Positions 1 to 64,000 of a stretch of 64,000 nt of DNA are shown piece by piece. The DNA lies in the NCBI RefSeq assembly GCF_003931915.1, contig NZ_RSAA01000017.1:1-64000 (forward strand), written 5' to 3'. Each line of letters starts with the position of its first letter. Within the stretch, counting starts at the first letter, position 1. The position numbers and the translations under genes were made by a program. Below the pieces are notes generated by a model that was given only the letters and a program-made list of their open reading frames with translations, was not told the origin of the DNA and ran no database searches. Source of the DNA: Saccharopolyspora rhizosphaerae (GTDB lineage: Bacteria > Actinomycetota > Actinomycetes > Mycobacteriales > Pseudonocardiaceae).

Positions 1-301
1 CGGATAGATGTTGATCTTCTTCGTCGCTGATCCATCTACCGGAGACCTCACTATGTTCAACCACCGGGCCCCACGTTCCTAAACAGCTCCTAGCGCTGCC
101 GACCGGACATCGACCCCGAACCTCATCCGCGCGACCGGCAACCCGAGAACTCGGGACTCCGTCCTCACCGAACTCCTTGGTTGGCCGTCCTGCGGTTGTC
201 ACCTCCACCGGTGTCCTCGGGTGCCGAGCCGATAGGCGGTGTTCCGCATGAGATCGCCTCACCCGATGCGGCACGCTCGGCTCGCCACTCGATCGACAGT
301 T
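1..301. other. No gene recognised at left edge
   Basis: No reading frame here resembles a known protein. The frames that are open look like shadows of high-GC sequence. The downstream end of the NhaA-DsbA gene begins at 302. A gene truncated by the window edge cannot be excluded. Confidence 0.4.
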
Positions 302-2158
302 TCAGCCCAGAAGGTCTTCGACCCTCGCAGCCAACGACGCCTCGGCAAGCGGGCCGGAATACCGCTTGCCGTTGATGAACAAGGTCGGCGTGCCCCTCAC
401 ACCGCTCGCTCGACCGGAGGCGATGTCCGCCGCCACCCGCGGAAGATGCACGCGCGAGCGCGCGCCCACCACAGCATCACCTGGTACGCCGACCCGCTCC
501 GCGTGACGAGCGAGGCTGCGATCGTCCAACTCGCGTTGGTGCGCGAACAGCTCTTCGTGCATCTCCCAGAACCGCGCGTACTCGTCGGCGGCCTCGCTGG
601 CCAGTGCCGCGGCAACTGCGCGCGGGTGGACCTCGTCAAGGGGGAAGTGCCGAAAGACGAACCGGAAATCATCTCCGAACCGCTCCTGGAGACGCTGGAC
701 GATCAGGTGCAGCCGACCGCAGTTCACGCACTCGTAGTCGCCGTACTCCACTACGGTCACTCGGGCCGCCCCAGGGCCGATGAAGTGATCGCGCCCGGTA
801 ACCGGTTCCGTGAGCACCGCGGGTCGGTCTTCCTCCTCAGCTCCACCCTCTGCCAGCGGCGGCTCACACGCCGCGCCCTTGTTCCAGGCGAACGCGAAGA
901 TCAGCCGCCCTAGCGTCGCAGCGATCAGCGATCCGACCAGAATCCCGATCTTGGCATCCCCGCTCCAAACCTGTCGCTCGAACGCCAGCTCGGTGATGAA
1001 CAGGGACACGGTGAAGCCGATGCCCGCCAAGGCCGCGCCACCAGCCAATTGCCCCCACACCAGGTTTCCCGGCAGCGCACCGAACCCGGAACGCAGTGCC
1101 ACCCAGGTCCCGGTGCAGACCCCGACGAACTTCCCGACCACGAGGCCCAGGACAACACCGTGCGTCACCGGCGAGAAGACCGCACGGGAGAGCGTTTCGG
1201 CGTTGATCGGGACCCCTGCGTTCGCCAGTGCGAACAGTGGAACGATCAGGTAGCTGGTCCACGGGTGCAGCAAGAGCTGCAACCGCTCGTTCGGCGGCAC
1301 CGCCGCCCTCACCCCCAACACCGCTTCTCTGCCGCGTTCCGGGGTCGGTTCCCGCAGGAACATCTGCGTGAGCTCACCCATGCGGAGGACATGTGACTCG
1401 TGGGGCTCGTACACCTGGACGAGAACCCCGAGGGTGAGACCGATGACGGTTGGGTGTATGCCGGACTCCGCCGCAGCGCCCCACGTCGCCAAGCCCAGCA
1501 AGACGTAGACGGGCGAACGCCACTCACCGACGCGCCGCAGCAGAAGTAGAACGATTAACAGGCAGAGAGCGATGCCAGCCGCTGTCCAGTCGATGTGCCG
1601 CGTGTACGCCAACGCGATGACCGCGATCGCACCGACATCGTCGACCACCGACAACGTCAGAAGGAACACCCGCAGCGGATCCGGGCACCGAGGTCCGACC
1701 ACGACGAGAACCCCGAGGACGAACGCGGTATCCGTAGCCATCGGAATACCCCAACCCACTGCCGTGGGGTTGGCCGGGTTGAAAACCAGGTACAAACCAA
1801 TGGGGAAGATCAATCCGCCCACGGCTGCCAGGGCCGGCGGTAGTGCTCGGCGCTTGTCGCGCATCTCGCCGATGCTGAACTCCCGCGACACCTCCATCCC
1901 GATCACGAAGAAGAACATCGCCATCAAGCCATCGTTCACCCAATGCCGGAGGTTCAGGTCGAACTCGAAACCACCCAGACGCAGTGCTAACGTGGTTTGC
2001 CACAAGGCTTCGTAGGTATTTCCGAACGGCGAGTTGGCCCAGACCAGCGCGATGAGCATCGCGGCGAGCAGCACCACGGTCCCGCCCGACTCGGTCCGCA
2101 GGAAGGCGCGGATTTCCCGCGTCGGGCCCCTTTCAGGGGTTACGCCGGGCACCTCCAT
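302..2158 (-). CDS. nhaA: Na+/H+ antiporter NhaA fused to DsbA-like thioredoxin domain
   Basis: An inner-membrane Na+/H+ antiporter of about 618 residues with a C-terminal thioredoxin-fold extension. Residues 1 to about 400 are the NhaA domain. The paired aspartates expected in TM5 are seen in LSVVDDVGAIAV, and the TM4 aspartate in MATDTAFVLG. Residues of about 450-618 form a DsbA-like domain with a CxxC site written CVNC and a cis-Pro loop GTPTLFINGKRY. NhaA-DsbA fusions are known in actinobacteria; how the redox domain helps transport is not settled. The open frame extends further upstream, but the ATG at 2158 is preferred because GGGAGG lies about 8 bases before it and the NhaA homology starts there. 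It is divergent from the acetate kinase gene. The CVNC site differs from the common CPYC, so redox behaviour may differ. Confidence 0.92.
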   Translation of the reverse strand: MEVPGVTPERGPTREIRAFLRTESGGTVVLLAAMLIALVWANSPFGNTYEALWQTTLALRLGGFEFDLNLRHWVNDGLMAMFFFVIGMEVSREFSIGEMRDKRRALPPALAAVGGLIFPIGLYLVFNPANPTAVGWGIPMATDTAFVLGVLVVVGPRCPDPLRVFLLTLSVVDDVGAIAVIALAYTRHIDWTAAGIALCLLIVLLLLRRVGEWRSPVYVLLGLATWGAAAESGIHPTVIGLTLGVLVQVYEPHESHVLRMGELTQMFLREPTPERGREAVLGVRAAVPPNERLQLLLHPWTSYLIVPLFALANAGVPINAETLSRAVFSPVTHGVVLGLVVGKFVGVCTGTWVALRSGFGALPGNLVWGQLAGGAALAGIGFTVSLFITELAFERQVWSGDAKIGILVGSLIAATLGRLIFAFAWNKGAACEPPLAEGGAEEEDRPAVLTEPVTGRDHFIGPGAARVTVVEYGDYECVNCGRLHLIVQRLQERFGDDFRFVFRHFPLDEVHPRAVAAALASEAADEYARFWEMHEELFAHQRELDDRSLARHAERVGVPGDAVVGARSRVHLPRVAADIASGRASGVRGTPTLFINGKRYSGPLAEASLAARVEDLLG

Positions 2159-2531
2159 CCGCAGCCTCCCGCTTTCATCGCACCCGGTGCCATGCTCCCT
2201 TCGGCACACCCACTCTGCACGGTGACCTGCATGGGAAGCATCTTGCGATCGCCTGTTGCCCTTAACTTCACGAGGTCCGAGCACTTCGCGCTGCCGGGCC
2301 GAACGGAGCCGGCCGGGTTGAACCCGCCGGGAGGTCGCGAGCGGACTCGGCTGTTGTCAGCGTGGTAGCCGCGCGGTTTCGGGGGTCGGCGAACCCACGA
2401 CTTGACTCCTGAAGGGGGGAGACCAAGCGAAGGAGCCAGGCAGACGCTGATGCATCGCGGATCCCGCGAGAAGCACCTGATGTGCAACGGCGACAGCGGT
2501 GCCGGCCCTGACCTGAGAGGGGTGTGATGGG
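2159..2531. other. Divergent intergenic region, nhaA / ackA
   Basis: A 373-base region between two divergent genes, so both promoters should lie here. GAGAGGGG precedes the ackA ATG. No conserved small frame, strong hairpin or operator was recognised. Confidence 0.4.
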
Positions 2532-3641
2532 ATGGCTTTGGTGCTCACCGTGAATCCAGGGTCCTCCAGCTTGCAGGTGCATCTCGTGGATGCTCAAGCA
2601 GAAGAGGTGCTCGATTCATCCGCAGTGGAGGAACCTGCGAAGAGCGAGAAAGCTCGCCTCCAATTCGAAGGACTTCTGGAACGCGTTCAAGACCACCACA
2701 TCGCAGGAGTCGGTTACCGTCTCGTGCATGGCGGCAACAGGTTCCTTTCTCCTGCCACTGTCGACGATTCCACGCTCGACGCAGCTCGAGCATTCGAATC
2801 GCTTGCGCCGTTGCACATCCCACCGGTGCTCGATCTCATCACGACCTTGCGCGCGCGGTATCCCCGGCTTCCCCACGTGCTGTGCCCTGACACAGGCTTC
2901 CACGCCGATCTTCCCGAGGTCGCGAGAACGTACGCGGTGCCCGTGGATTGGCGACGCCGCTACGGTGTTCGACGCTACGGTTTCCACGGGCACTCGTATT
3001 CCCGGTCACTGCGGCGCGCTGGCCAGCTGCTCGGTCGGCGGCAGGAAGACCTGCAACTCCTGTTGACACACCTGGGTGGGGGCTGCTCGGTGTGCGCGGT
3101 GCGCAACGGGCGAAGCGTGCAGACGTCGATGGGTTTCACTCCTCTTGAGGGCGTTCCGATGACCACACGTTCGGGAAGCGTCGACCCCGGTTCGCTCCTG
3201 TGGCTGCAGCGCGAAGCCGGACTCAGCATCGACGACATCACCGAGGCGCTCTCCCAGAGGTCTGGCTTGCTCGGGCTCTCCGAGGGACTGTCCTCGGATA
3301 CCCGTGAGCTGGTGAAAGCGGCTGAGAGTGGCGACTCCAGGGCTGAGTTGGCGATGAACGTGTTCGCCCACGGCGTCCGGCGGGAACTCGCAGCGGAGGC
3401 GACCAGCCTGGACCGGGTGGATGCTGTGATCTTCACCGGTGAGATCGGTTGGGACCAGCCCGAGCTGCGCGAAGCGGTGTGCTCTGGACTGGGTGTGATC
3501 GGCATCTCCGGAGGCTTGAGCGGCAACCGCGACGACGACGGCACCGTCAGCCCGCCTTCCGCGGCCGTACCCGTGCTCGTCGTGCGTCCGCGGGAAGAGC
3601 TCGAAATCGCCAGGTCCACGATGACCGCCTTGCACAGCTGA
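2532..3641 (+). CDS. ackA: Acetate kinase
   Basis: Converts acetyl phosphate plus ADP to acetate plus ATP (reversible) in the cytoplasm. The 369 residues are shorter than the usual ~400. Family motifs are in order: NPGSSSLQ at the N-terminus (NxGSSS), RLVHGGNRF, PDTGFH, YGFHGHSY, THLGGGCS, and the loop around SMGFTPLEGVPM. The C-terminal FTAGIGEN motif is altered to FTGEIGWD, and the tail is short. No phosphotransacetylase or phosphoketolase lies nearby, although ackA often sits beside one. Base composition is visibly lower in GC, with more A/T-ending codons than genes further right, which suggests transfer with the neighbouring stress genes. Start chosen at the ATG behind GAGAGGGG. Confidence 0.88.
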   Translation: MALVLTVNPGSSSLQVHLVDAQAEEVLDSSAVEEPAKSEKARLQFEGLLERVQDHHIAGVGYRLVHGGNRFLSPATVDDSTLDAARAFESLAPLHIPPVLDLITTLRARYPRLPHVLCPDTGFHADLPEVARTYAVPVDWRRRYGVRRYGFHGHSYSRSLRRAGQLLGRRQEDLQLLLTHLGGGCSVCAVRNGRSVQTSMGFTPLEGVPMTTRSGSVDPGSLLWLQREAGLSIDDITEALSQRSGLLGLSEGLSSDTRELVKAAESGDSRAELAMNVFAHGVRRELAAEATSLDRVDAVIFTGEIGWDQPELREAVCSGLGVIGISGGLSGNRDDDGTVSPPSAAVPVLVVRPREELEIARSTMTALHS

Positions 3642-4222
3642 AGCCGCACCACGTCTGATGCCGTTTGGAAGGTTGCGCCGGCCCCGCTGAGGTGCAAGCA
3701 CCTCGGGCGAGATCGACGATTTCCCGCGACAAGCGAAGGCCGCCTGCTCCCACCGATGGTGTTCCCCGGCTGACCCGGTCCTCAGCATTCGACCACGTCT
3801 GCGATGCGTTGCACGTCTACACCGTCATTCCCACGACCGGTCTACGCGGCTGGTCCGAGCCGACTGAAGGCCACCGACGGATGCGTACGGAGATGCATGG
3901 CCACCGGCCCTCCTGCCAACCTCCCCGCTTGTTGTCGAGTCGGACCGCCCTCGAACACGGCGGCGATGGCCGTGGGTGTCTGGAGGCCCGTGTTCGACGT
4001 CGCCAGCGGGTCGAGCGCCATCGCTCCGTGACTGGGTTGCGTCGGTTCAGCGTGGTGTTCTTCTAGGGCGCGTCACGAGCGACGGGCTCGTCCGCAGAGG
4101 CCCTCCCGTCGCGGCGCGTTTCGTCCTGCTGGGCCCGTGTGCAACACGGCAAGTCCTGCCACGGTGACGAAGTCGGTGGGCATCGAGTCGCCGAGCCCAC
4201 CACACCGTGAGGGGGGATCGAC
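3642..4222. other. Gene-poor stretch after ackA
   Basis: About 580 bases with no convincing gene on either strand. Short overlapping open frames run in several phases without family resemblance. It may be eroded coding sequence, since the neighbouring region has clear pseudogenes, but nothing specific can be read. Confidence 0.4.
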
Positions 4223-4672
4223 ATGCCCGTGATGGGAGTGACCAAGTTCCAGCGGTTCTTCCGCGCCGCTGCCGGACTTCACGTCGACAAGAACGATCTC
4301 AAGCGTTACAACGACTTCGTCAACCAGAAGCTGTACGACCTGTGCTTGCTGGGACGGAGTTCCGCGATGGCCAACGCGCGCGACGTGATGCAGGTGTCCG
4401 ACCTGCCCATCACCAAGGGGCTTCAGGAGAGCATTCACGCCTTCGACGAGCTGGAGGAAGAAATCAAGGTTGAACCGATCCTCGAACACATCCTCGCGCA
4501 GCCGCCGCTGGAGGTGGAGCTCAGTGAGGAGACGAAGCAGATGCTGCCCTGGGTGGCGGGCGGCATGAGCGTGGCGCTCGCACGGACGTTCAAAGTGATC
4601 GAGCCGGACGACAAGAATCCTGGAACCTTGGAATGGGAACGCGTTTTCCACATCTTCGACCTGCTGCTGTGA
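4223..4672 (+). CDS. DUF1931 family histone-fold protein
   Basis: A 149-residue soluble protein of the DUF1931 family. The family has a double histone-fold structure and is found in scattered bacteria; its role is not established, with DNA binding or stress association suggested. The N-terminal half (MGVTKFQRFFRAAAGL, then KNDLKRYNDFVNQKLYDL) and the DLPITKGLQESI segment match the family pattern. The C-terminal half reads as a second helical repeat ending in FDLLL. The ATG at 4223 follows GAGGGGGGATCGAC. It stands alone between gene-poor DNA and a decayed dnaJ, within a set of heat-shock and stress genes, so a stress role is plausible but inferred. Confidence 0.85.
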   Translation: MPVMGVTKFQRFFRAAAGLHVDKNDLKRYNDFVNQKLYDLCLLGRSSAMANARDVMQVSDLPITKGLQESIHAFDELEEEIKVEPILEHILAQPPLEVELSEETKQMLPWVAGGMSVALARTFKVIEPDDKNPGTLEWERVFHIFDLLL

Positions 4673-4887
4673 ACGACGGCTTGAGAAGGTCCGCGTCCCG
4701 GTCCACCCGCAGAGTATCCGCGATCGCGGGCCGAACCGCGCACCACTGGTCGATCTTGGCTTCCTTCCGCGTACAGGGACGGAGCGGCGCAGCAGTCGAG
4801 CCCGTGACCAGCTCGAACCCCCTGCTCGGGATGTCCTCAGGAGTCCTGATGATGCGTGGGTGCGGGCGCTGCGCGGATAACCTTCCA

Positions 4888-5803
4888 TCATTTCCGCGGG
4901 TCGAAATCCCTCTCCGCGGCGAGTTGGTTGAACAGTTCGCGTCGCGGTCGGTCAGTCCCGTCGCTACCACGATCTGGACCTCGACGCAGAGTCGCCCGGG
5001 GACCCGCGGGTTGGACGCCTTCCCTGCGCAGGCGAAGTAGCCGACCGCTCGACCGTCCCAGCCGGCACGTGGACCTTCGTCTCCCCAACGGGAGTGGTAA
5101 GCGGGAACGTCGCCCCCATCACCGCCGCCTAAGGCGAAACGGGCAGGTGCACGTAAGAGGTCACGTCCGGACACCCGGTAGCGGTCGTGCGGTGCGATGC
5201 GAACCGCCAAGCACAGATCACCCGCGGATGCGTTGCGGACCCCCAGCCTCCTTCACCGACCATCCGAATGCGCTGACCGTCGCCCACTCCGTGGGGGATG
5301 GTCACCTCGACGATACGTTGACCGCCACCGACCGGGCGAGGTTGCGCTTGCCGCCAGGTAAGCCTCCTCCACCGACAGCTCCAGTTCAGCCTCGTGGTCG
5401 GCTCCTCGAATCGTGCCCGCGGCGCCACAAGCCCCGATCAGGCTGCCGAACAGGTTCTCAAAATCGACGCCACCGAAACCGTCATCGGCCCGCTACCCGC
5501 ACACCGGAAGGGCTGCCCACACGAAGTCATCGGTAATCGCTGCTTCCTCCTCCGGTTTCGCTCCACTTCTCGTAGCCTTCCGGGATGGAGAGAAGTCCGG
5601 GCCGACCCGGTCGTAGCGCCTGCGGGTCTCGGGGTCGGCGAGAACCGTTGTAGGCCGCTTGATCTCGTCGAGCGGTCTTCAGCTGCCGGATCAGAGCTGA
5701 CTCGGGTTGGTACTGGCGCGCCAACTGCCGGTTACGCCTGCTGGCTCTCCTCGGCGCTGGCGTTTCGGGAAACCCCGAGTGCCTCGTAGAAGTCGCACGT
5801 CAC
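4888..5803 (-). pseudogene. dnaJ: dnaJ-type co-chaperone, frameshifted remnant
   Basis: DnaJ fragments lie in different frames in correct order. The GTG at 5803 opens VTCDFYEALGVSRNASAEE, the start of a J domain. An extra base then creates TAA, and the next frame continues YRQLARQYQPE, where the obligatory HPD has become QPE. Further fragments are a PEGYEKWSETGG piece (about 5540-5600), VTIPHGVGDGQRIR (about 5290-5330), and KASNPRVPGRLCVEVQIVV with the terminal RELFNQLAAERDFDPRK ending at 4888. At least three frame changes and a lost HPD motif mean it cannot make functional DnaJ. It begins 8 bases after the grpE stop, so hsp20-grpE-dnaJ was once one transcription unit. Confidence 0.88.
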
Positions 5804-5810
5804 GTGCGAA

Positions 5811-6365
5811 TCACTCCGCAGGCCTGCTCACGACCACCGAGACCGGGCGGAGCTGGTTCTCCGCAACCCCGTAACCCGGTCGCAGCACCTGCACAACCGT
5901 GCCCGGTTCCGTGTCCGGTGCCTCGACCACGTTGACAACCTCGTGGCGGTTCGGGTCGAACGGGACCCCGGTCTCGTCCTGGCGCGGGTACCCAAGCCGC
6001 GTCGCCACGTCGATTGCCTGGTCGTGGATGGTGCGCACCCCCTCCAGCACCGACCGCGGGTCCGACTCAGCGTGCTCGAGCGCCAGCTCCAAGTTGTCGA
6101 TCACCGGCAACCACTCCGCGGCAACCTTGGCCCTTTCTTGCGCCCGGGTTCGCTCCAGCTCACGGGCGTAGCGCTTGCGCAGGTTCTCGATATCAGCAAG
6201 TGCACGCCTCAGGCGATCCCACAACTCCTCCCGGCTCGGCTCCGCCGGCTCCTCCTGCGCGGTGCGTTCGGGTTGCGTCCGTTCAGGGTCGGGCTCGTCG
6301 CGCTCGGCCTCGACCTGTTCGGTATCAGATGCGTTCGGTTCGGAAGATTCCCAGGATGTCGTCAT
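5811..6365 (-). CDS. grpE: GrpE nucleotide exchange factor
   Basis: Cytoplasmic co-chaperone that releases ADP from DnaK. About 184 residues. The N-terminal third is acidic, low complexity and rich in E and P. A long coiled-coil helix follows from LWDRLRRALADIENLRKRYAREL. The C-terminal beta domain ends with the family pattern GTVVQVLRPGYGVAENQLRPVSVVVS. An upstream in-frame ATG exists at 6377. The ATG at 6365 is preferred because GAGGA sits about 5 bases before it, whereas the first ATG has only GAGCGGAC. It is followed 8 bases later by the broken dnaJ, and no dnaK is present in the window. This may be an accessory GrpE copy serving a chromosomal DnaK elsewhere (inference). Confidence 0.92.
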   Translation of the reverse strand: MTTSWESSEPNASDTEQVEAERDEPDPERTQPERTAQEEPAEPSREELWDRLRRALADIENLRKRYARELERTRAQERAKVAAEWLPVIDNLELALEHAESDPRSVLEGVRTIHDQAIDVATRLGYPRQDETGVPFDPNRHEVVNVVEAPDTEPGTVVQVLRPGYGVAENQLRPVSVVVSRPAE

Positions 6366-6674
6366 CGCATTCCTCATGTCCGCTCGGAGTCGTCACCGGC
6401 CACGTCATCGGAGTCGTCACTCTGAGACTGCGGCCCCATCGCCGCGGAGGACGACCAGCCCGCCTGACCGCGGCCGGGATCCGGGCTCGCCACCCCGGGG
6501 CGGTCGAGAACACCTGGCGGCGCGCCGGAAGCGTGGTGTTCGCGCTCGCCCAGCTTGGCCCTCACTCCAGCGCGAGTCTCCACGCCGACGAGAACGACAC
6601 CACACCTCCAGCGCGTCGACCTCGGAGACTTCGTCCTGTCACAGGAAGACTGCCCGTCAAGCGGCGAACGACGT
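6366..6674. other. Spacer between hsp20 and grpE
   Basis: About 309 bases between two co-oriented heat-shock genes. No gene, clear HAIR/HspR inverted repeat or CIRCE element was recognised by eye. Its length suggests either a separate grpE promoter or a lost small gene. Confidence 0.35.
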
Positions 6675-7133
6675 CTAGGCCCGCGCTTTCTCGCGCTGTG
6701 ACTGCTGGGCTTCCACGGATTGCTGGTTCGGCACCTCCGCGCCCACCTGGATCTTGCGCGGCTTGCTCGATTCTGCGACGGGGATCCGCAGCGTCAACAC
6801 GCCCGATTCGCAGTTGGCCGTGAGGTTGCTCGGGTCGAGGTTGTCACCCAGGAAGAGTTGCCTGGAGAACTCGCCATGTGGCCGCTCGTCCACGAGCACC
6901 TCGTCGTCCTCGGAGTGGGCAGGACGTCGTGTAGCGCGGATGTTGATCACATTCCGCTCAGCGGTCACGTCGATGTCGTCGGGGTTCACCCCCGGAAGAT
7001 CCAATGCCACGTGGAACTCGTCGCCGCGGCGGTACGCTTCCATCGGCATCATCTGCATTGCGCGCGTACCGCGGAAGGCCTGTTCGGTGAACCGGTCCCA
7101 CTCCCGGAGCGGGTCGAAACGCATCAACGTCAT
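6675..7133 (-). CDS. hsp20: Hsp20/alpha-crystallin small heat-shock protein
   Basis: An ATP-independent holdase of 152 residues, similar in size to actinobacterial Hsp18. It opens MTLMRFDPLREWDRF. The alpha-crystallin core runs from about residue 30 (MPMEAYRRGDEFHVALDLPG) through VNIRATR-like strands to GVLTLRIPVAESSKPRKIQV. The C-terminal I-x-I/V type motif is weak. The frame also begins one codon earlier with GTG at 7136. The ATG at 7133 is preferred because AGGAG lies 7 bases before it. It heads the hsp20-grpE-dnaJ(pseudo) set, and such sets are normally heat-shock controlled. No operator was identified. Confidence 0.92.
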   Translation of the reverse strand: MTLMRFDPLREWDRFTEQAFRGTRAMQMMPMEAYRRGDEFHVALDLPGVNPDDIDVTAERNVINIRATRRPAHSEDDEVLVDERPHGEFSRQLFLGDNLDPSNLTANCESGVLTLRIPVAESSKPRKIQVGAEVPNQQSVEAQQSQREKARA

Positions 7134-8020
7134 CACGGGTCTCCTTGCTCGAAGCGTTCTACTGCTGCCGGTTCGCGGGCAGCTTCAACCGTCGTCCACG
7201 GCAGTCGGAGCACCACTGTTGGGAGACCGACACGCGTCCGTACCGACTGCATGCCAGCCTGCACCTCGTGCGCGGTTGGTCGCCTCCGCCTGTGAAGGCC
7301 AAATCCGCCCGCGGGTTCATCCCGCGGAATCGACCCGTCCAAGCACCAGCACAGGCGCTGGGCAGCCATGGGCCCAACCCGTTCGGGAGGCGTAGTAGTG
7401 CGAACCCGCGTGATCGTGGGAGTTTCCATGGGCTCACCGGCCGTGCACCGGCGCTTCGAACTGTCGACGTGGATGTTCGGAAGTTGAACGTCGGGGCAGG
7501 GCCTGAGCGTGGTGAAGCGCGGTTGAAACCAAGACGCGCGTCAAAGGAAACCGCCCCACGGATCGGCATAGAGCTCATACTGCCGGACGACGTCGTGGAC
7601 AGCACCCCCTTCATCGCGGATGTCAGCTGGACTCGTGCGGGCCCACTCCGCACCGGCGGCACGCGCGATCGATTCCTGCTCGGCGCGTTCACCGAACCCA
7701 GGTGGACGGCCCAGCCGAATGATTGAGCGAGAACCTCCTTCGTCAGATCACGGCAATCTGGTCGCGCGCATCAGCTCTCGCCCGCGTTCGTCCACACCAC
7801 CAGCGCCAGCAGACCCGCGCGAGCGGCTCATTCAGCCTGCCGTACGCAGCCATGCCGAACCCGTTCGTCCGGGCAAGGTGAAGCCAGACGGGGCACGGCC
7901 CGGGACCATTCCAGAAGTGTCGGACATTGCGCCGGACTCCGCCGAGCTCTCTCGCGCGGTGCCCGCCGCAGAAAGCCGTTCTCGTCAAGCAGCCGGAAAC
8001 GCGTTCGAGAGGTGCCAGAC
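7134..8020. other. Gene-poor stretch between hsp20 and DUF2267 gene
   Basis: About 890 bases without a convincing intact gene. The minus strand immediately upstream of hsp20 has a Cys-containing fragment (CSRYGRVSVSQQWCSDC, around 7170-7220) that could be a zinc-ribbon remnant, but no family could be named. Overlapping frames in other phases look random. Given the broken dnaJ nearby, decayed stress genes are plausible here. Confidence 0.35.
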
Positions 8021-8449
8021 ATGTCAACAACAGGGTTCGCTTCGTTCGACAGCACGTTGGAGAAGACCAACCGCGTGCTCCGAGATGTCGAAGAGCACTA
8101 CGGCTGGACCAAGAAGCAGCGCTCCCGTTCGTACGCGGCGCTGCGCTCGGTCCTGCACGCGCTGCGGGATCGCCTCACCGTCGAAGAGTGCGCCGATCTC
8201 TCGGCCCAGTTGCCGATGCTGATCCGCGGCATCTACTACGAGGCTTGGAATCCCAGTCACGTACCGGTCAAGCTCCACCGGGAGGAGTTCCTCGAGCGCG
8301 TCGCCGCCCAACTGCCCTACGAGGTGGAGGGCGAGGTCGAAGACTTGGTGCAGACGACGCTCCGAGCTCTGCGGCCGCACATCACCGAGGGCGAGTGGAC
8401 GGACATCAAGGACGGCCTTCCAAAGGAAGTGGCCGAGGTCTTGCCCTGA
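8021..8449 (+). CDS. DUF2267 domain protein
   Basis: A 142-residue cytoplasmic helical protein. It shows two DUF2267-like repeats: LEKTNRVLRDVEEHYG with SYAALRSVLHALRDRL and ECADLSAQLPMLIRGIYYEAW, then HREEFLERVAAQL with LRALRPHITEGEW and DGLPKEVAEVLP. The family has no settled biochemical role; in actinobacteria it commonly lies among stress and dormancy genes, as here. An ATG 9 bases upstream is in frame. The ATG at 8021 was chosen because AGAGGTG precedes it by about 7 bases. Confidence 0.88.
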   Translation: MSTTGFASFDSTLEKTNRVLRDVEEHYGWTKKQRSRSYAALRSVLHALRDRLTVEECADLSAQLPMLIRGIYYEAWNPSHVPVKLHREEFLERVAAQLPYEVEGEVEDLVQTTLRALRPHITEGEWTDIKDGLPKEVAEVLP

Positions 8450-8574
8450 ACCATCGCAGCAGGTTCCTCCTCGGAACCGCACTGACCTGGACGGGCGGGC
8501 TCGGGGCAGCGATCAAGGTCCTCCGACCCGCACCTCAGGCTCAACAACCGCCGTTTGTGCGGGCCCAGTCGTGA

Positions 8575-9105
8575 TCACCTGTCGGGTGGACGTCTTGACG
8601 ACCAGCGGGCCAACGCCAGCGCCGCAACGAGCACAACCACCGCGCCGGAGTTGATCGACAGCTCGACGAGCTGGTCGTGGCTCACCGGCGGGGCACCCGG
8701 GAAGGTGAGCCGGATGACGATCGAGAGGATGTGCCGGACTACAGCGATGACCGCTACGATGATGAACGGCTCGAGCCGCAAGCGTCCGCCTCTCAGGTGG
8801 TGCATGACGGTGATGTAGATCTCCAGCACGATCAGGACCAGCAGCAGTTCCTCGATCAGGCTGATGAACTGCTCCTGCCAGGAGCCCTGGCTTTCGACGA
8901 CGGAGATGACCGCGGCGACCAGGATGCCGGCAGCGAGGACGAGCAGAACCGAGGAGATCAGGACCAGCAGCGCGTACTCGGCCGTCGAGAGTGCTCGTAC
9001 CAGCGTCGTTCCCCAGGCGCTGCGGGCGTGGCGCGCGAACTCGTCGCCCACTGCTTCGTGACGTCCGTCCTCTGAGGTCGATTCCTCCGATGGCATGCCT
9101 GTCAT
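8575..9105 (-). CDS. PsiE-like (phosphate-starvation-inducible) membrane protein
   Basis: An integral membrane protein of 176 residues with four predicted transmembrane segments: ALLVLISSVLLVLAAGILVA, LIEELLLVLIVLEIYITV, PFIIVAVIAVVRHILSIVI and SGAVVVLVAALALA. The central LEIYITVMHHLRGGRLRLEPF segment matches the PsiE family pattern. PsiE proteins are named for phosphate-starvation induction; their activity is unknown. The ATG at 9105 has an excellent ribosome site (GGAGGTGA, 9 bases upstream). It stands between DUF2267 and PrsW-like genes and is probably part of the stress set. Confidence 0.82.
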   Translation of the reverse strand: MTGMPSEESTSEDGRHEAVGDEFARHARSAWGTTLVRALSTAEYALLVLISSVLLVLAAGILVAAVISVVESQGSWQEQFISLIEELLLVLIVLEIYITVMHHLRGGRLRLEPFIIVAVIAVVRHILSIVIRLTFPGAPPVSHDQLVELSINSGAVVVLVAALALARWSSRRPPDR

Positions 9106-9345
9106 CCGAGATCACCTCCCCACCGTCCGTGCTGCCACCGTTTCAACTCACGCCCTAGAACTGGGACCGGTCCTGACCAGCTCTGCGAGTCGCCAGGTGC
9201 TACGAACCGTCGCACGTGAGCACGCGCGGCGCGCGGCGCGCGGTAGCAGCCGGAAAGCCGCCACACCGGAAGCCCAGCTGCCGAGGAAGCTCCGGCGCTG
9301 CCGTCGCCGCAGTCACCACCCGCGGACGTTCCGGCTCTGGTCGTG

Positions 9346-10290
9346 TCACCCCGGTTCACCCGACCACCGCTGCGGCCACCACCGGCCGCGAGTTGAGATG
9401 GGGTAACCACTCTTCGGCGTTCCACGAGACCGCCAGTAGTGCACGATCACCGCCGACAACCAGGCAACACCGATCGCGGCTACCACGGCGAGCCAAACCC
9501 ACGTGATCGCGGTGAGGAGCCACACCTGCCCCGGTGTGGGGTCGCTGATCCACCCCGGGGCGGTCTCGGGACTCCACCCGTTCGGCGACGAGAGGACCAC
9601 CGTGATCAGAACTGCGACGCTGTGCGCAGAGTCCCACAGCGCGTGAAGCAGCGACACGCCGAGGTACGAAAGCACGAGCGGAACGGTCAGCAAGAAGCTC
9701 TCGCGGCCGCTTCGGGAGAACAGCACACCGCCGAGGATCGCCGTCCACAGACCGTGCCCGAAGGGTGCGACGAGGCCGCGCAGGAGCTCCGTGGCCACCA
9801 GGTCGACGAGGGAGAGGCCCTGTTCGGTCAGCGCGGCCATCATGGCGTAGCCCGCTGATTCGAAGGCGGAGAAACCGAAACCGACACAAGCGCCGAGGAG
9901 CATGCCGTCACGCGGAGCTTTGACCCGCAGTTCGCGGGTCAAAGCCGCCAGGGCGAGGAGTTTGACCGCTTCCTCGATGAGACCGACGCTCGCGAACAAC
10001 CCAACCGACGGACGCAGCAGGTAGCTCTCGAGCAGCGACGCTGCGAGCACCCCGAGTACCCCGCCCAGCACGAAGATCTTCAACAAGAGGGTCGCGGTGA
10101 TCTCCGCGGTGAGGCGGTGCTCGAAAGCCCAGGCGATGAAGGAAGCCGGAACCAGGAAGCTGCCGAGCAGCACCAAGGTGGGAACCAGGGTCGGGTTGGC
10201 GGTCAGGAAGGTCACGGCTACCGTGAGCAACCACAGCACCAACCCCGCTCCGAACATGCGCGCCCACGTGTAACGCCGGCCGGTGGTCAT
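9346..10290 (-). CDS. PrsW-family intramembrane metalloprotease
   Basis: A multi-pass membrane protein of 314 residues with the three PrsW signatures: an EExxK-type motif (LIEEAVKLL), a following FSAFES motif, and PFGHGLWTAILGG carrying the HxxxT element. In Bacillus, PrsW makes a site-1 cut in an anti-sigma factor; other members cut unknown membrane substrates. The C-terminal ~70 residues hold another membrane segment and a basic tail. The ATG at 10290 is preferred over a GTG at 10317 because GGGAGCC precedes it. No anti-sigma factor gene is adjacent, so the target is unknown. It ends in gene-free DNA and follows the MFS gene with a 23-base gap. Confidence 0.82.
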   Translation of the reverse strand: MTTGRRYTWARMFGAGLVLWLLTVAVTFLTANPTLVPTLVLLGSFLVPASFIAWAFEHRLTAEITATLLLKIFVLGGVLGVLAASLLESYLLRPSVGLFASVGLIEEAVKLLALAALTRELRVKAPRDGMLLGACVGFGFSAFESAGYAMMAALTEQGLSLVDLVATELLRGLVAPFGHGLWTAILGGVLFSRSGRESFLLTVPLVLSYLGVSLLHALWDSAHSVAVLITVVLSSPNGWSPETAPGWISDPTPGQVWLLTAITWVWLAVVAAIGVAWLSAVIVHYWRSRGTPKSGYPISTRGRWWPQRWSGEPG

Positions 10291-10313
10291 AGTGGCTCCC
10301 GACTCGTACGTCC

Positions 10314-12230
10314 TCACCGATCGGCAGAGGTGCCTCGCTCATCCGCGCCCTCGCTCGGCTCTTGGGGCCCGTACCGGCGCGAGGACAGGCGCTTCGCACG
10401 ACCTTCCTCGACGGCTTCCTTCAGCGCCCTGCGGAAACGCCCGGGACCCCAGGACCTTCCCTCGAGGCGCTTTTCGAGTTCGCGCCGATCTGCCGATCCA
10501 CCGTCCCGGAGCACCCGGGCCACGTCGTCGATCTCCGCGTCCAGCACCTCGTCCGAAATCGCCGACCAGCGGCTACCAGTCGTGGCGGTGCCGACCATGC
10601 CCGGCGAGTAGAACCCCGATCCCGGACCGGGTCGGAACCGTCGCCGCCCCGCGCGCTCGCGCTCCTGGACCCGGGTCGTGCGCTGCCGGACCCGCTCATC
10701 GCGTTCGTGCAGCCGTTGCCGGTCCGCTGCCGACAACTCGGCACTGCGCTCGGTTTCGACGAGTGCGGCGTGCTGATCCGGATCGACTTCCACTTCTTCG
10801 GCGGTCAGCGGTCGGGCGATGTGCTCCAGGGACTGCCGCTCCGCACGCACTCCGAGCAGCATTTCGGCGACACTCCCGAGGAGCATGACACCTGCTCCGA
10901 TGAAGAATCCCGTTGCCAGCAGGTTGGCCTGTCCGCTCTCCACGAGCTGGCCGAAAAGGGCAGGTCCGGTGATGCCGCCGACGGCGGTGCCGATCGCGTA
11001 GAACAGCGCGATCGCCAGTGCTCGGGTCTCCATCGGGAAGACCTCGCTCACGGTCAGGTAGGCCGAGCTCGCGCCCGCGGAGGCCACGAAGAACGTCAGC
11101 AGGATGAGCAGCATGAACGTCCAGAGCGTCAGCGAGCCAGTCAACAAGAGCACTCCGGTGACGAAGGTGAGCGCCGACGACACGAAGTACGTGCCGGAGA
11201 TCATCGGTATCCGGCCGACGGTGTCGAACAACCGTCCCAGCAGCAGCGGCCCGAGGAAGTTGCCGAAGGCGAACGCGGCGACGAAGTACGGCGCCATTTT
11301 CGAGCTCACGTCGAAGAAGGCGCCGAGCAGGGTCCCGAGATCGAAGGTGACCGCATTGTACAAGAACGCCTGGCCGACGAACAGCGCCAAGCCAAGTGTG
11401 GCACGTCTCGGGTAGTGCTCGATCGCCGTTTGCGCGATCTCCCGGAACGGGATCGCTTTTCGCTGGCGCACGGCGATCGTCGCGCCTGGTCTCGGCAATG
11501 GCCGCGCCATCTCGGCCTGCACCTCGGACTCGATCTCGTCGACGATTCGTTCGGCCTCCTGCTCCCGACCGTGGATGAACAACCACCGGGGACTTTCCGG
11601 CACGTTGCGGCGCACGAGCAGGATCGCGAGGCCGATCACCCCACCGAGGCCGAACGCGAGCCGCCACCCCAGGGTTATCGGCACCAGGTTAGACAGCAGG
11701 ACGACCGTGACGAGCGCCCCGAACGCCGCGCCGAGCCAGTAACTTCCGTTGATGGCGATGTCGACCTGACCGCGGTTGCGCGCCGGGATGAGCTCGTCGA
11801 TTGCCGAATTGATCGCTGCGTACTCCCCGCCGATTCCCATTCCTGTGAGGAATCGCATGAGGAAGAAGTACCACGGCACGAATGTGAAAGCCGTGAGCAC
11901 CGTGGCCACGATGTAGAGCGCGAGGGTGAGCAGGAAAAGCTTCTTGCGCCCGAAGCGGTCGGTGAGCTGACCGAACAACAGCGCCCCGGTGCAAGCGCCG
12001 GCGACGTAGATCGCGGCGGCGATACCGATCTGGGCCGCGTTCAACGAGACGCCGCTGCCGGGCTCTGTCAGGCGGGACGCGACCGAGCCCACGATCGTCA
12101 CCTCGAGCCCGTCCAGGATCCACACGGTGCCGAGACCGATGATGATCTTCCAGTGGAAGCGGGACCACGGCAGTCGGTCCAACCGGGCCGGTATCTGCGT
12201 TCGGATGGTGCGCAACTCTTGGGTGGTCAC
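10314..12230 (-). CDS. MFS transporter (sugar-porter/metabolite type) with long cytoplasmic C-terminal domain
   Basis: A 638-residue carrier. Residues 1 to about 460 are a 12-TM MFS unit with LTDRFGRKKLFLLTL (loop 2-3 motif), RFLTGMGIGGEYAAIN, a long central loop, and LLGRLFDTVGRIPM (loop 8-9 motif). The arrangement resembles the metabolite:H+ symporter and sugar porter groups; the substrate cannot be read. The last ~170 residues are highly charged: a basic coiled stretch (about 480-560), then a compact alpha/beta segment around VLDAEIDDVARVLRDGG to KRLSSRRYGP that looks like a winged helix. The frame stays open far upstream, but the GTG at 12230 is chosen because AGGAGG lies 6 bases before it and homology begins there. 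Confidence 0.85.
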   Translation of the reverse strand: MTTQELRTIRTQIPARLDRLPWSRFHWKIIIGLGTVWILDGLEVTIVGSVASRLTEPGSGVSLNAAQIGIAAAIYVAGACTGALLFGQLTDRFGRKKLFLLTLALYIVATVLTAFTFVPWYFFLMRFLTGMGIGGEYAAINSAIDELIPARNRGQVDIAINGSYWLGAAFGALVTVVLLSNLVPITLGWRLAFGLGGVIGLAILLVRRNVPESPRWLFIHGREQEAERIVDEIESEVQAEMARPLPRPGATIAVRQRKAIPFREIAQTAIEHYPRRATLGLALFVGQAFLYNAVTFDLGTLLGAFFDVSSKMAPYFVAAFAFGNFLGPLLLGRLFDTVGRIPMISGTYFVSSALTFVTGVLLLTGSLTLWTFMLLILLTFFVASAGASSAYLTVSEVFPMETRALAIALFYAIGTAVGGITGPALFGQLVESGQANLLATGFFIGAGVMLLGSVAEMLLGVRAERQSLEHIARPLTAEEVEVDPDQHAALVETERSAELSAADRQRLHERDERVRQRTTRVQERERAGRRRFRPGPGSGFYSPGMVGTATTGSRWSAISDEVLDAEIDDVARVLRDGGSADRRELEKRLEGRSWGPGRFRRALKEAVEEGRAKRLSSRRYGPQEPSEGADERGTSADR

Positions 12231-12287
12231 AGCGAACCTCCTGACGGTCGACTGGCTAAAACCCCCATCGCGGATAACCTGCAGGCG

Positions 12288-12545
12288 ATGCTTCGTTGTC
12301 GTGTTCTCGGCCACCGCTTCCGCTTCCGCAGCGACGGCGCGATGATGCGGTGGGCCTGCGAGCGCGGGTGCGGCGCTGACGGCTCGAAGCAGTACCCGAG
12401 CGCCGAGCACGCTCGCCGATACGCGGCAGCTTTCGACCGGGAGTACGGGAGCGATACGGCGAACGCCCCGCTGTTCGGCCTCTTCCCGCTGCGCATCCTG
12501 CACTTCGCCCGCCGAGCCAGCCGCCGGCAACAACCTCCGCAGTGA
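12288..12545 (+). CDS. Small conserved actinobacterial protein (85 aa)
   Basis: An 85-residue protein with the pattern MLRCRVLGHRFRFRSDG, then MRWACERGCGADGSKQYPSA and ARRYAAAFDRE, ending in a Pro/Leu-rich basic tail. Similar short proteins with a C-x-H and WxCxRGCG motif are common in actinobacteria and unassigned. The Cys/His spacing could bind a metal (inference). It is divergent from the MFS gene with only 57 bases between starts. No strong ribosome site is visible, so the start is less certain. It was recognised from its internal pattern. Confidence 0.7.
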   Translation: MLRCRVLGHRFRFRSDGAMMRWACERGCGADGSKQYPSAEHARRYAAAFDREYGSDTANAPLFGLFPLRILHFARRASRRQQPPQ

Positions 12546-12950
12546 TCTCCGGTTGCTGGACGGCGTTGCTCCCACCGTGTCAGCACCCCTCGTTGCCCCG
12601 CTTGCACCCACGGGGCCGAACTTACGCACTGGATTTCCCTGATCAGGGCATGCCGCCGGTCGCGATGGCGAGACCGCGAGGCTGCGCGACACCCGGCGAC
12701 ACGTCTGCCGCGCCCGGTGAGTTGCCCTCCCGTGGAGGGTGAGCTGTTGACCGCCCAGGGGGACGCGGCCACCATGGCGGCGGTCCCGGGCCTCGGGCGC
12801 CCGGCGTGGGCGGATTGCGAATGCACACTCCACTGTTCAGCCAGCCGGCGGAACTACGGCTTGTCGGGCTCCCGACACCGTGGGGCGACCATCGGTGATG
12901 GCTGGCTCACGAGGTCGTGCCTGCAGAAGGGCGAAACACCGAACGCGGCA
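12546..12950. other. Intergenic, no gene seen
   Basis: About 400 bases between the small gene and the convergent end of the GH15 gene. No recognisable gene, and no strong terminator hairpin by eye. Confidence 0.35.
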
Positions 12951-14831
12951 TCAACCGAGGGCACGATCGAGGTTCGTGGCGGCGGTGATCAACGACAAGT
13001 GCGTGAAAGCCTGCGGGAAGTTGCCCAGCTGTTCGCCGGTGAGCCCGATCTGCTCCGCGTAGAGCCCCAGGTGGTTGGCGTAGGTGAACATCTTCTCCAA
13101 CACCAGGCGCGCGTCCTCGAGTCGCCCCGCGCGGGTGAGCGCCTCGATGTACCAGAAAGAACAGATTGAGAAGGTGCCTTCTGCTTCGTCCATCCCGTCG
13201 GGAGATCCCTCGTAGTCGTAGCGGAACACGAGGCTGTCCGTGACCAAGGTCTCCGTGATCGCGTCCAGGGTGGACACGAACCGAGGATCGGTAGGCGAGA
13301 TGAACCCCATCATCGGCATCAGCAACAACGACGCGTCGAGCACGTCGTCGTCGTAGTGCTGCACGAATGCCTTTCGCTTTTCGCTCCATCCCTCTCGCAT
13401 GATCTGCCAGTAGATGTCGTCCCGGGTTCTCATCCACTTCTCCAGGTTTCCGGGGAGACCGCGCTCGCGAGCGATCTGCACCACCCGTTCGAGCGCTACC
13501 CAGCACATGAGCCGGGAGAAGGTGTGCCGGCGAGGGACCGCGCGCGATTCCCAGATGCCGGAATCCGGGCGGTTCCAGTTGTCCTGCAACCAGGAGACCA
13601 TGTCGATCAGGTCAAGCCAGCTGTCGTGCGTGATAGGACGACCGTGCTTGTTGAAGAAGTAGATCGAGTCGATGACCTCGCCGTAGATGTCGAGCTGGAG
13701 CTGATCGACGGCGTCGTTTCCGATGCGCACCGGCCGTGCACCGCGATGCCCGGCCCAGTGGTCGAGCAGCACCTCCGTCAGATCTCTGCGGCAATTGACG
13801 TCGTACATCACGTGCAGCGGATCTTCCTCTTCCTCACCGTCACTGACCTCGACAAACCGGCAAGTCAGCCACCTCATGAACGATTCGGCCTCCTCGGTGA
13901 ACCCCAGGCGCAGCAGAGCCGACAGCGAGAAGGCCGCGTCCCGGATCCACACGTAGCGGTAGTCCCAGTTCCGCGCTCCCCCGAACCGTTCCGGCAACGA
14001 GGTCGTTGGTGCCGCGATCATCGATCCACTCGGTTCATGAGTGAGGAGCTTCAGCACGAGCGCCGATCGATTCACCATCTCCCGCCACCGCCCGCGGTAA
14101 ACCGAGTTGCTCAGCCACTTCCGCCAGAACTCGACGGTGCGCAGCAAGAGCTCGTCGACCTCCTGCTCGGTGCCATGCGGCTCCGGTTCCACGTCCTCGC
14201 CCAGCACCTCGAGCACAAAAACCTCGGTGCGACGGTCGTCCATCTCGAACTCGGCGTGCGCGTCCCCACGCTCATCGGTCGTCAGGTCAACGCTCGCATC
14301 CAGCACCAAGTTCTCACCCGCACCGCGGAAGCGGACTCGGTTCTGGGCGCTCACCGTCTTGTGCTGCGCCCGCCCATAATCGAACCGAGGTTCGACATCC
14401 ATGCGCATCCGCATCCGGCCACGCACGGACACCACCTTGCGCACCAGACGCTGCCGGTGGTCCGAGTCGTAGGCCACCACGATCGGCATGAAGTCGTGGA
14501 CCTCGACCACACCGTCATCGGTGAGGAATCTTGTGATCAGCACATTCGTGTCGGGGACGTAGAACTGCTGCCTGCTGTCGACGTGTGACTCCGGAGCGAT
14601 CTTCCACATACCGCCGCGCTCCGCACCCACGATGGAGCCGAAGACGCTCGGCGAGTCGAACTGCGGACAGCAGAACCAATCGATGGCACCATCGAGGCCG
14701 ACGAGGGCAGCGGTGCGCAAGTCACCGATCAGTCCGTGGTCTGCGATGGGTACGAACCCCGCCTCGTGGTCGTACTGCCCCGCGTGAGGGCCTGCCTCCT
14801 CGTGCGAGTCAACTCTCGAGTCAACACCCAT
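12951..14831 (-). CDS. Glycoside hydrolase family 15 (glucoamylase/trehalase-like)
   Basis: About 626 residues, a usual length for actinobacterial GH15-like trehalases and glucan hydrolases. The N-terminal beta-sandwich starts IADHGLIGDLRTAALVG and GAIDWFCCPQFDSPSVFG. The (alpha/alpha)6 barrel carries GGARNWDYRYVWIRDA, a hallmark of the trehalase-like group. SGIWESRAVPRRHTFSR and MCWVALERVV follow. The end has YAEQIGLTGEQLGNFPQAFTH, where a catalytic glutamate is expected. No signal peptide is evident, so it probably acts in the cytoplasm on trehalose or alpha-glucans, fitting a stress region. The open frame extends to 15257; the ATG at 14831 just precedes family homology but has a weak ribosome site, so the start is uncertain. 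Confidence 0.9.
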   Translation of the reverse strand: MGVDSRVDSHEEAGPHAGQYDHEAGFVPIADHGLIGDLRTAALVGLDGAIDWFCCPQFDSPSVFGSIVGAERGGMWKIAPESHVDSRQQFYVPDTNVLITRFLTDDGVVEVHDFMPIVVAYDSDHRQRLVRKVVSVRGRMRMRMDVEPRFDYGRAQHKTVSAQNRVRFRGAGENLVLDASVDLTTDERGDAHAEFEMDDRRTEVFVLEVLGEDVEPEPHGTEQEVDELLLRTVEFWRKWLSNSVYRGRWREMVNRSALVLKLLTHEPSGSMIAAPTTSLPERFGGARNWDYRYVWIRDAAFSLSALLRLGFTEEAESFMRWLTCRFVEVSDGEEEEDPLHVMYDVNCRRDLTEVLLDHWAGHRGARPVRIGNDAVDQLQLDIYGEVIDSIYFFNKHGRPITHDSWLDLIDMVSWLQDNWNRPDSGIWESRAVPRRHTFSRLMCWVALERVVQIARERGLPGNLEKWMRTRDDIYWQIMREGWSEKRKAFVQHYDDDVLDASLLLMPMMGFISPTDPRFVSTLDAITETLVTDSLVFRYDYEGSPDGMDEAEGTFSICSFWYIEALTRAGRLEDARLVLEKMFTYANHLGLYAEQIGLTGEQLGNFPQAFTHLSLITAATNLDRALG

Positions 14832-15310
14832 GTGGCAAGGGTTCGCTGCGACAGGGCCTGGCGCGTCAACCCGCCCTGGCGAATCGGCGGCCGGAATTGA
14901 CCCCGCTGTGCTGAACTGTCGTCGCAGAATCCCGTGTGCACACGACGGCACCACGAGCACAGCCCGATTCGTGCCCCATCTCGTACTGCTGTGCTGAGAG
15001 CAGTACGAGCCCGACAGCGGTGAGCTCCGTACCCCTCCGCGCACTTGCTGCCGCGGGTCGAGCGGGCACCCGGCTTTTCGTGGTCGTAGGTCGAGGCGTG
15101 AGCGCCGCGATTTCCTCACCATGGTCGAACATGACGCCGGGCGGCCACGGGCTTGGTGGCACGTTCGCCAGTCAACGCCGCGAGCTCCCCGTTGCTCGAG
15201 TGGACGGTGGTCCGGGCTGGAGCATGCTGCTCGCACTGCTAACCGAGAGCGCGACACCCATTGGTTTCCGAATTCAGCACGTGTTCACGTCCTGAGAAGG
15301 AGGTGAGGCC
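14832..15310. other. Divergent intergenic region, GH15 / MFS
   Basis: About 480 bases between divergent genes, presumably with both promoters. The perfect ribosome site AAGGAGGTGA of the MFS gene is at its right end (about 15297-15306). No other gene was recognised. Confidence 0.4.
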
Positions 15311-16510
15311 ATGCCGCTTGGAGTGTGGGCCCTGGCACTGGCAGCCTTCGCCATCGGAACCACGGAGTTCGTTCCCCTGGGCATCTTGCCCATCCTCTCG
15401 ACGGACTTCGGTGTTTCGATCGCGGACGGTGGCCACTTCATCGCCGCTTACGCCGTCGGCGTGGTGGTCGGTGCTCCCTCGTTGACGGTCATCACCTCCC
15501 GGTGGCCACGCAAGATGCTCCTGGTCGCATTGCTGGTCCTGTTCCTCATCGGGAACGTGCTGACCGCAGCCGCGCCGAGCTTCTCCTCGGCGGTAGTAGC
15601 GCGGTTCGTCACGGGATTACCGCACGGGGCCTTCTTCGGGGCCGGTGCGATGGTAGCGGCGCACCTCGCCAGTCACGGCAAGCGAGCGAGCGCCGTCGCC
15701 CGCATGTTGGGCGGCCTGGCCGCCGCCAACGTGCTCGGTGTACCCGCAGGTGTCCTCATCGCCGCCCGGCTGGGTTGGAAGTGGACTTTCCTCGCTGTGG
15801 CGGCCCTCGGGGCGATGGCCTTGGTCGCAGTGCTGTGCTGGATACCGCACCAACCACGCGGCATGGCGGGGGGTGTTCGACGAGAGTTCGCGATGCTCCG
15901 CAGACCGCAGGTCCTGCTCATGCTGACCGTGGTGGTGTTCGGCTTCGCAGGGGTCTTCGCCTGCTACAGCTACGTCGCGCCATTGCTGACCACGGCTTCC
16001 CGGTTCGACCCCGGGACACTGCCAGTACTGCTGGTGCTGATCGGCATCGGGATGACGGTGGGGACCCACTTGGGTGGTGCGGTGGCGGACAAAGCGCTGG
16101 TGCCCGCGATCATCGGGTTCCTCGCAATGCTGTCGCTGTGCCTGGCGTTGATCTCGGTGACTGCCACGAGCAAGCCTGCGGTGCTCCTCACGCTCATCGG
16201 AGTAGCCGTAGCTGGCTTCGCTGTCGCGCCAGCGATGCAGACCCGTGTCATGGAACTCGCCCACGAGGCTGCCGCGCTGGCTTCTGCAGCCGTGCAAGCT
16301 GCCTTCAACGTGGCCAACAGCCTGGGCGCGTGGGCCGGTGGCTTGGCGTTGCACGCCGGACTCGGCCTCACCGCGCCCAGTGTGGTCGGATCGACCTTCG
16401 TGCTGTCCGGCTTGATCTTGATGGTCGCCTCCGCCGCGTTCGCCCGCCGGGGACAACGCTCCGCGGCCCACCAAGTGGCCCCGAGCGAGCCCGGCGAGTC
16501 ACGGCCATAG
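15311..16510 (+). CDS. MFS transporter, DHA1 (AraJ/Cmx-like)
   Basis: A 399-residue 12-TM proton-coupled exporter. It opens MPLGVWALALAAFAIGTTEF, the GTTEFV motif typical of the AraJ/YdhP/Cmx (chloramphenicol-exporter-like) group. FVTGLPHGAFFGAGAMVAA (TM4-5) and GWKWTFLAVAALGA follow. Drug, arabinose or other small-molecule efflux is possible and the substrate is not readable. The ATG follows AAGGAGGTGAGGCC, a near-perfect ribosome site. It stands alone at the right edge of the accessory region, before the decayed integrase DNA. Confidence 0.88.
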   Translation: MPLGVWALALAAFAIGTTEFVPLGILPILSTDFGVSIADGGHFIAAYAVGVVVGAPSLTVITSRWPRKMLLVALLVLFLIGNVLTAAAPSFSSAVVARFVTGLPHGAFFGAGAMVAAHLASHGKRASAVARMLGGLAAANVLGVPAGVLIAARLGWKWTFLAVAALGAMALVAVLCWIPHQPRGMAGGVRREFAMLRRPQVLLMLTVVVFGFAGVFACYSYVAPLLTTASRFDPGTLPVLLVLIGIGMTVGTHLGGAVADKALVPAIIGFLAMLSLCLALISVTATSKPAVLLTLIGVAVAGFAVAPAMQTRVMELAHEAAALASAAVQAAFNVANSLGAWAGGLALHAGLGLTAPSVVGSTFVLSGLILMVASAAFARRGQRSAAHQVAPSEPGESRP

Positions 16511-17020
16511 GCACGGATGCCAGCGACAGCGCGGGCGCTCGAAACGGGGAGGGGCCGCCGCTCAAGAGTCAAGGGCGAGGCTGTTCGCTGCTCTCCGTGG
16601 TGGAGTCGGGCTCATTTTCTTAGGGCGGCTTAGTCGTCCTGGTCCACCATGCCCGCGACCAACCGTCGAGCTGCGTTTGATCGAACGGTGGGCCCGTACC
16701 TCAGCCGGGTCCGCAGTGCCGGACCAAGCTCCCCCACCCACTGGGTCTCTCGGCGGTACGCGAGTGGGTACGCAGGACGATCACCTCTGCCGGTGTTCCA
16801 GTGTCAAGTTCCTGCTGAGGCGACGAAGTCGTCGAGTTCGCAGGTGGGCTGCGCTCAGGACCCGTCCGCGGTCGTGGGGAGCCTGGACCTGGCCCTGGGG
16901 GATCGGGATGGCAGTGCCCTTGTCGGGAGTCGCTTGGGTCTGCACGAGAGCCCAGATGTGCGATAAGCCGAGCTTCGCGAAGCTCGGCTTGGCTCTGCTC
17001 GGAAGGCAGCAGGGCTACCA
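16511..17020. other. Gene-poor DNA, probable scar
   Basis: About 510 bases without an intact gene after the MFS gene. Frames such as the plus-strand one from 16677 are open but unlike any family. Together with the recombinase remnant downstream it looks like the residue of a mobile element. Confidence 0.35.
16965..16990. repeat. Perfect 26-bp palindrome
   Basis: Thirteen bases (AAGCCGAGCTTCG) are followed directly by their exact reverse complement. As RNA it would fold into a strong stem closed by a small loop containing UUCG. No gene ends just before it and no T tract follows, so it is not a plain terminator. It could be a recombinase or attachment-related site beside the integrase remnant at 17021. 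Confidence 0.75.
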
Positions 17021-17150
17021 GTGGTGGCCGATCGCACCGGCATTGCTTCCACGGATGCGGGCTACAAGGACATGGCCGACCGCCTCGGCATCACCCACCT
17101 CCACGCCCTACGCCACTCCTCCCGAAATCCGCCTCGTGGCGAGTCCTCAG
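17021..17150 (+). pseudogene. Tyrosine recombinase (integrase) remnant
   Basis: The segment MADRLGITHLHALRHSS (17072 onward) matches the box of phage-type integrases that carries the catalytic HxxR-like region, usually written (L)HALRHY(S/F)AT. After RHSS the frame loses similarity and no second catalytic His/Trp or Tyr can be found. Only this short piece is recognisable. Confidence 0.5.
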
Positions 17151-17335
17151 CACGATGTCATGGATCAGCGGACGACGTCGGGCTTAGCTTGGGGCGGCTT
17201 CGCCAGCGTGTTCCGTGCCTTTCGGCAAGTTCTTACTGGTCATCAGCCACGCTGACGTCTGGAAATCTGTCCCATCGGAAACGATCTTCGCGGTAACCTG
17301 GTGATCCGCACACGTCTTCATAGAACGACGAGGGT

Positions 17336-17732
17336 ATGGCCATCACTCAGGTCCATCAGCAGCTCATCACCGACGATCGAGAATCCGCGTACACGTCGGC
17401 GATCGCGGATGGGGTCCGGTGAGACTTGAAGCCGAACTCTTCGATTCGGCAGAGTTCGAACCAGCCCCGGTCGAGTTCGCTCAACGAGAATTACGGGGCG
17501 GCTGGGCTCCTTCCGATCTAGTCAATGCGGGGTCAGAGCGGTTTTTCCGGGCGTGCTCAACGAGCAGCTTAGGCCCGCCGAGTTAGCGGATCTGGTACCG
17601 AAGTTGCAAAACCGTTTCGAAGGTCACAGCGACGAGCTGTTCGCTACGCCCACCATCACGATCGGTGGGCGCCTCATAGTGGTTCACGATCCGCATGGAT
17701 CAGCCGACAACTGGGAACTGCTTCGTGTGTAG
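17336..17732 (+). pseudogene. Unidentified eroded gene(s) after the integrase remnant
   Basis: Three consecutive short frames look like one gene broken by frame changes. An ATG at 17336, behind GACGAGGGT, gives MAITQVHQQLITDDRESAY and stops at 17422. A GTG overlapping that stop (17419) gives VRLEAELFDSAEFEPAPVEF and runs to about 17590. A third frame reads VLNEQLRPAELADLVPKL and ends IVVHDPHGSADNWELLRV at 17732. The parts look protein-like but match no family I can name. It may instead be two tiny overlapping genes. Confidence 0.35.
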
Positions 17733-17770
17733 AGCACATCAACCACACCGCGTCGTGCTGCGGGTCGCGG

Positions 17771-18469
17771 TTACTGTGGCGGGGTTGCGGCCGGAATGCT
17801 CACCACGTCAGCGGCACCGGGTGCTGGTCGCGTGCGCGCGAGTCGTCGCGCCAGCCATCCGATCCCGAGCAGGGCTGCCGCGGCGAGTCCGGAGCAGAGC
17901 GTGGGCATCCAGCCTGCGCCGGCGGCCAGGGCGTTGCCTGCGGTGATGTAGGCGAGGTTCGCGGGCAGCGTCCCGACCGCCGTTCCGGCGAGGAACGGCA
18001 GCGGGCGGACCCGGGTCACGCCGGCGCCGTAGTTGACGACGCCGTAGGGGACGATCGGGAGCAGTCGGCAGATCACGGTGGCCGTGAACCCTCGCCGCGC
18101 GAACGCGGAGTCCAGAGCGTGCAACCGGCCATTGCGGAGCAGGGGCGCGAGGGCTTCGCGGCCGAGCAGGCGTGCGATGCCGAACGCCAGGCCCGCACCT
18201 AACACGGTGCCCGCCACCACTACGGGCACTGCTACCGGCATCGTGAACACGATTCCGGCGATGGTCGACAGCGCCGGCCTCGGCGCGAACACGAGCGCGG
18301 CTGCCCCGAAAGCCAGCACGAAGAGCAGTGGTGTCCACCCACTGCTCGCCTCGTGCCAGGTCTGCACGTCCAGCAGTGGCGCGTCGGGTCCTGACCACGC
18401 TCCTACGGCGAGTGCGACTGCGAGTCCGATGCCGAGGAGTGCGAGTCGCAAGGAGGCCGAGCGGGCCAT
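17771..18469 (-). CDS. TVP38/TMEM64 family membrane protein
   Basis: A 232-residue integral membrane protein of the SNARE-associated/DedA-like TVP38 group. The diagnostic central region is present: FAPRPALSTIAGIVF, then FGIARLLGREAL, ARRGFTATVICRLLPIVPYGVVNYGAG, and FLAGTAVGTLPANLAYITAG. Members are thought to be lipid scramblases or lipid-carrier transporters; the substrate here is unknown. The ATG at 18469 is chosen because AGGAAGG sits just upstream. Longer in-frame starts exist but lack homology. It is divergent from the DUF6153-DUF305 pair, with an operator-like repeat between them, so both may share control. Confidence 0.88.
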   Translation of the reverse strand: MARSASLRLALLGIGLAVALAVGAWSGPDAPLLDVQTWHEASSGWTPLLFVLAFGAAALVFAPRPALSTIAGIVFTMPVAVPVVVAGTVLGAGLAFGIARLLGREALAPLLRNGRLHALDSAFARRGFTATVICRLLPIVPYGVVNYGAGVTRVRPLPFLAGTAVGTLPANLAYITAGNALAAGAGWMPTLCSGLAAAALLGIGWLARRLARTRPAPGAADVVSIPAATPPQ

Positions 18470-18609
18470 GTCGGCCTTCCTGATCGGGGACATCACCACT
18501 GCTCGCACCCAGCGCTCGGTCGAAGCGTCGACGTTCGTCGACGGCCACTGTAGCCGGTGCTTCCTCCGCCCGGCTCTCCCTGCAGAAGTCACCCCTTGCC
18601 CTGATCCAG

Positions 18610-18628
18610 GATACCCGCCCCGGGTATC
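18610..18628. promoter_or_regulatory. CsoR/RicR-like copper operator candidate
   Basis: A perfect inverted repeat GATACCC-N5-GGGTATC, 10 bases before the DUF6153 start. CsoR-family Cu(I) repressors in actinobacteria bind TACCC...GGGTA-type palindromes. The position suits repression of DUF6153-DUF305. The assignment rests on motif likeness and the genes it precedes. Confidence 0.6.
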
Positions 18629-18637
18629 GTCAGGTGC

Positions 18638-19039
18638 GTGCTCGTGCGGTCCCGGATCGTCCGGTGGGGCCTGTTGATCGCCCTCGCTCTGGGTGTGGTG
18701 CTCATGCACCACACCCCGGGTCCGCACGCCTCCACGAACCCAGAAGCGCACACCTCCGCTGTGAGCGCGGCGCCGATCACGGCCGCGTCTGACGAGAGCT
18801 GCGAGTGCCACCACCCCGGCGAGCACAGCGGTGTCCCGTTCCCGTCCGGACACGAGGTGTTGCACCTGTGCTTGGCGGTCGTGATCGGGTTCGCCGCGTC
18901 GGTGGTCCTGGCCTTCCGACGCAGGTGGGGGGCTGTCGTCGCCGGTCGTGTGCGCAGCCTCGCTCCGCCGGGTGTTCGCGGGCGTCCTCCGGCTCCTACC
19001 GCTCGACGTCTCGCCGTGCTGTGCGTGATGCGGTGCTGA
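18638..19039 (+). CDS. DUF6153-like small membrane protein
   Basis: A 133-residue protein with an N-terminal hydrophobic segment (WGLLIALALGVVLMHH), a His/Cys-bearing exterior stretch (ESCECHHPGEHSG and HEVLHLCLAV), a second membrane segment (VVIGFAASVVLAF) and a basic tail ending LAVLCVMRC. This pattern matches the actinobacterial DUF6153 proteins that commonly precede DUF305 genes. Cys/His spacing between the membrane segments suggests metal contact at the outer face, probably copper (inference). It starts at GTG 18638, close behind the operator candidate, leaving a very short leader. It is probably co-transcribed with the DUF305 lipoprotein 64 bases downstream. Confidence 0.75.
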   Translation: MLVRSRIVRWGLLIALALGVVLMHHTPGPHASTNPEAHTSAVSAAPITAASDESCECHHPGEHSGVPFPSGHEVLHLCLAVVIGFAASVVLAFRRRWGAVVAGRVRSLAPPGVRGRPPAPTARRLAVLCVMRC

Positions 19040-19103
19040 TCAAAGGCGTTCCTCAGCGTTTTTGCTCCTCCAGCACCCATCGATGAGACGTGGAGAGTTC
19101 TTC

Positions 19104-19712
19104 ATGATGAAGCGCACGCGTGTGGCGACCGCTGCGGCGGTCGTCACCATGGCAGCGGCCGTGGCCGCCGGATGTTCCGGCGGTGACGACATGAACCACG
19201 TGCAAGGGCACGGGACCCCGCCCAGCGCCGACCAGCAGCAGGAAACCGGGCAGGCGCCGCACAACCAGGCCGACGTCACCTTCGCACGGGGCATGGTCCC
19301 GCACCACCAGCAGGCCATCGAGATGTCGCGCATGGCACCCGACCGCGCGGAGTCTCCGGAGGTCAAGGCGCTGGCCGAGCAGATCCAGGCGGCGCAGGGC
19401 CCGGAGATCGAGAAGTTGACCGGGTGGTTGCAGAGCTGGGGCGTCGGGGAGCACTCCGGGGTGGAGCACGGCGGCCATGGCGGCGGGATGATGTCGCCTG
19501 CGGAGATGCACCGGCTCGGGCGGTCCTCCGGGCCGGAGTTCGACCGGGCGTTCCTGACGATGATGATCGAGCACCACGAAGGGGCGATCGAGATGGCGCG
19601 GACCGCGCTCAGCGCCGGGCAGTTCCCCGAGGCCAAGCAGATGGCCCAGCAGATCATCGACACCCAGCAGACCGAGATCGACACCATGAAGCGGTTGCTT
19701 GCTTCGACCTGA
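19104..19712 (+). CDS. DUF305 lipoprotein (copper-linked)
   Basis: A 202-residue exported lipoprotein with signal MKRTRVATAAAVVTMAAAV and lipobox AAGC. The DUF305 body has its two repeated His motifs: FARGMVPHHQQAIEMSRM and FLTMMIEHHEGAIEMART. Between them lies a His/Gly-rich insert. DUF305 proteins are four-helix, ferritin-like units whose HH motifs fit metal binding; many lie next to copper genes. Two ATGs are adjacent (19104, 19107); 19104 is 6 bases after GGAGAG. It follows DUF6153 and the CsoR-like site, so copper buffering at the cell surface is the likely role. A strong terminator follows at 19839. Confidence 0.9.
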   Translation: MMKRTRVATAAAVVTMAAAVAAGCSGGDDMNHVQGHGTPPSADQQQETGQAPHNQADVTFARGMVPHHQQAIEMSRMAPDRAESPEVKALAEQIQAAQGPEIEKLTGWLQSWGVGEHSGVEHGGHGGGMMSPAEMHRLGRSSGPEFDRAFLTMMIEHHEGAIEMARTALSAGQFPEAKQMAQQIIDTQQTEIDTMKRLLAST

Positions 19713-19838
19713 TCTCGATCAGCCTGGCTTGAGGGAGAACGCTTCTCCCGGGGACGACCACGCGAGTCCGTGTCGCACAGCGACTTCCGGTGGACTCCTC
19801 CGGTACCCCGCACACTCGCGTTCGGGCCACGCATGAGG

Positions 19839-19869
19839 AAGGGCGGCCGGGATGATCCCGGCCGCCCTT
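19839..19869. terminator. Strong bidirectional terminator hairpin
   Basis: A 13-bp perfect stem AAGGGCGGCCGGG / CCCGGCCGCCCTT with a 5-base ATGAT loop. It lies between convergent DUF305 (plus) and GH25 (minus) genes. The stem is flanked by A and T pairs, so it can act in both directions. Confidence 0.85.
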
Positions 19870-19884
19870 CAGCGTTCGCTGTTG

Positions 19885-20898
19885 TCAGCGCACCAAGCGC
19901 TCGAGACGAGCGAGGCCTTCCTTGTACTGGTTGAGGTCCGTGTTGGTGCTGATTCCGGGGACCTCGCCCTTGCTGGTGTACTGCCAGAAGTCCCAGTCAC
20001 CGAAACCGCCGGGAACGGAGGGGCTCTCGACGCCGTAGGACGCCAGCCACAGCGCGTGGTCGTCGAAGGCGTCGGTACCGCCCATGCACTCCTTCCAGAA
20101 CGACGGGTTGGCGTAGATGATCGCGTCCTTGCCGGTGCGTTCCTTGACCTTCGTGTTGAAGGTCGTGGTCCACTGCTGCATCTGTTCGACGCTCATCCCG
20201 TAGCAACCGCCGGCCTTCGGGGCGACTTCCAGGTCCAGCACCGGAGGGAGGGTCTTGCCGTCAGCCTGGTAGTCAGCCGTGGCCAAGAACCGCTCGGCCT
20301 GCTCCTCGGCTGAGGACGAGCTCGGCCTCGCGAAGTGGTAGGCGCCGGCGATCAGGCCGGCGTCCTTGGCGCCGTGGTACTGCTCGTTGTAGCGCGGGTT
20401 CGTGAAACCGGTGCCGTCGGTCGCCAGCACGAAGGTGAACTTCTTGCCGTCGGCCGCCACCTTGCCCCAGTCGATCTTGCCGTTGTGGTTGGACACGTCG
20501 ATGCCCTCGACAGGCGGGCCCACCGGGGCTTCGGGCTCGGCCTGCGTCTCGTGCGGAGCGGGCGCCGGTTGCTGCTGAGGTGCGGGGGCGGGCGCCTCAG
20601 GTGCGACCGGAGCGGAGGACTGGTGCGGGGCCGGTGGCGCGTGCACCGGGGCTGCCACCGCGGCGTCTCGCACCTCGGCCTGCTGGTCGCTGCCGCAGCC
20701 GGTCACCAGGCCGAAGGCACCGACCGCAGCGACTGCTGCCGCAGCCTGCACCGCGCGCCTCCCCGGGGTGGGGAACCCTTCGCGGAGGGCGGTCAGGTGC
20801 GCGGCACCCCTCCGCCGGGAGCGCCGCGCCGCCGGTGCTGCCCTACCAGGAAGGTGGTTGTCGGGGTTTCGGGGTTCGTTCGTGTGTTCGGGGGTCAC
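19885..20898 (-). CDS. GH25 lysozyme-like secreted lipoprotein
   Basis: A 337-residue exported muramidase. A basic n-region of about 46 residues precedes a hydrophobic segment (AVQAAAAVAAVGAFGLV) ending in a lipobox-like VTGC. A Pro/Ala/Gln-rich linker follows (about 80-128). The GH25 domain begins at VEGIDVSNHNGKIDW and carries the DxE-type pair: aspartate in GIDVS and VLDLEVAPK. AIIYANPSFWKE and DWDFWQYTSKGEVPG complete it. GH25 enzymes cut the MurNAc-GlcNAc bond of peptidoglycan. It starts at GTG with a weak ribosome site, so a downstream start is possible. It may remodel the cell's own wall. Confidence 0.9.
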   Translation of the reverse strand: MTPEHTNEPRNPDNHLPGRAAPAARRSRRRGAAHLTALREGFPTPGRRAVQAAAAVAAVGAFGLVTGCGSDQQAEVRDAAVAAPVHAPPAPHQSSAPVAPEAPAPAPQQQPAPAPHETQAEPEAPVGPPVEGIDVSNHNGKIDWGKVAADGKKFTFVLATDGTGFTNPRYNEQYHGAKDAGLIAGAYHFARPSSSSAEEQAERFLATADYQADGKTLPPVLDLEVAPKAGGCYGMSVEQMQQWTTTFNTKVKERTGKDAIIYANPSFWKECMGGTDAFDDHALWLASYGVESPSVPGGFGDWDFWQYTSKGEVPGISTNTDLNQYKEGLARLERLVR

Positions 20899-21158
20899 GG
20901 GACCACACTTCAGAACACAGCGTGATCACGCCTCGCGGTTTCTACGTGTCCGGGTACCTGGATTTAGCAGATCACGACGGGTGGCTCGAACCCTGGTGTG
21001 TCGGAGAGTAACGGGACGCGCGAGAAGCGGAGCGGCGGCAGGCTGAAGGGCACGTTCCGCAGCGGCGTCCGGACCGGCGGTCACGAGCCGGATGTAAGCG
21101 GCGGGACAGCGACGGGCGGGACTCTGGCGCGATCGACCAAGACCACGTCGGAGGGCCC

Positions 21159-22145
21159 ATGAAGATCCGGTTCGTGATGGCGTTCGCCGGGGCGCTCGTG
21201 ATCGCGGCGGGCGGAGTCACCACCACGCGGCCCGCCGCGGCCGAGAAGCTCGAATGGGTGTGCGCGGTGTCCGATCGCGAGCAGTCGCTGCTGCTGCCCG
21301 GGTCCGCGGTCGACCGCCTGGTCGCCACCACGCCGTCCTACCGCGGCCCGTGCGCCGAGTACGGCGAGTCCGCGCCGCTCGGCGACGGCACGATCACCGC
21401 CTACACCCAGTTCCTCGGCTCACGACCGGTGTCGATCGGCGTGCGGATGTCGGACGCGAGCTTCAGCGGGCTGCCGCAGAACCCACCCACCGACGGCACG
21501 CTGTGCTTCGACAAGAACGGCGACGGCAGCAGCGATCCGGTGGAGGAGTGCTCCGGTGGCTACGGGGAGGTGCTCGAACTCGGAGAACACGCGCGGCAGC
21601 AGCGGGAGTTCCCGTTCACCTACATCCTCAACAACTGGAACCCGCACGGTCACATCCCGCTCGGGGTGTACGACAAGCCGCACTACGACGTGCACTTCTA
21701 CCTCAACGACAACGCCGAGCGACTGGCGATCCGCCCCGGCCCGTGCCCGCAGCTGGTGCACTGCGACGACTACGAGCTGGGAAAGCGCCTGCCCGAGCCC
21801 CGTTACGTGCCCGCCGACCACACCGACGCTGATGCGATCGAGCCCGCGATGGGCAACCACCTGGTCGACCCGACGGCACCGGAGTTCAACGGCCAGCCCT
21901 TCCGGCACACCTGGATCTACGGCACCTGGAACCGCGAGGTGACCTACTACGAACCGATGATCAGCCTCGCCTGGCTCGACGGGCTGCGCACCGGCGCCAC
22001 CGAGGACGGCTGCCACGAGTACAAGCAGCCCGCCGCCTGGCAGGGACCCGGCTGGTACCCCACCACCTACTGCACCCGTCACAGCGAGACCCGGCAGGAG
22101 GTCTCGGTCTCGCTGGAGGACTTCGTCCACTGCGAGGCGTCCTGA
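21159..22145 (+). CDS. Secreted TTHB210-like (DUF5602) protein
   Basis: A 328-residue exported protein with a signal peptide (KIRFVMAFAGALVIAAGG) ending near PAAAEKLEW. The mature part contains the family-like region SIGVRMSDASFSGLP, then WNPHGHIPLGVYDKPHYDVHFYL, and later PFRHTWIYGTWNREV. The HGH...PHYDVHFY block is characteristic of TTHB210-like/DUF5602 domains, whose function is unknown; the His cluster suggests metal binding (inference). Several Cys suggest disulfides outside the cell. The ATG follows GGAGGGCCC. It has no obvious operon partner. Confidence 0.72.
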   Translation: MKIRFVMAFAGALVIAAGGVTTTRPAAAEKLEWVCAVSDREQSLLLPGSAVDRLVATTPSYRGPCAEYGESAPLGDGTITAYTQFLGSRPVSIGVRMSDASFSGLPQNPPTDGTLCFDKNGDGSSDPVEECSGGYGEVLELGEHARQQREFPFTYILNNWNPHGHIPLGVYDKPHYDVHFYLNDNAERLAIRPGPCPQLVHCDDYELGKRLPEPRYVPADHTDADAIEPAMGNHLVDPTAPEFNGQPFRHTWIYGTWNREVTYYEPMISLAWLDGLRTGATEDGCHEYKQPAAWQGPGWYPTTYCTRHSETRQEVSVSLEDFVHCEAS

Positions 22146-22536
22146 CAGTGCACTTCGGACCCTTACCACGAGCCCTGCCAGCGCTCAGACCACTCAGGTG
22201 CGGCTTGAGACCACGTGCAGTTCTTCGTGACCGCTGCACTCGATCGCGTTGTCGACGCCTACGCGCACGCGCGATGCCGAACCGTGAGTCCCCACCTCAC
22301 GCCCGATTTTTCACGGCACTTCCGGTGATTCCTCCACGCGGCCGGTCTGAGCTGCCGCTCCGCTGCACCCAGCCACGACTCGCCTGCCCACAGCTAGGAC
22401 TTGGTTTCCCCGTCCAACGAGCCTGTCACACCAACGAATTCGAGATCAGCGCAAGATGAATCGGTCGTGTGAGAGGGCGCATACCCCTTCGCCAGGTTTT
22501 CCTCGCGTCTCTAGTGTGGGGCCCGTGAGGAAGTCG
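22146..22536. other. Intergenic, no gene seen
   Basis: About 390 bases after the TTHB210-like gene. No gene recognised. The stretch GCATACCCC near 22490 resembles half of a CsoR-type site but lacks a clear second arm. Confidence 0.35.
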
Positions 22537-23022
22537 ATGACCCGGCAACACGGCGTGGGGAAGCTGCTCGTGCTTCCCCTGCTCGTGCTGGGCTTCCTCC
22601 TCGTGCCCTTCGCGCTCCTGCCTGCGCACGGGCTGCCGGGACACGCGGAGTCGATGTCCGCGTCGCATTCCACCACCTCACACCACGGCGCAGCACCCGA
22701 GCACTCGCACGCTGGTGAGGCCCAGTCCTCGGCATCGTTCACGGATGAGGCGTCCGCGTCGAGCCACGACCACGGATTCGAGGACGGGGCGCCGCACTGC
22801 GACGCCGGGCCGGACTTCAGCGCAGCCGTGCTCACGAGAACGCTGAACAGTTCAGACGACCTGGACCACCTCCTGCTCGCGTTGGTCCTCACCGCGACGA
22901 CGGTGGCGCTGCTGCCCAGGCAAGCCGCCTGGGCGTCACGGCTGCGGCACTGGCTGTCCCAGCCACCGTGGAGACCAACCGGAACAGCGTTCCTCCACTT
23001 CGCGTGCGTCGCGCGAACCTGA
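22537..23022 (+). CDS. His-rich small membrane protein
   Basis: About 161 residues. A hydrophobic N-terminal segment (KLLVLPLLVLGFLLVPFALL) is followed by an exterior stretch crowded with His, Ser and Glu (HSTTSHHGAAPEHSHAG; SSHDHGFEDGAPHCDAG). A second membrane segment (HLLLALVLTATTVALL) and a short tail ending HFACVART follow. The layout (TM, His/Cys-rich loop, TM, C-x-R tail) parallels the DUF6153-like protein at 18638 although the sequence differs. This suggests metal handling at the membrane (inference). ATG at 22537 is chosen because GAGG lies 6 bases upstream; an in-frame GTG at 22525 is the alternative. No family could be named. Confidence 0.65.
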   Translation: MTRQHGVGKLLVLPLLVLGFLLVPFALLPAHGLPGHAESMSASHSTTSHHGAAPEHSHAGEAQSSASFTDEASASSHDHGFEDGAPHCDAGPDFSAAVLTRTLNSSDDLDHLLLALVLTATTVALLPRQAAWASRLRHWLSQPPWRPTGTAFLHFACVART

Positions 23023-23248
23023 TCCCCGCCCCAGGCACTCGTCCGGCCGACCGCAGCTGAGAGCGAACCTCGTGCGTTCCTGCAACCACCGCGCGTCGCA
23101 CGGGCGGTGCCTTCTGCGCGACGGTGACGCCGTTCCCCCGTCGCCGACCTCCGGCGACCGCGTCAGCGTCCGCGCACCGGTTCACGCTCCCCCGCACTTC
23201 TCATCGCGGAGGCGCACCGACGTGCGCCCCGAAACCTGGAGGTTCGCA

Positions 23249-24226
23249 GTGATCCACGATTCGGTGATCGGCTGTGTCGGCTCGACCCCGATGGTGCGAC
23301 TCAGCCGGTGTTTCCCCGAACCCGACGTGGAAGTCCTCGCCAAACTGGAGATGCTCAACCCAGGCGGCAGCATGAAGGACCGTCCCGCGCGGTTCATCGT
23401 CGAACAAGGCTTGGCCGACGGAACTCTCCGTCCCGGGATGCGCCTGGTGGAGAGCACGTCCGGCAACCTCGGCATCGCGCTGGCGATGGCCGCGGGACTG
23501 CACGGGTTGTCCTTCACCGCCGTGGTCGACCCGAAGACCTCGCCGACCAACCTGCGTCTGCTGGAACTGTTCGGCGCTGACGTCGAGGTGGTGAGCGAGT
23601 CCGACGAAGCGGGCGGCTACCTGCATGCGCGCGTGCGTCGGGCGCAGGAGCTCGTGCGGTCGATCCCGAACGCGGTCCAGATCAACCAGTACGCCAACGA
23701 GCTGAACTGGCAGGCCTACCACGAAACGGCCGGCGAGGAGATCCTCGACTCCGTCGACGGACCGATCGACTACCTGGTGGCAGCGGTGTCCACGACCGGC
23801 TCCATCCAGGGCATCGCCCGACGACTGCGTCAGGACAACCCCGAGCTCGAGGTGATCGCCGTCGACGCCGTCGGCTCGGTCATCTTCGGCGCACCAGCCG
23901 GACCGCGGCAGATCCCCGGCTTCGGAGCCAGCCGCGTGCCCGAGATCTACGACCCGGGCGAGATCGACGACGTCCTGCACATCGCCGACGCGGAGTCGAC
24001 CGCGGGGTGCCGACGGCTGCTGACCACCGAGAAGGTCTTCGCGGGCGGGTCCTCCGGTGCCGTGATCGCCGGAGTGGAACACCTCATCTCCCGGCTGGGT
24101 GGGCCCGCTCGGATCGTCACGGTGCTGCCCGACCGCGGTGAGCGCTACCTCGACCTCGTCTACGACGACGAGTGGGCCGCCAGCCTGCCGGACCCGTGGC
24201 AAGAACCTGAGGCGGTGACGCCATGA
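23249..24226 (+). CDS. SbnA-like PLP-dependent synthase
   Basis: A 325-residue fold-type II PLP enzyme. PLP-lysine motif: NPGGSMKDRPARFI. Phosphate and substrate loops: ESTSGNLGIALAMAAG and VFAGGSSGAVIAG. The block FTAVVDPKTSPTNLRLLELFGAD plus INQYANELNWQAYHETAGEEI is typical of SbnA, which joins O-phosphoserine and glutamate on the way to 2,3-diaminopropionate for staphyloferrin B and several antibiotics. Plain cysteine synthases lack that block. GTG 23249 is chosen because TGGAGG lies 6 bases upstream. Its stop overlaps the start of an MFS gene. The usual partner SbnB is not in the window, so the product may be completed elsewhere or the substrate may differ. Confidence 0.82.
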   Translation: MIHDSVIGCVGSTPMVRLSRCFPEPDVEVLAKLEMLNPGGSMKDRPARFIVEQGLADGTLRPGMRLVESTSGNLGIALAMAAGLHGLSFTAVVDPKTSPTNLRLLELFGADVEVVSESDEAGGYLHARVRRAQELVRSIPNAVQINQYANELNWQAYHETAGEEILDSVDGPIDYLVAAVSTTGSIQGIARRLRQDNPELEVIAVDAVGSVIFGAPAGPRQIPGFGASRVPEIYDPGEIDDVLHIADAESTAGCRRLLTTEKVFAGGSSGAVIAGVEHLISRLGGPARIVTVLPDRGERYLDLVYDDEWAASLPDPWQEPEAVTP

Positions 24227-25512
24227 CCCGCGCACTGAGCACGCGAGCCACCCAGCCCCTGCGGCCCGGGGAGCGGGAGGGCGGTCACGGCCGCAACCTC
24301 GCTCTGCTGTGGGCGGGGCAGTTCGTCAACACCGCCGGGCTGATGATGCTGGTGCCGATCATGCCCTTCTACCTGGAGCAGATCGGCACCACCGGCCTCG
24401 CCGAGACGCAGACCTGGGCCGGGGTGGCCATCGCGGCCCCGGCACTGGCCCTCACCGTCGCCACACCGTTGTGGGGACGCCTCGGCGACCGCATCGGCCG
24501 CAAGTGGATGGTCGTCCGCGCACTGCTCGGACTCGCGGTGGCCATGGTCGTCATGGCTACCGCCACCACTCCCCTGCTCCTCGTCGCCGGACGCCTGCTG
24601 CAAGGCACCCTCGGCGGCGTCGTCGAAGCCGCAGCCGCCTTCGCCGGCTCCACCGGTTCCGACGAGAAGCGCGGCAGGTCCCTCGGCAAGTCGTTCAGCG
24701 CCACAGCGGCGGGAGCCTTGGCCGGCCCCATCGCCGGTGGCCTGTTCGTCGGCTCCGGCGGCCTGCAGCACCTCATGCTGGTCATCGCGGGAGCCGCGGC
24801 AGTGCTCGCGGTGACCTGCGCGGTGGGTTTGAGCGAGCCTGGGCGAAGCGCGGCCAGGAGTGCCGAGAGCACGTCACAGCGTCGGCGTCGTCCTTCGGTG
24901 CGAGGCGTTCCCGGGGCCGCCGCCCTGGCAGCGGCCGCGATCGCGGCCTACTTCGGCGTCTACGGCCTGATCCCGGTCTACGCCGAACACGTCGAAGGAG
25001 TCGTCACCGAGGACGGCGGCGCGAGCGTGTGGGTCGGCGTGCTGCACTCGGTGATGTGGGGCGCGACCCTGCTCGGCTCCTTCTGGTGGGGCAAGCACAA
25101 CGACCTCACCGGACGACCGCTGCGCACGTTCGCCCTCAGCGCGGCCGGGTGCGCGGTCTCCATCGCCGTCGTCGCCTTACCGCTGGATCCGTTCGCGATG
25201 ATCCCGCTGCGGTTGGTGCAGGGCTTCTGCTTCGCGGCGCTGGCCCAGTCGTTGTTCCTGCACTTCAGCAGGCATGCACCCGCTGATCACAAGAGCGGCT
25301 TCGTCAGCACCGCCAACAGCTACCTGCTCATCGGCCAATCCGCCGGACCCCTGGTGGCCGGTCCGCTGGTCGGGCTCATGCCCGCACCCGGCGCCGTGTT
25401 CGTCATGGCCGGTGCCTGTGCGCTGGGGCTTCTGCTGGCGCTCAAGCCGGTCGCGGAGGAGAAGCACTCCCTCGCCGCCCATCCCGGCGCGGGGAACGTC
25501 GTGCGGTCCTAG
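24223..25512 (+). CDS. MFS exporter coupled to SbnA-like gene
   Basis: A 429-residue 12-TM carrier. A hydrophilic N-terminus of about 25 residues is followed by NLALLWAGQFVNTAGLMML. Loop 2-3 motif: PLWGRLGDRIGRKWMV. TM5 region: GKSFSATAAGALAGPIAGGLF. The loop 8-9 motif is altered (SFWWGKHNDLTGRPLR). The start overlaps the sbnA-like stop by ATGA, so translation is coupled and the carrier very probably moves the product of that pathway, much as SbnD exports staphyloferrin B. A terminator follows at 25534. Confidence 0.85.
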   Translation: MTRALSTRATQPLRPGEREGGHGRNLALLWAGQFVNTAGLMMLVPIMPFYLEQIGTTGLAETQTWAGVAIAAPALALTVATPLWGRLGDRIGRKWMVVRALLGLAVAMVVMATATTPLLLVAGRLLQGTLGGVVEAAAAFAGSTGSDEKRGRSLGKSFSATAAGALAGPIAGGLFVGSGGLQHLMLVIAGAAAVLAVTCAVGLSEPGRSAARSAESTSQRRRRPSVRGVPGAAALAAAAIAAYFGVYGLIPVYAEHVEGVVTEDGGASVWVGVLHSVMWGATLLGSFWWGKHNDLTGRPLRTFALSAAGCAVSIAVVALPLDPFAMIPLRLVQGFCFAALAQSLFLHFSRHAPADHKSGFVSTANSYLLIGQSAGPLVAGPLVGLMPAPGAVFVMAGACALGLLLALKPVAEEKHSLAAHPGAGNVVRS

Positions 25513-25533
25513 CCCCGCTTTCGGCTCGAGCTC

Positions 25534-25562
25534 AGCGCCCCTCGGGTTCCTCGAGGGGCGCT
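25534..25562. terminator. Terminator between convergent genes
   Basis: An 11-bp perfect stem AGCGCCCCTCG / CGAGGGGCGCT with a 7-base loop. It is 21 bases after the MFS stop and before the convergent C69-like gene, so it probably serves both. Confidence 0.8.
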
Positions 25563-25627
25563 GTGCTGTCTGGGTTCCCGCCACGACTGACGGCTCGGGA
25601 CCGTCCAGCGCCAGTGAGGTTGCGGCC

Positions 25628-27427
25628 TCAGCCCTTGCGTCGGAGGAAGAACATCCCAGCTGCGCCGATCACCAGGCCGGCGAGCGCCCCCACCACCACG
25701 GCCCAGGGGAAGCCGTCCCGCGGTTCCTGCGCCGCGCGGTAGTCGGGCACGTTCGCGGGGTCGCCGACCTGGCCTTTCCGGTCGACGGTGTTCCCGTCGG
25801 CCCAGCCGTTGCCCGTGTCGCAGTGCATCCGGTCCCGTGCGCTGACGGCGTCCTCCGGCAGCGACATGCTGAGGCTGCCGGGACGTGCGGTGACCCCGGG
25901 CGGTGGGGCCACGTGCGGAGGGCGGACGCCGAACCGCTCCTTGGTCTCAGCCTCGACCTGCTCGACCAGGTGCTCGGTGAGTTCGACCCCGTTCATGGCC
26001 CACCGGTTGCTCCAGTCGGTCAGCGTCGCGCGCGCTTCCGGGGCGTTCCCGGCGCGGTAGCTGTCGGCCGCGCGCCGCTGCACATCGCCGATCTCGGCGA
26101 GCATCTGCGCCTCGAACCCCTCGTAGGCCTTGGTGACGCGGTCGAGGAAGACCTCCGGGCGGTCGCAGGTGTAGTACATGAGCCGCTTCGACAGGTAGGT
26201 CGCCGACCGGGTCGCCTCCTGCGCGGCGTACTCCGGGTTCAGGTAGTTCGCCGACGCGCCCGCGGTCAAGTAGCGGTGCTGCCCGTACTCCGGCGGCACG
26301 TCCGTCGCTCCGATGTGCCACGGGATGTACGGGGCGGTCACCGCCGCCGTGTTCGCCACCCACAACGTCGCCAGCTCGGGGTGCGGCAGGTCTGAGCGGA
26401 GTTCGGCGACGTGCCCGTAGCCAGAACGGTCGTCAGACCAACGCGGGTCGCGCACCATGCGCTGCATGTCGACCAGCGAGACCTTGCCGAGCCTGCTCAG
26501 CTCGGCTTCCAGCGTCGGCGGGTGGCGCCACGGGGCCTTGTCGGTCGGCAGGGACTTGCCCGGGTGACCGGGGAACGGGGTGCCGTAGACCTCCTGGAGG
26601 TTGAACGGCTTCCCGCTCGCCGGGTTCCACCAGCCCTGCTGGACCGCGAAGTCCACGAGGTTCGGTGAACCGAGGAAGTCCGGATTCCCGGGTTCGGTCG
26701 GGACGTCGCCGATGTACCCGGGGTAGGACACCCGCACGTCGTCCGGACCGAGCCGTTCCGCGGCCCACAAGCCTTGGCCGCCCGCGAACTCCACGAAAAC
26801 CCAGCCTTCGTTCGCGTCGGCGAACAGGTGCGAGTTGCCGCCGTAGGTGGTGTAGCCGTACCGGTTGATGAGGTCGCCGAGGATCTCCACGGCTTCGCGC
26901 GCGGTGTGCGCCCGCTCCATCGCGATCCGGGACAGGTCGCTGTAGCTCGGCCCGGTCTGTCCAGGCGGCGTCATCGCGACCAGCTCCGGACGGGAGTCCG
27001 ACCACACGTCACGCGCGGCGACGCCGTGCTCGTTCAACCCACCGTTGGTGAGCGGGGCCGGGAATCCGGCGAACTCGGAGTAGTTCGAGGTGATGTACTT
27101 CGCGGTCTCCGGCGCCTGGGGGATCTGGGTGAGCTTGCCGGGCAGGTCGGCTTCTTCGGTGGCGCCGACGGTGATCGTCGCGCCCGGCGGGTGCTGCTGC
27201 CGCGGCACGATCTCCAGCCAGTGCCCCGAGGGTTCGTGCCCGAAGCCGCCGAGCAAGGTCGAGCCGCTGTCGGTGCGGTTCTTGCCCACGTAGAAGGCGA
27301 TGCTCTTGTCCGCGCTCGGCCGTTCCGGCGCAGGTGGCGGAGCGGGGACCGGCTCCGCGAGCGCGTGCGTCGGCGCCGCCGCGAGGAGCAGTGCCAGCGC
27401 CACAACGGCTCGGCGGGGGTGGAACAT
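25628..27427 (-). CDS. C69 (U34) dipeptidase homologue lacking the catalytic Cys
   Basis: About 599 residues, exported and membrane-anchored: signal peptide to ALA (residue 24), C-terminal membrane helix WAVVVGALAGLVIGAAGMFF and basic RRKG tail. The body matches actinobacterial C69 peptidases: FYVGKNRTDSGSTLLGG, LTNGGLNEHGVAARDVWSD, YGYTTYGGNSHLFADANEGW. In this Ntn-hydrolase family a Cys just before xAFYVGK is exposed by processing and is the nucleophile. Here that position is Ser42 (KSIAFYVGK), and the following R-N-E-D stretch is GFGHEPS. It is therefore either a Ser-dependent variant or a non-enzymatic homologue. ATG 27427 follows AGGAGG. It is divergent from DUF1684. Confidence 0.85.
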   Translation of the reverse strand: MFHPRRAVVALALLLAAAPTHALAEPVPAPPPAPERPSADKSIAFYVGKNRTDSGSTLLGGFGHEPSGHWLEIVPRQQHPPGATITVGATEEADLPGKLTQIPQAPETAKYITSNYSEFAGFPAPLTNGGLNEHGVAARDVWSDSRPELVAMTPPGQTGPSYSDLSRIAMERAHTAREAVEILGDLINRYGYTTYGGNSHLFADANEGWVFVEFAGGQGLWAAERLGPDDVRVSYPGYIGDVPTEPGNPDFLGSPNLVDFAVQQGWWNPASGKPFNLQEVYGTPFPGHPGKSLPTDKAPWRHPPTLEAELSRLGKVSLVDMQRMVRDPRWSDDRSGYGHVAELRSDLPHPELATLWVANTAAVTAPYIPWHIGATDVPPEYGQHRYLTAGASANYLNPEYAAQEATRSATYLSKRLMYYTCDRPEVFLDRVTKAYEGFEAQMLAEIGDVQRRAADSYRAGNAPEARATLTDWSNRWAMNGVELTEHLVEQVEAETKERFGVRPPHVAPPPGVTARPGSLSMSLPEDAVSARDRMHCDTGNGWADGNTVDRKGQVGDPANVPDYRAAQEPRDGFPWAVVVGALAGLVIGAAGMFFLRRKG

Positions 27428-27710
27428 GCGGGCCTCCTGCGACTGGTTCTTGCTCAGCACCCCATCGAAGATCCTCGATCAGCGCGGGGCAACCGCAGCG
27501 TCTGGGCGGTCACACCGCGGCAGGTCAGCGGATGGCGGGCGAGTACCCGGCAGCCGGGGGAGCAGCCGGGGCGACGGCCGCAACCGGCCGCAGGTCTCGA
27601 CGCCCGGCCACCCCGGAACTGCAGTTCCACGGTGTGGACGGCTTCGCGGGGTGGGGGTGGGCTCCGTATCGTCGGAGGCATCGGCCGGATGCGACCTCGT
27701 GGAGGGCCCC

Positions 27711-28502
27711 GTGAGCACGTTCATCGAGCAGTGGCAGGAGTGGCACGCGAACCGGGAGCGGGAGCTCGCCGATCCGTACGGCTGGCTGGCCATCGTGTCC
27801 CTGGAATGGCTGAGCGACGTTCCCGCGACCTACCCGGGAGCTCCGGGCGTGTGGTGGCAGGACGAGGAGGCCGCCTACGTCGACCCTCGAGGTGCCGAGC
27901 TGTCGTACGAGGGCGAACCGATCACCGGGGTTCAGCGCTTCGAGCTGGTCAACAGCGGAGCCGGTACCCGGGTGTCCGCCGGTGACGTGGAAGTCGAGGT
28001 GGCACGCCGATCCGGCTACCTGATCCGGGTGCACTCGCCGAAAGCGCCTGTGCTGTGCGAGTTCCGGGGTGTGCCGACCTACGAACCCGACCCGATCTGG
28101 GTCGTCACGGGCACGTTCGAGCCCTTCCCCGAGCCGCGCCCGACGACGGTCGGCGCTGTCACGCCCGGCTTGACCCACGTGTACCAGGCCCCGGGGGTGG
28201 TGCGCTTCGAACGGGACGGCGTCGAGCACGCGCTGACCGCGTTCAACGGGAAGACCGGCAAGGGCCTGAACATCCTGTTCACCGACGCCACCAGCGGCGT
28301 GACGACCTACCCGGCGAACCGCTCGGTGCTCACCGACGAACCGGCCGCCGACGGCACCGTCACCCTCGACTTCAACCGCGCGCTCAACCTCCCCTGCGCC
28401 TTCACCGACTTCGCCACCTGCCCACTGCCGCCCGACGGCAACCACCTTCCGTTCGAGGTGACCGCGGGCGAGCTGCTCCCCTACGAGCGCTCCGAATCCT
28501 GA
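27711..28502 (+). CDS. DUF1684 family protein
   Basis: A 263-residue cytoplasmic protein of DUF1684. It shows FIEQWQEWHANRERELADPYGWLAIVSLEWL, where the WHxxRE and GWL(A/S) motifs are typical. The core VPTYEPDPIWVVTGTFEPFP, FNGKTGKGLNILFTDATSG and FNRALNLPCAFTDFATCPLPP carries the conserved LDFNRAxNPPCAF-type ending. The family is widespread and has no established activity. GTG 27711 is chosen from GGAGGG four bases upstream and the start of homology; the longer open frame upstream is non-coding. A 13-bp terminator follows immediately. Confidence 0.9.
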   Translation: MSTFIEQWQEWHANRERELADPYGWLAIVSLEWLSDVPATYPGAPGVWWQDEEAAYVDPRGAELSYEGEPITGVQRFELVNSGAGTRVSAGDVEVEVARRSGYLIRVHSPKAPVLCEFRGVPTYEPDPIWVVTGTFEPFPEPRPTTVGAVTPGLTHVYQAPGVVRFERDGVEHALTAFNGKTGKGLNILFTDATSGVTTYPANRSVLTDEPAADGTVTLDFNRALNLPCAFTDFATCPLPPDGNHLPFEVTAGELLPYERSES

Positions 28503-28514
28503 CCGCCGCACGAG

Positions 28515-28544
28515 AAGGCCCCTCCGGGAAACCGGAGGGGCCTT
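28515..28544. terminator. Strong terminator with GAAA loop
   Basis: A 13-bp perfect stem AAGGCCCCTCCGG / CCGGAGGGGCCTT around a GAAA tetraloop. It lies between convergent DUF1684 and eutH genes. The outer A-T pairs allow bidirectional use. Confidence 0.88.
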
Positions 28545-28578
28545 CTGCTGCAGTGACCCGTTCAGCGACCGGGACCGC

Positions 28579-29817
28579 TCACGCGGTCGCCGGTGCGGCG
28601 TCGGGATCGGTGTCCTTCTCCGACTCCTCTGCCGCGATCGCTCGCACAGCGGGCAGGGCGATGAGCGCCGCCAGTGCGATGGCGACCAGGCCGCCGGCCA
28701 GCTTGCCCAGGACCAGGGGCAGGATGAGGTTCGGCTGGAAGTTCGCCGTGAACGCCAGGTGGTCGCCCACGAGGAACGCCGAGCAGACCGCGAAGGCGAT
28801 GCACAGCACCTTGTCCTTCGGCGGCATGTGGCGGACGAGCCGGAAAAGGGCCAGCACGTTGGCCGCGGCGGCCAGCAGGCCGGCCGTGCCCTCCGAGCTC
28901 ATGCCCACCCGGCGCCCGAGCGCGCCCAGGGGACGCACGAGTCCCTTGCGCAACACGTAGACCATGGGGAACGCCCCGGCGAGCATGATCCCGATGTTGC
29001 CGGCGACCTCCAACGCGCGGTACTGGTCCTCGGCGTCGGCGATGATCGGGTCGAAGCCCCACCCGCCGAGCACGGTGGAGAACACACCGGTGAAGTGCTC
29101 GACGATGCTCAAGGCCAGCACGACCTTCAGCGCTGCGTCCAGGACCCGCCCGAACCCCATGAACAGGCGGATCATGATCGTCGGCACGAACCACAGGGCC
29201 GCCGCGAGCAGCACCACGAAGACCACCAGCGGCGCGACGTTGAACATCATGGTTCCGAAGTCCAAACCGGACAGCGGTGCGTTCGACGCGCTGTCGGCGG
29301 ACACCTCACCGCGCACGGTCGTCCCGGTGGCCAGCAGGATCCCCGTGGTGACCAGCACGCCGACCGGGATCGCCAGCACGCCGGACAACACGCCCAGCGC
29401 CATGTAGCGGTGGTCGCGACGGTCCAACATGGCCAGACCGACGGGGATGGTGAAGATGATGGTGGCTCCGGCCATGTAACCGACCACAGTGGCCATGATC
29501 CAGCCGCCGGTGCTGCCCGCGGTTTCGTTCGCCAGCTGGTAACCGCCCATGTCCACGGCGATCAAGCTCGTCGCAGCGATCGCCGGGTCCGCTCCGATCG
29601 CTCCGAACAGCGGTCCGGCGACCTTCTCGACCAGCGCCGACAAGTACGGGATGGCGGCCATGATCCCGGCGACGGGGATGAAGATGGCGCCGATCGAGTG
29701 CAGGCCTTCCTTGAACTCCTGGCCGAGCCCGCTCTCGCTGTCGCGGATCGACGCCACGGCGCCGATCACGACGAACACCATCATCACGTAGATGATCAGG
29801 TTCCCGAAGGACTCCAC
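28579..29817 (-). CDS. eutH: EutH-type ethanolamine permease
   Basis: A 412-residue inner-membrane protein with about ten hydrophobic segments, matching EutH in length and order. Recognisable segments are IIYVMMVFVVIGAVASI, LHSIGAIFIPVAGIMAAIPYL, ADPAIAATSLIAVDMGGYQLA, GLDFGTMMFNVAPLVVFV, LEVAGNIGIMLAGAFPMVYV and LVGDHLAFTANFQPNLILP. EutH helps ethanolamine enter cells at low concentration. No ammonia-lyase (EutBC) or aldehyde dehydrogenase gene is present, so the substrate may differ or the enzymes may lie elsewhere. The upstream lactone-oxidase-like gene ends 29 bases before its start, indicating one operon. The nearby GntR and Cache genes may sense the same compound. Confidence 0.88.
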   Translation of the reverse strand: MESFGNLIIYVMMVFVVIGAVASIRDSESGLGQEFKEGLHSIGAIFIPVAGIMAAIPYLSALVEKVAGPLFGAIGADPAIAATSLIAVDMGGYQLANETAGSTGGWIMATVVGYMAGATIIFTIPVGLAMLDRRDHRYMALGVLSGVLAIPVGVLVTTGILLATGTTVRGEVSADSASNAPLSGLDFGTMMFNVAPLVVFVVLLAAALWFVPTIMIRLFMGFGRVLDAALKVVLALSIVEHFTGVFSTVLGGWGFDPIIADAEDQYRALEVAGNIGIMLAGAFPMVYVLRKGLVRPLGALGRRVGMSSEGTAGLLAAAANVLALFRLVRHMPPKDKVLCIAFAVCSAFLVGDHLAFTANFQPNLILPLVLGKLAGGLVAIALAALIALPAVRAIAAEESEKDTDPDAAPATA

Positions 29818-29846
29818 GCGCCCTCCTCCTCTCGGTGGTGGACGAC

Positions 29847-31109
29847 TCAGCCCAGGAGCGGGCGCAGGTGGTCGTTGAGGAACGTGCCGTTCGGGTCGAA
29901 CTCCCGCCGCACGGACCGGAACGTGTCGTACTCGGGGAACAGTTCACCCAAGCGGTCCCGCGTCATGAAGTGGATCTTCCCCCAGTGCGGACGCGCGTGG
30001 TACTGCTGCAGCCGCTGGTCCACGGCGCGCAGGAACGGCCAGTAGTCCGTCCCGGGCGCGCCCGACACCGAGATCACCATGGTGGCGCGCTGGTAGTTCG
30101 GCGAGAGGTAGGCGTCGTCGGCCGCGGTCCAGCGCACCTCGATCGGGTAGAGCTGGTCGGGGAACTCGTCGAGCATGAGACGGCGGATCGTGTTGAGCGC
30201 TTCCAGGCCGTGCTCGGCCGGAACCATGTACTCCATCTCGTGGAAGGGCTCGTCGTAGCCGCCGGGGTAGACGCGGTAGGCGCGGTCGGTCCGGTTGCCC
30301 ACGTCGTCGGAGACCAGGCCCTCGGGCTCGGTGACCTCGACCTCGTCGTAGATCTTGACGTAGCAGTGGTTGCTCATCGGCTGGTCGGGCGGCGCCGGGA
30401 GCTGGTAGAGGTCCACGGAGTGGTCAGCGGGGCACCAGAAGAACGAGAAGTGCCGGTGGTGGGCGATCAGGTCGTCCCAGTTGTCCTCGATCTCCTGCCA
30501 CGGCCGGTAACTGATCTCCTCCTTGATGTAGTAGGAGGGCGACACCGCCAGCTCGACCTCGAGCATCACGCCGAGCGAGCCGATCGCGACCTGCGCAGCG
30601 CGCAGCTCCCGCATCTGGTTCTCGTCGACCTCGACGACCTCGCCGTGCCCGTTGACCAGTCGCACCCGGCGCATCGCCGCGGACATGTTCGGCAGCTCGA
30701 TGCCGGAGCCGTGCGTGGCCGTCGAGAGCGCACCGGCGATGACCTGCTTGTCGATGTCGCCCTGGTTGGACAGCGACAACCCGGCGTCCCACAGCGGCTC
30801 GCCGAGCTGGCCGACCGTGGTGCCCGCCAGCGCGCTGGCCCGCAGGCGCTGCGGATCGGTCGCCGTGACCCCGCTGAGCTGGGTCAGGTCGAGCATGAGC
30901 CCACCGGTGGGCACGACAGGCGTGAACGAGTGCCCCGTTCCGGCGACCCGCACGTTCATGCCCTGCCGGATCGCGTAGCGGACGGCGTCGACGACTTCGG
31001 ACTCGTCGCGGGGCTGGACGTACATCGCCGCGGTGGCGGTGTGGTTCCCGGCCCAGTTGGTCCAGACTCGGTCGTAGCTGATGGGTGCGGACAGCGAGGG
31101 CTCGGTCAA
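29847..31109 (-). CDS. D-arabinono-1,4-lactone oxidase-like FAD oxidase
   Basis: A 420-residue vanillyl-alcohol-oxidase-fold flavoprotein. FAD domain: NWAGNHTATAAMYVQP, VRVAGTGHSFTPVVPTGG (His that covalently holds FAD in the family) and GDIDKQVIAGALSTATHGSG. The ALO domain has VEVDENQMRELRAAQ near its start and HARPHWGKIHFM with VRREFDPNGTFLNDH at the C-terminus. Relatives oxidise sugar lactones or alditols with O2. The start is a TTG at 31109 preceded by GGAG at 7 bases; an in-frame downstream start is possible. It is upstream of eutH in the same operon, so the two may act on an amino- or polyol-alcohol (inference). Confidence 0.87.
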   Translation of the reverse strand: MTEPSLSAPISYDRVWTNWAGNHTATAAMYVQPRDESEVVDAVRYAIRQGMNVRVAGTGHSFTPVVPTGGLMLDLTQLSGVTATDPQRLRASALAGTTVGQLGEPLWDAGLSLSNQGDIDKQVIAGALSTATHGSGIELPNMSAAMRRVRLVNGHGEVVEVDENQMRELRAAQVAIGSLGVMLEVELAVSPSYYIKEEISYRPWQEIEDNWDDLIAHHRHFSFFWCPADHSVDLYQLPAPPDQPMSNHCYVKIYDEVEVTEPEGLVSDDVGNRTDRAYRVYPGGYDEPFHEMEYMVPAEHGLEALNTIRRLMLDEFPDQLYPIEVRWTAADDAYLSPNYQRATMVISVSGAPGTDYWPFLRAVDQRLQQYHARPHWGKIHFMTRDRLGELFPEYDTFRSVRREFDPNGTFLNDHLRPLLG

Positions 31110-31641
31110 GAGGATGCTCCGATCTAGCTGCGCAACAGGTTCCGATCAGTCGTCGGCGCGCGCCTCCCGCGTTCGGGGGCGCGTGCTCGGACAAGCGCGG
31201 CGCGCGGAGTCAGCGCTGAGTGGTGCGCGGACCGATCAGGACCCGTTGACCGTGACGTGCGTCGTTCGGAAGTGGTCGGCCGATTCGCGGGCGGGCTGAG
31301 CGCGCCGGCGGCCGGGTCGTTCTGCGAGCGCTCCGCACCCGGCGGCGCGGGCGTGGCCCAGCGCACCGGTCGAGCGGAGCTCCATCGTCATCGAGCTGCT
31401 CCCTGAGGACTCGTCGAAGACGCGGACCAGCGGGCAAGTGCAGCGGTGAACTCTGCCTGCGGCGCCTCCGGGTGGACAGCGGCGCAGAAAACATACAAAA
31501 CTCAATTTTAAATGACAAGAGTGTTCGAGCCCGGCCGCTCGGTAGGTATGCTCCTCCGGTGCCACGGCGTGCGGGGCGTCCGAACGGTCTTCCCGCACGC
31601 CGAACCCGCCGGATCAGTTGGTGAGCAGAGGAAGCACAGCG
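31110..31641. other. Divergent regulatory region of the EutH/GntR group
   Basis: About 530 bases between divergent oxidase and GntR genes. A conspicuous AT-rich patch (about 31490-31525, including ACTCAATTTTAAATGACAAGAGT-like sequence with ACTC/GAGT ends) stands out in high-GC DNA. It is the likely promoter and GntR operator. No gene was recognised. Confidence 0.45.
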
Positions 31642-32385
31642 GTGTCGAGTTTTGCTGCGTACCTGCGGTTGGACGCCACCGAAGGTCCGGGGCTCCCCCA
31701 GAACGTGGCGCGGCAGCTGGAAACCGCGATCGCGGTCGGACTGCTGAGCCACGGCGATCGGCTGCCACCGGAATCCGAACTCGCGGGCGAGCTGGGTGTT
31801 TCCACCGGCACCCTCCGTCAAGCACTGGAAACCCTGCGCCAGCGCGGCGCCATCGAGACCCGCCGCGGGCGCGGCGGCGGCAGCTTCGTGCGCAACGCCT
31901 CCAAGCTGCCGCCCGCGGAGGTGCTCGAGCAGCTCCGCCAGCGCAGCGCCGACTCGATCCGCGACCTCGGGGATGCTTGCGCCGCCGTGGTGGGCGGGGC
32001 CGCCCACCTGGCCGCGCAGCGGGCCGTCAGCGACGACGTGGACCGGCTGCGGCGGCTGGCCGAGCACTTCCGCTCCGCGTCCACTGCGGATGAGCGGCGC
32101 CGGGCGGACAGCCGATTCCACATCGAGATCGGTGTGATCGCGCACTCCGCCCGCCTCACGCAAGCCATCGTCCAGCTGCACGACGAGCTGGCGTCGCTGT
32201 TCTGGATGGTCGGCGGTGAGGCCGAGCACCACCCCATGACCGAATCCGCGCACAACGCCGCCATCACGGCCATCGACGGTGCCGACGGGGACACCGCGCG
32301 TGCTGTGGTGATGCGCGACGTGGAAGGCCGGGTGCAGCACCTGATGGACCTGCACCTGGACCTGGCGGCGCGCGGTGAACCATGA
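31642..32385 (+). CDS. GntR/FadR-family transcription regulator
   Basis: A 247-residue repressor-type protein. The N-terminal winged helix spans about residues 15-80: LPQNVARQLETAIAVGLL, GDRLPPESELAGELGVSTGTLRQALETLRQRGAIETRRGRGGGSFV. The helical FCD-like ligand domain follows, with RRADSRFHIEIGVIAHSARLTQAI and HNAAITAIDGADGDTARAVV giving the expected His/Asp metal ligands. The GTG at 31642 is chosen because AGAGGAAG precedes it; two earlier in-frame starts lack one. Divergent from the oxidase-eutH operon and followed by a Cache protein, it probably controls that uptake operon. Confidence 0.88.
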   Translation: MSSFAAYLRLDATEGPGLPQNVARQLETAIAVGLLSHGDRLPPESELAGELGVSTGTLRQALETLRQRGAIETRRGRGGGSFVRNASKLPPAEVLEQLRQRSADSIRDLGDACAAVVGGAAHLAAQRAVSDDVDRLRRLAEHFRSASTADERRRADSRFHIEIGVIAHSARLTQAIVQLHDELASLFWMVGGEAEHHPMTESAHNAAITAIDGADGDTARAVVMRDVEGRVQHLMDLHLDLAARGEP

Positions 32386-32417
32386 TGGCGACATCGCGCA
32401 AGCAGAGGTGAAGGATC

Positions 32418-33128
32418 GTGAACGACGGAGATCTCGCGAGGCTGCGCCGGTGCGCGGAACGCATCCGAGCACGGGTCGACCGCGCGCTCGATGACCTCGG
32501 TTCAGCCCAGGCCGAGATCGTCCGCCTGCTCGCGCAGGCACAGCGTCCGCTGCGCCGAGCCGACGTGGTGCAGGTGCAACCGCCGCTGCTGCGGGTGCTC
32601 GAGCAGAACCGCGGCTTCGTCCAGGGCGTGGGCCTCGCGCTCGACGACGGCCACCTCAGCGACGCACCGCGCTGGATGGAGTGGTGGCGCAGCGAGGACG
32701 ACGAGCCGGCCCGCTTCGTCCGGCACCACCTCGACCCGGAGCACAGCCACTTCTACGACTACGTCAGCAACGACTGGTTCGCACTGCCCCGGCGGACGAT
32801 GCGCCCGGCGGTCGTCGGCCCGTTCGTCGACTTCGCCGGGACCAACGAGCACACCATCACCCTGGCCGTTCCGGTGATCCACGACGACGGTTTCGTCGAC
32901 GTGCTGGGCGCCGACGTCGCCGTCGAGTGCGTCGAGCGCCTGTTGATCGAGTCGAGCTCACGGGCACCGCACGCCGTGCTGCTCAACGAGCACGACCGCG
33001 TCGTGGCCTCGACCAGCGCCCGGTGGTGGAGCGGAACTCTCCTGCGCGGGGATGCTGGTGCCGAGTGGTCCGAGGAGATCGACCTCGGCGGCGAGCTGCG
33101 CTGGCGCCTGGTGGCCACACCCCGCTGA
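32418..33128 (+). CDS. Cache-domain sensory protein
   Basis: A 236-residue protein with a helical N-terminal part (LRRCAERIRARVDRALDDLG) and a single PDC/Cache-like fold: RGFVQGVGLALDDGHL, RWMEWWRS, HSHFYDYVSNDWFALPRRTM, GPFVDFAGTNEHTITLAVPVI and VDVLGADVAVECVE. Cache domains bind small amines, amino acids and carboxylates. No membrane segment or output domain is visible, so it is a soluble sensor, unlike most Cache receptors. It starts at GTG 32418, 32 bases after the GntR stop, and probably shares its transcript. Co-operation with GntR in sensing the substrate of the EutH operon is inferred. Confidence 0.8.
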   Translation: MNDGDLARLRRCAERIRARVDRALDDLGSAQAEIVRLLAQAQRPLRRADVVQVQPPLLRVLEQNRGFVQGVGLALDDGHLSDAPRWMEWWRSEDDEPARFVRHHLDPEHSHFYDYVSNDWFALPRRTMRPAVVGPFVDFAGTNEHTITLAVPVIHDDGFVDVLGADVAVECVERLLIESSSRAPHAVLLNEHDRVVASTSARWWSGTLLRGDAGAEWSEEIDLGGELRWRLVATPR

Positions 33129-33172
33129 CGAGCAGTCCTCTTCGGACGAACGCTGTGGACCGTCCACGGCGT

Positions 33173-34144
33173 TCACACGGCAGCTGCCTCCAGCGCGTGC
33201 TCGACGAGATCAGCCGTGTCGCGGGCGCTTCCCCAGGACAAGGTGATGCCGGCTCCACCGTGGCCGTAGTTGTGCACGACCGCGCGGCCGGGGACCAGGT
33301 CGTGGTCCCGTTCGACGCGGGGTCCGTCGTCGCGGTGGGGGCGCAGGCCGGCGTGGTGTTCCAGGACGCGGGCCCGGTGCAGTTCGGGGACGAGTTCGGT
33401 CGCACGCGCCCACAGCCGCTGCGCCGTGGCGGGGTCCGGTGTGGTGTCGGTCGTCCCGGGTTCGAAGGTGCCGCCGATGATCACGTCGCGGTGCCGGGGG
33501 TGGACGTAGGTGTGCCCGCCCGGGTGCTGTTCGTCCCGCACGGACGTCGAGAGCCCCGGGTTCGACGCTCGGATGACCTGCCCGCGGACGGGCTGCACGG
33601 TCGTGTCGCCGCACAGCGTGCGCGCGGCCAGCCCGGTGGCGTTGACCACGGTCCTCGCGCGGTCGGCGAGCTCCGCCAGCGACTCCACGCTCCTGGTCCG
33701 CACCTCGACGCCGAGGTCGAGCGCCTGCGCGTGCAGCCAGGGCAGGTACACCGGGACCTCCACCAGCGGCACGGAGAAGCGCCACGTGCCGGTGAAGGGG
33801 TGCTCCGCGCCTTCGGTCGCGAACCCGGGCACCGCCGTCGACCACCACGGGTCTGCCGGCAGCGGGTTCCGGTGCAGCATGCGGGTGTCGATCATGCGCA
33901 CCCCGGGCACGCCCTGCGACGCCTGGTCGGCGAAGACGTCGAAGCTCTCCTGGGCGTAGGCGAACGCGCGCTCGCTGCCACCGATGCCGACCGGGTACCA
34001 GACCGCGGCCGCCAGCCACGACGTCGTCCTCGCGGGTTCGTCGGCGGTGACCACGCACACCCGCGCACCACGGTGGCGCAGCTCGACGGCGCAGGTCATC
34101 CCCACGATGCCGGCACCGACCACCACGACGTCGAACTCCTCCAC
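33173..34144 (-). CDS. D-amino acid oxidase family flavoenzyme
   Basis: A 323-residue FAD oxidase. The dinucleotide motif VVVVGAGIVGMTCAVEL is at residues 6-22. TTSWLAAAVWYPVGIG follows, as in D-amino acid oxidase (DAAO). PVRGQVIRASNPG and HTYVHPRHRDVIIGGTFEPG carry the substrate Tyr region, and HAGLRPHRDDGPRVE carries the Arg that binds the substrate carboxylate. The C-terminus is NYGHGGAGITLSWGSA. These support oxidative deamination of D-amino acids to keto acids plus H2O2. The frame runs on upstream, but the GTG at 34144 has GGAG nearby and opens the FAD fold. It is divergent from a LysR regulator with a typical operator between them. Confidence 0.88.
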   Translation of the reverse strand: MEEFDVVVVGAGIVGMTCAVELRHRGARVCVVTADEPARTTSWLAAAVWYPVGIGGSERAFAYAQESFDVFADQASQGVPGVRMIDTRMLHRNPLPADPWWSTAVPGFATEGAEHPFTGTWRFSVPLVEVPVYLPWLHAQALDLGVEVRTRSVESLAELADRARTVVNATGLAARTLCGDTTVQPVRGQVIRASNPGLSTSVRDEQHPGGHTYVHPRHRDVIIGGTFEPGTTDTTPDPATAQRLWARATELVPELHRARVLEHHAGLRPHRDDGPRVERDHDLVPGRAVVHNYGHGGAGITLSWGSARDTADLVEHALEAAAV

Positions 34145-34231
34145 CTTTGCTCCGCCCTCCCACGACGACACGAACGGCACCAGTCCACGTCCCCACCAGG
34201 CGGTTGTCCAAGATCCGATTGGTATGCACCC

Positions 34232-34255
34232 ATAAGGTGCGCTTATAGTAGCTGG
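34232..34255. promoter_or_regulatory. LysR box and leaderless-type promoter
   Basis: ATAAG-N5-CTTAT forms a perfect inverted repeat that is also the T-N11-A LysR box (T 34233, A 34245). A -10-like TATAGT (34244-34249) overlaps its right arm, 6 bases before the LysR ATG. This implies a leaderless mRNA and autorepression by LysR, with control of the divergent oxidase gene. Confidence 0.65.
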
Positions 34256-35143
34256 ATGGAGGTCCGTCGGCTGCGCTACCTGGTTCGCCTGGCCGAGCAC
34301 CGCAGCTTCACCCGCGCAGCGGCGTCGCTGCACATCGCCCAGCCCGCGCTCAGCCAGCAGATCCGGCTGCTCGAACGCGAGCTCGGCGCGGAGCTCGTCG
34401 AGCGCAGGCCGACCGGTGTGACGCTGACCGCGGTCGGCGAGGTCGCCGTCACCGAAGCCCAGCAGGTGCTGGACCGGATCGACCGCGCCGAACGAGCCAT
34501 CCGCAACGCCGCCACCGGCCAGGCCGGCCGGCTGCGCGTGGCCTACACGCGCTCGGCGCCCGGGGGCGTGGCGGCCGAACTCGTCGACCGCTTCCGCAGG
34601 CACCACCCCGACGTCGACCTCGCGCTCACCACCGGCTGGACCGCCCGCAACCTCCACGAGCTGCGCACCGGCTCGCTGGACGCCGCGTTCGTCCGCACGC
34701 CGCTGGAGCTGCACGACCTGCGCTGCGTGCCGCTGACCACCGAGGAACTCCTGCTGGCCGTGCCCTCGGGGCACGCGCTGGGGCCGGTGCGCACGGTTCG
34801 ACGCGACCAGATCGAGGGCGAGCCGGTCGTCCTGTGGCCGCGGGAGAACGCACCGGGCATGTACGACCGGATCGTCCACCAGCTCTGGCCGGGTTCGAGC
34901 CCGCGCGTCGTGCGCGAGGAGCCCGACGACGAGCAGCTCCTCCGCGCGGTCGCCGGCGGCGCGGGTATCGCGCCCGTGCCGGGGCCTCGGGCGCGGTCGC
35001 TGCGCACCCGAGGTGTGCGGCTCAAGCACCTCGCGGCACCGCGCCCCACCGTGGACCTCGCCTTGGCCTACCACCCTGACACGACTCCCGCGCTCGACCA
35101 CTTCCTCGAGCTCTGCGCGCAGATCGCCGGCCTTCGCGGGTGA
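34256..35143 (+). CDS. LysR-family transcription regulator
   Basis: A 295-residue regulator. The N-terminal helix-turn-helix runs from VRRLRYLVRLAEHRSFTRAA to LSQQIRLLERELGAELVERR. The periplasmic-binding-like effector domain starts near GRLRVAYTRSAPGGVAAEL and includes LDAAFVRTPLELHDLRCVPL and AVAGGAGIAPVPG. There is no ribosome site before the ATG; a -10-like box ends 6 bases upstream, so the mRNA is probably leaderless. It most likely regulates the divergent D-amino acid oxidase and itself. Confidence 0.9.
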   Translation: MEVRRLRYLVRLAEHRSFTRAAASLHIAQPALSQQIRLLERELGAELVERRPTGVTLTAVGEVAVTEAQQVLDRIDRAERAIRNAATGQAGRLRVAYTRSAPGGVAAELVDRFRRHHPDVDLALTTGWTARNLHELRTGSLDAAFVRTPLELHDLRCVPLTTEELLLAVPSGHALGPVRTVRRDQIEGEPVVLWPRENAPGMYDRIVHQLWPGSSPRVVREEPDDEQLLRAVAGGAGIAPVPGPRARSLRTRGVRLKHLAAPRPTVDLALAYHPDTTPALDHFLELCAQIAGLRG

Positions 35144-35189
35144 AGGCGTTCACCCACGCCCGTCGAACGACCTCGCCATCACGCTGTGT

Positions 35190-36692
35190 TCAGCTCGGGA
35201 AGGTGAAGCACACGAGGGACGAGCCCTCGTCGGCGGTGAGGGAGTAGTAGCGAGCGGTGTCGGACGAGCTCCTCGCGCACGGCGCGGTCGGGTCGGTCTT
35301 CACGCTGTCGACGACGAGGACCGTGTTGTAGTCGCTGGGAAGCTCGGTCTCGTCGCAGTCGACCGCGGTGCTGGTTCCGATGCGTACGCCGTCGTCCCCG
35401 GTGAGCTCGGCGAGCACGCAGTACCGCGGCACCCACACGCGGTCGAGGCACAGCGTCGTGGTGTCGCCGGAATCGCCCGTGTAGCTCCACGGCACGTGGT
35501 CCTCGGACTCGCTCCGGCAGTCCGTGCTGTCGAGCGTGGTGCTGATGACCAGGAAGACACCAGCCGTGTCGTGGTCGCACGGAACCGGATCCGGTGGGAC
35601 CGACGTGTTCCACTCACCGTCACCCGACTGGTAGATCGGGAGGCAGCTCCCCTCCTGCACGTCGTCGAAAGCTTCTTCCGTGGAGTCCGACGTGGTGGTC
35701 GTCGTCGTGCCGCTCTCGTCCCAGTAGTCAGACTCGTCGCTGTCCCAGTAGTACGACTCGTCACCATCCTCCGAGGACTCGTCGGAGGACGTGCTGTCCG
35801 ATGTGGACACGCCGTCCGAGTCGTACGACGACGTGCCCGAATCCTCCAGCTGGATGAGGCCAACGGTGACCAGGAGGAGGAGTCCGATCGCCACGACCAC
35901 CCCGACCACCGGGAACAACCGGTACGGCGCCTGGTCGGCGGGAACCTCGGACTCGGGCCGGGGTGCCACCACCCGGTCCGCGGGAGCCTCCACGAGCCCC
36001 CACGCTTCGTCCGCGCTGGGTCGCTGGGCGGGGTCCGCTGCGCGCATGCGCGCGATCAGCTGACCCAGTTCGCCGCCGTGCGCAGGCGTTCCGGAGTGCC
36101 CCGGTGACCGTCCCTCGAGCGCGTGGAGCAGCGTCGATCCCAGCGCGTGCACGTCACCGGCCGGGCTCGGGTCGCGGCCTTCGGGCGGGTGGTACGAGGA
36201 GTCGTCGACGGGCACGTCGAACCCGGTGAGCAGCGCTTCGCCGGTGCCCGTCAGCCGCACCGCCGCGGGCGAGAGGGAGCCGTGCGTGATGCCCTCGCTG
36301 TGCGCAGCCGACAACGCCCGGAGGAGGTCTCGCGCGATCGGCTCCACGGTCGTGGCCGCGGCAGGTCCGTAGGTCGCGATGTCCTCGGCGAGGGTGCGTC
36401 CTTCGACGAGCCTGCTCACCGACCAGACGACGTCCTCGTCGGCGAGCAGGTGGTCGGCGAAGACCAGGTTCGGAGCCTTCCGGAGCGCGACGGTCCGGTG
36501 CTGGGCGTGCTCGCCCCGGTCCTGCTCGAACCGCGCGACCCGATCACTCGCGTCCTGCGCTGAGCGCACGCGAACCCGTTCCAGGCTCACCTGCTCGCCG
36601 TTGATCTCGTCGCGGGCTCGCCACCGCTGCCCGGCACCCCGGAGGAGCCGGTACCGCCCGCCGACGAGCTCGCCTTCTTCCGCTCGTGCCAT
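35190..36692 (-). CDS. Transmembrane pseudokinase with Cys-rich exterior domain
   Basis: A 500-residue protein laid out like a Ser/Thr kinase receptor. Residues 1-240 have the kinase fold: LVGGRYRLLRGAGQ, an N-lobe strand VSLERV where the ATP-lysine is Glu38, HGSLSPAAV (137-145) in place of HRDLKPxNV, TGFDV (156-160) in place of DFG, and PAGDVHALGSTLLHALEG for helix F. The catalytic Asp, Asn and metal Asp are all gone, so it is a pseudokinase. A membrane helix spans about 259-281. A Ser/Asp/Thr/Tyr-rich stalk (about 284-345) leads to an exterior domain with eight Cys, enough for four disulfides. It is last in a minus-strand cluster, 21 bases after the small coiled-coil gene, and probably binds partners rather than phosphorylating them. 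Confidence 0.85.
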   Translation of the reverse strand: MARAEEGELVGGRYRLLRGAGQRWRARDEINGEQVSLERVRVRSAQDASDRVARFEQDRGEHAQHRTVALRKAPNLVFADHLLADEDVVWSVSRLVEGRTLAEDIATYGPAAATTVEPIARDLLRALSAAHSEGITHGSLSPAAVRLTGTGEALLTGFDVPVDDSSYHPPEGRDPSPAGDVHALGSTLLHALEGRSPGHSGTPAHGGELGQLIARMRAADPAQRPSADEAWGLVEAPADRVVAPRPESEVPADQAPYRLFPVVGVVVAIGLLLLVTVGLIQLEDSGTSSYDSDGVSTSDSTSSDESSEDGDESYYWDSDESDYWDESGTTTTTTSDSTEEAFDDVQEGSCLPIYQSGDGEWNTSVPPDPVPCDHDTAGVFLVISTTLDSTDCRSESEDHVPWSYTGDSGDTTTLCLDRVWVPRYCVLAELTGDDGVRIGTSTAVDCDETELPSDYNTVLVVDSVKTDPTAPCARSSSDTARYYSLTADEGSSLVCFTFPS

Positions 36693-36713
36693 GCCGATGC
36701 GCCCTCGTCCCGC

Positions 36714-37070
36714 TCAGCCGAACAAGGAGCTCACGGCTCCTTGCACGTTGGTCACCGCGGTGGCCAGCTCCCCCACCTGCCCCACCGACGACGAGATCCC
36801 GCTCAGCAGCCGGGAAATCCTGCCCTGGTCCGGGTTCTCGCCGTCCGCGGCGTCGGCGAGCGCTTCGGCGTCGCGCACCACCTCGTCGTCTTCGAGCCGC
36901 CCGTCGGCTCGGGCTGCCCGCAGTTCCCCCAGCAGCTGTTCGACCTGTCTCTGGAGCTCTCGCACTTGCTGCGCGTTCCCGTGGGAGACGGCTCGCGCTC
37001 CTGGGCCGACCGCCACGGCGTCGGCGTTGAACTGGCCCGATCCGCTGACGTTGATCCCGTAGTTGTTCAT
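36714..37070 (-). CDS. Small coiled-coil protein with N-terminal VSGxGxF/VAVG motif
   Basis: A 118-residue soluble protein. Residues 1-30 are INVSGSGQF then ADAVAVGPGARAVSH, a short beta-rich glycine motif. From about 33 to 65 there is a charged helical coiled coil (VRELQRQVEQLLGELRAARA). The C-terminal third is helical and amphipathic (LLSGISSSVGQVGELATAV). It resembles short actinobacterial proteins of the DUF5955 kind, without known role. The N-terminal motif recurs at the C-terminus of the protein encoded just upstream (ending 37074), which suggests that both join the same assembly. The start lies 3 bases after that gene's stop, with GGGGGAAG as ribosome site. Confidence 0.75.
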   Translation of the reverse strand: MNNYGINVSGSGQFNADAVAVGPGARAVSHGNAQQVRELQRQVEQLLGELRAARADGRLEDDEVVRDAEALADAADGENPDQGRISRLLSGISSSVGQVGELATAVTNVQGAVSSLFG

Positions 37071-37073
37071 GGG

Positions 37074-38654
37074 TCACTTCCCCCTGCTGTTCTGCACTGC
37101 CGCCCCGGCCCGGGCGAACGTGCTCCCTGCCCGGGCGAACGCGTGAGAGATCGGGTTCCTGCCGACGGCAACGCTGCCGGCCTTGAAGCTGCCCTGCCCG
37201 GACACGTAGATCCCGCTGTTCAGGATCGTCGTCTGGCGTTCCCGCAGATCGCTCGTGTCGATGTTGTGCGCCTCCAGGAACTCCTCGAGCGCGTCCACCA
37301 CGCGCCTTTCGGCGAGCTTGGAGTACATCTCCTTGTCCAAGCTCTGGAAGTACCGGTGGTACCGGAAGTCCGAGGCCCTCTCGCGCAGGTTGATGACGGC
37401 TCCGTAGTTGAAGCTGCGTTCGTGCGTGATCTCCCGCTTCTCGCGCCGGTGCGTGAACTCCGCCACGACGGGTGCGATCACGACTCCCCAGATGCGCTGG
37501 ACCGCGCCGAACGTGGTGGGGACGAACCTGGCCAGGCTCGACCCGGCCAACCTCACGAACTGGCGGGGTGTCGGGTTGCCCAACAGCCGGTCCACGTGCT
37601 GGTAGCGCTCCTGGAGCGGTCGCAGCAAGGAGTAGTTCGCCTCGACGTAGAGCTGGTCCTTGCGGGGCATCAGCGCGAAGCGGAGGAACATCGTGACCAC
37701 GAGTTCCCCGCTCCACCCGCCCACGCGGACGACCAGGTACGGACGTGCTCGGCTCTGGGGGTCCTCGCGCAACTGCGCGATCAGTGGTTCGTCGACGCGG
37801 GAGGCGGGGGCGGCCAGTTCGTCCGGCAGGATCGCCTGCTTCACGGGAGCTTCGAGGCCGTGCAACAGGTCCTGGCCGCTGACGAAGACCCGGTCCTCGA
37901 CCATGACGCCCGGCAGGCCGATGCCGCGCACCGCGTCCGCGACGAAGTCGCGCAGCTCGGCGGTGGTGAAGTCGATGGCCTCCTCGCCTTCGGCCGCCTT
38001 GGCCACGTTCAGGGTGAACGACCAGTTGCCGAACGGGGTGCCGTGCCCGGCGAAGGGACCGTAGTTGGCGAAGACCGTGACGTTCCCGCGGTCGTGGACC
38101 GAGACGGCCTCCAACCGCTTCCTGGTCGCTTCGCTGGTGGGTGCCGGGGCGTTCGCCGGGTTGAAACAGGAACGGCGGAAGTGCCTGGCGAGAACGCCGT
38201 AGTAGGTGGACAGGGTTTCTACGAACATGACCGCCCACCCGGCGAAGAGCGGGAGCAGCACCCACTCGGGTTCCGGACTGCTGAGCAGCCCGAGACCGAT
38301 CAGCAGCAGGACCACGAGCAGCACGTCCCGGGTCAACTGCCTGCTGCGTGCCGCCACGCCCCACTTGAGGACCGTGACGAGGTCGATGCCCGGCGAGGAG
38401 GTGATCGACCGGTACTCCTCCCGCAGGAGGTGCTTGTGCGCCAGCTCGTTGAGACCCGCGTTCATCTGGAGCGCGGCGCAGAGGTACCGGGTGGCGTCGC
38501 GGTTGAAGCCGGTGCCCGGCACGACACGTGCCGCAGGCTCGCCCAGGCGCGTCAAGCCTCCACCGGCGGCCCCTTCCGCAGCCCGTGGCCGTCCGCACTT
38601 CCAGCACAGGACGAAGTCGTCCTCGTTGGTGACGCCGCAGGAGTGGCACTTCAT
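37074..38654 (-). CDS. Zinc-ribbon membrane protein of the kinase cluster
   Basis: A 526-residue protein of unknown function. N-terminal zinc ribbon: C3-x2-C6 and C17-x2-C20 in KCHSCG and CWKCGRP. Two adjacent membrane helices follow at about 100-150 (LLVVLLLIGLGLL; VLLPLFAGWAVMFVETL). A large soluble part holds NVTVFANYGPFAGHGTPFGNW, which may sense or bind a ligand, and a helical segment RASDFRYHRYFQSLDKEMYSKLAERRVVD. The C-terminus reads GIYVSGQGSFKAGSVAVG, almost the same as the N-terminus of the next protein. ATG 38654 starts at the ribbon; GTG 38663 is an alternative with GGGGGAAG nearby. It lies 19 bases after the kinase-like gene's stop, so the cluster is one operon. Confidence 0.8.
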   Translation of the reverse strand: MKCHSCGVTNEDDFVLCWKCGRPRAAEGAAGGGLTRLGEPAARVVPGTGFNRDATRYLCAALQMNAGLNELAHKHLLREEYRSITSSPGIDLVTVLKWGVAARSRQLTRDVLLVVLLLIGLGLLSSPEPEWVLLPLFAGWAVMFVETLSTYYGVLARHFRRSCFNPANAPAPTSEATRKRLEAVSVHDRGNVTVFANYGPFAGHGTPFGNWSFTLNVAKAAEGEEAIDFTTAELRDFVADAVRGIGLPGVMVEDRVFVSGQDLLHGLEAPVKQAILPDELAAPASRVDEPLIAQLREDPQSRARPYLVVRVGGWSGELVVTMFLRFALMPRKDQLYVEANYSLLRPLQERYQHVDRLLGNPTPRQFVRLAGSSLARFVPTTFGAVQRIWGVVIAPVVAEFTHRREKREITHERSFNYGAVINLRERASDFRYHRYFQSLDKEMYSKLAERRVVDALEEFLEAHNIDTSDLRERQTTILNSGIYVSGQGSFKAGSVAVGRNPISHAFARAGSTFARAGAAVQNSRGK

Positions 38655-38673
38655 CTGATCCACCGCTTCCCCC

Positions 38674-39720
38674 TCAGTCCAGGTATTCGACGGAGGCCGA
38701 CGGCTCGCGAACCGGCCTGGCCGGAAGGGGCAGGCGCCCGGGGAACGCGCCGTCACGCACGTAGAGCTCACCAGCCAGCACCGCTTCGAGCTCGGCCGTC
38801 GAAGGCCGCTGTTCGCGCCGCGTGCTGAGCAGGACGTCGAGCAGGACCTCCCGCAGGCCGCGGTTGCCGAGACCGTCGGAGTCGGCCAGTGCGCCAACCG
38901 CAGCAGCCCCTTCGCTCTGCCCGGTCAGCCAGCGCGTGACGAGCAAGGCGACGCGGAACCGGGCGGTGCAGGCGTCGGCCTCCTGAGCAGGTGGGGTGAG
39001 CGGGTCGTCCCAGTCCGGGAAGGGGGTGTTCGGGACCGCTCCCCGGCCGCACCGGTCGACGTCGGTGACGAAGACGGAGACGTCCGGGCGCCACAGCACG
39101 GTGTTCCAGGACCAGTCCGGGTGGACCAGGTCGTGGCGCTCCAGCACGTCCGCCACCGCCACCAGGTTCCGGCACGCACGCAGCCGGTCCGACCTGCTCT
39201 GCCGGTCGACGTGCTGCTCACCGATCTGGCGGGAACCCTCGGGAACTGCTGGGATCACGCACCCGTGCGCACTGCCGTCAGACGTCGTGATGCGAGCAGC
39301 AGGCCACGCCGTGCAGGTCCGCAGCACCGTCGCATCGTCCTCGGCGAGAGCGGTGGGCAGCGCCACGAGCTCGTCCACGCGGACGGCTTCGTCCTGCCCC
39401 GCGGGCTGCTCGTCCAGCTTCGCCAGCCACCCGGGATGGTGCAGGATGCGGTGAACACCCGCTCTCTGCTCGGCGACGGTTCCCGACAACGGCCCCAGGT
39501 CACCCAGCTCCACCACGGCGGGCATGGGCCAGCGACCTGCTGACATGCCGACCACCTCCCCCACCCCGGACGGCAGCCGCAGCGCGGGCACCGGACGTGC
39601 CTGGACCGACGGGCTCGAGGCAACCGGCACCGCGTCCAGCACTGGGCGTTCGCGCGGCGGAACCGCGAAACAGCAGTGACCGTAGCGGAGACCGACGACC
39701 ACCAGGACGGGTTCGATCAT
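38674..39720 (-). CDS. Kinase-like protein retaining catalytic residues
   Basis: A 348-residue soluble protein. The N-terminal ~60 residues resemble no family. A kinase-like region follows: VHRILHHPGWLAKLDE (candidate ATP-lysine K101), TAWPAARITTSDGSAHGCVIPAVPEG (hinge region as in bacterial kinases with a WP...G(F/C)xxP pattern), HDLVHPDWSWNTVLW (200-210: catalytic D202 and N206 of an HxDxxxxN loop) and VFVTDVDRCG (D220/D222 as metal aspartates). Unlike the pseudokinase downstream, the catalytic set looks intact. The ATG at 39720 is preceded directly by GGGGGAAA; the longer open frame upstream is discounted. A role as the signalling enzyme of the cluster is inferred; the substrate is unknown. 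Confidence 0.78.
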   Translation of the reverse strand: MIEPVLVVVGLRYGHCCFAVPPRERPVLDAVPVASSPSVQARPVPALRLPSGVGEVVGMSAGRWPMPAVVELGDLGPLSGTVAEQRAGVHRILHHPGWLAKLDEQPAGQDEAVRVDELVALPTALAEDDATVLRTCTAWPAARITTSDGSAHGCVIPAVPEGSRQIGEQHVDRQSRSDRLRACRNLVAVADVLERHDLVHPDWSWNTVLWRPDVSVFVTDVDRCGRGAVPNTPFPDWDDPLTPPAQEADACTARFRVALLVTRWLTGQSEGAAAVGALADSDGLGNRGLREVLLDVLLSTRREQRPSTAELEAVLAGELYVRDGAFPGRLPLPARPVREPSASVEYLD

Positions 39721-39829
39721 TTTCCCCCGGTTGGAGCACTCGGACACCGAACCCCCTGCGGCGCAGGCGTTGCGCGAGCGCGAGGTGTTGTCCCGCGTTA
39801 CCAGCTCCTGAGAGATGACCTGAACGACC

Positions 39830-40489
39830 TCATGGCGGTGGGAGTTCCACGACGACCGAGGCCACCGAGTCGAGGAACGCGTTCGACGGGTTACCGCGTA
39901 CCGGTTCCGCCTCGGCGATCGTGAGCATGGCACCCCGTTGCTGGGAGTCGTAGTGCTTCGCGGTGAACCGGACACCGCCGAAGCCCAACAGCTGCGTACC
40001 AAAGGGGATCACGTCGCCGGTCCCGTACTCGTCCTCCACCTTCTTCAACCCCGACGCGCTGGACCACGACGGCATGCGCACCCACATCAGTGAAACAGCG
40101 ATGACGTTGCCCTCGGCGTCAGCGACGGGGAAGAGCCGCTGCTGCAGCCTCTTGCACGGATGGCGCAGGAAGTACTGCTGCACCTCGCCGTAGGACTGCG
40201 CGACGCACGGGAGGTCGCGACTCACCTCGTGGCGAAGCTTTCGGAGTCCCATCCGGTTCAGCGCTCCGCGCACATCTCCCTTCCGCGCGGTGTTCTTGCT
40301 GGTCTTCGTCGTCTTGGCTTGGGTTGCGCGCTGGGCGACGGAGGTCTCCAATGAGGTGCCCACGGAGGCGGTGGTGGCACCACCACTCGACGCCACCACC
40401 AGCCCGGCGATGATCGCGCCGACTGTCCCGCCCGCCTTCTTCGTCCAACGACCCTTGCTGTCTCGCGGTTGATCGGGATTTCCCGGCAC
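39830..40489 (-). CDS. Unknown membrane-anchored protein heading the kinase cluster
   Basis: About 219 residues. A basic N-terminus (DSKGRWTKKAGG) leads into one hydrophobic helix (TVGAIIAGLVVASSGGA), then a Lys/Thr-rich linker. A conserved-looking globular part follows: LRKLRHEVSRDLPCVAQSYGEVQQYFLRHPCKRLQQRLFPV, VSLMWVRMP, VEDEYGTGDVIPFG, VRFTAKHYDSQQRGAMLTIAEAEP and FLDSVASVVVELP. It resembles unassigned actinobacterial proteins. GTG 40489 is preferred over the GTG at 40504 because GGAGG then lies 7 bases before it. It is followed by a 109-base gap and the kinase-like gene, in the same direction. The function is unknown. Confidence 0.72.
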   Translation of the reverse strand: MPGNPDQPRDSKGRWTKKAGGTVGAIIAGLVVASSGGATTASVGTSLETSVAQRATQAKTTKTSKNTARKGDVRGALNRMGLRKLRHEVSRDLPCVAQSYGEVQQYFLRHPCKRLQQRLFPVADAEGNVIAVSLMWVRMPSWSSASGLKKVEDEYGTGDVIPFGTQLLGFGGVRFTAKHYDSQQRGAMLTIAEAEPVRGNPSNAFLDSVASVVVELPPP

Positions 40490-40591
40490 GAAGCTCCCTC
40501 CCACAGGTCCGGTGGCGTTCCGATCGTTCTCAAGAGGAAGCCACGACGTCCCGTTGATGCAGGAGAACCACCCGAAGGTCCCACCCTCAAC

Positions 40592-40966
40592 TCACTCAGC
40601 GGAGTCGCCGGTCTCCAGCTTCAGGGCGAGTTGCCCGCCGTCCACCACCGTCAAGGGCGCGAACGGGTCGGGATTGCGCGAAAGGCACTTCGCACAGTCA
40701 ACCAGCGCGGTCACGGCTTCGGATCTTCCGGCCAATGCGAGTGCGTCCAACGGTTGGTGGCAGGCTGGGCTAGGGAGTTTCAGCCCACCGATCCAGTTGC
40801 GAAGCTCGACCGCGTGGACACGGCGCCGGGCACCCGGCTGGCGGAGGTTCCGATTGCGGAACCGTGCGCACTCGCGCTCCGACATGTGCTTGAGCAACAA
40901 CGATGTTGGGTCCGAACGACGCTCGATCGCGGTCACGATCCCAGCGTGCTCGTGACTCACGGACAT
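40592..40966 (-). CDS. Small Cys/His protein, unassigned
   Basis: About 124 residues. The C-terminal half has SPACHQPLDALALAGRS then VDCAKCLSRN, a C-H...C-x2-C arrangement seen in short actinobacterial proteins of phage or conflict-gene neighbourhoods and able to bind zinc. Third-position GC is high in this frame (about 78% by eye), which supports real coding over the two antisense frames. The start is uncertain: ATG at 40966 has no strong ribosome site. It lies just upstream of the kinase cluster in the same direction and could be part of it. Confidence 0.55.
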   Translation of the reverse strand: MSVSHEHAGIVTAIERRSDPTSLLLKHMSERECARFRNRNLRQPGARRRVHAVELRNWIGGLKLPSPACHQPLDALALAGRSEAVTALVDCAKCLSRNPDPFAPLTVVDGGQLALKLETGDSAE

Positions 40967-41097
40967 CGACGACCGCGAATCCGGTGAAATCGGTTGCTCA
41001 GCGCGGCGGGTCGCCACGTGTTGGTTGCGGTGAACCGCGTGCGCGAACCCGCTCGCATACGATGCGCGAAGTACCCGCGCCAACGGAGGAGCGAGGC

Positions 41098-42138
41098 ATG
41101 AAGGCGTTGCAGTACCGCGAGGTCGGCTCCGCGCCGGAGGTCGTGACCGTCCCCGATCCCGAGCCCGGGCCTGGTCAGGTGCTGCTGGAGGTCACTGCGG
41201 CCGGAGCGTGCCACTCCGACATCTCCGTGATGAGCTGGCCCGCCGACGACTTCCCGTTCGCTCTGCCGCTCACGCTGGGGCACGAGGGTGTGGGCACGGT
41301 CGCCGCGCTGGGCGCGGGCGTCACCGGCGTGGCCGAGGGTGACGCTGTCGCCGTCTACGGGCCGTGGGGGTGCGGCAGGTGCCTCAACTGCGCCGCCGGC
41401 AAGGAGAACTACTGCCTTCGGGCCGCTGAGCTGGGCATCCAACCTCCCGGGCTCGGCGCCCCCGGTTCAATGGCCGAGTACCTGCTCGTCGACGACCCAC
41501 GCCACCTCGTCCCGCTGAACGGGCTGGACCCGGTCACCGCAGTGCCGTTGACCGACGCGGGCCTGACCCCCTACCACGCGATCAAGCCCTCGCTGCCCAA
41601 GCTGGTCCCCGGTGCGACCGCGGTGGTCATCGGAGTCGGCGGGCTGGGGCACATCGGCGTCCAGGTCCTGCGGGCGCTGACCACCGCCCGCGTCATCGCC
41701 GTGGACGTCAACGAGGACAAGCTCGCCCTCGCCCGGACCGTCGGTGCGCACGAAACGGTGCGGTCAGACGAGCAGGCCGCCGCGAAGGTCCGCGAGATGA
41801 CAGGTGACCGTGGCGCGCAGGCGGTCTTCGACTTCGTCGGCTCGCAACCGACGGTGGAGATGGCCGGCGCCGTCGCCTCGGTCGAAGCCGACATCAGCAT
41901 CGTCGGCATCGGCGGCGGTAGCCTGCCCGTCGGCTTCGGATTCCTCCCCTTCGAGGCCTCCGTCAGCGCGCCCTACTGGGGCAGTCGCGGCGAGCTCCAC
42001 GAGGTGCTGGAACTCGCACGCGCTGGGGTCCTCTCGGTCCACACCGAGACCTACTCCCTCGACGAAGCACCACTGGCCTACGAACGCCTCCACGACGGCA
42101 CGATCAACGGCCGAGCCGTCATCGTCCCGAACGGCTGA
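41098..42138 (+). CDS. Zinc-dependent NAD(P) alcohol dehydrogenase
   Basis: A 346-residue medium-chain dehydrogenase. Catalytic zinc ligands: GACHSDISV (Cys and following Asp/Ser region) and GHEGVGTVAALG (His-Glu). Structural zinc site: CGRCLNCAAGKENYC with four Cys. Rossmann motif: VIGVGGLGHIGVQVLRAL, with an acidic residue after the second strand (VIAVDVN), so NAD is preferred. Close to Rhodococcus-type secondary alcohol dehydrogenases. The ATG follows GGAGGAGCGAGGC. Its C-terminus ends EVIVPNG-like (RAVIVPNG). It is monocistronic, with a terminator candidate at 42180. It could oxidise alcohols to feed the nearby acyl-CoA genes (inference). Confidence 0.92.
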   Translation: MKALQYREVGSAPEVVTVPDPEPGPGQVLLEVTAAGACHSDISVMSWPADDFPFALPLTLGHEGVGTVAALGAGVTGVAEGDAVAVYGPWGCGRCLNCAAGKENYCLRAAELGIQPPGLGAPGSMAEYLLVDDPRHLVPLNGLDPVTAVPLTDAGLTPYHAIKPSLPKLVPGATAVVIGVGGLGHIGVQVLRALTTARVIAVDVNEDKLALARTVGAHETVRSDEQAAAKVREMTGDRGAQAVFDFVGSQPTVEMAGAVASVEADISIVGIGGGSLPVGFGFLPFEASVSAPYWGSRGELHEVLELARAGVLSVHTETYSLDEAPLAYERLHDGTINGRAVIVPNG

Positions 42139-42179
42139 CCGCGTTTCGCCGGAACGGTCTTCGCCTCCGTCGGCCCAGA

Positions 42180-42199
42180 CGCCTCCGAGGTTGGAGGCG
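42180..42199 (+). terminator. Terminator candidate after alcohol dehydrogenase
   Basis: A 7-bp stem CGCCTCC / GGAGGCG with a 6-base loop, 41 bases after the stop codon. It has no T tract and is weaker than the other hairpins in this window. Confidence 0.45.
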
Positions 42200-42281
42200 A
42201 AGGGCCTCCCTGGAGCTGCAAGCACGCTGACGACGCGGGCGGCTTCTCAACTGCCCGCTTGGTGGCCATGTGGGCCGGCGG

Positions 42282-42860
42282 TCACGACAGGGCCCGGAGC
42301 AACTCCGCCGTCCTCTCGTCTGCGGGGAAGAAGGTTTCGATCGCCAGGCCGGCGAGGGTGACGTCCTTGGGAGCGCCGAAGACCGTCGTCGTGCTGATCA
42401 GCGACAGGTCCTGGTCGCCGTGGCGGTGGTGCGGGGAACGACGATACCGGGGTTCGTCGGTGGTCGGTTGTGGCTCGTCGGTGTCTCCCGGGTAGGCGCT
42501 GAGCTCTCCGTGGAGGCCGCGCAGGGCCGGGTGGCGGTGGCCCCGGCGCGATGGCGCCCGCGCTGGCCTGCGGGCTGGGTGCAGCCGGTCGAGGAGGTGT
42601 GCTCGCCACTCGGGCAGTTGCGGATGCGGGAAGCCATGTCCGCGGGGTGCGAGCTGAGGCGCAGGACGTTGACGGGTGGAGCCAGCAGTGGCGGGTCCGA
42701 CAGCTGCCGCGAGCAGGTCGACCGCGGCGTTGGCGGCGACGAGGTGCCCGTGCAGGTCGACGACCACGGCCGGGTTCGGGTGGTGTGCGTCGATGATCTG
42801 GGTAGCGGCCGGCGTGAGCAGAAGCCGAGAAGTTCGCTGGGCGATCGCTGGTGTCGCCCA
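42282..42860 (-). pseudogene. MmyB-type HTH regulator, truncated and frameshifted
   Basis: The ligand-binding (MLTR/MmyB) part of an XRE regulator is recognisable in pieces: NPAVVVDLHGHLVAANAAVDLL in one frame, LLAPPVNVLRLSSHPADMASR in another, then LPEWRAHLLDRLH, LHGELSAYPGD, and finally SLISTTTVFGAPKDVTLAGLAIETFFPAD. The order is right but at least two frame changes separate them. The N-terminal DNA-binding helix-turn-helix is absent, because the frame starts at the linker. Probably a dead regulator between the alcohol dehydrogenase and CoA-transferase genes. Confidence 0.8.
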
Positions 42861-43011
42861 GCGAACAACTGCGATCCCGGCAACATGATCAGAGCGGCCC
42901 ACCGCGCATCGGATTCCGGAGCACTGTCTTGCCTGCTCACGGCCCATGCGGGAAGGGACGGGACTAACCGGCCAGCGCTTCGCGCAAACGCGTTCGTGCG
43001 CCGCGTCACAG

Positions 43012-43041
43012 TTAAGTTCGGGCGAACTCCGTGCTTAGGAT
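43012..43041 (+). promoter_or_regulatory. Promoter with inverted repeat before CoA-transferase gene
   Basis: TTAAGT-N18-TAGGAT resembles a sigma-70-type promoter. Over the -35 and spacer lies AGTTCG-GG-CGAACT (43015-43028), a 6-bp perfect inverted repeat suited to a dimeric repressor. No regulator was identified. Confidence 0.45.
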
Positions 43042-43105
43042 CCGCGTCACACGAAACGCCGGCGTCAACGGCGTGGCGCGTCTCAACGGTGAGTGGAGGT
43101 CGTGT

Positions 43106-44614
43106 ATGTCCGGCAGGATTCGGAATCAGCAGTTCGCCGCGAAGGTCGTCGAGGCCGACGAAGCCGCGGAGCTGATCCGACCGGGCGACAACGTGGGCAT
43201 GAGCGGGTTCACCGGCGCCGGGTATCCGAAGGAGGTCCCGGAGGCCCTGGCGAAGCGCGTCGCCAAGTCCCACGAGCAGGGCGATCCCATGAAGGTCGGC
43301 TTGTGGACCGGGGCGTCGACCGCGCCGGAGCTCGACGGGGCGCTGGCCGAGGTCGAGGGCATCGACCTGCGGCTGCCGTACCAGTCGGACCCCGTGAGCC
43401 GGCAGAAGATCAACGAGGGTCGCCTGGACTACACCGACATCCACCTCTCCCACGTGGCGCAGCGCGTGTGGCAGGGCATCTACGGCGACCTGGACGTGGC
43501 CGTCGTCGAGGTCAGCGGCATCACCGAGGACGGTCGCCTGATCCCGTCCTCCTCGGTGGGCAACAACAAGACGTGGCTGGAGCAGGCCGACCGGGTGATC
43601 CTGGAGGTCAACTCGTGGCAGAGCGAGGGCCTCGAGGGCATGCACGACGTCTACTACGGGACCGCGCTGCCGCCGCACCGCAAGCCCATCCCGATCACCC
43701 ACCCGTCCGACAGGATCGGTGAGCCCTACCTGGACTGCCCGCCGGACAAGGTGATCGCTGTCGTGGAGACTGAATCTCCCGACCGGAACGCGTCTTTCAC
43801 CCCGCCGGACGCGACGTCGGAGCAGATCGCCGGGCACGTCCTCGACTTCTTCGAGCTGGAGGTGCGCAGCGGGCGTTTGCCGAGGGAGCTGCTGCCGCTG
43901 CAGTCCGGTGTGGGCAACGTGGCCAACGCCGTGCTCGCCGGGCTGGGTGAGGGTCCCTTCGACGGGCTGACCGCCTACACCGAGGTCATCCAGGACGGCA
44001 TGCTGCAGCTCATCGACTCCGGCAAGCTGCAGATGGCCTCCGCGACGGCCTTCTCGCTGAGCCCGACCGCGGTGGAGCGCTTCAACCGGAACACCGCCGA
44101 TTACCGCGACAAGATCATGCTGCGGCCGCAGGAGATCAGCAACCACCCCGAGGTGGTGCGCCGGCTCGGCTGCCTGGCGATGAACGGCATCGTCGAAGCC
44201 GACATCTTCGGCAACATCAACTCCACCCACCTGATGGGCAGCAAGATCCAGAACGGCATCGGCGGTTCCGGGGACTTCGCCCGCAACGCCTACGTGTCGA
44301 TCTTCGTCACCCCGTCGCAGGCCAAGGGCGGTGACGTGTCGTCGATCGTGCCGATGGTCTCGCACGTCGACCACACCGAGCACGACGTCGACGTCATCGT
44401 CACCGAGCAGGGCCTGGCCGACCTGCGCGGGCTGTCGCCGAAGAAGCGGGCGGAGCTCGTCATCGAGCGCTGCGCCCACCCCGACTACAAGCCCGCGCTG
44501 CGCGACTACTTCCAGCGCGCTCAGCAGTCGGCGTTCGGCCTGCACACGCCGCACCTACTCGACGAGGCGCTGTCCTGGCACCACAACTTCGTCCAGCGCG
44601 GTTCGATGCGCTGA
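43106..44614 (+). CDS. Acetyl-CoA hydrolase/succinyl-CoA:acetate CoA-transferase family
   Basis: A 502-residue class I CoA-transferase of the Cat1/succinate CoA-transferase group. It shows GDNVGMSGFTGAGYPKEVPEAL at the N-terminus, RLPYQSDPVSRQKINEG, VEVSGITEDGRLIPSSSVGNN, LQSGVGNVANAVLAGL, and AYTEVIQDGMLQLIDSG, where the Glu is the expected CoA-thioester-forming residue. HLMGSKIQNGIGGSGDFARNA and IVPMVSHVDHTEHDVDVIVTEQGLADLRG follow. It exchanges CoA between acetate or other carboxylates and succinyl-CoA. ATG 43106 follows GTGGAGG; homology begins there. It is upstream of the SMP-30 and crotonase genes in the same direction. Confidence 0.9.
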   Translation: MSGRIRNQQFAAKVVEADEAAELIRPGDNVGMSGFTGAGYPKEVPEALAKRVAKSHEQGDPMKVGLWTGASTAPELDGALAEVEGIDLRLPYQSDPVSRQKINEGRLDYTDIHLSHVAQRVWQGIYGDLDVAVVEVSGITEDGRLIPSSSVGNNKTWLEQADRVILEVNSWQSEGLEGMHDVYYGTALPPHRKPIPITHPSDRIGEPYLDCPPDKVIAVVETESPDRNASFTPPDATSEQIAGHVLDFFELEVRSGRLPRELLPLQSGVGNVANAVLAGLGEGPFDGLTAYTEVIQDGMLQLIDSGKLQMASATAFSLSPTAVERFNRNTADYRDKIMLRPQEISNHPEVVRRLGCLAMNGIVEADIFGNINSTHLMGSKIQNGIGGSGDFARNAYVSIFVTPSQAKGGDVSSIVPMVSHVDHTEHDVDVIVTEQGLADLRGLSPKKRAELVIERCAHPDYKPALRDYFQRAQQSAFGLHTPHLLDEALSWHHNFVQRGSMR

Positions 44615-44701
44615 ACGACCGGCGATCGTTGACCCCCGGTGCCCACCCGCTTACGTTCGAGTGGTTAGCGATCGTTCGTCAAAGGCGACGAAGGGTGGGA
44701 C

Positions 44702-45622
44702 ATGGCCATCGATCCTGCGATCGGTTCCCGGATGCGCGTCATCGCCACGGGGCTCGACTTCCCGGAAGGTCCCGTCGCACTGCGCGACGGTGGAGTGCTG
44801 CTGGTGGAGATCCGGCGCGGGACCTTGTCCCGGGTCTCCCCCGACGGCGAGGTGAGCGTGGTCGCCGAGCTCGGTGGTGGCCCGAACGGTGCGGCCATCG
44901 GGCCTGACGGGGCCGTGTACGTGTGCAACAACGGCGGTTTCGAGTGGCACGACCGCGACGGGATCACCGCTCCGGGCCACCAGCCGGCGGACTACATCGG
45001 CGGGCGCATCCAGCGGGTGACGCTCGACGGTGAGGTCACCGACCTCTACACCGAGTGCGACGGCCGGCCGCTGCGCGGACCGAACGACCTGGTCTTCGAC
45101 GCGCACGGTGGCTTCTGGTTCACCGACCTGGGCAAGTCCCGCGAGCGCGACAACGACACCGGGGCGCTCTACTACGCGAAGCCGGACGGCTCGTCGATCG
45201 TGGAGGTCGCGCACCCGCTGGTGCAGCCCAACGGCGTGGGTCTCTCCCCGGACGGGACGAAGGTCTACGTCGCCGAGACCGGGCCCGGCCGGGTGTGGTG
45301 CTGGGACGTCGAGGGCCCCGGGCGGCTCGGGGAACGCGCTCTGCTGCACGGGTTCGCGGGGCACCAGTTGCTGGACTCGCTGGCCGTCGACGGTGACGGC
45401 AACGTGTGCGTGGCGACCCTGGTCACCGGCGCGGTGAGCGTGATCGCGCCCGACGGCACCCTGCTGCGGCAGGTCCGGGTGCCCGACCACGACCCGTTCG
45501 TCACCAACATCTGCTTCGTCGGCGCGGACTCCCGCACCGCCTACGTCACCTCCTCCGGGCGGGGCGTCCTCTACGAGCTGGAATGGGACTCCCCTGGCCT
45601 CGACCTGGAGCACTCGGCGTGA
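44702..45622 (+). CDS. SMP-30/gluconolactonase family protein
   Basis: A 306-residue six-bladed beta-propeller lactonase. FPEGPVALRDGGVLLVE gives the metal-binding Glu. LGGGPNGAAIGPDGAVYVCNNGG, RGPNDLVFDAHGGFWFTD (Asn-Asp metal site), HPLVQPNGVGLSPDGTKVYVAET and LDSLAVDGDGNVCVAT repeat the propeller strands and supply the remaining ligands. The family opens sugar and other lactones in a divalent-metal-dependent way. Its stop overlaps the start of the crotonase gene (GTGA), so the two are co-translated and may act in one pathway. The physiological lactone is unknown. Confidence 0.9.
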   Translation: MAIDPAIGSRMRVIATGLDFPEGPVALRDGGVLLVEIRRGTLSRVSPDGEVSVVAELGGGPNGAAIGPDGAVYVCNNGGFEWHDRDGITAPGHQPADYIGGRIQRVTLDGEVTDLYTECDGRPLRGPNDLVFDAHGGFWFTDLGKSRERDNDTGALYYAKPDGSSIVEVAHPLVQPNGVGLSPDGTKVYVAETGPGRVWCWDVEGPGRLGERALLHGFAGHQLLDSLAVDGDGNVCVATLVTGAVSVIAPDGTLLRQVRVPDHDPFVTNICFVGADSRTAYVTSSGRGVLYELEWDSPGLDLEHSA

Positions 45623-46377
45623 GCGACGTCCGGTACGAGGTCGACGGTCACGTCGGGATCGTCACGCTCGACCGTCCCGAGGTGCACAACGCGTTGCGCC
45701 GCCGCACCTACGACGAGCTCACCGAGCTGGTGCGCACCACCTCGGCGCGGGTGCTGGTGGTCACCGGAGCCGGCCGCTCGTTCTGCTCCGGTGACGACGT
45801 CCGCGAGCTCATGGGCAGCGGCGACACCCCTCCCCGACCCGAACCGCGGCTCACCCCGGCCGCCGACGCCCTGCTGCACACCGACGTCCCGGTGATCGCC
45901 GCCGTCAACGGTCCCGCGGTGGGGTGGGGGATGGAGTTGGCGCTGGTGGCCGATCTGCGCATCGCCGCGACCAGCGCCCGGTTCGGGGAGCTGTTCGTCA
46001 AGCGCGGGCTGTGCAGCGACGTCGCCGGCATCGCGCGGTTGGCCCAGCTGGTCGGCCGGGAACGTGCCGCTGAGCTGCTGCTGACCGGCGAGGTGATCGA
46101 CGCCGAGCGTGCCGAGCGGATCGGGCTGGTCGGGCGGGTGGTCCCCGACGACGCGCTGCTGTCCACGGCGGTGGAGCGGGCCCAGGCGATCGCCGCCAAC
46201 CCGCCGCTGGCGGTGGCGGCGCTCAAGCGCGGCCTGCGCCGGGCGTTGGACCCGGACTGGCACGACCTCGGCACCTGGGTGAGCACGGCGCTCGGCGACC
46301 TGTTCGCCACCGAGGACCACCGCGAGGGCGTCCGCTCGTTCCTGGAGAAGCGGGAACCGCACTACGTCGGACGATGA
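45619..46377 (+). CDS. Enoyl-CoA hydratase/isomerase (crotonase) family
   Basis: A 252-residue cytoplasmic acyl-CoA enzyme. VDGHVGIVTLDRPEVHNAL is at the N-terminus. The oxyanion-hole strands are VLVVTGAGRSFCSGDDVREL and IAAVNGPAVGWGMELALVADLRIA. LFVKRGLCSDVAGIARLAQLVG follows; the Glu seen at the second catalytic position of classical hydratases is replaced around LCSDVAG, so it may be an isomerase-type or other crotonase. GTG 45619 overlaps the SMP-30 stop. The second, broken crotonase follows 25 bases later. Confidence 0.9.
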   Translation: MSDVRYEVDGHVGIVTLDRPEVHNALRRRTYDELTELVRTTSARVLVVTGAGRSFCSGDDVRELMGSGDTPPRPEPRLTPAADALLHTDVPVIAAVNGPAVGWGMELALVADLRIAATSARFGELFVKRGLCSDVAGIARLAQLVGRERAAELLLTGEVIDAERAERIGLVGRVVPDDALLSTAVERAQAIAANPPLAVAALKRGLRRALDPDWHDLGTWVSTALGDLFATEDHREGVRSFLEKREPHYVGR

Positions 46378-46402
46378 GCTGCGCGAGGAGGTTCCGCCCA
46401 CG

Positions 46403-47158
46403 ATGGCCGAGATCGAGTACCGAGTCGCCCAGCGCTGACCATCAACCGCCCGGACAAGCGCGGGGCGATGACCGCATGCTCGCCGACTTCCGCGAGGGCG
46501 TGCAGCGGGCGAGTGCGGCCCCGGACGTCCGCGTCCTCGTCATCACCGGCCGTGGCGGCAGCTTCTGCGCCGGCATCGACCTCGCTGACCTCGACGGGCG
46601 GGACGCCGCGGATCGGGGCGGTGTGCCGTCGGAGTCGGACATGCTGCTGGTGGGCTGCGCCAAGCCGGTCATCGCCGCCGTCGACGGACCCGCGGTCGGC
46701 ATGAGTGCGGAGTTCACCTGCCAGGCCGATGTGCGGATCGCCTCCACCCGCGCTCGTTTCGCCGGGAACTTCGGGCAGCGCGGCTTGGTTCCGGACACCG
46801 GCGCCGGTTCGTGGTTGCTGCCCAAGCAGATTGGTCTCCCCGCAGCGTTGAGGTTGCTGTTCACCGGTGAACCTCTGGACGCCGAAGAGGCCTTCCGGAT
46901 CGGATACGTCTCCGGGCTCGTCGAGCCCGACGAGCCCGAGGGAACCGCGACCGAGCTCGCCGGACGCATCGCCGCCGCCTCGCCCTTCTCAGCTCGCCCG
47001 ATCAGCAGCTCGTCTACGACGGGACGCCACGTTCTGCAGCGCAACACCTCTCGGACACGCGAGCCGCCATGCAGGAATGCTTCGCCTCCGAAGACCACGC
47101 GGAGGGCGTGGCGGCGTCGTTCCGGGAACGCCGACCGGCGCGCTTCACCGGACGCTGA
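46403..47158 (+). pseudogene. Second crotonase gene, frameshifted
   Basis: It starts ATGGCCGAGATCGAGTACCG (MAEIEYRVAQR) and meets a stop at once. The LTINRPDKRGAMT segment continues in another frame. The core is intact in a third: VRVLVITGRGGSFCAGIDLADL, VIAAVDGPAVGMSAEFTCQADVRIA and GQRGLVPDTGAGSWLLPKQIG. After AAASPFSA the frame shifts again, and the expected ending QLVYDGT...RAAMQECFASEDHAEGVAA with FTGR stop at 47158 is found in the first frame. At least three frame changes make it non-functional unless they are sequencing errors. Confidence 0.8.
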
Positions 47159-47172
47159 GCCACGAGCGCGGT

Positions 47173-47209
47173 AGTGGTGGCGGAGTTCCGGAGGGACTCC
47201 GCCACCACT
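47173..47209. terminator. Terminator between convergent crotonase and carboxylase genes
   Basis: A 14-bp perfect stem AGTGGTGGCGGAGT / ACTCCGCCACCACT with a 9-base loop. It lies 15 bases after the crotonase pseudogene stop and just before the convergent carboxylase stop. Confidence 0.88.
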
Positions 47210-47215
47210 CGCCGC

Positions 47216-52705
<5,490 letters not shown>

Positions 52706-52914
52706 CGAACCAGACCTCCCACAGTTCTCGACAGGAGCACACCGCTCCCACGCCCAAGCTCACCCTGCCTGTTACCGGGAAGTATGGATATGTAGTTACC
52801 GCCGCGTGGTGGACCGCGAAAATAGTCGAGACCCACCAATCGGGAGCCCCTGCGACGGGGTGACCGTGGTCCGCTGCACACTGAGCGGAGCCGTGAGCAC
52901 CTCTGGAGGAGTCG

Positions 52915-53856
52915 ATGGCCTTCACCCCGCAGACGTGGCCCGGCCGAGTCGTGCCGTCCGACAGGGAGCAGGCCGAGCTCGCCACCCGGAAGCTCTTCCT
53001 CGACCTGTTCCCCGGTCACCCGGTGACCTCGGAGGCCATCGCGGTCCTCACCCGCTGGTTCGACGCCGGCTGGTGCGTCGACGCGATCAAGGTCGCACTC
53101 GACAACCTGCCGGAGGGCCGGGAGGGCTACCAGCCCCGCCGGGGTGACCAGGAGTCGCCGGAGGACTTCCTGGTCCGGCGGCTGCGCGCGTGGTTCCGCG
53201 ACGAGGACGACGACTTCGAGCGCAACGCCCGCCTGGCGCCGCCCCGGGCCGGCCAGTCGCTGGACATGCACCTGCGGCTCAAGCGTCAGCAGCAGATCAA
53301 CGACGGGCTCGTCTCCCGGCCCAGGAAGCTGACCGCAGCCGGTCAGGAGGCCCGCAAGCGGGCGCGAGAGCGCGCGAACGAGGGCCGTCCGGATCCGGTC
53401 GCGCGGGCACGCGCTCGCGACGCCCGGCTGCAGCGGGCGCTGGACGCTCTGGGCAGCGAGCTGCCGCCCGCCCACGTCAACGCAGGTCAGAACGCTCCGG
53501 ACGCCCGCCGCGACTCGCAGCTGGTGGCCGGTTACGCCGCGCGCGCCGCGACGGTCCGGCACGACCCGACCGTGCGCCGCGTCCTCGCCCGGCTCACCGA
53601 GGAGCGCCGGCGTCCCACCGCGGAGGAGACGGCCGTCCTGCGGCGGGCGATCCGCGGCGCGCACCACCGAGCGGGCCTGGGCACCCTCGACGCGGCCACC
53701 GCCGACGCCACCAACGCGGTCCTCAACGAGGACGCGCAGCGGATCTTGACCTACCTCGACCACGCCGTGAACTCGGGCCTCACGCTCGACCAAACGCTGG
53801 CGCTCATGCACACCCAGGTCGAAGCGGTGACGGAGCAGGGCCCGGGCACGAGCTGA
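52915..53856 (+). CDS. Unknown charged helical protein (actinobacterial)
   Basis: A 313-residue soluble protein, strongly charged and helical, with no recognised family. Residues 1-75 are best structured: FPGHPVTSEAIAVLTRWFDAGWCVDAIKVALDNL and YQPRRGDQESPEDFLVRRLRAWF. This looks like a compact helical domain, perhaps DNA- or protein-binding. A basic region rich in R, K and A follows (about 105-165), then a helical C-terminal half (VRRVLARLTEERRRPTAEETAVLRRAI). No membrane segment. The ATG follows GGAGGAGTCG. It is divergent from the carboxylase gene. Plasmid-replication or nucleoid roles are conceivable but unsupported. Confidence 0.75.
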   Translation: MAFTPQTWPGRVVPSDREQAELATRKLFLDLFPGHPVTSEAIAVLTRWFDAGWCVDAIKVALDNLPEGREGYQPRRGDQESPEDFLVRRLRAWFRDEDDDFERNARLAPPRAGQSLDMHLRLKRQQQINDGLVSRPRKLTAAGQEARKRARERANEGRPDPVARARARDARLQRALDALGSELPPAHVNAGQNAPDARRDSQLVAGYAARAATVRHDPTVRRVLARLTEERRRPTAEETAVLRRAIRGAHHRAGLGTLDAATADATNAVLNEDAQRILTYLDHAVNSGLTLDQTLALMHTQVEAVTEQGPGTS

Positions 53857-53972
53857 CGCGTCGCCGAACGTTCACGTCCCGGTGATCCGCGTGTCCAGTT
53901 GTCGCAGATCGGCCCCGGAAAAGCTGAGACGCCTCTAGATTCCAGAGGCGCCGACTACTTCCGGGAGGACAC

Positions 53973-54386
53973 GTGAAGCTCCATCGCATGAACCCAGTGG
54001 TCAAGCTGCTCGTCGCCGCCTTCGCCGTGTTCGGCCTGCTCAGCGGGGGCAGCGTCGCGCTCGCACAGCCCGCCGCACCGGCGGTCGAGCAGGTCTGCGA
54101 GGTCAAGGGCTGCGACGAAGCGCGCAGCTCGAACGAGATCTGGGCGTCGCTGAACTACCCGTCGGAGCGCGGCTGGGTGGACTGGCCGGACGGGCAGTGC
54201 AACTTCGCCGGCGGCACCTACAACAACTACGAGGGCCAGCTCCCCGAAGGCCACGACTACCTCGAGTTCGACGTGACCCCGCGCGAGTGCGGCGCCCAGC
54301 GCCAGGCCTACCGCCTGGTCCTGGACACGACCACCAACGAGGTCTACTTCTCCCCCGACCACTACAGCACCTTCCACCTGCTGTGA
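53973..54386 (+). CDS. Secreted guanyl-specific ribonuclease (RNase Sa/N1 family)
   Basis: A 137-residue exported protein with signal KLLVAAFAVFGLLSGGSVALA, cut before QPAAP. The mature domain matches RNase Sa: NNYEGQLPEGHDYLEFDVTP (Glu98 as general base), AQRQAYRLVLD (Arg110 and Arg114 as phosphate binders) and FSPDHYSTFHLL (His130 as general acid). Four Cys in the mature part (VCEVKGC, QC, EC) could form two disulfides. GTG 53973 follows GGAGGACAC. The family cleaves RNA after G outside the cell. No barstar-like inhibitor is adjacent, as is usual for Streptomyces enzymes of this group. Confidence 0.82.
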   Translation: MKLHRMNPVVKLLVAAFAVFGLLSGGSVALAQPAAPAVEQVCEVKGCDEARSSNEIWASLNYPSERGWVDWPDGQCNFAGGTYNNYEGQLPEGHDYLEFDVTPRECGAQRQAYRLVLDTTTNEVYFSPDHYSTFHLL

Positions 54387-54407
54387 CGGTCGACAACGCC
54401 TGACGGC

Positions 54408-54445
54408 CGCGGGTTCCGGCCGGATCCGCCCAGCCGGAACCCGCG
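54408..54445 (+). terminator. Terminator after ribonuclease gene
   Basis: A 13-bp perfect stem CGCGGGTTCCGGC / GCCGGAACCCGCG with a 12-base loop, about 20 bases after the stop. Confidence 0.8.
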
Positions 54446-54681
54446 TCGACGGCCACCGCTGGCCCTGCCTGCCGAGGAACGCTCGGCACCGTTCGCCCGG
54501 AAGAACACGTCTTCTCGCGCGTGGTCGATCACGAGGTGCAGATTCGGCGCGGTTGTCGCGAATTCCGCTCGTGAACGGCCCTCGTGGTCATCACACCGCT
54601 CCGGGCGAAACCGGGAAACAACTGCCAGCACAGGAACTTCGTGTGCGCAACCTCCAAAACCCTGAAAAGTGCTCGGAAATT

Positions 54682-54711
54682 TTGCCGGGTGATTTCGCAC
54701 GCTGGTAGGTT
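54682..54711 (+). promoter_or_regulatory. Leaderless-type promoter of DUF4429 gene
   Basis: TTGCCG-N18-TAGGTT ends 7 bases before the ATG at 54719, where no ribosome site exists. The spacing predicts transcription starting at or next to the start codon. The surrounding AT-rich stretch (AAAACCCTGAAAAG, AAATTTT) stands out locally. Confidence 0.6.
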
Positions 54712-54718
54712 GCCCAGC

Positions 54719-55615
54719 ATGGGACTGGGGTTGGAGTTGGCGGGGACGAACGCCACGTGGGTTTTCGAACAGGACCGGATCGAGATCAACTACTCCAGCG
54801 GTCTCGGCCAACCCCGCCTGCTGCGGAAGATCAAGCACCGAACCATCCCGTACCAAGCTGTTTCCCGCGCCACGGCGTCCGGTGGTGACGGCAATCCGCA
54901 GGTGATGCTGCACCTGCGTCCCGGGGCGGACCCGCTGACCGACGTCGCCGCCGGACAGCTCTCGGACGAATCCGAGCCGCACCTGATCGAGCTCGAACCG
55001 GAGCAGCAGGAATTGGCGACGTACTACGCCGATCACATCAACGACCACTGCGACCTGAACCCGGATTCCGATTCACCCGCCCCTCGGTTCCTGGTCGAGG
55101 TCGACCAATCACCTCGGCGGCTCAAGGGCTACGACGGAGAGGCGTCCTTCGACGGCTCCGCGGTCGAGTTCCAGTGGCACCCGGACGCTTCTCGGGTCAA
55201 GCACCGCTCGCCGAAGCGGCGCCACGAACTGACCGAGCTCGCCGGCGTGGAGTGGGTCAAGCCAGGCCTGACCTCCGGCCACCTCCTGCTGGTGCCGCAC
55301 GGCGAGCGGAGCGACGCACCGCCCGTGGACAACGTCCGCACCCTGCTGTTCGGATTCGGCTTCGGCACCACGGCCGTCTCGCTGCCCTTCGCCGCGGCCG
55401 TGCAGGCGGCGATCCAGCAAGCGCAACCCGAGGCCCCCCTCGGGCTGCGCAGCGCGGCGAGCCGTCCCGCGCTGCCGTCAACCACGCCGCGGCCGGAGAT
55501 GTCGCGCGAGGAGATCCTCGCGACCATCCGCGAGCTGGGGAAGCTGCACGCCGACGGCATCCTCACCCAGGGTGAGTTCGAGCAGAAGAAGCGGGAACTC
55601 CTCGACCGCCTCTGA
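54719..55615 (+). CDS. DUF4429 protein with C-terminal SHOCT domain
   Basis: A 298-residue cytoplasmic protein. It has two DUF4429-type repeats with a PH-like feel: GTNATWVFEQDRIEINYSSG with KIKHRTIPYQAVS, and GYDGEASFDGSAVEFQWHPD with KRRHELTELAGVEWVKP. A hydrophobic GFGFGTTAVSLPF stretch and linker follow, then a SHOCT tail, EILATIRELGKLHADGILTQGEFEQ and KKRELLDRL. SHOCT tails commonly mediate oligomerisation; the DUF4429 role is unknown, possibly a regulator or membrane-associated scaffold. The start at 54719 lacks a ribosome site, and a -10 box 7 bases upstream indicates a leaderless mRNA. Confidence 0.88.
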   Translation: MGLGLELAGTNATWVFEQDRIEINYSSGLGQPRLLRKIKHRTIPYQAVSRATASGGDGNPQVMLHLRPGADPLTDVAAGQLSDESEPHLIELEPEQQELATYYADHINDHCDLNPDSDSPAPRFLVEVDQSPRRLKGYDGEASFDGSAVEFQWHPDASRVKHRSPKRRHELTELAGVEWVKPGLTSGHLLLVPHGERSDAPPVDNVRTLLFGFGFGTTAVSLPFAAAVQAAIQQAQPEAPLGLRSAASRPALPSTTPRPEMSREEILATIRELGKLHADGILTQGEFEQKKRELLDRL

Positions 55616-55955
55616 CCGCGCTCTGATCCGGACGCGATCGGTGTCGCCGTCTGTCCTCCTAGGACAGCGGTCGTGCGGAGACGGCGCTCACCCCCGCAAC
55701 GGACGGGGAGCCGGACCTCCGGGAGGTCACCGTCCGGGACCGTGGGCCCACGAGCCAAGTGCGCGTGAGCCGATCTCGTCGGCGTGAGCCCCACTGCCCG
55801 CCAGCGGCCCACCCCTCCGTCCGGAGCTCGAGGAACGCGTCCACAGTGGATCTTTCCTGCGGTTCAGCGGCACCCGCGGAGGTGTGGTGGACTGGGTGGG
55901 CGCGTACGTGTCGTGGAGGCCCCCGGGTGGCGGGGCGGAGGACGAGGCCGTGGAG
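55616..55955. other. Intergenic, no gene seen
   Basis: About 340 bases. No gene is recognised. A slightly longer form of the downstream membrane protein would start at 55884. Confidence 0.35.
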
Positions 55956-56384
55956 ATGCCAGCTGAGCGTCGTGCTGGGGGTGCAGCCTCCGCTGGGGCC
56001 GGCCGCAGGCGGCCGCTGCTGGTGCTGCGGGTGGTCGGTGCGCTGCTCCTGCTCGGCATGGGCGAGATCCACCTGTTCCTCGTGCTCACCGGCACCGGCG
56101 GCCTGCTCGGCGCGTCGTTCGTGGTGAACGCGGTCGCCTCCCTCGTGCTGGCGGTCGCCCTGGTCGTCACCCGCGAGAAACTGCTGCTGGTGAGCGCGTT
56201 GAGCCTGCTCCTCGTCCTCGGGACGCTCCTGGCACTGCTGATCGCGCTGACCCCCACCGGGCTCTTCGGGCTGCGGTCGAGCCTGGACTACACGCTCGCA
56301 CCGACCTCCGTGGTCGTGGAATCGATCGGCGTGGTCGTCCTCGCGACGACCACGGTGCTCGCGTTCCGCATGCGCGGCCGGTGA
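55956..56384 (+). CDS. Small membrane protein, four TM helices
   Basis: About 142 residues. A basic N-terminus (RRAGGAASAGAGRRRP) is followed by hydrophobic helices: VLRVVGALLLLGMGEIHLFLVL, GASFVVNAVASLVLAVALVV, LLLVSALSLLLVLGTLLALLIAL and VVVESIGVVVLATTTVLA. No family named; the layout is common in actinobacterial hypothetical proteins. ATG 55956 is chosen since GAGG lies 8 bases upstream. It is 26 bases before the BCCT transporter gene in the same direction, so they may be co-transcribed. Confidence 0.7.
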   Translation: MPAERRAGGAASAGAGRRRPLLVLRVVGALLLLGMGEIHLFLVLTGTGGLLGASFVVNAVASLVLAVALVVTREKLLLVSALSLLLVLGTLLALLIALTPTGLFGLRSSLDYTLAPTSVVVESIGVVVLATTTVLAFRMRGR

Positions 56385-56410
56385 CGATCAACTGATCTTG
56401 GGGTGGGCAC

Positions 56411-58012
56411 GTGGAACGACCGGCACCGGACGAGCCGACCCGAGCACCGACCGACCGGGTCGTCTTCGGCGTCGCGGCGCTGCTCGTCCTGATCTTCCTC
56501 GGGTGGGGTGTGTCGTCACCCGGGTCGCTGGGGGCGTTCGCCGACGCCGCGCTGCGCTGGGCGGTGAAGGACATCGGATGGGTCTTCGCCCTGGTCACCA
56601 CGGGGTTCGTGGTGTTCGTCGGGTGGCTGGCGTTGAGCCGCTACGGGGCGATCCCGCTCGGCCGCGACGGAGAGCAGCCGGAGTTCCGCACGCCGTCGTG
56701 GATCGCGATGATGTTCATCGCCGGCATGGGGATCGGCCTGATGTTCTTCGGCGTCGCCGAGCCGCTGGCGCACTACGCGCAGCCTCCGCCGGACTCGTTC
56801 GCACCGACGGGCGAGGCCGCGGTGCGCGCCTCGCTCGCGACGACGCTGTTCCACTGGGCGCTGCACCCGTGGGCGATCTACTCCGTGGTCGGGCTCGCCA
56901 TCGGCTACGGCGCCTTCCGCCGCGGGCGGAAGCAGACGATCAGCGCCGCGTTCACCCCGCTGCTGGGTTCGCGCCCGGCCACCAAACCGATCGGCAAGGC
57001 GATCGACGTCCTCGCGCTGTGGGCGACGCTGTTCGGATCCGCGGCATCGCTGGGCATCGGCACCCTGCAGATCAACAGCGGCATGCGCAGCGCAGGGTGG
57101 ATCGGGGCCGCGGGCGGTGCGACGCTGGTGCTGATCATCGGTGTCCTGACGATCTGCTTCGTCGCTTCGGCGGTGTCCGGTGTCGCCCGGGGAATCCAGT
57201 GGCTGTCGGGGATCAACGTGGCGCTCGCCGCGTCGCTGCTGCTGTTCGTCCTGATCACCGGACCGACGGTGTTCGTGCTGAGCCTGATCCCCACGGCGAT
57301 CGGCAACTACGTGGCCGACTTCGCCGAGATGGCGGGGCGCGCCGGGGCCACCGGGGACGATGCGGTGGACGAGTGGCTGTCAGCTTGGACGATCTTCTAC
57401 TGGGCGTGGTGGATCTCCTGGGCCCCGTTCGTGGGGACCTTCCTCGCCCGCATCAGCCGGGGACGCACGATCCGCCAGTTCGTCGGTGGGGTTCTGCTGG
57501 TGCCCAGCGCGGTCAGCGTGGTGTGGTTCGCGGTCTTCGGCGGCACCGCGATCGACCTGCAGCGCCACGGCACCGACGTGACGGCTGCCGGAGGCGAGGA
57601 GACGCAGATCTTCGCCGTCATCAACGCCCTCCCGATCCCGGCGGTGATCACGGCGCTCGTCATCGTCCTGGTGGCGATCTTCTTCATCACCGGAGCGGAT
57701 TCGGCGTCGCTGGTCATGGGGAAGTTCTCCCAGCACGGCACCATCTCGCCGAGCAAGTGGATGATCGTGTTCTGGGGCGTGGCCACCGGCTCCGTCGCAG
57801 CGATCATGCTGCTCTCCGGTGGTGACGACGCCCTCGAGGGGATCCAGAACGTGACGTTCCTCGCCTCGGTGCCGTTCGCCCTGGTCATGGTGCTGATGTG
57901 CGTATCGCTGTCCCAGGACCTGCGGGCCGATGACCTGATCGAGCGCCGGAGGCGCGCCGAGGCCCGACTCGCCGCGCTCGTCGAGTCCGACGAGCGCGAT
58001 CCCCCGGCCTGA
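56411..58012 (+). CDS. BCCT family transporter (betaine/choline/carnitine type)
   Basis: A 533-residue, 12-TM carrier with the LeuT fold. Family marks: MMFIAGMGIGLMFFGVAEPLAHYA, where the GMGIG motif in TM3 is that of Na+-coupled betaine carriers such as BetP; FHWALHPWAIYSVVGLAIGY (Trp-rich TM4 region); FYWAWWISWAPFVGTFLARISRGRTIRQF, the most conserved BCCT signature in TM8; and FFITGADSASLVMG. It likely imports glycine betaine or a related quaternary amine for osmoprotection. It starts at GTG 56411. The C-terminal tail is short and charged (IERRRRAEARLAALVESDE), possibly an osmosensing tail as in BetP. Confidence 0.92.
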   Translation: MERPAPDEPTRAPTDRVVFGVAALLVLIFLGWGVSSPGSLGAFADAALRWAVKDIGWVFALVTTGFVVFVGWLALSRYGAIPLGRDGEQPEFRTPSWIAMMFIAGMGIGLMFFGVAEPLAHYAQPPPDSFAPTGEAAVRASLATTLFHWALHPWAIYSVVGLAIGYGAFRRGRKQTISAAFTPLLGSRPATKPIGKAIDVLALWATLFGSAASLGIGTLQINSGMRSAGWIGAAGGATLVLIIGVLTICFVASAVSGVARGIQWLSGINVALAASLLLFVLITGPTVFVLSLIPTAIGNYVADFAEMAGRAGATGDDAVDEWLSAWTIFYWAWWISWAPFVGTFLARISRGRTIRQFVGGVLLVPSAVSVVWFAVFGGTAIDLQRHGTDVTAAGGEETQIFAVINALPIPAVITALVIVLVAIFFITGADSASLVMGKFSQHGTISPSKWMIVFWGVATGSVAAIMLLSGGDDALEGIQNVTFLASVPFALVMVLMCVSLSQDLRADDLIERRRRAEARLAALVESDERDPPA

Positions 58013-58072
58013 CCTCCTTCACCGGCCGGCCCTCCACCGCCGGTACGCCCGCGGAACCGGGTGCGCCCGGGC

Positions 58073-59167
58073 TCAGTAGCGCACGATCGCCGCAACGCCG
58101 TCCTCGACGCTGACGTCGGGCAGGATCTCGGTGAACTGCGCGTTGCTGTGCACCGCCGACCGCAGCAGCAGGGCGCTCGCGGGCGCGGTGAAGGCCGTGG
58201 CGTCGTCGCCGAGCGCGGTCGCATCGCTGACCACCGGCACGGGGTCGCGTCGCGAAGCCACGAGGTTCGGATCGCCCGTTCGGTCGGCCGCCAGCAACAG
58301 CGTGTCGACCCGGCCCTCCGAGAGCGCTTCCATCACCGGGTTCATGCCCCGCAGGGCCTGCCCACCGGCGAGTTCCGCTTCGAGCGTGTCGAGCACCTCT
58401 CGGTGGCTCTCGACCATCGCCTCGTGCATCGCTTCGTCCACGCTCGCCCGCAGCCCGTCGACGGCCGACTGGTCGGTGCGGCCGCCCTCGACGTAGACGA
58501 TGCGTCCGGACGGAGGAGCTGTCGCGAGGTGCTGGCGGAGCAGTCCGATGGCTTTCGGGTCGCCGGCGATCAGGATGACCGCGGCATCGACCTCCTCGGC
58601 CGCCTGTCGGACGTCCTCGGCGACCTGCTCGGTGTTCTCCGACCAGAGGTTGACTGAACGCCGGTGGTAGGCGGCGTGCGAAACCGCGCCTGCCCGCACC
58701 CGCGTGATGTGCAGCGTGGAACCGTTGAAGGTGCGCTGGAACGACGGTGCCGTGGCCGCGGCCGGGTAGGCGTCGACGTCGGCTCCTTCGCGGTCGACCG
58801 CGACCACGACGTGCGCGAGCTGGTGGTCCCGGTCGAGGGCCAGCTGGAGCGGGTCGGCCACCGGCAGGTGCAGGGCGCTGTCGCTGCGCGGCGGTTCCGC
58901 CATGGTGTGCACGCCGAGGACCTGCCCGTCCGAGCTGAACAGGGCTTCGCCCTGCGGCCCGGGCACGTCCCGGGCTCCTCCCACCACCTCGTCCAGAGCC
59001 GCCAAGGACCCGGTGGGAGCGCCCTGCTTGGCGAGCGTGCGCCGGGCGGACCTCCAGCGGAGCTCGATCTGCTTGTCCGCGTCAACGGCACCGCGGCCGG
59101 TGTCGAGGTGGACGGACTCGACATCGCCCTGGCACTCGAACAGTGGACGCAGGAACTGCAGGTCCAT
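58073..59167 (-). CDS. baeRF / Rv2629-like eRF1-related protein
   Basis: A 364-residue soluble protein of the bacterial eRF1-like group (Vms1/Rv2629-like). It has FLRPLFECQGDVESVHLDTGR at the N-terminus, ELRWRSARRTL, HVVVAVDREGADVDAYP, and then the peptidyl-tRNA-cleaving-fold-like part: AVILIAGDPKAIGLLRQHL, HREVLDTLEAELAGGQALRG, EALSEGRVDTLLLAADR, and FTAPASALLLRSAVHSNAQFTEIL. Relatives are thought to act in ribosome rescue or hibernation, but no GGQ-type catalytic tip is clear here. Rv2629 belongs to a dormancy set in Mycobacterium tuberculosis, consistent with a stress role. Start at ATG 59167. Confidence 0.83.
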   Translation of the reverse strand: MDLQFLRPLFECQGDVESVHLDTGRGAVDADKQIELRWRSARRTLAKQGAPTGSLAALDEVVGGARDVPGPQGEALFSSDGQVLGVHTMAEPPRSDSALHLPVADPLQLALDRDHQLAHVVVAVDREGADVDAYPAAATAPSFQRTFNGSTLHITRVRAGAVSHAAYHRRSVNLWSENTEQVAEDVRQAAEEVDAAVILIAGDPKAIGLLRQHLATAPPSGRIVYVEGGRTDQSAVDGLRASVDEAMHEAMVESHREVLDTLEAELAGGQALRGMNPVMEALSEGRVDTLLLAADRTGDPNLVASRRDPVPVVSDATALGDDATAFTAPASALLLRSAVHSNAQFTEILPDVSVEDGVAAIVRY

Positions 59168-59222
59168 CGGACACCTCGATCACTAGGCGAACGCCGTGAC
59201 ACCATTGGAACTCCACGGGCGG

Positions 59223-59816
59223 TCACGTGCCATTCGGTCTTCCGGCCGGCTCTCTCGTGCGCTGCCAGGCTCGCCGAGCGAGGTGGGTGAAGGCGACGAT
59301 GACCAGCACGTCGACGACGTAGGCGACCCATTCCCAGCGCAGCACCCGACCGAGCGGAAAAGCGACCGCTGCCAGGCAGATCAACGCGGTGTCCCACGGC
59401 GGCGCCGCGCGGGTCCACAGCAGCAGTGCGCCGTACACGAACATGGCCGCGGGGAAGGCAGGTCCGGGCAACCACAGCACGAGCAGGCTCAGCGGTGGGT
59501 AGTCGTCGAAGCGCGCCAACCCGACCCGGTCGTGCAGGCCGAACGCACCCTCGAAGAAGCCCTGCAGGCCGAACGCGACGGTTCCGAGCATCCCGGCCAG
59601 CAGCAGCAACAACCACAGGCCCGCCGCGACCGGTGCGTGTTCGCGCAACCGTTCGTACTCCCCGATCAGCCCGAAAACCCAAGGCACGGTGGAGACTGCG
59701 ATCAACACGCCACCTGTGACGCCGTAGTGGCCATCGACCCAGAAGAACGGTGACGCCGCGAAGATGACCGGCCCGACCACCAGGGCCAGCGCCTGCAACC
59801 GCTGCACGAGCACCAC
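59223..59816 (-). CDS. Integral membrane protein, unassigned
   Basis: A 197-residue protein with about six hydrophobic helices: LQALALVVGPVIFAASPFFW, VTGGVLIAVSTVPWVFGLIG, AAGLWLLLLLAGMLGTVAF, LLVLWLPGPAFPAAMFVYGALL, ALICLAAVAFPLGRVL and WVAYVVDVLVIVAFTHLA. An EYERLREHAP loop lies on one face and a basic tail RRAWQRTRE at the end. No family named. GTG 59816 is used, with no strong ribosome site. Translation and hydrophobic pattern support a real gene. Confidence 0.75.
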   Translation of the reverse strand: MVLVQRLQALALVVGPVIFAASPFFWVDGHYGVTGGVLIAVSTVPWVFGLIGEYERLREHAPVAAGLWLLLLLAGMLGTVAFGLQGFFEGAFGLHDRVGLARFDDYPPLSLLVLWLPGPAFPAAMFVYGALLLWTRAAPPWDTALICLAAVAFPLGRVLRWEWVAYVVDVLVIVAFTHLARRAWQRTREPAGRPNGT

Positions 59817-59911
59817 CGCAGGCTAGCGCCGGGCGCGGAGCGGCGCAGGAGCACGACATCGGGCCGACGCACGGGCACCTCCACAGTGGAGGGAACCGGC
59901 CGGCCTCCAGG

Positions 59912-61219
59912 TCAGAACCCGAGGACTTCGGCGAACCCCTGCACGGCCGCTGCGCTGACCAGCAGCGCCACGACGACCAGCGCCAGGTTCTCCTTCCACG
60001 TGTTGACGTTGTCGCCCATGATCCGGCGCTTGTTCAGCATCGCGATCAGACCGACGACGATGATCAGCAGGAACGGTGAGGTCAGCACGTGGGAGATCAC
60101 CACGAGCACGACGAACCCCGGTGCGGCGGGCGAGGACCAGACGATCGCGGCCAGGCCCCAGACGACCACCACCTTGTAGAAGACGTCCCGGCGCGGGTCG
60201 TCGCCGACCCGCTCGCGGCGGCCGGGGCGCACGGTGTGCAGCGCTTCGACGCTCATCTTGCTCAGCGCGAACAGCGATCCGGCGACCGTGGTCCACGCCG
60301 CGCCCAGCAAGCCGAGGTAGAACAGGTGGCTGCCGATCGGGCCGATCGCGGTGCCCAGCGCTCCGGCGATGTCGGAGGCCTCGTCGACCCCCTCCCCCGT
60401 GCTGAGCACCTCCGCCCCGAGCGCCCACACGCACACACCGAGGAAGAGCACCACCACCGAACCGAAGAGCAGGTCGTACTGCTGCACGCGGCGGTAGGCC
60501 GGGGTCACCCAGCCCTTCTCGCGCAAGAACTGCGGGTAGAAGAGGTTCGCCATGGAACCGAGCGTGGCCAGGACCAGGCTCGACGCCACCAGCGAGGAGT
60601 CGAACAGCCCGCTCTGCGGCGGCAGCTCGAAGGCGAACCCGCGCACCAGCTCGGGCCAGTTGACGCCCACCATGACGACACCCACGACGAACGCCGCCAC
60701 CATCACCGCGAGCACGACCTTGAAGGTGCCCTCCAGGACGCGGTAGGCACCGCGGAAGGTCACCGCGAACACCGAGACCGCCCCGATCACCGACCACCAG
60801 AAGGTCGGCAGGCCACCGAACAACCCGTGCAGCGCGACTCCGACACCGCTGAGGCTGAACGCCAGCAGCAGGTGCGTGTAGAGCACGAAGGAGATCAGCA
60901 TCAGCCACCCGAACACCGGGTGCGTGCGGGCGAAACCGCGCACGATGCTGGAGTCCCGCTGCACGTTGTAGAGCGGGTACTTCGCGAGGCTGTTGACGAA
61001 CAGGAAGCGGAAGACCAGCGACAGCGGCAGCACCCACAGCAGCGCGTACCCGTAGTTGCCGCCGGCGACGGAGTTGTCGACGAGGTCGCCGGTGCCGACC
61101 CAGCTGAGCGCGATCACGATCCCGGGCCCGAAGGACATCAGGTAGCCCAAGAACGAGGTCGGCGGCGGCGCGGCGGGAGCGTCGTCGGACGTGGTGCTGA
61201 TCGGCTTCGACTCGACCAC
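59912..61219 (-). CDS. Nramp-related transporter lacking canonical metal motifs
   Basis: About 435 residues, 11-12 TM helices. The TM1 region reads FGPGIVIALSWVGTGDLVDN, so the Nramp DPGN metal motif is replaced by GTGD. The TM6 region is LGSMANLFYPQFL, so the MPH motif (Met metal ligand and His) is replaced. Long-range similarity to the Nramp fold is clear in ARTHPVFGWLMLISF-type helices and the AAWTTVAGSLFALSKM region. Known Nramp-related Mg2+ transporters have also lost the Met ligand, so Mg2+ or a non-metal substrate should be considered rather than Mn2+/Fe2+. GTG 61219 is chosen because AGGAG lies 6 bases before it. Confidence 0.83.
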   Translation of the reverse strand: MVESKPISTTSDDAPAAPPPTSFLGYLMSFGPGIVIALSWVGTGDLVDNSVAGGNYGYALLWVLPLSLVFRFLFVNSLAKYPLYNVQRDSSIVRGFARTHPVFGWLMLISFVLYTHLLLAFSLSGVGVALHGLFGGLPTFWWSVIGAVSVFAVTFRGAYRVLEGTFKVVLAVMVAAFVVGVVMVGVNWPELVRGFAFELPPQSGLFDSSLVASSLVLATLGSMANLFYPQFLREKGWVTPAYRRVQQYDLLFGSVVVLFLGVCVWALGAEVLSTGEGVDEASDIAGALGTAIGPIGSHLFYLGLLGAAWTTVAGSLFALSKMSVEALHTVRPGRRERVGDDPRRDVFYKVVVVWGLAAIVWSSPAAPGFVVLVVISHVLTSPFLLIIVVGLIAMLNKRRIMGDNVNTWKENLALVVVALLVSAAAVQGFAEVLGF

Positions 61220-61849
61220 GGAAGGCTCCTCTGCCCGTCCCGGCACCACCCCCCGTCTGTTCCACTGTGGACATCACGGGGCAGCGGCCATCGTCACGCA
61301 GTGACGCTAGGAGTCCGCACGGAGCCAGTCGAGCGGCAAACGGGTGTTCACGAGAACGATCGTGACGACCGTTCCGGCGAGCGGAACCCGTCCTCGACGT
61401 GGTGGTCGTCGGACGCGCGGGGCAGCTCCCGCCTGGCACAGCGCCTCGACGGTGCGCCCGTTCTGCGCCCGGCCGGAGAAGTCGTGGACGATCGCGACCA
61501 CCGGCCGAGCCGCCCGCCTGGCCCTCCGCGCGGCTGGGCTTCTCGCGACCTCGAACAGGAGCACGACTTCACCTGAGCCTCGACACCCGCCGCACCCCGA
61601 CCGCCTGTGCTCGCGCCACGGTGCCGACGAGCATCCTGCCCGGCGCGGACGTCCGAGTTCGCCGTAGGAGCCGAGAGACTCTCGAACCGGATGAATCACC
61701 CAACCTCGCGATGCTCCACGGCTTGACGGCGCCGCGAGGACCGCCTCCTGCCTCGCCTTCACCGTGCCGCAAGGACTTCTGCGGAAATCGGGCAACGTGC
61801 GAACGCGCGGATCAGGAATATTTGCGGCTCGCGGTGTCTTGTAGGGGTC
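61220..61849. other. Divergent intergenic region, possible remnant
   Basis: About 630 bases between divergent transporter genes. The minus-strand frame ending TIVLVNTRLPLDWLRADS at 61307 and fragments such as VVAIVHDFSGRAQNGR look faintly protein-like, but no family is recognisable. Promoters for both genes must be here. Confidence 0.35.
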
Positions 61850-63304
61850 GTGCCCGCTTCGTCTTCCGGTGTCGGTCTGCGCTCCGAGCGCGGCCCGATC
61901 TTGCTCGCGCTGATGTTGTCCACGGCCCTGGTGGCGTTGGACGCGACCATCATCGCCACCGCCTCGTCCACGATCGCCCGCGATCTCGGCAGCTTCGCCC
62001 AGGTCCCGTGGTTGTTCTCGGCCTACCTGCTGGCGCAGGCGGTGAGCACTCCGCTGTTCGGCAGGCTCGCCGACGTGCTGGGCCGCAAGCGGCTGATGCT
62101 CGCCGGTGTCGGGTTCTTCTTGATCGGGTCCGTGCTGTGCGGCGCCGCGTGGTCGATGCCCGCGATGATCGTCGGTCGCGTGCTCCAGGGCTTGGGCGCG
62201 GGTGCGGTGATGCCGGTGTCGCTGACGATCGCCGCCGACATCTACACGTTGGAGGAGCGCGCGAAGACGCAGGGCTACCTGGCCTCGGTGTGGGCGATCT
62301 CGTCGGTCGTCGGCCCCACGCTCGGTGGTGTGTTCAGCGAGTTCGTCAGCTGGCGCTGGATCTTCTGGATCAACCTGCCGCTGTGCTTCGCCGCCGCAGC
62401 GATGCTGCTGCTCAAGTACCACGAGTCCGCGCGCGAAGGCGACCGCGAACCGATCGACTACCTGGGCGCCGCACTGCTGACCGGCGGCAGCACCTCCATG
62501 CTGCTCGGCCTGCTCGAAGGCGGCACCAGCTGGGCGTGGACGTCGGTGACCTCGGTGGTGATCTTCGCGGTGGCGGTGCTGCTGCTCGCAGCCTTCGCGG
62601 TCCACGCGCTGCGCTCCTCGCACCCGATCTTGAACCTGCGGCTGCTGCGCCGCCGCGTGATCGGCGTGCCCACGGCCGTCGCACTGCTGGTCGGCGTCAT
62701 CGTGCTGGGTCTGTCGACTTACGTACCGATCTACGGGCAAGGCGTGCTGGGCTTCGGCCCGCTGATCGCCGGTTTCGCCCTGGCCGCGATGACGGTCGGA
62801 TGGCCGCTGGCGGCGACCAACGCCGGACGGGTCTACCTCGCGCTGGGCTTCCGCTACACGTCGATGATCGGTGCGTCGTTCGTTCTGGCGGGCACCGCTC
62901 TCACGCTGCTGCTTGACGAGCAGTCGTCGGTGTTCGTGGTCGGTGCCTTCACGTTCGTGATCGGGGTGGGCATGGGCCTGACCGCGGTCCCGACGCTGAT
63001 CGCCTCGCAGTCCTCGACCACCTTCAGCGAGCGCGGCGCGGTCACCGGCGTCAACATGTTCGCCCGCTCCCTGGGGTCGGCCGTGGGCGTGGCGATCTGC
63101 GGAGCGGTCATCAACGCCCGCACCACCGCTGCCGCCGACGGAACACCGGCGGGACCAGGCCTGATGTCGGCCCTGCACATCGTCTTCGCCCTGCTGGCGG
63201 TCATCGCAGCAGGCTTGGTCGTCCTGGCCGTGCTGATGCCTGCGGACCACCGCAGGGACCAGCCGGCGAAGGCGGCCCCGACCGACGAACCAGCCACGGT
63301 CTGA
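61850..63304 (+). CDS. MFS drug exporter, DHA2 family (14 TM)
   Basis: A 484-residue, 14-TM proton antiporter. Motif D1 in TM1: LVALDATIIATASSTIARDL. Loop 2-3: LFGRLADVLGRKRLML. TM4-5: RVLQGLGAGAVMPVSLTIAAD and VWAISSVVGPTLGGVFSEFVSWRWIFWINLPL, the QacA/EmrB-type motif C. The C-terminal half has the extra helices of DHA2 (LLVGVIVLGLSTYVPIYGQGV). It probably expels hydrophobic or cationic drugs. GTG 61850 follows GTAGGGGTC, a modest ribosome site. It is convergent with the methyltransferase gene, with only 10 bases between stops. Confidence 0.9.
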   Translation: MPASSSGVGLRSERGPILLALMLSTALVALDATIIATASSTIARDLGSFAQVPWLFSAYLLAQAVSTPLFGRLADVLGRKRLMLAGVGFFLIGSVLCGAAWSMPAMIVGRVLQGLGAGAVMPVSLTIAADIYTLEERAKTQGYLASVWAISSVVGPTLGGVFSEFVSWRWIFWINLPLCFAAAAMLLLKYHESAREGDREPIDYLGAALLTGGSTSMLLGLLEGGTSWAWTSVTSVVIFAVAVLLLAAFAVHALRSSHPILNLRLLRRRVIGVPTAVALLVGVIVLGLSTYVPIYGQGVLGFGPLIAGFALAAMTVGWPLAATNAGRVYLALGFRYTSMIGASFVLAGTALTLLLDEQSSVFVVGAFTFVIGVGMGLTAVPTLIASQSSTTFSERGAVTGVNMFARSLGSAVGVAICGAVINARTTAAADGTPAGPGLMSALHIVFALLAVIAAGLVVLAVLMPADHRRDQPAKAAPTDEPATV

Positions 63305-63314
63305 GCCTCCGAAG

Positions 63315-63917
63315 TCAGCTCGCCGGACGGGTGGCGACGAGTTCGATGGCCGGGCTGCCGAGCCGTCGCGGCCGGGCGGTGAGCCCGACGTTGCTGAAAC
63401 CGGCCGCTTCGGCGTCGCTCCGCAGGGTGCGCGGCGGGACGTCGAGGACGTGCCGGTGGACCGTGAGCACCAGGCGGCCGTTCGGGCGCAGGACGCGGAA
63501 GAGCTCAGCGAACCCCGCTCCGCGGTTCCACAGCATCACGTTGTTGACCGAGATCGCGGCGTCGCACGACGCGTCGGCTCTCCCGGTCCGCTCCGCGGAC
63601 CCGTCGCGCACCTCCACGACACCGGCCTCGACCTGCACCCTGCACCGCGAGGCGGCCATCTCGCGCATCGTCGCAGAGGGATCGACGCCGAGCACGTGAC
63701 CGGTTGGACCGACCGCGTCGGCGCACAGCCGCAGTCCCACTCCAGGACCGTGGCCAACGACCAGCACCCGTTCGCCCGGCTGGAGCGCGGCTCGGTCCAC
63801 GGCCCAACGCTCCTGTTCGACGTTGAGGAGCGCCATGACCGACCCACCGGCCCAGCCCATCCACCCCTGCGGACGACCGAACGCCTTGTCGAACACGCGC
63901 GTCACGAGGTTGCCCAT
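63315..63917 (-). CDS. Class I SAM-dependent methyltransferase
   Basis: A 200-residue cytoplasmic methyltransferase. It opens MGNLVTRVFDKAFGRPQGWMGWAGG. Motif I is RVLVVGHGPGVGLRL, the acidic end of strand 2 is VLGVDPSATMREMA, motif II region is DASCDAAISVNNVMLW, and motif III is LFRVLRPNGRLVLTVHRHVL. The order and length match UbiE-like small-molecule methyltransferases; the acceptor is unknown. The first ATG lacks a ribosome site, so a downstream Met could be used. Nothing recognisable lies between 63918 and the window end. Confidence 0.88.
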   Translation of the reverse strand: MGNLVTRVFDKAFGRPQGWMGWAGGSVMALLNVEQERWAVDRAALQPGERVLVVGHGPGVGLRLCADAVGPTGHVLGVDPSATMREMAASRCRVQVEAGVVEVRDGSAERTGRADASCDAAISVNNVMLWNRGAGFAELFRVLRPNGRLVLTVHRHVLDVPPRTLRSDAEAAGFSNVGLTARPRRLGSPAIELVATRPAS

Positions 63918-64000
63918 GGTGAAACCGCACCACAGCCGCAGCCCTGCGGCATCAGGGGTAACCCCCGAACTCGCGCTCGGTGCCTCCCCTGCGGAGGAAG

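Follow-up and report, generated by a model that had tools for sequence, protein, structure and literature searches.

Bacterial amyloid signaling has been found by looking beside NLR genes, a bias that the available part of one paper names while raising the question of NLR-independent cases (PMC7889193). As the accessible portions of two papers describe them, BASS pairs join Bell (also CHAT and TIR) proteins to NLRs (PMC8086366, PMC7889193). The unit described here, made of genes C, D and E, shares with them a short motif matched between the C-terminus of one gene's product and the N-terminus of the next, an occurrence in filamentous actinobacteria and a multitude of motif types (PMC8086366, PMC7889193); such a motif is what we find on C and D. 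Unlike BASS as presented in those portions, the C-D loci showed no NLR, C is membrane-bound according to its model, and the partner is DUF5955-like or carries a PNP_UDP domain. The fungal PNP_UDP-associated amyloid signaling motif (PUASM) is similar in that motif pairs serve a PNP_UDP effector, however the fungal motif, in the sections of the source at hand, lies at the effector C-terminus and on an NLR (PMC9815663).

The kinase-like genes of the locus also have described counterparts. Like the TerY-P triad, as covered by the accessible parts of its sources, relatives of the locus have adjoining vWA, PP2C and kinase genes in three sister species (PMC11090510, PMC4978471), whereas the stretch studied here holds a degenerate kinase only, tied to C-D-E, and has its zinc ribbon in C instead of in the kinase. 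Actinobacterial PP2C, TM-kinase and vWA genes associated with GAP1-N2 show, in the available part of their description, a kinase with fused TM helices next to PP2C and a standalone vWA (PMC7159879). The same portion describes EAD coupling, in which one module is likewise present twice, in neighboring genes; EADs, however, are folded domains, while C-D uses a short motif predicted to have little order (PMC7159879).

We analyzed a 64 kb stretch of the Saccharopolyspora rhizosphaerae genome, called the window below, where the ORF listing has five minus-strand ORFs at 35190..40489 (Table 1). A sequence-only reading of this DNA had reported gaps of about 19, 3 and 21 bases and a GGGGGAA shared by three genes, and both observations were borne out: the gaps are 19 bp for B-C (10 bp if the GTG at 38663 is the C start), 3 bp for C-D and 21 bp for D-E, with 109 bp for A-B, and GGGGGAA precedes B, C and D. 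The same reading saw a five-gene cluster, of which B to E stand as a conserved unit. Gene A was rejected as a member because its family has matches in 100 of 150 genomes searched (genome tallies here count the window's own genome) and its best foreign match (70%) is on a different contig from that genome's C cluster. C, D and E adjoin in all six genus genomes that have C, out of 22 searched, so the adjacency on which the earlier proposal was staked recurs elsewhere. Genes were called by an in-house codon-usage script, so some starts are wrong. An early view that C of S. endophytica is without the zinc ribbon was rejected, as the ribbon lies in frame upstream of the called start.

Table 1. Features of the locus, in window coordinates.
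Feature	Position	Strand	Description
A	39830..40504	-	Separate, widespread family, outside the unit
B	38674..39720	-	Degenerate TerY-P-type protein kinase homolog, 348 aa
B 3′ end, last 24 nt	38674..38697	-	Resembles the end of relatives' vWA gene
C	37074..38654	-	Zinc ribbon, putative membrane part, mixed alpha/beta body, C-terminal tail
C-tail motif	37131..37220	-	Residues 479-508 of C
D	36714..37070	-	Head motif and DUF5955 domain, 118 aa
D-head motif	36969..37064	-	Residues 3-34 of D
E	35190..36692	-	Predicted one-pass receptor: cytosolic pseudokinase about 7-240, TM 255-285, linker, exterior domain

At its N-terminus C carries a CxxC...CxxC zinc ribbon (27.9 bits with the best Pfam model, just below the cut-off of 28); it is hydrophobic at 106-130 and is modeled with two long helices at 92-158, which we take as the membrane part, in keeping with its earlier description as a zinc-ribbon membrane protein. 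The pLDDT of the model is 74.1, with residues 481-526 below 50. Foldseek gave no significant PDB match for the fold (best E 0.027, none at 0.001), and a C profile gave weak zinc-ribbon and other matches only against PDB. Many low-probability Foldseek matches were to START/Bet v 1-like folds. C had no Bell-domain match in a Pfam scan made without Bell profiles. C, mostly about 520-590 aa in size, appears to be the constant membrane component of the unit, its placement being predicted from sequence and model.

D matches DUF5955 at 34.0 bits (Pfam gathering cut-off 27.1), a cut-off missed by the L036 D (16.9 bits), and the L147 D had no DUF5955 match in Pfam; the term DUF5955 was not met in our literature search. 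D evolves fastest (dN/dS 0.39-0.99), so relaxed constraint on this protein, whose role is putative, is possible. Some relatives have, in place of D, a nucleosidase (PNP_UDP) domain joined to the motif, and PNP_UDP_1 was found in all five long partners scanned, out of seven. PNP_UDP nucleosidases are a known immune effector type.

The sequence-only reading called E a receptor-shaped pseudokinase with its catalytic residues replaced and an eight-Cys exterior, and E fits that description. A single TM-like segment lies at 255-285, the Cys count is exactly eight with every one past that segment, and the linker is acidic, with Ser/Thr and without Lys/Arg. Pfam Pkinase scores 20.6 bits in the window protein (cut-off 31.7) and 42.7 in the L036 ortholog, and E matches PknA at 1.6e-7. 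In the alignment of all six orthologs the VAIK Lys is replaced by E or S, HRD by HG(S/A/G) and DFG by GF(D/G). Judged by these features, E is a true one-pass pseudokinase receptor. Its exterior is weakly LppU/SCO3897-like (21.2 vs an NCBIfam curated cut-off of 25 bits), the model matching all six orthologs at E<=0.01, and the MADS protein kinase MAD6 model scored 58.1 bits in the window operon, below its NCBIfam curated cut-off of 460. An E-like third gene, one-pass with an exterior part, occurs in 27/46 loci (21/40 outside the genus) and is missing in 19/46.

The kinase relation of B, also proposed earlier, holds: profile A8 matched 573 PDB sequences at E<=1 (best 9.4e-6), the best 60 of these 573 being 59 named kinases, receptor kinases or titin and one without a molecule name, and hhalign gave 94.6% for the B profile against the E family. 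Titin is presumably matched through its kinase domain. B alone and a five-row B profile had no PDB match, the B structure model (pLDDT 47.8) is too low to read the fold, and a Gly-rich loop was not recognizable by alignment in B, nor in a triad-bearing ortholog. B retains K101, D202 and D220. Of the D202/N206/D220 set listed in the sequence-only reading the two Asp stand, but N206 is D+4; the catalytic Asn position (D+5, residue 207) is Thr in the window and in S. ipomoeae and Asn in the other 9/11 aligned relatives. We therefore rejected an intact-kinase reading of B.

B belongs to a PP2C-kinase-vWA (TerY-P-like) triad in three sister species, and vWA, PP2C and kinase genes also adjoin in S. 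sclerotialus and in 6/6 distant B loci. The window's B is homologous in sequence to the triad kinases and lacks their catalytic Asn; it is also without the TM tail of the three triad-keeping genus orthologs. With the L036 vWA query, tblastn found no vWA gene in the window (E<=0.1) or in the whole own genome (E<=0.001), and with the L036 PP2C query no PP2C gene in the window; both genes were found in L065 and L066. The window has thus lost PP2C and vWA. The last 24 nt of B match the vWA gene end at 19/24 nt in S. kobensis and 18/24 in S. indica and S. sclerotialus, vs 9/24 for the S. kobensis B end, and are probably a deletion scar containing the final codons of the missing vWA gene. Because B is absent from S. 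endophytica, where C-D-E is kept, and has degenerated in both the window and S. ipomoeae, gene content indicates that it is dispensable.

C closes with ~28 residues of a Gly/Asn-rich, charge-poor motif that also makes up the first ~28 of D. This motif varies between operons and agrees within each, a pairing that recurs in many other actinobacteria. In the window the C tail and D head score 63, and the other 15 of 16 adjacent same-strand pairs score 18-32. The next best match of the D head in the whole 5.8 Mb genome is the C tail, at an E of 0.047 that is not significant alone, the following one having E 1.1. The motif pair was not remarked in the sequence-only reading.

Among 39 C matches, 28 had a small same-strand neighbor, and 24 pairs were used after four same-genome duplicates were dropped. 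In 16 representatives of this discovery set, own pairs scored 65.9 vs 28.3 for other pairs (reached in 0/100,000 permutations), with the own head ranking first in 13 and second in 3. As a control, the C tail against the rest of D gave 19.8 for own and 20.9 for other. Scores for the motif only were 0.49 for own tail-head, vs 0.18 for other tail-head, 0.19 for tail-tail and 0.20 for head-head. For the hold-out we took 60 loci, a subset of all matches picked by score as the stronger ones; of their 57 C proteins 49 were paired, and for the other eight no gene on the same strand lay within 200 bp. No locus is common to both sets, while the C profile (A5) that found the hold-out includes the discovery C proteins, tails too. 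Here 36 representatives gave own 75.1 vs other 33.2 (0/100,000 permutations), the own head ranking first in 23/36 and the own score being at least 50 in 32/36; the rest-of-D control gave 23.7 vs 22.6. A first pass using longest-ORF starts was lower (63.6 vs 30.4; rank 1-3 in 26/36; 0/20,000), so that under both partner-head definitions tried the permutations left the observed value unreached. Among other neighboring pairs at hold-out loci, score 50 was reached in 1/208, by like proteins that we take for SMR transporter paralogs.

The permutation null ignores relatedness, whereas a same-genome test does not. In nine genomes with at least two usable operons (eight from the hold-out and one, G028, from the discovery set; three more had one usable operon), 19/19 tails fit their own partner best. 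In the discovery set the own tail-head score beat the best foreign tail-tail score in 10/16 cases with the motif alone and in 4/16 with longer segments. Related operons retain similar C tails. The 13 pairs at the malate dehydrogenase locus show a modest contrast, with identities of 0.52 for own tail-head, 0.36 for foreign tail-head, 0.39 for tail-tail and 0.52 for the C body. Identical motif residues use the same codon in 448/711 cases (0.63 vs 0.58 expected); since this excess is small, the match seems to be kept at the protein level, and we think recent duplication at the DNA level, or gene conversion, an unlikely cause of it.

In 59 of 65 pairs compared with 1103 control proteins, the motif has 0.08-0.10 charged residues vs 0.22-0.23, Asn at 0.08-0.10 vs 0.02 and Gly at 0.20 vs 0.09, and its hydrophobicity is below that of control termini (0.22 vs 0.28-0.30). 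The strict fungal PUASM core pattern occurs in 0/65 D heads; a relaxed core occurs in 5/65, all in the window's genus, vs 0/980 control N-termini and 2/980 C-termini. Pfam and NCBIfam scans found no NLR in the window operon. Another gene of at least 600 aa is contained in 4/92 C runs: in L048 a Sll1717-family P-loop ATPase, in L138 a HerA-like gene, and in L135 and L141 genes judged by likeness to L138, a second L135 gene lying outside the scan. The tail of the L048 ATPase matches neither the C tail nor the D head of that locus (20 and 22).

We consider it probable, with moderate confidence, that C-D-E is a membrane signaling unit with operon-specific, homotypic pairing of the C tail and D head, and that B is a worn-down extra, left over from a TerY-P-like kinase/phosphatase/vWA switch kept by sister species. 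The sequence-only reading proposed instead a membrane signaling or conflict module in which E senses the outside and passes the signal to B as an active, soluble output kinase. Both B and E are kinase homologs in one operon in five genus genomes, and B is still constrained (dN/dS 0.41, window vs S. ipomoeae). However, with the catalytic Asn absent, PP2C and vWA gone and C-D-E persisting in S. endophytica without B, a soluble kinase output is not supported, since B is dispensable and degenerate, and we regard that account as improbable. Its conflict role is plausible by analogy because of the PNP_UDP partners in relatives. Defense genes, for which the same reading suggested looking, did not appear nearby: PADLOC matched none of 10 flanking genes and the Pfam names of nine of these point to metabolism, transport or regulation, so there is no defense island here. 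Still less credible is that the tail and head are alike only through shared low-complexity Gly/Asn composition; that bias is indeed present, but own pairs exceed equally biased other pairs by about four standard deviations, cross pairs within a genome reach 44 at most, and own pairs once shuffled have a mean of 23.5 (sd 4.9, max 52 among 3200).

A more serious competitor, which we hold to be unlikely overall, takes the motif pair as plain docking, with a beta-strand tag or a beta-solenoid cap keeping D on C as a stable complex. The locus would then encode a housekeeping complex of the envelope whose interface co-evolves, free of switch-like polymerization and of any conflict role. The metabolic or regulatory flanks agree with this, as do the few matches to the window's C in mobile elements (0 of 50,697 phage and 2 of 72,556 plasmid records). 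In 14/57 hold-out loci C is in the same stretch as what we recognize as a malate dehydrogenase gene, a stable core position with modest motif turnover, and a motif match could mark a beta docking site instead of amyloid. On the other hand, the tail is Asn/Gly-rich, poor in charge and proline, and modeled with very low confidence (pLDDT <50), the motif turns over greatly among distant operons while the match is kept inside each, and D is swapped for PNP_UDP effectors.

Under the signaling-unit reading that we favor, the C-D pairing resembles the paired amyloid signaling motifs in NLR systems of bacteria and fungi, without the NLR, and looks by analogy like a signaling switch of the prion-like kind. 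We hypothesize that C is a constant membrane-anchored hub whose ~28-residue tail motif would pair homotypically with the same motif heading the neighbor's protein, which is D (DUF5955) in the window and a PNP_UDP nucleosidase in some relatives. Recruitment would probably proceed by amyloid-type templating, in cross-beta form, and as an operon-specific code the motif would bring in only the cognate partner. E, or a similar one-pass protein elsewhere, may sense the outside and gate assembly through its pseudokinase half, upon which C would disturb the membrane or the partner would be switched on.

More broadly, and as a tentative proposal somewhat short of an even chance, these loci may represent a widespread, NLR-free class of amyloid signalosome in filamentous actinobacteria, with a C hub, a swappable output (DUF5955 or PNP_UDP) and a short prion-like motif rewritten in concert in each operon. 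If so, a single cell could run several signalosomes in parallel, free of cross-talk, and the question about signaling amyloids in NLR-independent pathways, as raised in the accessible part of PMC7889193, would have an answer. Candidate pairs number in the dozens in the C-D family, and a second operon in the same genome serves as a built-in negative control, so specificity, seeding and outcome are directly testable. For DUF5955 the family provides an initial functional lead, and the locus shows a kinase switch shed from a conserved receptor unit.

The five minus-strand ORFs described in the sequence-only reading are present, and the last four, encoding B (a TerY-P-type kinase homologue), C (a zinc-ribbon membrane protein), D (a DUF5955 protein) and E (a one-pass pseudokinase receptor), are as closely spaced as claimed, with gaps of 19, 3 and 21 bp. 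Gene A drops out of the cluster: it lies 109 bp upstream of B and is a member of an unrelated family that is widespread, with matches in 100 of 150 genomes searched, its own included. In the genome with the closest foreign copy of A (70%), that copy and the C cluster lie on separate contigs, and A has no Pfam match. C is present in 27 of 150 genomes, again counting its own, and in 6 of 22 genus genomes, the window included. What recurs of the proposed five-gene order is C with D and E, adjoining in all six of these genus genomes, and B in five, with A outside the unit. Among the 150 genomes, the exterior domain of E was found in the six and, as a weak match, in one more.

The last part of C and the first part of D are alike in the window (GIYVSGQGSFKAGSVAVG and GINVSGSGQFNADAVAVG), and distant operons carry another motif, yet C-terminal tail and N-terminal head are matched again. 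Among 16 representatives of the discovery set, where the match was first noticed, tails scored 65.9 with the head of their own operon vs 28.3 with others, and 0 of 100,000 permutations reached the own-pair score; tails against the remainder of D gave 19.8 vs 20.9. The C-D pair scores 63 in the window and its 15 other adjacent pairs 18-32, and when the D head was searched against the window's entire genome it found itself first, with the C tail next (E 0.047). In motif-only normalised scores, foreign tail-head, tail-tail across genomes and head-head comparisons gave 0.18, 0.19 and 0.20. Own pairs reached 0.49; plain divergence of tail and head after an old duplication predicts equal own and foreign scores. 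On average, tails have drifted equally far from each other and from foreign heads, each staying near its own head. This is not uniform, as close operons retain similar tails; own tail-head exceeded the best foreign tail-tail in 10/16 cases motif-only and in 4/16 with longer segments.

Searching the class with a C profile of 17 rows gave C in 66 of 394 genomes, from 19 of 138 genera; in a phylum sample the count was 12 of 296, including two from beyond the class. As a hold-out we took 60 of the stronger loci outside the discovery set; 57 of them yielded a called C, and for 49 of these there was a partner, defined as a same-strand gene of any length within 200 bp of C. Across 36 representatives, own pairs scored 75.1 vs 33.2 for others (0/100,000 permutations), with the own partner ranked first in 23, third or better in 32, and scoring at least 50 in 32. 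The partner's last 60 residues gave 23.7 vs 22.6. Related segments are still visible by eye in the four pairs below 50 (loci L136, L138, L141 and L160), and longest-ORF starts gave a weaker result, the same in kind. In nine genomes with at least two usable operons, all 19 tails preferred their own partner (72.1 vs 26.5). Other adjacent gene pairs in the hold-out loci reached 50 in 1 of 208 cases, two like proteins that we take to be SMR transporter paralogues.

Most hold-out partners (42/49) have called lengths of 99-193 aa. Seven loci (L168, L174, L175, L177, L182, L185 and L186) have a partner of 296-315 aa; five of these partners were scanned and all five carry PNP_UDP_1, and PADLOC, run on two, matched both to a PN-superfamily effector model. 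At L168, L174, L182 and L186 a divergent gene appears Nudix-like by eye. A third same-strand gene lies near C in 46 of 92 loci, and in 27 of the 46 (21/40 outside the genus) it encodes a one-pass protein with 70 residues or more past the TM segment. From the partner and third-gene surveys, the wider pattern is therefore a hub with a matched partner, frequently accompanied by a one-pass protein, and the pseudokinase is the genus version of the third part. Loci L135, L138 and L141 have a ~1000-aa protein upstream of C, HerA/CedD-like in L138 and assigned by likeness in the other two. The ATPase after D at locus L048 has a Gly/Asn-rich C-terminus, yet it matches neither C tail nor D head.

Features and their coordinates in the window and in related loci
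Feature	Position	Strand	Basis or remark
Five-ORF run A-E	40504-35190	minus	ORF reading of window
A	39830-40504	minus	weaker family matches span mainly C-terminal half, about 93-224
Kutzneria sp. 744 83-aa gene	L067:9745-9996		just upstream of C; matches membrane N-terminus of PP2C
Small ORF, S. indica and S. kobensis	L065, L066, about 9826-10000		TM-like segment; between vWA and C, overlapping vWA stop
Third gene	L070:11983-12717		apparent N-terminal zinc ribbon before single TM, by eye
Third gene	L131:4788-5531		apparent N-terminal zinc ribbon before single TM, 17.1 bits (below Pfam cut-off 25)
PNP_UDP_1 gene	L069:2036-2569		upstream of C on short Thermomonosporaceae contig; no partner called downstream
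Sll1717-family P-loop ATPase	L048:5433-7352		after D in operon
Malate dehydrogenase-linked loci	L140, L143-L147, L152-L156, L158, L161, L162		

E has kinase homology, key residues replaced in 6/6 orthologues and one TM-like segment, which bears out its description as a receptor-shaped pseudokinase; the eight Cys lie outside, as had been claimed. The linker (64 residues) has 22 Asp/Glu, 27 Ser/Thr and no Lys/Arg, and the exterior is weakly LppU/SCO3897-like, with the window protein under the curated cut-off.

For B, the kinase homology is firm by profile, but the catalytic Asn is lost in the window and S. ipomoeae, only these two of 11 aligned; the fold prediction of B itself was not usable. 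In S. indica, S. kobensis and one further genus genome the operon is longer and runs PP2C - B (carrying a TM tail) - vWA - C - D - E. In Streptomyces sclerotialus the order is PP2C - B - vWA - C - D and E is missing, and distant B loci have vWA and PP2C in 6/6 and C in none. Because of these layouts, we regard B as a kinase that came to C-D-E as part of a TerY-P-like triad. Using tblastn with queries from the related locus L036, neither PP2C nor vWA was found in the 64 kb window or the S. ipomoeae and S. endophytica stretches; nor was vWA found across the window's whole genome (E<=0.001). S. endophytica lacks B. B ends in VEYLD in the window and S. ipomoeae, and its last 24 nt are identical to the end of S. 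kobensis vWA at 19/24 and 20/24 positions, vs 9/24 for the S. kobensis B end. The simplest reading is that one deletion may have taken both the TM tail of B and almost the whole of vWA. The dN/dS of B between the window and S. ipomoeae (0.41) is nonetheless near those of C (0.35), D (0.39) and E (0.33), as for a protein that is constrained and probably non-catalytic. The Kutzneria gene scores 144 against the PP2C membrane part (shuffles 40, sd 7), and by blastp (3.5e-10) its top five of 1297 called proteins are this cluster's PP2C copies; it escaped tblastn with L036 PP2C at default statistics and E<=0.1. We read it as a leftover of the triad.

The motif has a median length of 28 residues and contains few charged residues, little Pro and no Cys; Asn is enriched about five-fold, and hydrophobicity is somewhat below that of control termini. 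The C tail has pLDDT <50 in the predicted model, and such values often mark disorder. We compared PMC11090510, PMC4978471, PMC7159879, PMC8086366, PMC12261475, PMC7889193, PMC9815663 and PMC8195603 in their accessible text. There, the BASS motif pairs of bacterial amyloid NLR signalosomes share the C/D layout, the C-terminus of one protein with the N-terminus of the next (PMC8086366, PMC7889193), and in fungal NLR systems amyloid motifs are paired with PNP_UDP (PMC9815663). In the literature searched, to which most subscription papers do not belong, DUF5955 has no mention, and the papers listed on bacterial amyloid signalling, judged by title, opening of the abstract and selected passages, describe no NLR-free motif pairs like C/D. 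Tail and head very probably pair through the motif; for amyloid-type assembly, with a putative cross-beta form, the chances are about even. In the proposed mechanism C would be the constant hub, the partner (D or the PNP_UDP protein) the output and E the gate. A conflict role for the unit is judged slightly less likely than not.

Enrichment beside defence genes, proposed as a check, was not seen around the window's cluster: PADLOC matched 0/10 flanking genes, and the Pfam names of 9/10 are of metabolic, transport or regulatory kind. A putative malate dehydrogenase gene, presumed from its start, shares the stretch with C in 14 of 57 hold-out loci and is directly next to it in 8. This neighbourhood is a stable position, a fixed locus with a changing motif; over 13 pairs there, where motif matching again departs from the average picture, identity was 0.52 for own pairs, 0.36 for foreign tail-head, 0.39 for tail-tail and 0.52 for the C body. 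A defence island is disfavoured because of the missing PADLOC matches, the nature of the flanks and the malate dehydrogenase neighbourhood. A fixed locus with motif turnover would fit allorecognition or immunity of long standing, but also a plain co-evolving interface.
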